IMG/VR virus record: IMGVR_UViG_3300042312_000088
Coordinates: 1 to 25,220 of that record
Reading direction: 5' to 3' (one strand)
Source: a virus
Length of the DNA: 25,220 bases
Position numbers and translations under genes: made by a program. The notes under the pieces were generated by a model. The model did no database searches. It was not told the DNA's origin and saw only the letters and a list, made by a program, of their open reading frames with translations. This document shows, one piece after another, positions 1-25,220 of this stretch; the first letter of the stretch is position 1; each line of letters begins with the position of its first letter.

Positions 1-13
1 GATGTAGAATAAG

Positions 14-895
14 ATGTCTAAAAAGTATATTATAGGCCTAGGCTGTAGTTGGACGCAGGGCGAAGGTGGATATCCTGAAGAAATATGGCAACAATATAAC
101 GGCAGAGTTCAACTAAGGGGTGTTGATGATTATCACTTACGCAAGTATGAACATGAAAATAGTTGGGTAAATGTATTGTGCAGGGACCACTTTAAAGATT
201 ACACACCAATCAATCTAGGTGTTCGCGGCATAGGTAATTTTGCAGCAGTAAATCAATTACATTTTTGTAACAGAATAGATTGGAAAAATGCAACAGGCAT
301 TATTATTTTAATGATGTCCGGCTTTGAGCGTTTTGATGTATTTCAACAGCATCCCAAGCATGATAGAGGTCAAGATGACTTTTATAGCAGTAATGAATAT
401 GTACACTATAAATGGCGCACGGCTTGGCCTATAGCCAATAAAAGTGGCGCAAGCGATAACGTATTTTGGGGAACCTATGCTAAAGAACTATGGTCAGAAC
501 AGTTTGTCGCTTCTTGGCAAGTAATTAATTTATTGAATCTACAAGCATTCGCTAGGGCAAATAATTTTAAATTAGTTTTAGCCAATGCATTCAATCAATC
601 TCCTAACGGTGTTTACAATTATCTAAAAGATAATACAGGATCACTAGTTTATCAATTTGAATGGAATAACTATATTCATAACTATGTTAATTATGAATCA
701 TTCATGCAAAAATTAGTAGATTTAGATGGACTGATTCCAAAAGAAAATTGGGGCGGTTATTTTAATGTTTATCGCAATAGATCATGGCCATCTACATATC
801 TGACAAATTGTGAAGGGGCACATCCTACAATAGCAGGTTATAAAGTTATAGCAAGCGAGTTAGCCCAGTTCATAAATAGTCATGGATATGTCTAA
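14..895 (+). CDS. SGNH/GDSL-like hydrolase (first copy)
   Basis: A 293-aa protein with the signature of the SGNH hydrolase superfamily (esterases and acetyl-hydrolases acting on sugars or lipids). The N-terminal GCSWTQGEG block carries the likely nucleophile Ser12; the GVRGIGN block near residues 69-75 gives the block-III Asn; the C-terminal EGAHPTIAGY carries a candidate catalytic His near residue 270. There is no signal peptide or membrane segment, so it probably acts in the cytoplasm. The ATG lies just inside the window and no clear ribosome-binding site is visible, so it is probably read through from an upstream gene. It overlaps the next radical SAM gene by 14 nt, suggesting translational coupling. 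With a second SGNH gene at 5176, it brackets two radical SAM genes. The likely role is adding or removing acyl groups on a glycan (inference); the true substrate is unknown. The family call is fairly secure. Confidence 0.75.
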   Translation: MSKKYIIGLGCSWTQGEGGYPEEIWQQYNGRVQLRGVDDYHLRKYEHENSWVNVLCRDHFKDYTPINLGVRGIGNFAAVNQLHFCNRIDWKNATGIIILMMSGFERFDVFQQHPKHDRGQDDFYSSNEYVHYKWRTAWPIANKSGASDNVFWGTYAKELWSEQFVASWQVINLLNLQAFARANNFKLVLANAFNQSPNGVYNYLKDNTGSLVYQFEWNNYIHNYVNYESFMQKLVDLDGLIPKENWGGYFNVYRNRSWPSTYLTNCEGAHPTIAGYKVIASELAQFINSHGYV

Positions 896-2819
896 AAAAA
901 TTGTTAGTTTCGTAAATCCAAATTTTCAACAAGGACCTAAAGAATATAACGCATATTATTTGCCTTATAGTCCGGGTGTCCTTTGGAGTTACGTAAGCCA
1001 ATTTAAAGCGATTGATGATAATTTTCAATTAGGTGAATTTATTTGGCGCCGTGACACTATTGAAGAGGCTATTGAAAAACTTAAAGATAGTCATGTAGTA
1101 GGGTTTAGTACTTACATATGGAATCGCAGTTACAATAATGTACTCGCTAGAGAACTTAAAAAAAGAAATAAAGACATACTAATTTTTTTCGGTGGTCCAG
1201 AACCACCAATAACTGATAAAAACTTTTTTGCAAAGTTCCCTTATATTGATCTAGCAGTAAAACAAGAAGGGGAAATCACATTTAAAAAAATACTTGAAAC
1301 TGTGTTAGTAAAGGGTGCAAGTTTTAAGGCTATTCCTGGACTGATCATCAATGATGAAGGTAAAGTATATGACACAGGACCCGGAATAAGAATTGACGAA
1401 TTAGACAAAATTCCTAGCCCATACTTATCAGGGGTCTTTGATAGTTTGATGGAGAAGCATCCTGAGATACGCTGGAACGCTACATTAGAAACAAATCGCG
1501 GATGTCCCTATGCTTGTACATTCTGTGACTGGGGTAGTCTTACATATAACAAAGTGAAAAAGTTTGATTTACAAAGAGTGTTTGACGAACTTGAATGGAT
1601 TGGAAGTCATGGATTAGATTTTATCAGTTTGACTGATGCTAATTTCGGCATCTTTGCTGAACGTGATAGCATGATTGCTGATAAGTTGATTGAAGTACAA
1701 AAGAAGTATGGCAATCCTAAAGCCTATACAATCGCTTGGGCTAAAAATCAAAAACAAGAAGTAGTGGATATAGTGCGTAAATTGATATTTGAAGGCGGCA
1801 GTAAGATGGGCCTCAACTTATCAGTACAAAGCATGGATGATAATGTATTAGAAATTATCAAAAGAAAAAACTTAGAAATGAATAAAATTGAAGAAGTTTT
1901 TGAATTATGCGAAAAGTATAGCATCCCATTATATACTGAACTAATATTAGGATTACCTGGCGAAGATTTACATACATGGAAAGATAATTTTTATAAACTA
2001 TTCAAAGCCGGCAATCATACTGGTATCACAGTATATCAAGCACAACTACTTGAAAATGCTGAAATGAATCTAACTCAAAAAGAAGAGTTTAAGTTAGAGG
2101 GTAAAATCGTATATGATTATCTAGTGGGAACATATAACGAACATGAACTTAAAGAAGGAATTGAAGTTGTAGTATCTACTAAAGATATGCCCAGAGAAGA
2201 TATGGTTAAAGCACAAATATGGAGTTGGTTTATTAATACATTTCATATTAACGGAATAACCAATTATATAAGCAGAGTATTATATAAACTTAATAAGTTA
2301 GAATACCACGAATTTTACGAATCATTGTTTGATTATATACAAAAAGATGAATGGTTTAATAAGGAAATTGAAAGAATATCTGTCCATTATAATAAATGGA
2401 CTGATCAAGGTAGAATAGACCACACCCCTATACAAGGTATGGAAATACATGGTTGGAACTTAATTCACAGCACAGTGATTAATTTACATAGTGAAAATAA
2501 ACATAAGCACGTATTTGATTTGATTGAAAGATTTTTATCTGAAAATTATGCCATTGATGCAGAATTAAAAAAGGAATTATTAGAGTTCCAGAAGTTATAT
2601 CTTATAGATTATAACAAAATAGGTGCTTATCCGGTGCTTAAGACATTACAATATGATATTCCTAGTTATGTACAAGATGATAGTGTTTTAACAAAAAACA
2701 ACTGTGTCTACGAATTTGATTTTCCAGAAGATAAGACTCAATCGTTACAACGTTTCTGTGAGCAGATTTTCTTTGCTAGACGCAGAAATTTTGGTAAAGC
2801 CTGGATTACAAAAAAATGA
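882..2819 (+). CDS. B12-binding-type radical SAM protein (first copy)
   Basis: A 645-aa protein. The N-terminal part (about residues 1-140) looks like a cobalamin-binding Rossmann domain, with the FFGGPEP strand-loop near 102-108 and the QEGE turn near 128-131. The radical SAM core follows, with the CxxxCxxC cluster motif at Cys208, Cys212 and Cys215 (NRGCPYACTFCDWG). These would bind a 4Fe-4S cluster and S-adenosylmethionine; B12-type members are often methyltransferases or C-C/C-N bond-forming enzymes. The C-terminal third (about 430-645) is unassigned. ATGs at 882 and 888 are both possible; the second gives MSKKIV, resembling the start of the preceding gene. A TAAATA box (873-878) sits just upstream but not at the N5 spacing seen elsewhere. 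A second, diverged radical SAM protein follows directly. The substrate is unknown; a sugar or modified surface polymer is a guess from context. Confidence 0.85.
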   Translation: MDMSKKIVSFVNPNFQQGPKEYNAYYLPYSPGVLWSYVSQFKAIDDNFQLGEFIWRRDTIEEAIEKLKDSHVVGFSTYIWNRSYNNVLARELKKRNKDILIFFGGPEPPITDKNFFAKFPYIDLAVKQEGEITFKKILETVLVKGASFKAIPGLIINDEGKVYDTGPGIRIDELDKIPSPYLSGVFDSLMEKHPEIRWNATLETNRGCPYACTFCDWGSLTYNKVKKFDLQRVFDELEWIGSHGLDFISLTDANFGIFAERDSMIADKLIEVQKKYGNPKAYTIAWAKNQKQEVVDIVRKLIFEGGSKMGLNLSVQSMDDNVLEIIKRKNLEMNKIEEVFELCEKYSIPLYTELILGLPGEDLHTWKDNFYKLFKAGNHTGITVYQAQLLENAEMNLTQKEEFKLEGKIVYDYLVGTYNEHELKEGIEVVVSTKDMPREDMVKAQIWSWFINTFHINGITNYISRVLYKLNKLEYHEFYESLFDYIQKDEWFNKEIERISVHYNKWTDQGRIDHTPIQGMEIHGWNLIHSTVINLHSENKHKHVFDLIERFLSENYAIDAELKKELLEFQKLYLIDYNKIGAYPVLKTLQYDIPSYVQDDSVLTKNNCVYEFDFPEDKTQSLQRFCEQIFFARRRNFGKAWITKK

Positions 2820-2843
2820 TTTTTTATACATATCTATAGTTGT

Positions 2844-2849
2844 TAAATA
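2844..2849 (+). promoter_or_regulatory. late-type promoter box (GTTAAATA)
   Basis: The 50-nt gap between the two radical SAM genes contains GTTAAATA, six of eight matches to the T4 late promoter TATAAATA. A start about 5 nt downstream would leave a roughly 15-nt leader containing AGGAGA (2858-2863) before the TTG start at 2870. No -35 element is needed by T4-type late promoters. The evidence is motif and position only. Confidence 0.4.
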
Positions 2850-2869
2850 GATGTGACAGGAGAAAAAAC

Positions 2870-5176
2870 TTGGAGTTTACGCTAAGAAGTCTGGCTGCTG
2901 AAGAACTTAAGCCAAAAGAAAGGCCTACAGAGGATATTGCAGATGCACGCCATCGTAATATGATGGATGCAATAGCACCCTATGCCAAACCAACAATACA
3001 GAAAAATCTAACTCCTGTTTACGTAGACTACAAAACACGCAATACTAAACTAGTGCTAGTATTATGTCCAGAATGGAGTCCATATATGCCTCCGTTCAGC
3101 CTAGCAAGATTAAGCGGTATAGCCAAAAGTGCGGGATATGAGACTTGGCTGATTGATTTAAATGTCAAGGCATTTACTGCATTCCGTGATGACTGGTGGC
3201 CTAATCAAAAGATTCCATTTAGATTGTGGGATCCTAGCGCAAGCTGGCGTTGGCTAGGAAACAATTATAAAGAGCATGTTCATCCATTACTTGAGCCATT
3301 ATTAAGTGCAGAGATTGATAACATTTTATCCAAGAATCCAGATGTAGTTGGATTCAGCATTTACTACATCAGCGAAGAACCTACCAAATGGATGTGCCAA
3401 GAATTAAAGCGTAGAGCCCCACATATCAAGATTGCTGTAGGTGGTCCTAACGTACACAAAAATTGGTTCAAAGTAGAACCTTATTACGATTATGTCGTGA
3501 TCGGTGAAGGTGAATTAAACTTACTCAAAGTATTAGAGGATGTTGAAAACAAAGTACAACGTGACGGTCCATTAATATTAAATCAACCTGAAGATGAAAG
3601 ATTAAATCTAAACGGTTTACCTATGCCTGATTATGAAAGTTTAGATTTTAGTTTATACGAATTGCCCAATGGTGTGAATACAGAAATCAGCCGTGGTTGC
3701 ACTGCAAAATGTACATTCTGCGAAGAAACGCACTTCTGGAAATATCGTCAACGTCAGAGTGTTGACTTAATTACTGAGATTGAGTGGCTATATTATAACA
3801 AAGGCACAGATGTTATTTGGTTTATTGATAGCCTAGTAAACGGTAACTTGAAAGAATTACGTGCGTTCTGTAAAGCAGTTGCAGCGAAAGGACTTAAGAT
3901 TAATTGGACAGGTTATTCGCGTTGCGACGGACGCATGGACTTAGAATATTTCAAAGACCTCAAAGCCGGTGGTTGCATCATGTTGAACTACGGTTGTGAA
4001 AGCGGTAGTCAAAAAGTATTAGATGATATGAACAAAGGCGTTACTATCTCTGAGATGGAAGAAAATTTCAAGAGTGGTAAAGAAGTTGGTATATGGGCTG
4101 CTACTAACTGGATAGTAGGATTCCCCACAGAAGATTATCAAGACTTTGCTGATACTATGACATTCATATGGCGCATGAGAAATTACAACGTAAACAATGC
4201 AGGTCTTGGTGTAGGTTATGGTCTAGGTCCAGAAACTATAGTAGGACAAAATCCACATAAGTTCAATGTAAGTTGGCACAAGTATCAAGGTTTTTGGATA
4301 TGTAACGATTTCACTAAAGGTGGAAGCCATGTCATGGCTCGCGTGAAATTTATTCACATGTGGCTTGATATGTTTAAAGGATTTACTGAAGTCCCTATAG
4401 GTTATCCTATACGAACAAATCTAGTAAAAGAACATTATAAAGTTATATTTGAAGATCCTACGTATTTTAGAGAAATTGAATATGAAAAATTTGATTATAA
4501 CATAATCCCGCCGGTAGATCCAAACAATCCATACGCTAATCATCTTGTCAACGAACCTTGGGTGTTCTTCCGCATGTTGTGGAAAATACGCGGTGCATAT
4601 ACCGCAGTCATACATTTTAATCCTGAGATTGATAAGAGAGAATTCGGAGACAGTTACGGAGCGTGTTTATACACAGGTGTGTATAAATTCTCAATCACGC
4701 AAGACGGTAAATGGCATGCTAATTTCTATACTAAGTTTGATCAAATAGATAATCCTTTGGATGATAGAGAAAGACCTCCTGCAGGACGCAAAGGACCATT
4801 TTACGCACAAGATTACAGCCGCTGGCAAAGTAATACTGTTAAACGTGCTAGAAAGTTGGCCAAGCCAACTTGGAGCGATGAGGAAGGTCGCAGCGGTCAT
4901 GACTTCTGGCAATTATTACAAGAAGAAGATCATTTAAACAAAACAATAGATTGGAGTTTTGAACATAGATATCAAGGAAGCGGTGACTGGGGCAATTATA
5001 AAGATTATGAAGTTGCAGTAAGCAATACATCAACTACAGTCATACCAGAAAAGCAAGCCATGACGAATAAAGAATCAAAATCTATCTCTGTTAATATAAC
5101 AGATATTCGTAGAAAGCCTGCTTTGACTAATAGTGATACAGAATTAAAAGTACCGGAAATTCCTAGCGAGTCGTAA
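2870..5176 (+). CDS. B12-binding-type radical SAM protein (second copy)
   Basis: About 768 aa from a TTG start. That start is preferred because AGGAGA lies 6 nt upstream, while the longer frame back to 2840 begins with another TTG lacking a ribosome-binding site. Residues about 55-240 resemble a B12-binding Rossmann domain, with the VGGP loop and VIGEGE turn. The radical SAM core has Cys277, Cys281 and Cys284 (SRGCTAKCTFCEE). The long C-terminal part is rich in Trp and Tyr and unassigned, and the last roughly 50 residues look polar and disordered. It shares architecture with the preceding gene but little sequence, so the two probably do different steps on related substrates (inference). Its TAA stop overlaps the ATG of the next SGNH gene by one base (TAATG), a coupling arrangement. 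The family is secure, the reaction unknown. Confidence 0.85.
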   Translation: MEFTLRSLAAEELKPKERPTEDIADARHRNMMDAIAPYAKPTIQKNLTPVYVDYKTRNTKLVLVLCPEWSPYMPPFSLARLSGIAKSAGYETWLIDLNVKAFTAFRDDWWPNQKIPFRLWDPSASWRWLGNNYKEHVHPLLEPLLSAEIDNILSKNPDVVGFSIYYISEEPTKWMCQELKRRAPHIKIAVGGPNVHKNWFKVEPYYDYVVIGEGELNLLKVLEDVENKVQRDGPLILNQPEDERLNLNGLPMPDYESLDFSLYELPNGVNTEISRGCTAKCTFCEETHFWKYRQRQSVDLITEIEWLYYNKGTDVIWFIDSLVNGNLKELRAFCKAVAAKGLKINWTGYSRCDGRMDLEYFKDLKAGGCIMLNYGCESGSQKVLDDMNKGVTISEMEENFKSGKEVGIWAATNWIVGFPTEDYQDFADTMTFIWRMRNYNVNNAGLGVGYGLGPETIVGQNPHKFNVSWHKYQGFWICNDFTKGGSHVMARVKFIHMWLDMFKGFTEVPIGYPIRTNLVKEHYKVIFEDPTYFREIEYEKFDYNIIPPVDPNNPYANHLVNEPWVFFRMLWKIRGAYTAVIHFNPEIDKREFGDSYGACLYTGVYKFSITQDGKWHANFYTKFDQIDNPLDDRERPPAGRKGPFYAQDYSRWQSNTVKRARKLAKPTWSDEEGRSGHDFWQLLQEEDHLNKTIDWSFEHRYQGSGDWGNYKDYEVAVSNTSTTVIPEKQAMTNKESKSISVNITDIRRKPALTNSDTELKVPEIPSES

Positions 5177-5934
5177 TGGAAAAGCAAAAAATTTGTCTTG
5201 TTGCAGGATGTAGTCATAGTGCCGGTGCTGAAATTGACGGTACTGACGATAGCACATACAATAGGTCCATGTCATTTGGTAATCAGTTAGGATTATTGAT
5301 AGGAGCAGATAAGACCTATAATATTGCTGCGGGTGGTAGTGCTAACACTGGTATATCTAGAGCAGTAATGCGATGGTTTAAAGATAACTACGATCCCAAC
5401 TCTATGAAAGTTTTCGTATGCATAGGTTGGACTGAAAATGTAAGATTAGAGGTTCCGGCATTAGCACATCCTATGGACTATTATAGGTCTAATACAACTG
5501 CTGATTGGTTTGATTATTCTGTTCATAGTTTTTATAGAGTTAACTTAGGTTGGGAAGGTTTACAGCCTGAAGAGAAAGAAGTCCATAAATATTTTCACAA
5601 ATTTATCGTTGAGCAAACTAGATTCATAGAGATAATGACTATTAAGAATGTATTGGAATTGCAATACTTTTTAAAGATGAATCAGGTAAATTATGTCATG
5701 TGCAATACTATGCATATGTTTACGTTACCTGATATGCATTTAGACATATATTCCGACTTTTTAGATAAAAATAGATATTTTAATTGGGATAATAATCAAG
5801 AATCTTTCTTTTGGAAATATAGAAATGCAGGGCATGTCAATCCCAAAGCTAAATACTGGCATCACAATGAGGAACCGCATAGGCTCCAAGCAGAAAGATT
5901 ATATCAATTTATAGGAGGCGAATCATGTTTTTAA
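5176..5934 (+). CDS. SGNH-hydrolase-like protein (second copy)
   Basis: A 252-aa protein with GCSHSAG at the N-terminus (candidate nucleophile Ser13), GGSANTGISR with Asn57 as the block-III residue, and a C-terminal EEPHRLQAERL with candidate His235. This is the same overall plan as the gene at 14-895, but the sequence is well diverged and the block-V acidic residue is Glu rather than Asp. It is probably a hydrolase or acyltransferase acting on a small acyl or sugar group. Translation is coupled to the radical SAM gene by a TAATG overlap, and its own 3' end overlaps the start of the 32-aa gene that follows. No membrane segment is present. It could be a catalytically weak relative, because the C-terminal motif is not classical. 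Confidence 0.6.
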   Translation: MEKQKICLVAGCSHSAGAEIDGTDDSTYNRSMSFGNQLGLLIGADKTYNIAAGGSANTGISRAVMRWFKDNYDPNSMKVFVCIGWTENVRLEVPALAHPMDYYRSNTTADWFDYSVHSFYRVNLGWEGLQPEEKEVHKYFHKFIVEQTRFIEIMTIKNVLELQYFLKMNQVNYVMCNTMHMFTLPDMHLDIYSDFLDKNRYFNWDNNQESFFWKYRNAGHVNPKAKYWHHNEEPHRLQAERLYQFIGGESCF

Positions 5935-6023
5935 AAAGATGGTGGCAAAAGTTAAAAAGAGAAATACAATATCGCAAAAGATTGAAAGAGTTGCGTAAAA
6001 GAGACCCATTTATTTACAAATAA
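5925..6023 (+). CDS. small highly basic protein (32 aa)
   Basis: A short frame starting with ATG at 5925 and ending with TAA at 6021-6023. A strong GGAGG lies 6 nt before the start (5914-5918), better than for most genes nearby, which is the main reason to believe it is real. The product MFLKRWWQKLKREIQYRK... is Arg/Lys-rich, with two Trp near the start and a DPFIYK ending. It is predicted to be one amphipathic basic helix that could bind nucleic acid, membrane or a partner protein. It overlaps the end of the second SGNH gene by 10 nt and stops 3 nt before the carbamoyltransferase start. I recall similar short basic proteins in marine T4-like phages but cannot name a function. Confidence 0.6.
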   Translation: MFLKRWWQKLKREIQYRKRLKELRKRDPFIYK

Positions 6024-6026
6024 TAT

Positions 6027-7511
6027 ATGATGTACGTAGGACTTAGTTGCGGATTCCATGACGCAGGGCTTAGTATTGTCAGTGATACTGGAGAATTATT
6101 ATTTGCCGCCCATAGTGAAAGATATAGCAAAAAGAAACATGATGCCAATCTATGTGAAGGTATTATTAATGAAGCATTGACATATCTTGTGAATAGTAAT
6201 TTTGAATTACATTATTATGAAAAGCCCTGGCTAAAAGCAATACGTCAATTTCGTGCAGGACAGCCTATCGGACCTCTGAGCGTCAAGCAAATCATAGGTC
6301 CTGAACTTTACGAGAAGTTCGGTGACATGCCCATCACAACGCATGTGCATCACAAGACACACGCAGCAGCAGGGTTTCAAACAAGCCCATTTGAGGATGC
6401 TACAGTCGTAGTGATTGATGCTATAGGTGAGATGGATTGTATTACTATATGGGATGCATACTACGATAGTAAGGGTAATGCGCGTTATAAAAAAATATGG
6501 AGCAAGAAATATCCTAACAGCATAGGCATGTTCTATAGCGCAATGACTCAGCGTGTTGGCTTGAAGCCCATGGACGAAGAGTACATATTGATGGGCATGG
6601 CAGCATATGGAAAACCTGTACATGCTAATCGCATGGCTAGCAGTTTCTTGGACAATATACTTGATGTAGAATTCAAACAGAATTTACACATTGGTTTAGA
6701 AGAAAAGAATTTTCTAGATAAAGCAGATGACATGGATATCGCTGCTAGCGCACAATTATTGTGTGAGACATTGATTGAAAAAGTTATGTATAAGGCTTTT
6801 CAATTAGGTAAGAGCAAAAATCTTGTTTATGGTGGCGGTGTGGCACTCAACTGTCTAGCAAATAGGTTGTTAGGAAAATATTTCAAAGATATATGGATAA
6901 TGCCTAATCCGGGTGATGCAGGTAACAGCCTAGGCGCAGCGGCATTGGGTTATGGTAAAAAGATTAACTGGAAAGATGCATTTTTAGGTACGCACATAAA
7001 AGGTCCTTATCCAGTCAAAGAAGTTATCAAGCAGTTAACAAAAAAGAAGATGGTAGGAGTTGCCAGCGGTAGAGCAGAGTTCGGGCCACGCGCATTAGGC
7101 AATCGTAGTTTATTAGCAGACCCACGTGGAACCGAGATAAAAGATAAAGTCAATGAAATCAAACGCAGACAAAAATTTAGACCATTTGCACCGATCATTC
7201 TTGAAGAGCATGTTGATCAGTACTTTATTATGCCTCGTGGTTGGAGTGATAGTAGGTATATGCAAGTCATCGCTACTTGCAGGCATCCTGACTTATTTCC
7301 TGCTATCGTTCATCATGACGGCACTAGTCGTGTTCAGACAGTTCCTAAAGATGGATCTGGGATACGACAACTCTTAGAAGCATGGTATGAAAAGACAGGC
7401 TGTCCTATGTTGCTCAACACAAGTTTGAACATTCGCGGAGAGCCTATGGTCAATGATCGCAGTGATGCGGATCGTTTTGAAAAATTATACAACTTAAAAG
7501 TCATATCATAA
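6027..7511 (+). CDS. NodU/CmcH-family carbamoyltransferase
   Basis: A 494-aa O-carbamoyltransferase, which moves a carbamoyl group from carbamoyl phosphate (via carbamoyl-AMP) to a hydroxyl of a sugar or natural product. The N-terminal Kae1-like ATPase fold begins YVGLSCGFHDAGLS. The metal-binding HHKTHAA is at residues 108-114, with acidic Asp131 in VVIDAIGE. YGGGVALNCLANR and NPGDAGNSLGAA follow. The C-terminal carbamoyltransferase domain has GRAEFGPRALGNRSLLADPR and LLNTSLNIRGEPMV. Length is slightly below the usual 550-600 aa, but all signature blocks are present. Two adjacent ATGs (6027, 6030) make the start uncertain by one residue. It sits among radical SAM, SGNH and sugar-nucleotide genes, consistent with decorating a glycan. 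Carbamoyltransferases of this family are known in marine phages; the acceptor here is unknown. Confidence 0.92.
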   Translation: MMYVGLSCGFHDAGLSIVSDTGELLFAAHSERYSKKKHDANLCEGIINEALTYLVNSNFELHYYEKPWLKAIRQFRAGQPIGPLSVKQIIGPELYEKFGDMPITTHVHHKTHAAAGFQTSPFEDATVVVIDAIGEMDCITIWDAYYDSKGNARYKKIWSKKYPNSIGMFYSAMTQRVGLKPMDEEYILMGMAAYGKPVHANRMASSFLDNILDVEFKQNLHIGLEEKNFLDKADDMDIAASAQLLCETLIEKVMYKAFQLGKSKNLVYGGGVALNCLANRLLGKYFKDIWIMPNPGDAGNSLGAAALGYGKKINWKDAFLGTHIKGPYPVKEVIKQLTKKKMVGVASGRAEFGPRALGNRSLLADPRGTEIKDKVNEIKRRQKFRPFAPIILEEHVDQYFIMPRGWSDSRYMQVIATCRHPDLFPAIVHHDGTSRVQTVPKDGSGIRQLLEAWYEKTGCPMLLNTSLNIRGEPMVNDRSDADRFEKLYNLKVIS

Positions 7512-7520
7512 GTAAACATT

Positions 7521-10500
7521 ATGCTGAGAGATGTTTTTTATTATGGCGAAAAGCCAAATGTCCATCCACGCGAACAATTCGCAAAAAACCTAAGTGATGC
7601 ACGTAAGAAAGCCAAAACCGAACATTTTTGGATAGTAAACGAATTTTGCGATTATAAAAATTTTGATTGGGATTTTGATTTTGACTTCTTGCCTGACGAA
7701 GATGTATGGGCACAAGATCATAATAATGTTTGGCCTAGTCAGCATCAAAAAGACAGCGGCACTTGGCTTTGTTCAAAAGAAGATAGTGATATCATCATTT
7801 ACAGAACCGATGTAAGTCCTGTAAAAAGAAAAAACGAAAAGAATAGTTGCTGGAAAATTTACACTCCTATAGACGAGAAACAATTTGATTTTAGTTGGCA
7901 TCCTGATCCAACAGATCCTTTGTTTATATTTGTATGGGGAAACAAGTATGTTAACGGTGTGTTTGAGCCTACAATAGAATACTGCACCCCGGGGGCAGTA
8001 GAAAAGAAGTATATGTTCCAACATGCTCCTATACTACCTCAATGGGAACGCTGGATAGAGCATGTACCCGTAGACAAAGAGCGCAGTATTAAAAAGGGAT
8101 TTGATTTCACTTGGCGTCCTGACCCAAGAGAACCAGCATTTAATTATGTATGGGGTAATAAGTACGAACCTGCTGAAATTAAGCCTACACTTGAATATAG
8201 AATGCCGGGTGCTACACAAATAAAATATATGGCCGAGTATGTAGAGGTACTACCACATTGGGATCGTTGGGTAGAGCATATACCGGTTGATAAAATACGT
8301 AGCGAAGATAATGGTTTTGATTTTAGCTGGAGGCCAGATCCACGTGAACCAGCATTTAATTATGTATGGGGAAATAAATTTGAAGATGCAGAAATTAAAC
8401 CTACACTAGAATATAGAATGCCTGAGGCAACTCAAATAAAATATATGCCAGAGCGTGTAGATGTGATGCCACAACAGGATCGCTGGATAATACCTGAAAA
8501 CTTAGACACTTCTGAATTTGACTTCAGTTGGCGTCCTGACCCTAGAGAGCCTGCATACATTTATGAGTTCGGTACTCAATGGCAAAAGACAGGCGGACCT
8601 CAATATGTCGCACCCGAAGCGACGGAAATAAAATACGTTGATGTACAGCAGGCTAAAGCATTACCTAACTTAAAAAACTGGGTCATACCTGATAATATTG
8701 ATAAAGATAATTTTGATTTCAGTTGGCATCCCGATAGCACAGAAGAACCCTACATATATCAATTTGGTACACAACATCAAAAGACTAATGGTCCTTATTA
8801 TATCGTAGACAATGCTGCACAAATAAAATACGTTGACGCTGTTCGTTCAATAATATTGCCTAATAAAGACAAGTGGACTATACCTGATAATTTAGATGTT
8901 TCAGAATTTGACTTTAGTTGGCACCCGGACGAAACTGAACCTCCCTATATTTACGATGCCGGTACGCAATGGCAAAAGACAGGCGGACCGAGATATATTG
9001 TTGAAGGTGCGACACAACTCAAATATCTAGAAAACAAAAAAGCAAAAGCATTACCTGACAGTAACAACTGGAGTTTACCTGTATACATTGACAAACAATC
9101 CTGGGACTTTAGTTGGCATCCTGACATAACTGAACCTCCATACATTTATTATTTTCCTACTCAGTGGGCTTTATCAGGAGGCCCGGTGTATATTGTACCG
9201 GGCGCTACAGAAAACAAATATCTAGAAGGACCTATCGCTAAAGCAACTATTAATATGGATAATTGGGAGATTCCTGATAATATTGATAAAGATAGTTTTG
9301 ATTTTAGTTGGCATCCCTTCGCACAAGATGACCCCTGCATATATCAAATAGGCACTCAGTGGCAAAAGACAGGTGGACCTAGATATATAACGCCGGGTAC
9401 TGATGAAAACAGTCCTGTAAAATATATTGACAGACGCATCATAAAATCAAAACGATTACCGGATAAAACAAATTTTAAAATACTACATCCTATTATAGAA
9501 GAAGAATTTGACTTTAGTTGGCATCCGGATACTACTGAAGAACCTTACATCTATGTATTCGGTAATCAATATTACAGTGGTGAAAAAATGCCTACAGTTG
9601 AGTATCATGTAGAAGGAGCCACGCAATATAAGTATGTCAATAATTTAAAAGCAAAACTTGCACCTAATAAAGATAATTGGCAGATAAAAATACCTATAGA
9701 TGAAGCAGCATGGGATTTCAGTTGGGTTCCGGATCCAGGCGAACCAGCCTACATCTATGTATTTGGTAATCAGTGGCATAATGCTGAAATTGAATCAACT
9801 ATTGAATATCATGTTCCCGGCGCTAGCGAAAAGAAGTATGTAAACGATATAAAGGCAACTATATTGCCCGATATGGCAAATTGGAAGTTGAACTACAAGA
9901 TTGACGAAAAGAAATTTGATTTCAGTTGGAGACCTGATCCAGGATCACCACCGTATATCTATGTGTTCGGTAGTAATCTATATCCGGCAGAAGAAATGTC
10001 ATGCTTAGAATATCATGTTCCCGACTCTACTGATTATAAATTTGTGTCTGGGATCGTAGCACAATTAGCAGAGGATAGAACTAACTGGGAAATACCTGAA
10101 AATATTGATATTACTGACTTTGATTTTAGTTGGCATCCTAATCCTAAAGATCCTGCATTCATTTATCATGCAGGTACACAATGGCAAAAGACTGGTGGAC
10201 CTAAGTATGTAGTTAAAGGTGCTAAAGAAATCAAATATCTTGAAGGTAAAAAAGTCAAAGCGTTACCTAGCATGAAGAACTGGAAGTTGCCGCAAAATAT
10301 TGATGTTACTGATTTTGATTTTAGTTGGCATCCAGATGATACAGAACCACCATACATCTATCAGTTTGGTACGCAGTGGGCAATAAGTGGCGGTCCTAAG
10401 TATGTGATGCCTAAGGCAAGAGAAATAAAATATATAGATAATCCTGTTGCTAAGATGCGTCCTAACAAGACAAACTGGGAGATACCAGATGATATTGATG

Positions 10501-13500
10501 TTGATAGTTTTGACTTCAGTTGGCATCCTTATGCAGAAGATAAACCATATATCTATCAATTCGGTACTCAGTGGCAAAAGACAGGTGGACCTAGATATAT
10601 CACCCCCGGCACTGATGAGATGAGTGCTATAAAATACATTGATCGTCGTATTTTGAAAGCAAAAAAATTACCTAACAAGAAAAATTTTGAGATTGTAGAT
10701 AATCTTTTGATTGAAGATTTTGATTATAGTTGGCATCCAGATGATACCGAACCGCCCTACATTTATATATTCGGAAATCAATGGCATAACGCTGAAGTCA
10801 TGCCTACTATAAAATATGTAGTACCCGATGCGACTAAAAACAATTATATAAAAACTCTTACAGCAAAATTAGCACCTAATATCAAAAACTGGAAAGAACT
10901 CGTATCTATTGATAAATCAAAATTTGATTTAAGTTGGGTGCCTAATCCGCATGATCCTCCATACATCTATGTATGGGGAAATAAGTATGAACCTGCTGAA
11001 ATGAAACCCACACTAGAGTACCATGTACCGGGCGCTACTGAAAAGAAATACATGGAAGAATTAGTAGAAGTATTACCACAGTGGGATAGATGGGTAAAGA
11101 AACTTCCTATTGATATTATAACAAGTAAGAATAACGGGTTTGATTTTAGTTGGAGACCAGATCCTCGAGAGCCAGCATACATTTATGTGTTTGGTAATCA
11201 GTGGAATCGTGCAGAGATAGAACCTTCTATTGAATATCGTGTTCCTGGTGCTACCGAAAAGAAGTATGTGCATGAAAAAATAGCGTATGCCATGCCTCAA
11301 CCTGACAAGTTTGAAGTATTGTTTCCTATAGAAAATTTTGACTTTAGTTGGAGACCGGATCCAGGATCACCTCCGTATATCTATGTATTTGGTAATCAAT
11401 GGAATAGTGCTGAAAAAGAACCTACGGTCAAATACAAAGTCACAGGTGCTACAGATTTTAAATACGTTAATGATATTATTGCTGAAATAAGACCTAATTT
11501 AAAATTGTGGCAAGTACCTGATGGTTTTGATGTTGAAACGTTTGACTTTAGTTGGCGCCCCGATCCTTACGATCCCCCTTACATTTATGAATTTGCGACA
11601 GAGTATGCAGATAGGGGAGGTCCTAAATACGTTGTTCCTAGTGCTACAGAAGTCAAATATATGAGCCATATAAAGGCTAAACTACGTGCTAAAGAAGTTC
11701 CTAAATATTACATTGAAACTACATTAGGTAATTTAGTTAAAAATCATCAAGATGAAGTATTCTGGGCATTACAGAAGTCAATCAATTATGATAACTTTGA
11801 TTTTAACTGGCGTCCAACGAAAGATCAAGAACAATACATACATGTGTTCGGTAGTCCTGAAAGCGAAAAGACACAAACATATTTTGTAAATTCGTCATTT
11901 TATCTACAGGGATATACTGATAAAAACTTTGTTCAACAAGATAAAAAAGCAGATAATGAATATCTTGCCGAGTTGTTCGTTCAACCAGATATCTTCTTTG
12001 TTGATCGCGGCAATAAAGAATCACAAGAGCGTTTTGAACAACTCAAAGCACGTTTCACTAACATCTCAAAGACACGCTTCTTGAATAGTTGGGTAGATAC
12101 AATCAATCGTTGTATCAACCGTAGTAATACAGAGTTGTGTTGGATATTGAATAGCGAACTTGACTATAGTGAATTTGATTTCAAGTATTACCCTAACCCC
12201 TGGCAGTTAAAGATGGTTCATGTGTTTGGAACACAGTGGAGCCACTGGGGAACTACATTCATGGTAAACCGTGAGACATTTAGCGAAGATACAAAATACA
12301 TTAAAATAATTGAACACTTGAGTAACTTAAACTTTGTCAAAGAGCGTAAAGCAAAGGCTACTAATAATCTTTATGATGTCTATGTCATAAATCATGGTAA
12401 TAAAGAATTAAATCAAGTTGTTGACGCTATAAAACTGGTCGCACATGATAAGTCTGTGACTGTTGTTGATTATGATAAAAGTTATCTACAAACTATCAAA
12501 AATATAGTGGATAATATAGTTCCTAGAAAAGAGCATTACATCTGGGTCGTAAGTAGTATTTGTAACTATAATAACTTTGATTTCACTTACATATGCGATC
12601 CATTCGCTAGAGAAAACTTACATGTATTTCCTAGTGACTCGCAAAAGTTCGGTGATACTTTCTTCTTAAATGTAAACCATACTAAGAAAGTTATTTCTGA
12701 ACTACAAATTTTACAACAGTATGATAAAGTAAACTTTAATAATACAGTTAAAACAAGACGCTTACCTGCTCCTATTATCAAAGTTAACACAGATACGCAT
12801 GTAGGAAGCATTGATACTAATTTTGATTTCCCCTATGCTATATTTACAACTGAAGAATTTAAAACCAATGATAATGAAACATTAAATTTATGGCAGGATG
12901 ATACTAAAGAATTGTTAATCACAAGTACTGGTGCCACTAGAATCGTTGTTCCTAAAGAAGCGAAACAGTATATTAAGAAAGAACTATACGATTACCCCTA
13001 TATTAAAACAGCAAGTAAGTTATTATCAAGTAAGCCGCTTGACATCGTATTTCTCAGCAACGGTGAAAAAAATGCGGAAGACAATTATAAGCACTTGCTT
13101 GCTGTGACTGATGGATTGAAAAATCGTGTCGTGCGTGTAGATGGCGTAAACGGTCGCGTTGATGCTTATCATGCTGCTGTAAAGGCAAGTGAAACTCAAT
13201 GGGCTTTCACAGTATTCGCTAAATTAAAAGTGAATGGCAAATTTGACTGGGGCTGGCAACCAGATAGATTACAAGTGCCTAAACACTATATCTTCCATGC
13301 TAAAAATCCTGTGAACGGATTAGAATACGGTCACCAAGGTATGATCGCTTACAATAAACAACTTGTGCTAAACAATTTCGGTAGTGGATTAGACTTTACA
13401 TTGGACGATCCGCATGAGACAGTAGAATTAGTATCCGGCACTGCAAACTTTAATACTGATGCTTATAGCACTTGGCGTACTGCTTTCCGTGAAGTTATAA

Positions 13501-13706
13501 AACTCAAGAGCGATTACACAGATATTAGCCAAGAACGCTTACAAGTATGGCTTACTGAGGCTAAAGGTAAATTTGCCAAAGACTGTTTACAGGGAGCGAA
13601 GGACGCAGTAGAATATTATGAAGAAGTAAATGGTGATATGGATCAACTCAAATTAAGTTATGAATGGAGTTGGTTAAAAGATTATTACAATAGGAAATAC
13701 AAATAA
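7521..13706 (+). CDS. giant FDFSW-repeat protein (2061 aa), glycosyltransferase-like ends
   Basis: The largest gene in the window. Residues 122 to about 1395 are 19 tandem units averaging about 68 aa, each with the core FDFSW(H/R)PDP..PPYIY.FG.QW, then P.Y..PGAT..KY and a closing LP...NW.IP..ID. Two subtypes mix: one with TQWQKTGGP, one with NQW..AE.EPT.EY. More degenerate units follow near residues 1426, 1555 and 1690, embedded in longer modules (DIFFVDRGNKES near 1490, YDVYVINHGNKE near 1618). The C-terminal 220 residues (DIVFLSNGEKNAED ... FAKLKVNGKFDWGWQPD) resemble a GT-A-like fold as I remember it from phage proteins. I infer that the short units are truncated copies of that module. There is no signal peptide. 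The neighbours SpeD and a UDP-sugar dehydrogenase suit a glycan role. A structural scaffold or adhesin is the alternative. The function is not established. Confidence 0.7.
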   Translation: MLRDVFYYGEKPNVHPREQFAKNLSDARKKAKTEHFWIVNEFCDYKNFDWDFDFDFLPDEDVWAQDHNNVWPSQHQKDSGTWLCSKEDSDIIIYRTDVSPVKRKNEKNSCWKIYTPIDEKQFDFSWHPDPTDPLFIFVWGNKYVNGVFEPTIEYCTPGAVEKKYMFQHAPILPQWERWIEHVPVDKERSIKKGFDFTWRPDPREPAFNYVWGNKYEPAEIKPTLEYRMPGATQIKYMAEYVEVLPHWDRWVEHIPVDKIRSEDNGFDFSWRPDPREPAFNYVWGNKFEDAEIKPTLEYRMPEATQIKYMPERVDVMPQQDRWIIPENLDTSEFDFSWRPDPREPAYIYEFGTQWQKTGGPQYVAPEATEIKYVDVQQAKALPNLKNWVIPDNIDKDNFDFSWHPDSTEEPYIYQFGTQHQKTNGPYYIVDNAAQIKYVDAVRSIILPNKDKWTIPDNLDVSEFDFSWHPDETEPPYIYDAGTQWQKTGGPRYIVEGATQLKYLENKKAKALPDSNNWSLPVYIDKQSWDFSWHPDITEPPYIYYFPTQWALSGGPVYIVPGATENKYLEGPIAKATINMDNWEIPDNIDKDSFDFSWHPFAQDDPCIYQIGTQWQKTGGPRYITPGTDENSPVKYIDRRIIKSKRLPDKTNFKILHPIIEEEFDFSWHPDTTEEPYIYVFGNQYYSGEKMPTVEYHVEGATQYKYVNNLKAKLAPNKDNWQIKIPIDEAAWDFSWVPDPGEPAYIYVFGNQWHNAEIESTIEYHVPGASEKKYVNDIKATILPDMANWKLNYKIDEKKFDFSWRPDPGSPPYIYVFGSNLYPAEEMSCLEYHVPDSTDYKFVSGIVAQLAEDRTNWEIPENIDITDFDFSWHPNPKDPAFIYHAGTQWQKTGGPKYVVKGAKEIKYLEGKKVKALPSMKNWKLPQNIDVTDFDFSWHPDDTEPPYIYQFGTQWAISGGPKYVMPKAREIKYIDNPVAKMRPNKTNWEIPDDIDVDSFDFSWHPYAEDKPYIYQFGTQWQKTGGPRYITPGTDEMSAIKYIDRRILKAKKLPNKKNFEIVDNLLIEDFDYSWHPDDTEPPYIYIFGNQWHNAEVMPTIKYVVPDATKNNYIKTLTAKLAPNIKNWKELVSIDKSKFDLSWVPNPHDPPYIYVWGNKYEPAEMKPTLEYHVPGATEKKYMEELVEVLPQWDRWVKKLPIDIITSKNNGFDFSWRPDPREPAYIYVFGNQWNRAEIEPSIEYRVPGATEKKYVHEKIAYAMPQPDKFEVLFPIENFDFSWRPDPGSPPYIYVFGNQWNSAEKEPTVKYKVTGATDFKYVNDIIAEIRPNLKLWQVPDGFDVETFDFSWRPDPYDPPYIYEFATEYADRGGPKYVVPSATEVKYMSHIKAKLRAKEVPKYYIETTLGNLVKNHQDEVFWALQKSINYDNFDFNWRPTKDQEQYIHVFGSPESEKTQTYFVNSSFYLQGYTDKNFVQQDKKADNEYLAELFVQPDIFFVDRGNKESQERFEQLKARFTNISKTRFLNSWVDTINRCINRSNTELCWILNSELDYSEFDFKYYPNPWQLKMVHVFGTQWSHWGTTFMVNRETFSEDTKYIKIIEHLSNLNFVKERKAKATNNLYDVYVINHGNKELNQVVDAIKLVAHDKSVTVVDYDKSYLQTIKNIVDNIVPRKEHYIWVVSSICNYNNFDFTYICDPFARENLHVFPSDSQKFGDTFFLNVNHTKKVISELQILQQYDKVNFNNTVKTRRLPAPIIKVNTDTHVGSIDTNFDFPYAIFTTEEFKTNDNETLNLWQDDTKELLITSTGATRIVVPKEAKQYIKKELYDYPYIKTASKLLSSKPLDIVFLSNGEKNAEDNYKHLLAVTDGLKNRVVRVDGVNGRVDAYHAAVKASETQWAFTVFAKLKVNGKFDWGWQPDRLQVPKHYIFHAKNPVNGLEYGHQGMIAYNKQLVLNNFGSGLDFTLDDPHETVELVSGTANFNTDAYSTWRTAFREVIKLKSDYTDISQERLQVWLTEAKGKFAKDCLQGAKDAVEYYEEVNGDMDQLKLSYEWSWLKDYYNRKYK
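7884..11690 (+). repeat. 19 tandem protein-coding repeats (about 200 bp period)
   Basis: Each unit is recognisable by the codons for FDFSW(H/R)PD, from the first at 7884 to the nineteenth at 11541. The DNA copies have drifted at synonymous sites, so the array is old and selected at protein level rather than a recent slippage product. Higher-order structure is visible: units 6-9 match units 12-15 in order, including two otherwise unusual units (8 and 14) with TPGTDE and KYIDRR inserts. Units 2-3 match units 16-17, including the long PVDKIRSEDNG-type linker. This indicates block duplication of several units at once. Confidence 0.85.
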
Positions 13707-14080
13707 TGGCTGTAGTACATAAACATTTAATTATACGTGCTGAAGTAGGGCGTCCAATCACTGACGAGCAAGTTGCTATTGAATGGATGAACAAACTTGT
13801 AGACAAGATCGGCATGAAAGTCATGATGGGCCCTTTTGCAAAATATCTAAACGTAGAAGGCAATCGTGGACTAACTGCTGTAGCCATCATTGAGACTAGC
13901 CATATCGCATTACATATCTGGGATGAAGATAACCCAGCACTTGTACAATTAGACGTTTATACTTGCGGTTATCTTGATCCGTATGATGTAGTAGAAGCAC
14001 TGCGTGACTTTCATCCTGTCAAGATTGAGATGAAATATCTTGATCGTGAAAACAAACTTATTGAATTACCATTAGAATAA
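13706..14080 (+). CDS. speD: S-adenosylmethionine decarboxylase proenzyme
   Basis: A 124-aa pyruvoyl enzyme of the small prokaryotic AdoMet decarboxylase class, producing decarboxylated SAM, the aminopropyl donor for spermidine. The key segment is IETSHIALHIWDED followed by LDVYTCG. Ser65 is the expected self-processing residue that becomes the pyruvoyl group, with His66/His70 and Cys87 at the expected positions for processing and proton donation. The residue before the serine is Thr rather than the Glu common in bacterial enzymes. Length fits the family. The start overlaps the stop of the giant repeat gene by one base (TAATG), and the dehydrogenase follows after 1 nt, so the three are probably one translation unit. 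There is no spermidine synthase in the window. SpeD homologues are known in marine T4-like phages, where their product's use is not settled. Confidence 0.88.
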   Translation: MAVVHKHLIIRAEVGRPITDEQVAIEWMNKLVDKIGMKVMMGPFAKYLNVEGNRGLTAVAIIETSHIALHIWDEDNPALVQLDVYTCGYLDPYDVVEALRDFHPVKIEMKYLDRENKLIELPLE

Positions 14081-14081
14081 A

Positions 14082-15260
14082 ATGAAGAAAGTGGCGATGA
14101 TCGGCGTAGGCAAGTTAGGGCAAGACTGCGCCGAAGTCATGGCATTACATTATGATACTGTAGGTTATGATATTAGTACAAAAACTACTACATTTCCTAT
14201 GAAAGATTCTATCAAAGATGCAGTAGTTGACAGAGATTTTATCTTTATCGCTGCTCCTACTCCTCATGATCCTATATATGGTGGCGAAACACCTACTAGT
14301 CATTTACCTAACAAAGATTTTGATTACACTATCGTTACAGATATATTAAAAGAAGTAAACAAGTACGTTAATAAGAATCAATTGGTAGTACTCATTAGTA
14401 CTGTCTTGCCGGGAACTGTACGCAGCCAGTTGGAACCTTGTATCACCAACGCACGATTCATTTACAATCCATATCTGATTGCTATGGGTACTGTCAAACA
14501 TGATATGGTAAATCCTGAAATGATCATCATAGGCACAGAAGATGGTAGTGTAACAGGTGACGCTAAAGAATTAATAGATTTCTATAATGTCTTTATGGAA
14601 AATGATCCACGTTATGAAGTTGGTACATGGGATGAAGCAGAAAGTATAAAAATTTTCTATAATACCTTTATTAGTACAAAGTTAGCATTAGTTAACATGT
14701 TACAGGATGTTGCTGAAACGAACGGCAATATTAATGTTGACGTAGTTACAAACGCATTAGCAAAGTCCACACATCGTATCATGGGTCCTGCATATATGAA
14801 AGCAGGATTAGGGGATGCAGGAGCATGTCATCCAAGAGATAATATTGCATTACGTTATCTAGCCGAACGTCTAGGATTAGGATATGATTTGTTTGATGCC
14901 ATTATGACTGCTAGAGAAGTACAAGCAGAACGTATGGCTAAAAAATGCTTAGAGTACGGCAAGAACGTTACAATTGTCGGCAAAGCATACAAGCCCAAAA
15001 TACCCTACACCAACTGTAGCGCAAGTATGTTAGTGGGACACTATATTGAGAAGCATGGTGGCAATCTACATTACTATGATGAGCATACAGGTGATACAGA
15101 TTTACGCTCAGACTGGACAGAAGTTTACTTGATAGGCTACTGGGACAATTATACACAACAATTAAATTTTCCACAATCTGCGACGGTCATTGACCCTTGG
15201 CGACAGATAAAAACGCACAAAGGCAGTACTATATTTTACGGAAATACAAGAAAAGTATAA
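14082..15260 (+). CDS. ugd: UDP-glucose/GDP-mannose dehydrogenase family protein
   Basis: A 392-aa NAD-dependent sugar-nucleotide dehydrogenase, which oxidises the C6 hydroxyl of a UDP- or GDP-sugar twice to give the uronate. The N-terminal GVGKLG (residues 8-13) is the Rossmann GxGxxG; STVLPGTVR (106-114) and the NTFISTKLALVNM helix (194-206) with Lys200 fit the central domain; GDAGACHPRDN (244-254) holds the catalytic Cys249 and Asp253; GKAYKP marks the C-terminal UDP-binding domain. It is shorter than many bacterial Ugd proteins (about 430 aa) but complete. It is the last gene of the rightward cassette, and its TAA stop overlaps a TATAAATA motif. The product, probably UDP-glucuronate, would feed glycan synthesis. 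The substrate could also be UDP-HexNAc or GDP-mannose. Confidence 0.85.
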   Translation: MKKVAMIGVGKLGQDCAEVMALHYDTVGYDISTKTTTFPMKDSIKDAVVDRDFIFIAAPTPHDPIYGGETPTSHLPNKDFDYTIVTDILKEVNKYVNKNQLVVLISTVLPGTVRSQLEPCITNARFIYNPYLIAMGTVKHDMVNPEMIIIGTEDGSVTGDAKELIDFYNVFMENDPRYEVGTWDEAESIKIFYNTFISTKLALVNMLQDVAETNGNINVDVVTNALAKSTHRIMGPAYMKAGLGDAGACHPRDNIALRYLAERLGLGYDLFDAIMTAREVQAERMAKKCLEYGKNVTIVGKAYKPKIPYTNCSASMLVGHYIEKHGGNLHYYDEHTGDTDLRSDWTEVYLIGYWDNYTQQLNFPQSATVIDPWRQIKTHKGSTIFYGNTRKV

Positions 15261-15263
15261 ATA
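15256..15263 (+). promoter_or_regulatory. T4-type late promoter TATAAATA
   Basis: A perfect TATAAATA, overlapping the stop codon of the dehydrogenase gene. Transcription would begin near 15269. The next 177 bp on this strand contain no gene, so its likely product is the structured RNA described separately. It could also be an incidental match in AT-rich DNA, but the placement immediately before a structured non-coding gap argues for function. Confidence 0.5.
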
Positions 15264-15268
15264 AACTG

Positions 15269-15433
15269 AGCCGCACGACCTTCTGGAGTAGTGTTTGTCG
15301 CATAGCGATGGCGTTGTTGTAGGGTCAAGATGTTTCCGGGACATCAGAGACAAACCAGAAAAAAGGCTTCGGTCAGTACTGTGGGAAGTACAGATCGAGA
15401 AGACTAGGACAAGGTTCGAATCCAAGCCGAAGC
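15269..15433 (+). ncRNA. structured RNA of unknown class with tRNA-like 3' domain
   Basis: This gap lies between convergent genes. The 5' domain is closed by TTCTG (15281-15285) pairing with CAGAA (15356-15360) and GTTTGTC (15293-15299) with GACAAAC (15349-15355), separated by a 7-nt bulge. Inside it a perfect hairpin GATGT-TTCCGGG-ACATC spans 15329-15345. The 3' domain is closed by 7 bp, GCTTCGG (15366-15372) with CCGAAGC (15427-15433). It holds a GTAC/GTAC D-arm-like hairpin with a GGG loop (15376-15391) and a canonical T-loop TTCGAAT (15415-15421). The T-stem has two mismatches, the anticodon arm is about 5 nt too short, and no CCA follows, so it is not a normal tRNA. It may be a decayed tRNA, a tRNA mimic or a regulatory RNA. 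On the minus strand the 7-bp stem is followed by a T-run, so part could act as a terminator for the leftward gene. Confidence 0.4.
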
Positions 15434-15437
15434 GAAT

Positions 15438-17501
15438 TCAAACAAACAGTGGACAATCTAAAATTTTAGTTGGATCACTCGTAGCAATTTCTACAAATCT
15501 TCTATAATTATGTTCTAACATAGGCTCTTGCTTTTTGTAAAGGTAATACAACTTATTGTTGTTATATTTTTGAAGTTTTAATAATAATTTAATAATACTA
15601 CTGATATTACAATCATCTAACTCTTTAAAATCAAACAACATAGCAGGCGTGTAAAATCCTAATTTTTCTAATACATGAGTCGCAGAAGGATCAGTGTTTA
15701 AAACGAACGGTCTTTTACCTATTATAGGTTTCCAAGTTTTTTCTGTCAAGTGATATTTTTCATCAACATTTGTTTCGCTCACTATGATGCAATAAGACCT
15801 GTTCCATATATCTAAATCTCCTAAACTAAAAATATCTTCTGGACGACTAAATCTGTAATCGCTACAATGTTCAGGATAGTTAGCAGGATCTAAATTTTTT
15901 ACTTTTTCAAACCAATCTTGTTCTGTGTTTCCTGTCATTGCATCAACTGCAGGAAAAATTCCCTTTTCATAAGTTACATATCCTGACGATAAAAGATTGT
16001 TATCAATCAATTGTTGTACGAGTTCAAATCTATGCGGTTTAGGTTTTCTATTATAACTCAAGTACAAGTGTTTGATTGATGTTAGAGTTGTATCTATGTT
16101 TTGATTATTGTTATACAGAGCGTTGGGGAACCAGCTATGCCAATTCTCTAAATCATAACCTACAAGACTAATGTCAAATCTTTCCCTAACTAATCCAAGA
16201 TAAAAATCACTGCGAGTAATCCAATTTACCGCGTCTATGCTACCGCAAAGCCAAATTTTGCAAGTTTCAGGCTTGTGGTTATTTGACAGTATCATCTGTA
16301 TATATTCTAGCCCTCCCTTGTGTGGAAACCACGTTAGATTTATTAAAAAATTATATGGATAAATACTTTTAATAGAGATTTCATTTTTTAGATTTTCAAT
16401 CCAAGATGTCTCATATCTACGTATCTCTTGTGGATTACTTGAATAAATGTTTCCTAATACAAATACTGCTTGCACGATTTTTTTACCCTGGGGCCAATAT
16501 AAAATTTTAGTTCTATCTAGATCACAAATCTCTTTTAAACGTTGTCTATTCGCTAACAATAAAGGTAATTGTTTTTCATAGAGATTGTACAATTCTGTTT
16601 TATTTAATGTTTTTAAATATGACACTAATCTAATGATAGATTCTATAGAACCGTTTTCTAAGTTCAAGTCATTAAAAAAGTCTACCGTAGTATAAAATCC
16701 CATTTTCTTTAAGATATTATAAAGATTGGAATGACCATTTATAATGAAAGGTCTAAGACCTATTATAGGCTTATAGGTTTTTTCTGTAATGTGATATGGA
16801 TTTGTATCAGTTGTCTCGCTAATTATATTCAAATACGCACTATTCCAAATGTCTAAATTGCCTAATGATGTTGCATCTTCTGGTCTTGAATATCTTAAAT
16901 CTGGGTTACCTTTGTAGTTATAAGATTGTTGTATAATTATCTTATCCCAATAATCTGTTTCAGTGTTACCAGTAGCCATATCAATTTCTGGAAATACACC
17001 ATGCTGGTATGTGACATGTCCCACATCATGCAAGTTATTTTCTATAAGGCTCTTGACTAGATTATATCTATGCAAATGTGGTTTTCTATTATAACTTAGA
17101 TAAATGTATTTTATATTCTCATCTAACTTAGCAACAACATCTTTATTATATTGGTAGACCCAATAAGGATACCAGCTACTCCAGTGTTCTGGACTGAATC
17201 CAACAGTAGACACTGTAAAGCCTTTGTCTATAAATTTTTGATAAAATTTTTCTTCCAATGGATCAACACAACTTACGAACCAAAATTTACAAAGTCTTGG
17301 ATTTTCAATTTCAGCATAAATGTCGTATTCATGTTGATCTTCATTGACGCTTTCCCAAGTCAAATTGATAACATAATTTTTAGGAAATTCGCTTGTCTTA
17401 GCAATTTCTATCCATAAGTTATGCAACCATTCAAGTTCATAATTACCCATGTCTTGCGGATCGCAAGTATACCATTTTCCATATCTTATGACAGATCGCA
17501 T
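15438..17501 (-). CDS. tandem-duplicated glycosyltransferase-like protein
   Basis: A 687-aa protein made of two homologous halves (about 1-340 and 341-687). Each has W(Y/F)P near its middle, then YLSYNRKPH/KPHR (134-145 and 480-491), a VTY..G.FP..D..TGNTE block, RPEDxxSLGxLDIWN, and an SET...YH(I/L)TEKT(Y/W)KPIIG(L/K)RPF block (228-252 and 575-599). The last block resembles the acceptor/donor motif of GT10 fucosyltransferase-like enzymes (inference from memory of the family). No signal peptide or membrane segment is seen. It starts 5 nt after a TAAATA box with no ribosome-binding site, suggesting a leaderless late mRNA. It is the only minus-strand gene, convergent with the dehydrogenase and divergent from the methyltransferase. 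It probably transfers a sugar to virion or host glycan. Confidence 0.6.
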   Translation of the reverse strand: MRSVIRYGKWYTCDPQDMGNYELEWLHNLWIEIAKTSEFPKNYVINLTWESVNEDQHEYDIYAEIENPRLCKFWFVSCVDPLEEKFYQKFIDKGFTVSTVGFSPEHWSSWYPYWVYQYNKDVVAKLDENIKYIYLSYNRKPHLHRYNLVKSLIENNLHDVGHVTYQHGVFPEIDMATGNTETDYWDKIIIQQSYNYKGNPDLRYSRPEDATSLGNLDIWNSAYLNIISETTDTNPYHITEKTYKPIIGLRPFIINGHSNLYNILKKMGFYTTVDFFNDLNLENGSIESIIRLVSYLKTLNKTELYNLYEKQLPLLLANRQRLKEICDLDRTKILYWPQGKKIVQAVFVLGNIYSSNPQEIRRYETSWIENLKNEISIKSIYPYNFLINLTWFPHKGGLEYIQMILSNNHKPETCKIWLCGSIDAVNWITRSDFYLGLVRERFDISLVGYDLENWHSWFPNALYNNNQNIDTTLTSIKHLYLSYNRKPKPHRFELVQQLIDNNLLSSGYVTYEKGIFPAVDAMTGNTEQDWFEKVKNLDPANYPEHCSDYRFSRPEDIFSLGDLDIWNRSYCIIVSETNVDEKYHLTEKTWKPIIGKRPFVLNTDPSATHVLEKLGFYTPAMLFDFKELDDCNISSIIKLLLKLQKYNNNKLYYLYKKQEPMLEHNYRRFVEIATSDPTKILDCPLFV

Positions 17502-17506
17502 AAGGA

Positions 17507-17514
17507 TATTTATT
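17507..17514 (-). promoter_or_regulatory. late-type promoter AATAAATA (leftward)
   Basis: On the minus strand AATAAATA matches TATAAATA at seven of eight positions and is followed by exactly 5 nt and then the ATG at 17501. This is the same spacing as at 19064, 19553 and 20036. A transcript starting at the usual late position would begin at or next to the ATG. It overlaps the -35 box of the rightward promoter at 17513. Confidence 0.55.
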
Positions 17515-17541
17515 GACAGTAGAGTGTTGACAATATATAAT
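17513..17541 (+). promoter_or_regulatory. consensus sigma70-type promoter for the methyltransferase
   Basis: TTGACA (17513-17518), a 17-nt spacer and TATAAT (17536-17541): a perfect match to the bacterial housekeeping promoter. The expected start, 6-7 nt after the -10, falls on the ATG at 17548, so the mRNA would be leaderless. A second TTGACA at 17527-17532 is too close to the -10 to pair with it. This suggests early or immediate-early expression by the host polymerase. Confidence 0.8.
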
Positions 17542-17547
17542 ATCTAG

Positions 17548-18792
17548 ATGGTTAATCATGATTTGATCAAGTATTTTGAATATCACGGTGATAGTCGTGG
17601 AATACCCTTTATTCCTAATAGAGAATGGAAGAATCTTATCAAACAATATGATAAGGACAGCATAAAAGATAGTCTTGCTGAATATATAATTTCTAATAAT
17701 ATTCCATTTCCTACTAAAAAAATATCGTATGATGATTTAAATCGTCTATTCACGAAATTTACTAAAACATCAATGATGGGACATTATAAGAATGTACAAA
17801 ATGTTTTAGAAAAGTTTGATTACAAATATAAGTATAACCAGAACCCGTTAGGTGTGATTGATAAGTCTCACGCATACAATAGCGTAAGTAATTATTTTCA
17901 ACAACTTAATCGCATGAAGTGTGGTAGCAATCTTGTTGATAGCCCATATGATATATGGCATGACAAAACAAAGTTGTCACGTATGAATTGGCACTTCTGG
18001 CGATTGGGCGCATTAGGTAATAGTGATATTGATAATAGTACATTTCGCAGCGCCTTTCGTATAGGAACCTATACAGCAACACAATTTAAACCTACTGTTG
18101 CGAAAGCATTATATGAGAAACATAAGGCACATAAAGTATTAGATACTAGTTGTGGTTGGGGTGATAGATTAGCAGGCTTCTATGCTACGTCACATACAGA
18201 ACTGTATGTTGGATGTGATCCCAATCCTGAAGTCTATGAGACGTACAAAGACCAGTGCTTAGAATATGAAAACATGTTGGGCTGTGATAGTGCTGTACTA
18301 CAAGACAAGGGCGATCATTTTATTGTATTAGGCACAAAAAAGGTAATCATTTATAATTTGCCTAGCGAAGATGTTGATTGGAGTAAGCACGAAAACACAT
18401 TTGACTTTTATTTTACAAGCCCTCCCTACTATGAGACAGAACGATATGCGGCTAATCATAGCAGCACACAAAGTTATATACGATATCAGACATTTGATAG
18501 TTGGAAACATGACTTCTTTTTCAAAGTCAATCGCATGGTATGGGACACACTATCTGACAATGCTTATATGATGATCAATATCATTGAACCTAGAATCGCA
18601 AAGGGCACACGTTTAAACTTATGTGATGACATGGTTGATGACATATTGACTTACCAAAATGCATACTATCTAGGTAAGATCGGTATGCGTATGCAGGCTA
18701 GGCCACATGCTATTGTAGAGGCAGATAAGAATAGTATATTTGTAGAGCCAATTTGGGTGTTCAGAAAAAATAATAATCACTATGATATTTGA
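17548..18792 (+). CDS. phage DNA methyltransferase (TSPPY type)
   Basis: A 414-aa protein. The SAM-binding motif I is VLDTSCGWGDRLAGF (197-211), followed by VGCDPNP (221-227), the usual acidic motif II, and the catalytic TSPPYY (290-295), which marks amino-methyltransferases acting on exocyclic N of adenine or cytosine. The N-terminal roughly 180 residues are unassigned and may recognise DNA. There is no restriction endonuclease partner nearby, so it is an orphan, likely used to protect phage DNA or mark it during infection (inference). A perfect sigma70-type promoter leads straight into the ATG with no ribosome-binding site. The next gene follows after about 50 nt. The family call is strong; base and target sequence cannot be read from this. 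Confidence 0.85.
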   Translation: MVNHDLIKYFEYHGDSRGIPFIPNREWKNLIKQYDKDSIKDSLAEYIISNNIPFPTKKISYDDLNRLFTKFTKTSMMGHYKNVQNVLEKFDYKYKYNQNPLGVIDKSHAYNSVSNYFQQLNRMKCGSNLVDSPYDIWHDKTKLSRMNWHFWRLGALGNSDIDNSTFRSAFRIGTYTATQFKPTVAKALYEKHKAHKVLDTSCGWGDRLAGFYATSHTELYVGCDPNPEVYETYKDQCLEYENMLGCDSAVLQDKGDHFIVLGTKKVIIYNLPSEDVDWSKHENTFDFYFTSPPYYETERYAANHSSTQSYIRYQTFDSWKHDFFFKVNRMVWDTLSDNAYMMINIIEPRIAKGTRLNLCDDMVDDILTYQNAYYLGKIGMRMQARPHAIVEADKNSIFVEPIWVFRKNNNHYDI

Positions 18793-18841
18793 TATATACT
18801 ACTGCTTATAAAAAACACACACATACACACAGGAGGTAATT

Positions 18842-19066
18842 ATGAGCAAAACACCATACGAGATCCGTCTGGATCTACTAAGACTGGCTAAAGAAAGTCT
18901 CTTTGAGCCATACTTTTACGCAAGGTCAAATAAGGAACTAGAGTGGAACGCACAACGGGATGCAAATCCTTATGCACCATTTCCAGAAATGCCTACAGCA
19001 CCCACATCAGAAGATATTATTGCCGAAGCGAAAAAACTAAACGAGTTTGTTAGCAAGGGCGAATAA
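18842..19066 (+). CDS. small unknown phage protein (74 aa)
   Basis: MSKTPYEIRLDLLRLAKE... has a helical N-terminal half, a Pro/Ala-rich middle (PYAPFPEMPTAPTS) and a C-terminal EDIIAEAKKLNEFVSKGE helix. The start is well supported by a full AGGAGG (18831-18836) 5 nt before the ATG, the strongest ribosome-binding site in this half of the window, so it is probably highly translated. Similar short MSKTPYEIRL-type proteins occur, as I recall, in T4-like cyanophages, without assigned function. Its stop codon TAA is part of the TAAATA box that leads the next small gene. It may bind a host or phage protein; nothing in the sequence says which. Confidence 0.75.
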   Translation: MSKTPYEIRLDLLRLAKESLFEPYFYARSNKELEWNAQRDANPYAPFPEMPTAPTSEDIIAEAKKLNEFVSKGE

Positions 19067-19069
19067 ATA
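19064..19069 (+). promoter_or_regulatory. late-type TAAATA box
   Basis: AATAAATA contains TAAATA at 19064-19069, followed by exactly 5 nt (CCTAT) and an ATG at 19075. It overlaps the stop of the preceding gene. It would drive the 40-aa membrane peptide and, downstream, the permuted tmRNA. Confidence 0.45.
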
Positions 19070-19074
19070 CCTAT

Positions 19075-19197
19075 ATGGATAGCACAGAAACATTATTGAA
19101 AGTTTCTATTGCGGCAGTTGGGGCATATATTTTGTCCCATCTGCTCTATAGATTAGCACTAGAAGTCTGGTGTATAGCGTACGGATTAGTTTATTGA
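19075..19197 (+). CDS. small membrane peptide (40 aa)
   Basis: An ATG-to-TGA frame encoding MDSTETLLKVSIAAVGAYI..., a short acidic head followed by about 28 mostly hydrophobic residues ending CIAYGLVY, consistent with one transmembrane helix. There is no ribosome-binding site; the start is the position predicted by the TAAATA-N5-ATG pattern, which is the main support. It fills the space between the 74-aa gene and the tmRNA acceptor piece, and ends at about the acceptor piece's 5' boundary. It could be an accessory lysis or superinfection protein (speculative), or a non-coding leader of the tmRNA precursor. Confidence 0.45.
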   Translation: MDSTETLLKVSIAAVGAYILSHLLYRLALEVWCIAYGLVY

Positions 19198-19443
19198 TAT
19201 GACTGTAGGAAGTGAGGAGAAAGATGCTTTGGACGCGGGTGCGAATCCCGCCATCTCCACCAATAGATTGATTGATGAACCTCGCAATCTGTTTTTTACA
19301 GAGCGTGAGTGGAGTAGAATAGTAGGTTGGGATCTTCCCCCAATGGAAAACACAAAGGGGATGAACAGTTTCGACAGGGCAAGTAGTACCCAAGCAGACA
19401 GTCCGAAAGACGACTGACGTAATCAGCGTAAATCAAAGTAAAC

Positions 19444-19476
19444 GCAAATGATGAAACATTTGCTCTAGCAGCCTAA
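19444..19476 (+). other. tmRNA proteolysis-tag reading frame
   Basis: GCA resume codon, then codons for ANDETFALAA and TAA. The segment is preceded by AAGTAAAC, resembling the sequence before the resume codon in other tmRNAs. The C-terminal LAA is the signature recognised by ClpXP and ClpAP. From memory the tag looks more like beta- or gammaproteobacterial tags (ANDENYALAA in E. coli) than like the longer alphaproteobacterial or cyanobacterial ones. Confidence 0.9.
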
Positions 19477-19517
19477 GGGCAGTTAGATGGGGTTGACGAC
19501 CTTATTAACCAATAGTC

Positions 19518-19545
19518 AGGTGGGGACTTTTGTCCCTACCTTTTT
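19518..19545 (+). terminator. intrinsic terminator of the tmRNA
   Basis: A 10-bp stem AGGTGGGGAC / GTCCCTACCT (one G-U pair) with a TTTT loop, followed by a T-run (19541-19545). It closes the tmRNA transcript just before the TATAAATA of the next gene. Confidence 0.85.
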
Positions 19546-19550
19546 ATCGT

Positions 19551-19558
19551 TATAAATA
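19551..19558 (+). promoter_or_regulatory. T4-type late promoter TATAAATA
   Basis: A perfect TATAAATA placed directly after the tmRNA terminator and followed by exactly 5 nt (TCTGG) before the ATG at 19564. There is no ribosome-binding site, so the mRNA is predicted to be leaderless. Confidence 0.65.
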
Positions 19559-19563
19559 TCTGG

Positions 19564-20034
19564 ATGAAAGTTCACTTTATAGACAGGCTTGATAAAACAT
19601 TTGTAAATGTTAATAAGTTATTATTAGAATTTGAATTATTTAAGGATAGGATAATTGACGTTACTAATCACGGTAATGCTGTGCTAGTTCAGAAGAAATT
19701 TCATTTGATTTTAAATAATAAAGAATCAGAGGATTTAAACAAGGTTGAATACACACTTTCTGTGATAAACCAACTAAAAGAACATTTAGAATTTGATAGT
19801 GTGACATATAGATTTGTGATGCCTAATACATGTTACAATTGGCATAATGACGCAGGCGAGATTTGTCTACATATACCTCTAATAACTAATCCTGGCTGTC
19901 ACTTTGTATACGACCATAGAGCATTTTCTATGCCCGCAGACGGGTCGGTCTATGTCGTAAACAATGGCAGAATGCATACTTTTGTCAATGCCGGAGCGTC
20001 CCCCAGATTGCATCTAACCTTTGAAAAACTCTAA
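19564..20034 (+). CDS. aspartyl/asparaginyl beta-hydroxylase-like protein
   Basis: A 156-aa protein whose C-terminal half has the double-stranded beta-helix motifs of the Asp/Asn hydroxylase branch of 2-oxoglutarate/Fe(II) oxygenases. NWHND gives the iron-binding His94 and Asp96; GRMHTFVN gives the distal His138; SPRLHLTF gives Arg148, which would bind 2-oxoglutarate. LHIPL and the Gly/Ser-Val-Tyr strand between them also fit. It is small, only the catalytic core, as is usual for phage members. Such enzymes hydroxylate Asp, Asn or Pro side chains of proteins; the target here is unknown. It is its own leaderless late-type unit between the tmRNA terminator and the nucleotidyltransferase gene. 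Confidence 0.75.
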   Translation: MKVHFIDRLDKTFVNVNKLLLEFELFKDRIIDVTNHGNAVLVQKKFHLILNNKESEDLNKVEYTLSVINQLKEHLEFDSVTYRFVMPNTCYNWHNDAGEICLHIPLITNPGCHFVYDHRAFSMPADGSVYVVNNGRMHTFVNAGASPRLHLTFEKL

Positions 20035-20035
20035 C

Positions 20036-20041
20036 TAAATA
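20036..20041 (+). promoter_or_regulatory. late-type TAAATA box
   Basis: CTAAATA at 20035-20041 is followed by exactly 5 nt (CATTT) and the ATG at 20047. It lies immediately after the stop of the hydroxylase gene, and no ribosome-binding site is present. Confidence 0.5.
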
Positions 20042-20046
20042 CATTT

Positions 20047-21444
20047 ATGGATATTAGTGAGTTAGAAGATTTTAAATTATCTGATGCAGTCAAATTTCAT
20101 AATGAACTGAATCCAAACTTGTGGGAAAATAATAAACTTAAACCAGAAGTAAAAAAGCAGTTATTAAAAATAGCGAATGACTTTATACTAGAATTAGGAG
20201 TAGCAATACCTAAAATTCAAGATATCACGATATCAGGAAGTAATGCTGCTTATAGTTATACGCCATACAGCGACTTAGATTTGCACATATTGGTTGATTT
20301 CAATAAACTTCCAGATGACGAAATTTACCAAGAACTGTTTACTGCTAAAAAGAATTTATATAATGACGAACATGACATTTCTGTACATGGAGTCCCGGTA
20401 GAATTATACGTGCAAGATAGCAATCAACCTCATGTAAGCCTTGGTGAATATAGTATAGTAAATGATGATTGGATAAGAATTCCTAAAAAGAAAAAAGCAA
20501 ATTTTGATCAAAATGAAACAAGAGCCAAATACGAAAAGTTAGGCACGATGATAGAACTCGCGTTGAAGTCAAATAGTTTAGAAAAAGTTGAAAAGGTCCT
20601 AGACGTATTAAAAAGATATAGAAAGGCAGGATTACAAAGTACGGGTGAGTTTGGACCGGAAAATTTATCTTATAAAGCACTACGTAAATTAGGTTATATT
20701 CAAAAACTTTACGATTACAAAAATGAATTACACAGCAAAGAATTAAGTTTGGAAGATTATGATCCAACTTATAATGTAAAAGAAAGCGTGAAGTTTATTG
20801 AAGGCACCAATTGCAAGAATTGCGTATGGTGGAAAAAAGATAGCGAAAAACCTGTAGGTAAAGATGAACTAAACAAGTATGGTGGATTGAAACCACCTAA
20901 TAAAGAATATATCGCTATGAGCAAGCGTGTTGATCTAGTCACATTGCCTGGTAAAGATACTGTAAAAGTAAAAGGGTTTTGCTACCACAAAGATATCAAT
21001 GATTGGGTGACTGAGCGCATGTGCTGTGCTAAGTGGGACGGCAAAGGTGTATTACGCGACTATAAAGGCGAAAGCCCATTGATGGAGTCTAAAGAAGATG
21101 CAGTGCGTAAAATACAAAAGTTTCTAAACAAAAAATATGATGCTAATCTTGATGTTGATGGAGTGTTAGGACCTCTCACACTAAAGTCAATAAACAAGTT
21201 TATGCCTCAGGCTAAGAAAGCAAGTGCGCCGGAGCCAGAGAAAACTACAAGTGTTCAAGGTAAAAAAGTAAAAGAAGCAAGCGGCTATATACCTAGCGAA
21301 AAAGAAAAGAACGATCCGCGATTTAAGACAGCACTTACAGTAGATGTAAAACCAGATAGTATTTTAAGCAATGCTAAAGCATTTAAATTCAAAACAAGTA
21401 GAGCAGGAATTCCGCCTACCGCAAAAACAAATGGAAAATTATGA
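20047..21444 (+). CDS. nucleotidyltransferase / Cys-cluster / peptidoglycan-binding fusion
   Basis: A 465-aa protein with three parts. Residues about 40-125 form a Pol-beta-superfamily nucleotidyltransferase: GS at 64-65, DLD (Asp76, Asp78) and a third acidic residue Glu119 in PVELYV. A helical linker follows to about 250. Residues 252-332 form a cysteine-rich module (Cys256, Cys259, Cys312, Cys326, Cys327), possibly a metal or Fe-S site. Residues 350-390 (VRKIQKFLNKKYD...DVDGVLGPLTLKSINKF) match the peptidoglycan-binding type 1 three-helix domain. The tail is polar and Lys-rich. Peptidoglycan-binding domains usually accompany lysins or virion proteins, so the mix with a nucleotidyltransferase is unusual. 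It overlaps the next gene by 4 nt (ATGA). It may be a virion-associated enzyme or toxin-like protein (inference). Confidence 0.7.
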   Translation: MDISELEDFKLSDAVKFHNELNPNLWENNKLKPEVKKQLLKIANDFILELGVAIPKIQDITISGSNAAYSYTPYSDLDLHILVDFNKLPDDEIYQELFTAKKNLYNDEHDISVHGVPVELYVQDSNQPHVSLGEYSIVNDDWIRIPKKKKANFDQNETRAKYEKLGTMIELALKSNSLEKVEKVLDVLKRYRKAGLQSTGEFGPENLSYKALRKLGYIQKLYDYKNELHSKELSLEDYDPTYNVKESVKFIEGTNCKNCVWWKKDSEKPVGKDELNKYGGLKPPNKEYIAMSKRVDLVTLPGKDTVKVKGFCYHKDINDWVTERMCCAKWDGKGVLRDYKGESPLMESKEDAVRKIQKFLNKKYDANLDVDGVLGPLTLKSINKFMPQAKKASAPEPEKTTSVQGKKVKEASGYIPSEKEKNDPRFKTALTVDVKPDSILSNAKAFKFKTSRAGIPPTAKTNGKL

Positions 21445-22235
21445 CAACTAAAATTTTAGTAATGGGATTACCGGGTAGTGGTAAAACATATTTTACCAAT
21501 CACCTTAAAAAAGAGTTAGAATCAATCATAGGAGTTACTGTTGATTGGTTTAATGCTGATGATGTACGTAAGCAATTCAATGACTGGGATTTCAGTCATG
21601 AAGGTCGTATAAGACAATCACATAGGATGTATGATTTAGCAGAATCATCTGAATGTGATTATGTAATTTGTGATTTTGTGGCTCCACTAGTTGAGATGCG
21701 TAATAACTATAAAGCAGATTGGACAGTATGGATTGATACAATTGAGAAGGGAAGATTTGAAGATACTAATAAATTATTTGTTCCTCCTACAGTTTATGAC
21801 TTCCGTATTACTGAACAGAATGCAGAGTTATGGGCACCTTATGTTGCTAACTATATATTAAAGAATCAACGCAGACCTGTATTTGATTATCAAAAAGAAA
21901 CTGTACAGATGTTAGGTCGCTGGCAGCCATGGCATGTAGGGCATCGTGCATTGTTTGAACGTGCATTGGCAAAGACAGGTCAAGTATGCATTATGATACG
22001 TGACTGTCAGGGATGGAATGGGTCAAACCCATTTGCAATTGAACAAGTAAAAGATTATATTCGTAGAGACTTAGATCCAAAATATCAAGGTCAATATGAA
22101 ATTGTTGTCGTTCCAAATATCGTCAACATTACATATGGGCGTGATGTAGGTTACAAGATTGAGCAAGAGGTCTTTGACGATGCAATACATTCAATCAGCG
22201 CAACCAAAATACGCAAGGACATGGGACTTGAGTGA
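21441..22235 (+). CDS. bifunctional APS-kinase-like / NMN adenylyltransferase-like protein
   Basis: A 264-aa fusion. The N-terminal half is a P-loop kinase with Walker A GLPGSGKT (9-16) and FNADDVRKQFNDWDFS (37-52), close to the adenylyl-sulfate kinase pattern. The C-terminal half has the HxGH nucleotidyltransferase signature GRWQPWHVGH (159-168) and ISATKIRK (252-259), the pair typical of nicotinamide-mononucleotide adenylyltransferases. NAD salvage is known in T4-like phages (for example NatV of KVP40, which is an NMNAT-Nudix fusion), so a phage enzyme making NAD with a kinase partner (ribosylnicotinamide kinase-like, as in NadR) is plausible. Sulfate-activation chemistry is the alternative. 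It is coupled by ATGA overlap to the preceding gene and overlaps the next. Confidence 0.75.
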   Translation: MTTKILVMGLPGSGKTYFTNHLKKELESIIGVTVDWFNADDVRKQFNDWDFSHEGRIRQSHRMYDLAESSECDYVICDFVAPLVEMRNNYKADWTVWIDTIEKGRFEDTNKLFVPPTVYDFRITEQNAELWAPYVANYILKNQRRPVFDYQKETVQMLGRWQPWHVGHRALFERALAKTGQVCIMIRDCQGWNGSNPFAIEQVKDYIRRDLDPKYQGQYEIVVVPNIVNITYGRDVGYKIEQEVFDDAIHSISATKIRKDMGLE

Positions 22236-22491
22236 AATAAAATTCACAACTGCTGTAGAGGCAAGTAAGATTATTGATGATCTTACCTACCAAGCGCGTC
22301 AACTCAACTACAGTAAAGATTTACGTAAACTGATAAAAAATGCTGAGAAACTTGTGGGTGTACTGGGCAGTGCCGAAGTACGTGCTAGACAGTTACATAA
22401 GCCCTATTTAGCCAACAAGCCCAGAGAAGATTTGGCTAATTCCATAGACTATTGCGAGAAAATGTTACTAATCCTGCGATTAACGCAATAA
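22228..22491 (+). CDS. small helical unknown protein (87 aa)
   Basis: The frame extends back to an ATG at 22159, but that would overlap the preceding gene by 77 nt. I prefer TTG at 22228, which has AAGGA (22215-22219) 8 nt upstream and an 8-nt overlap. The product MSEIKFTTAVEASKIIDDL... is almost entirely predicted helix, rich in Lys and Leu, with RQLHKPYLANKPRED in the middle. It could be a four-helix or coiled bundle. I do not recognise a family. It is the last gene of the AT-rich block; after it comes about 100 bp without coding sequence and then an early-type promoter. Confidence 0.6.
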   Translation: MSEIKFTTAVEASKIIDDLTYQARQLNYSKDLRKLIKNAEKLVGVLGSAEVRARQLHKPYLANKPREDLANSIDYCEKMLLILRLTQ

Positions 22492-22534
22492 AAATCCTAA
22501 TAGAATCAATAACTTACGACGCCATAAAAAAGGC

Positions 22535-22563
22535 TTGACTTTGGGTCCATTTGGGCATACACT
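22535..22563 (+). promoter_or_regulatory. sigma70-type promoter
   Basis: TTGACT (22535-22540), a 17-nt spacer and TACACT (22558-22563). The spacer contains a direct repeat TTTGGG-TCCA-TTTGGG. It leads a unit whose first gene has GGAG 7 nt before ATG 22594. Spacing matches the other three early-type promoters of the window. Confidence 0.6.
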
Positions 22564-22593
22564 ATATCTATAGTTGATAAACGGAGATTGATT

Positions 22594-22920
22594 ATGAGTC
22601 GGTTCTTGAAAGACAAGTTTGACGGTTCAGAATATGTGACTTACGAAGGTAAGTTTGTTGCCCGATTCAAGTATAACCGAGTCAGCAAGGGAACGTTTAT
22701 TACGTTTCTAGTCAAGAATTTCACGGTCGAGGAATACTTCAGCCGCTTGAATGCAGGTGAGGCTCCCCTGACGATTCTTGAGAGCAAGGGCTATATGTTG
22801 CCCCATATTCGCAAGTTACTCAAGTCCCTGGGATACGACCAGACCCGACAGGGTCTTGACAAGTATATTCAGGACCAAATCAAAACCCGTCAGCAAAATC
22901 AAATTTTAGCTGCTGCCTAA
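22594..22920 (+). CDS. unknown phage protein (108 aa)
   Basis: MSRFLKDKFDGSEYVTYEG... The ATG at 22594 is chosen over an in-frame TTG two codons earlier because GGAG (22583-22586) is correctly spaced to it. The N-terminal half looks like beta-strands (EYVTYEGKFVARFKY..), the C-terminal half like helices ending in a Gln-rich tail. No catalytic motif is seen. The product is basic and soluble. It is the first gene of the less AT-rich block and has its own early-type promoter; the next gene starts 14 nt after its stop, so the two are co-transcribed. Nothing supports a specific function. Confidence 0.75.
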   Translation: MSRFLKDKFDGSEYVTYEGKFVARFKYNRVSKGTFITFLVKNFTVEEYFSRLNAGEAPLTILESKGYMLPHIRKLLKSLGYDQTRQGLDKYIQDQIKTRQQNQILAAA

Positions 22921-22934
22921 TAGGAGTCGATGCA

Positions 22935-23198
22935 ATGACTATCAAAATCAAAGTTTATAGCGATCCTGGTCACGCCTGGGGTGCGGTCAAGCGCAAGGTG
23001 CTTGATCAGTTGGGCATCATCAACACTATCACCGAGTATTCTTATCAGAAGGGTGGTACGGTCTATCTTGAGGAAGATTTGGACCTCGGTACATTACTCA
23101 CTACATTGCGTGACAAGAATATCGGTTTCACGGTTGTGGAAAAGAATTCGGCAAATCGTTATAGCCCAATTCGTTCGTATGAGCGATTCAAGGCTTGA
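22935..23198 (+). CDS. unknown phage protein (87 aa)
   Basis: MTIKIKVYSDPGHAWGAVK... is a small alpha/beta protein: an opening strand, the DPGHAWG loop, a helix (VKRKVLDQLGI), strands (GTVYLEEDLD), another helix and a polar tail. AGGAG (22922-22926) lies 8 nt before the ATG. I remember similar SDPGHAW proteins in other large marine phages but know no function. It follows the 108-aa gene in the same transcript, and its stop codon (TGA, 23196-23198) lies inside the TTGACA -35 of the next promoter. Confidence 0.75.
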   Translation: MTIKIKVYSDPGHAWGAVKRKVLDQLGIINTITEYSYQKGGTVYLEEDLDLGTLLTTLRDKNIGFTVVEKNSANRYSPIRSYERFKA

Positions 23199-23223
23199 CA
23201 ACAGGTCTGTTATCAAATAAGAT
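23195..23223 (+). promoter_or_regulatory. sigma70-type promoter with overlapping palindrome
   Basis: TTGACA (23195-23200), a 17-nt spacer and TAAGAT (23218-23223). The -35 and most of the spacer form a 22-bp inverted repeat: TTGACAACAG, two central bases, CTGTTATCAA (23195-23216; 9 of 10 positions paired). Its loop is too short for a good RNA hairpin, so a protein-binding operator is more likely. It drives the MoxR-like gene. Confidence 0.6.
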
Positions 23224-23254
23224 AACTAGACATTAATTTATAGGAGACTCTCAC

Positions 23255-24349
23255 ATGGCTATTACTGATAACATGACAGTTACATCTGTCCAGGCTCGCA
23301 AGGCCCTTCTGAAGGCATTCAAGGCAAAACGTCCGGTGTTTCTCTGGGGTCCTCCCGGCATCGGCAAGTCTGAGGTCGTGAGTGAAATCACTAACGAACT
23401 TGGTGGCTTGATGATTGACTTGCGCATGGCGCAAATGGAGCCCACTGACTTGCGTGGTATCCCTTACTACAACAAAGATAACGGTCGCATGGACTGGGCT
23501 CCCCCAGTCGATCTACCTGATGCTGAACTTGCTAGCAAGTATCCCGTCATCGTTCTCTTTCTTGACGAGATGAACTCTGCACCGCCCGCTGTTCAGGCAG
23601 CAGGTTATCAGTTGGTTCTCAATCGCCGTGTAGGTAAGTATGTACTGCCCGATAACGTTGTTATCGTCGCGGCAGGTAATCGTGAATCTGATAAGGGCGT
23701 GACGTATCGTATGCCTATGCCCCTCGCAAATCGTTTCTTGCATCTTGAGATGCGGGCAGACTTTGCTTCATGGCAAAACTGGGCTGTGAACGCAGGCATT
23801 CATACTGACGTTGTTGGTTACTTGTCGTTCGCTAAGAATGACTTGTATGACTTTGACAACAAGTCCAGCAGCCGTGCATTCGCTACCCCGCGTAGTTGGA
23901 CATTCGTTAGCCAGATTCTTGAAGATGAGGCTGACACCGACAACGATACTATGTTCAATCTTGTCGCTGGTGCTGTCGGCGAAGGTCTTGCCGTCAAGTT
24001 TATGGCACACCGCAAGGTGAGTAGCAAGATGCCTAACCCGAGTGATATCTTGTCGGGTAAGGTCAAGGACCTCAACGTCAAAGAAATTTCGGCTATGTAT
24101 TCCTTGACTACTTCAATGTGTTACGAATTGCGCGATGCAATTGAGAACAAGGTCGATATGAAGAAGTTCCATACTATGGCTGATAATTTCTTCAACTACA
24201 TGATGAGTAACTTTGAGACTGAACTTGTAGTGATGGGTGCTAAGGTCGCACTCAAAACTTTCAAGTTGCCCATCGAACCCAGTCAGTTGAAGAACTTTGA
24301 CGAGTTCCACAAGAAGTACGGTAAGTACATCGTCGAGGCTGGTAACTAA
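23255..24349 (+). CDS. MoxR-like AAA+ ATPase
   Basis: A 364-aa AAA+ ATPase. Walker A is GPPGIGKS (32-39), Walker B is VLFLDEMN (99-106), sensor 1 is VAAGNR, and an arginine-finger-like LANRFLH follows. MAQMEPTDLRGIPY is typical of the MoxR clade. MoxR proteins act as chaperones that remodel or load metal or cofactors into partner proteins, usually with a VWA-domain partner. The next gene encodes such a partner-type protein. AGGAG (23242-23246) lies 8 nt before the ATG, and it has its own early-type promoter with a palindrome. Codon use is less AT-rich than in the first 22 kb. A strong hairpin follows its stop. Phage MoxR-like genes occur in marine myoviruses; what they act on is unknown. Confidence 0.88.
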   Translation: MAITDNMTVTSVQARKALLKAFKAKRPVFLWGPPGIGKSEVVSEITNELGGLMIDLRMAQMEPTDLRGIPYYNKDNGRMDWAPPVDLPDAELASKYPVIVLFLDEMNSAPPAVQAAGYQLVLNRRVGKYVLPDNVVIVAAGNRESDKGVTYRMPMPLANRFLHLEMRADFASWQNWAVNAGIHTDVVGYLSFAKNDLYDFDNKSSSRAFATPRSWTFVSQILEDEADTDNDTMFNLVAGAVGEGLAVKFMAHRKVSSKMPNPSDILSGKVKDLNVKEISAMYSLTTSMCYELRDAIENKVDMKKFHTMADNFFNYMMSNFETELVVMGAKVALKTFKLPIEPSQLKNFDEFHKKYGKYIVEAGN

Positions 24350-24362
24350 GGTCCGTTATGGT

Positions 24363-24413
24363 CCATGGTGCTCAAGCCCGAATACGTGAGAGTCTAGGGT
24401 TTGGGCATCATGG
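24363..24413 (+). terminator. 17-bp stem-loop after the MoxR-like gene
   Basis: CCATGGTGCTCAAGCCC (24363-24379) pairs along its whole length, with three G-U pairs, with GGGTTTGGGCATCATGG (24397-24413), around a 17-nt loop. Only a weak CTTTCTCTT follows, so it is either an inefficient intrinsic terminator or a 3'-end stabilising/processing structure. It sits 13 nt after the stop and 8 nt before the next promoter's -35. Confidence 0.6.
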
Positions 24414-24421
24414 GCTTTCTC

Positions 24422-24450
24422 TTGACTTTGACTCTCACTTATCTTATAAT
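24422..24450 (+). promoter_or_regulatory. consensus sigma70-type promoter
   Basis: TTGACT (24422-24427), a 17-nt spacer and TATAAT (24445-24450). TTGACT is repeated directly at 24428-24433, but the first copy has the right spacing. The leader of about 20 nt carries GGAG before the ATG at 24480. Confidence 0.8.
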
Positions 24451-24479
24451 ATATACATATTGACTAACGGAGTTTATGT

Positions 24480-25220
24480 ATGAGTGACGTTATTCCCGGC
24501 ACTAAGGGTTCTAAGAAGTCTAAACGCAATAAGAAGTTTGACAATCTTATCGGCCCGACTGACCCGAAAATTGATGCTCAGGCGCGTGAGCGATTGGTGA
24601 CAGCACGTATTGGTCTACTGTTGCGTCATTCGTTTTTCGGTAATCTCGCTACTAGACTTCAACTAATTAATGCTGACGATTGGTGCGGTACTGCCGCGAC
24701 TGACGGCAAGAAATTTTATTACAATAGTAAATTCATCACTCTGCTCAAGCCTAAAGAAGTTGAATTCTTGGTTGCGCATGAGGTGCTTCACGTTGTGTAT
24801 GATCACATGGGTCGTCGCGGCGAACGTGACCCACAAATTTTCAATATCGCAAATGACTATGCGGTCAATGCTGACTTGAAACGTCACAAGGTCGGTCAGT
24901 TTATCACTAGTGTCCCTGCATTGTACGAACAAAAGTATGACGGCAAATCGTCAGAAGAAATCTATGATGACTTGATGCAGAATGTTCAAAAGATTGACAT
25001 GGACCAACTGATTCAACAGTTGCTCGACGAGCATATGGACGGTGATGGCGAGGGTGAAGGTGAGGGCGAGGGTGAAGGTGAGGGCGATAAGAAGGGAAAA
25101 GGTAAACGTCCCACTATGACTGCTGAAGAGCGCGAGGCTCTCAAGCAAGAAATCAAGCAGGCTGTAATCAATGCTGCTCAGAGTGCTGAAGCAGGTAGTC
25201 TGCCTGCAGGTGTTGAGCGT
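24480..25220 (+). CDS. HExxH metallopeptidase-like / VWA-type partner protein (3' end cut)
   Basis: The first 247 codons of a gene that continues beyond the window. After a basic, disordered start (KGSKKSKRNKK), the fold resembles the putative metallopeptidase family paired with MoxR ATPases (DUF2201-type). The zinc motif HEVLH (His100, Glu101, His104) lies within LVAHEVLHVVYDHMGRRG, followed by NIANDYAVNADL, a typical companion block. A very acidic Gly/Glu/Asp stretch follows at about residues 185-200, encoded by an 18-bp unit repeated twice. Many such proteins carry a C-terminal VWA-like domain, which would lie outside the window. GGAG (24469-24472) is 7 nt before the ATG. The context with a MoxR-like ATPase just upstream supports a two-protein chaperone or protease system. 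Confidence 0.75.
   Translation, partial: MSDVIPGTKGSKKSKRNKKFDNLIGPTDPKIDAQARERLVTARIGLLLRHSFFGNLATRLQLINADDWCGTAATDGKKFYYNSKFITLLKPKEVEFLVAHEVLHVVYDHMGRRGERDPQIFNIANDYAVNADLKRHKVGQFITSVPALYEQKYDGKSSEEIYDDLMQNVQKIDMDQLIQQLLDEHMDGDGEGEGEGEGEGEGDKKGKGKRPTMTAEEREALKQEIKQAVINAAQSAEAGSLPAGVER
25050..25085 (+). repeat. 18-bp direct repeat, two copies
   Basis: GAGGGTGAAGGTGAGGGC occurs twice back to back (25050-25067 and 25068-25085), encoding the acidic EGEGEG stretch. Exact identity suggests recent slippage, and copy number could vary. Confidence 0.8.

Follow-up and report, generated by a model that had tools for sequence, protein, structure and literature searches.

The DNA analysed here (a 25,220-base virus contig, referred to at its full length as the window) carries a genuine, structurally maintained gene for a permuted, two-piece tmRNA of the beta type. 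The best explanation, to which we assign a probability of roughly 0.8, is that this gene belongs to a T4-like phage, forms a late transcription unit of its own and yields a precursor that doubles as an mRNA. The precursor would be transcribed from its own late-type promoter to its own terminator. Left uncut, it could be translated from an ATG at position 19199 through the acceptor piece and the intervening spacer (IVS) into the coding piece, giving a small protein. Cleavage by host RNase P and 3′-processing nucleases at 19262/19263 and 19356/19357 would instead produce a mature two-piece tmRNA, charged with alanine via G3-U70 and working with the help of host SmpB, and would destroy the ORF. 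Since processing destroys the ORF, each transcript would serve only one role. This mutual exclusion of ORF and tmRNA would follow from the anatomy of the gene; its regulatory use we infer. An earlier note, made from the letters of the window, had pointed to the need for host processing of such a precursor, correctly in our judgement.

A permuted beta-type tmRNA gene

ARAGORN, run on the window, made a single call, a permuted tmRNA* at 19170-19567 with the tag ANDETFALAA. Two Rfam covariance models match the same region: RF04321 (tmRNA_permuted) at 19201-19476, with 132.3 bits against a gathering threshold of 47 (E 4.5e-26; model positions 1-213, complete), and RF01850 (beta_tmRNA) at 19146-19543, with 125.3 bits against a gathering threshold of 84 (E 3.7e-38), the top score of its clan. 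The relatives used in this work score 101–129 bits with RF01850, also above gathering. Thus, a permuted tmRNA does lie where the earlier note had placed it, and the match to a beta-type family agrees with the beta/gamma-like tag noted there.

On the plus strand, the 3′ (acceptor) piece occupies 19201..19262, as delimited by sequence, ARAGORN, Rfam and helix covariation. It contains the T arm (sequence, ARAGORN and Rfam), the acceptor 3′ strand CATCTCC (19252-19258) and A73 with the encoded CCA (19259-19262). It is followed on the same strand by the 94-nt IVS (19263..19356), which is expected to be removed from the mature tmRNA, and by the 5′ (coding) piece (19357..19518; sequence, Rfam and helix covariation), which starts with the acceptor 5′ strand GGGGATG (19357-19363). 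In P2, CAGGGCA (19375-19381) pairs with TGCTTTG (19225-19231), and covariation defines a second cross-permutation helix between 19202-19206 of the 3′ piece and 19398-19402 of the 5′ piece. The tag reading frame, ANDETFALAA followed by TAA, lies at 19444..19476 (sequence and ARAGORN). An intrinsic terminator, GGTGGGGAC-TTTT-GTCCCTACC and then a T run, was read from the sequence at about 19519..19546, again on the plus strand, and its helix is part of the RF01850 alignment. Acceptor stem, P2, spacer length, complete tag frame and terminator all read as first described. Unusually long tags are predicted for some other phage genes (L125, L152, L220 and L191), for example ANVSTFKFWQSPVSVAANDEAFALAA and VNAKADTIDFSAMSFTGNSVSGKSKVALAA.

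Acceptor pairing across the permutation, including G3·U70, is kept in all of 102 distinct phage relatives. There are no exceptions to G-U at pair 3 or to G-C at pairs 1, 2 and 7; pairs 4-6 occur in several compensated forms. Our parser required seven out of seven acceptor pairs and failed on only 2 of 107 entries. The second cross-permutation helix, which joins the beginning of the acceptor piece to the coding piece, covaries as well, with GCTGT/ACAGC found 43 times, GTTGT/ACAAC 23 times, and ACTGT/ACAGT and ATCGT/ACGAT 7 times each; the latter two are forms used in the window clade. Compensation of the acceptor pairs across the 102 relatives indicates that the tmRNA call is not due to chance. 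The predicted minimum free energy fold of the window precursor is of ordinary stability (z –0.55) and was therefore left out of the evidence.

Phage-borne two-piece tmRNAs have been published before. In PMC9004378, 53 of 133 unique phage tmRNAs are reported as two-piece, mostly from marine or aquatic sources, and permuted tmRNAs are described for the T4-like phages Melnitz and Mosig. Given these reports and the permuted tmRNAs annotated in the records of Stenotrophomonas phage Marzo and Pelagibacter phage Mosig, the novelty that the earlier note had attached to a permuted tmRNA in a phage is not supported: the window gene is a further beta-type member of an already published group. Like the reported genes of Melnitz and Mosig, it is phage-borne, permuted and found in a T4-like phage; unlike that of Melnitz, reported to be alpha-type, it is of the beta type (PMC9004378). 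We found permuted tmRNAs in Stenotrophomonas phages DLP_6 and Marzo, Xanthomonas phages X1 and Rb1, an Alcaligenes phage and Pelagibacter phage Mosig. In the records of DLP_6, X1, Rb1 and Alcaligenes phage QDWS595, the permuted tmRNAs (L251 2974-3317, L254 780-1230, L256 772-1200 and L257 751-1127) are not annotated as such.

The window gene shares with betaproteobacterial tmRNA, as represented by RF04321 and RF01850, its gene order, cross-permutation acceptor pairing, G3-U70, encoded CCA, P2, tag position and 3′ helix, and both models match it over their full length. It differs in the spacer, which is 94 nt long compared to 4–47 nt in 13 parsed betaproteobacterial IVSs (for some of which the parser may be a few bases out of register), is coding, and is crossed by an ORF that reads through both pieces. 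None of the 13 has an SD-led ORF; they serve as our IVS control, which covers betaproteobacterial spacers, and alphaproteobacterial ones may still contain ORFs. Complete RF04321 matches span 261–422 nt in the phage genes scanned; matches in the listed cellular loci of the permuted type span mostly 185–250 nt.

A reading frame across the intervening spacer

An ATG-initiated ORF of 72 codons (19199..19417, plus strand) runs from the 3′ piece through the IVS and extends 61 nt into the 5′ piece. The intervening segment is more than a spacer; the earlier note had missed both this frame and the cassettes present in relatives. Nine distinct variants carry the same open frame (the window, L005, L067, L070, L076, L097, L098, L099 and L252), and we refer to them as the window clade. 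In eight of them the IVS is complete or nearly so; L252 breaks off early in the spacer, and L098 soon after the 5′ piece begins. The frame is open in all informative members. The eight measurable spacers are 79, 79, 79, 91, 94, 94, 97 and 124 nt long, all 1 mod 3, and at least four in-frame length changes have occurred within the clade. Early in the 3′ half, an ancestral in-frame UGA has been replaced by GGA, AGA or CGA, that is, by three different substitutions. Outside the clade this UGA is retained in all 23 other genes with the ATG and in 61 of 65 without it; of the four genes that depart from this, two reflect a misaligned motif.

The coding core of the IVS, PRNLFFTEREWSRIVGW (19280-19330, plus strand), was delimited by codon tests and the clade alignment. 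Substitutions in these 51 nt are mostly at third positions. The core accumulated 41 amino-acid differences compared to 81.9 ± 7.1 in a column-permuted null (0 of 2000 permutations; five members, none of them retrieved by a peptide query), and the other two frames gave the null value. Every locus returned by a scan of 2.9 million viral contigs with a degenerate core peptide belongs to this clade and lies in a permuted-tmRNA IVS, and a scan with only the altered acceptor piece recovered members that have the frame whenever their IVS is complete. The core peptide had no homologue outside IVSs in the 2.9 million viral contigs or, by tblastn, in 50,697 phage records, and no annotated domain. Protein coding by the window-clade IVS is thus well supported by the pattern of codon evolution. 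That the product has a function, and that its translation is coupled to processing, we infer.

The same gene could also be read as an ordinary phage permuted tmRNA with an accidentally open frame, its IVS being conserved as RNA or through recent descent. Structured RNA does force conservation on both sides of the spacer, the T arm with CCA (ALDAGANPAIST) commonly gives a spurious ORF, and the window ORF has no SD. About 40 of its codons lie in the RNA halves, where coding selection and the constraint of RNA structure are confounded. However, the third-position bias and an amino-acid conservation far beyond the permuted null, the four or more in-frame length changes, the loss of UGA by three different substitutions and the independent occurrence of SD-led ORFs at this place in relatives make an accident distinctly improbable.

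The contexts of the start codon in the clade are plausibly adequate for initiation. In five members an SD lies within a short late leader, and L005 is leaderless. In the window, L070 and L099 a stop codon precedes the ATG by 1–5 nt, and the window ORF would rely on a presumed coupling to the ORF upstream. The latter (19075..19197, plus strand) would encode 40 amino acids, MDSTETLLKVSIAAVGAYILSHLLYRLALEVWCIAYGLVY, which hydropathy marks as weakly TM-like; its TGA ends 1 nt before ATG 19199, making translational coupling of the two frames possible. Sequence and promoter spacing suggest that this upstream ORF is probably leaderless.

A T4-type late promoter element, AATAAATA, was found by WATAAATA motif analysis at 19062..19069 of the plus strand. 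The window has four WATAAATA motifs, each a short way upstream of the place where a feature starts. Three are followed by N5-ATG, compared to 0.19 expected, and a spacing of 5 is also the commonest motif-to-ATG distance across relatives (10 of 49 motifs, 12 loci). Such a spacing suggests that the late mRNAs are leaderless, and the transcript from the 19062 element would then start at about 19075. With the terminator at 19519-19546, this promoter would define a self-contained late unit. Late motifs exactly 5 nt before an ATG are located at 17507 (minus strand), 19062 and 19551 of the window and are found in relatives too. A COG2908 RNA motif (RF02939, 67 bits) at 15256-15313 of the window begins exactly at the start expected from TATAAATA at 15256. 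It also occurs upstream of the tmRNA gene in L067, L076, L097, L098, L099 and L004; as a candidate structured RNA, it could be either a leader or a late RNA of the phage.

Small genes in the spacers of related phages

Of 102 distinct phage IVSs, 18 have an SD abutting the CCA and then, at +10 to +14, an ATG whose frame is in every case open for at least 20 codons. The corresponding null values were a mean of 0.8 (maximum 5) with the middle of the spacer shuffled and a mean of 3.9 (maximum 9) with SD and ATG kept. We used this placement test (SD next to CCA, position of ATG) in place of a generic search for the longest SD-led ORF, which came out only moderately above shuffles. About three quarters of the phage IVSs contain no ORF of either kind, and there is no SD-led cassette ORF in the five isolate-phage IVSs that were parsed (Marzo, X1, Rb1, the Alcaligenes phage and Mosig), unlike in some of the relatives studied here. 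The script misparsed DLP_6 and QDWS359; by eye, DLP_6 has a short IVS.

Several cassettes encode one-span hydrophobic peptides of 24–41 aa (MNDD..FAIVLL, MFxEWHWVY.., MxIEWYHVLL.. and MDEEMIY..), and others encode soluble peptides of 35–68 aa. Codon conservation in the WHWVY family was reached in 26 of 2000 permutations; the two-sequence tests of the MNDD and WYHVL pairs were each not significant alone. A tblastn search with the L143, L114, WHWVY and PRNLFFTEREW peptides gave no convincing homologue in 50,697 phage records. Within the WHWVY family, IVS identity (82–99%) exceeds 5′-half identity (62–80%) in 15 of 15 pairs, and the nearest tmRNA backbones mostly lack the cassette. Since the spacers are more alike than their backbones, the spacer appears to have been exchanged independently of the RNA.

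Some of the SD signal could have a structural origin: in predicted precursor folds the cassette SD is base-paired with the final part of the ORF, which lengthens the acceptor stem, and the SD overlaps in part with an ancestral helix at the IVS ends that bacteria also show. In eight cassettes from several families, the stop codon ends one base before the coding piece, and the TGAT motif at these stops is already present in bacterial spacers.

The position of the stop codons bears on a further scheme, in which the RNase P cut at 19356/19357 would turn the ORF into a non-stop mRNA to be rescued and tagged by the tmRNA. The protein would then accumulate only when trans-translation is limiting, by analogy with ArfA. 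As for arfA, a message possibly truncated by RNA processing would be sensed by trans-translation; unlike there, message and tmRNA are the same transcript here and the regulation is hypothetical. The stop codon lies in the 5′ piece throughout the window clade and in about half of the SD-led cassettes, as the scheme would have it. But the eight cassettes that stop just before the cleavage site would not become non-stop, and 3′-processing in the window clade would also remove the start codon. As an extension of the dual-function precursor the scheme is attractive but unproven, and we think it unlikely.

In related phages, the slot filled by the coding IVS in the window clade holds SD-led small genes instead, often for one-span membrane microproteins, and these appear to have been swapped between backbones. 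More tentatively, and at somewhat less than even odds, the spacer may be an exchangeable protein-gene slot in which translation of a small phage protein competes with tmRNA maturation, coupling protein output and rescue on one late transcript. Spacers of permuted tmRNAs have so far been treated as waste. If the proposal is true, a structured RNA precursor doubles as mRNA, families of phage microproteins are hidden from annotation, and ribosome rescue is linked to phage protein production in a way that can be tested. The retention of permuted tmRNAs by phages would then also have a possible reason, since permutation makes a gene slot under a shared promoter and terminator.

Homing-endonuclease ORFs occur in group I introns of tmRNA genes. 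The arrangement described here is similar in that a protein gene occupies a stretch of the tmRNA precursor that can be removed, but this segment is a permutation spacer that is not self-splicing, and its products (24–82 aa) have no recognised resemblance to endonucleases. Extra sequence in single IVSs has been reported in the 2025 tmRNA database (PMC11915505), in one case a tRNA-Ala gene and in another a repetitive element; here the extra sequence is protein-coding. A protein-coding IVS is not mentioned, and the word ORF does not occur, in the open text of that paper, and the passages of PMC9004378 on phage two-piece tmRNAs do not mention IVS coding. Nor is a protein encoded in a permuted-tmRNA spacer mentioned in passages of PMC3985003 and PMC3978253 or in the open papers searched in full text, and an earlier mention elsewhere is possible.

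Phage context, SmpB and host

Neighbours of the tmRNA gene in the window include a Nol-like carbamoyltransferase, SAM decarboxylase, UDP-glucose dehydrogenase and an AAA-type ATPase, genes typical of large phages. The same tmRNA gene was recovered in relatives both via neighbour genes and via the tag sequence. The T4-like context proposed in the earlier note is borne out by a T4-type Gp23 major capsid protein (E about 1e-99) in 5 of 14 longer gene-carrying relatives; the search covered these relatives, the 25-kb window itself being partial.

No smpB was found elsewhere in the phage, a check that the earlier note had suggested: neither the window nor any of the 14 longer relatives contains a PF01668 match. 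These records are probably partial, and an SmpB of its own is not a defining feature of a tmRNA. The phage tmRNA would thus depend on host SmpB. A phage-borne tmRNA for which no own SmpB was found could also interfere with host trans-translation as a decoy or inhibitor. Such a part has been proposed for the CDS-less tmRNA of phage DS6A, of which a form is reported to inhibit endogenous tmRNA. However, G3-U70, CCA, covarying helices and complete tag frames, mostly ending in LAA or AA, are kept in many relatives, which fits active tagging and makes a decoy highly improbable.

An RF01850-type gene scored above cut-off in only 6 of 200 Burkholderiales genomes. An exact-tag scan of bacterial genomes gave no matches with a first pattern and, with a second, mainly genes of Thiobacillus, Hydrogenophilales and Noviherbaspirillum. 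ARAGORN calls these genes one-piece, with the tags ANDETYALAA or DETYALAA; they were rejected as pointers to a host, and no host is inferred from the scan. Noviherbaspirillum aerium has a second, permuted tmRNA (L227; G015:C1:32777-33058) with a long tag, ANTFMSKVTDVGHNYAGFAANDSRFQLVANA, possibly on a prophage, its other tmRNA being called one-piece. Elsewhere in the window, a 2,061-aa protein without a Pfam match (7521-13706) contains about 20 imperfect FDFSWRPDPxxPxYIYxFG repeats.
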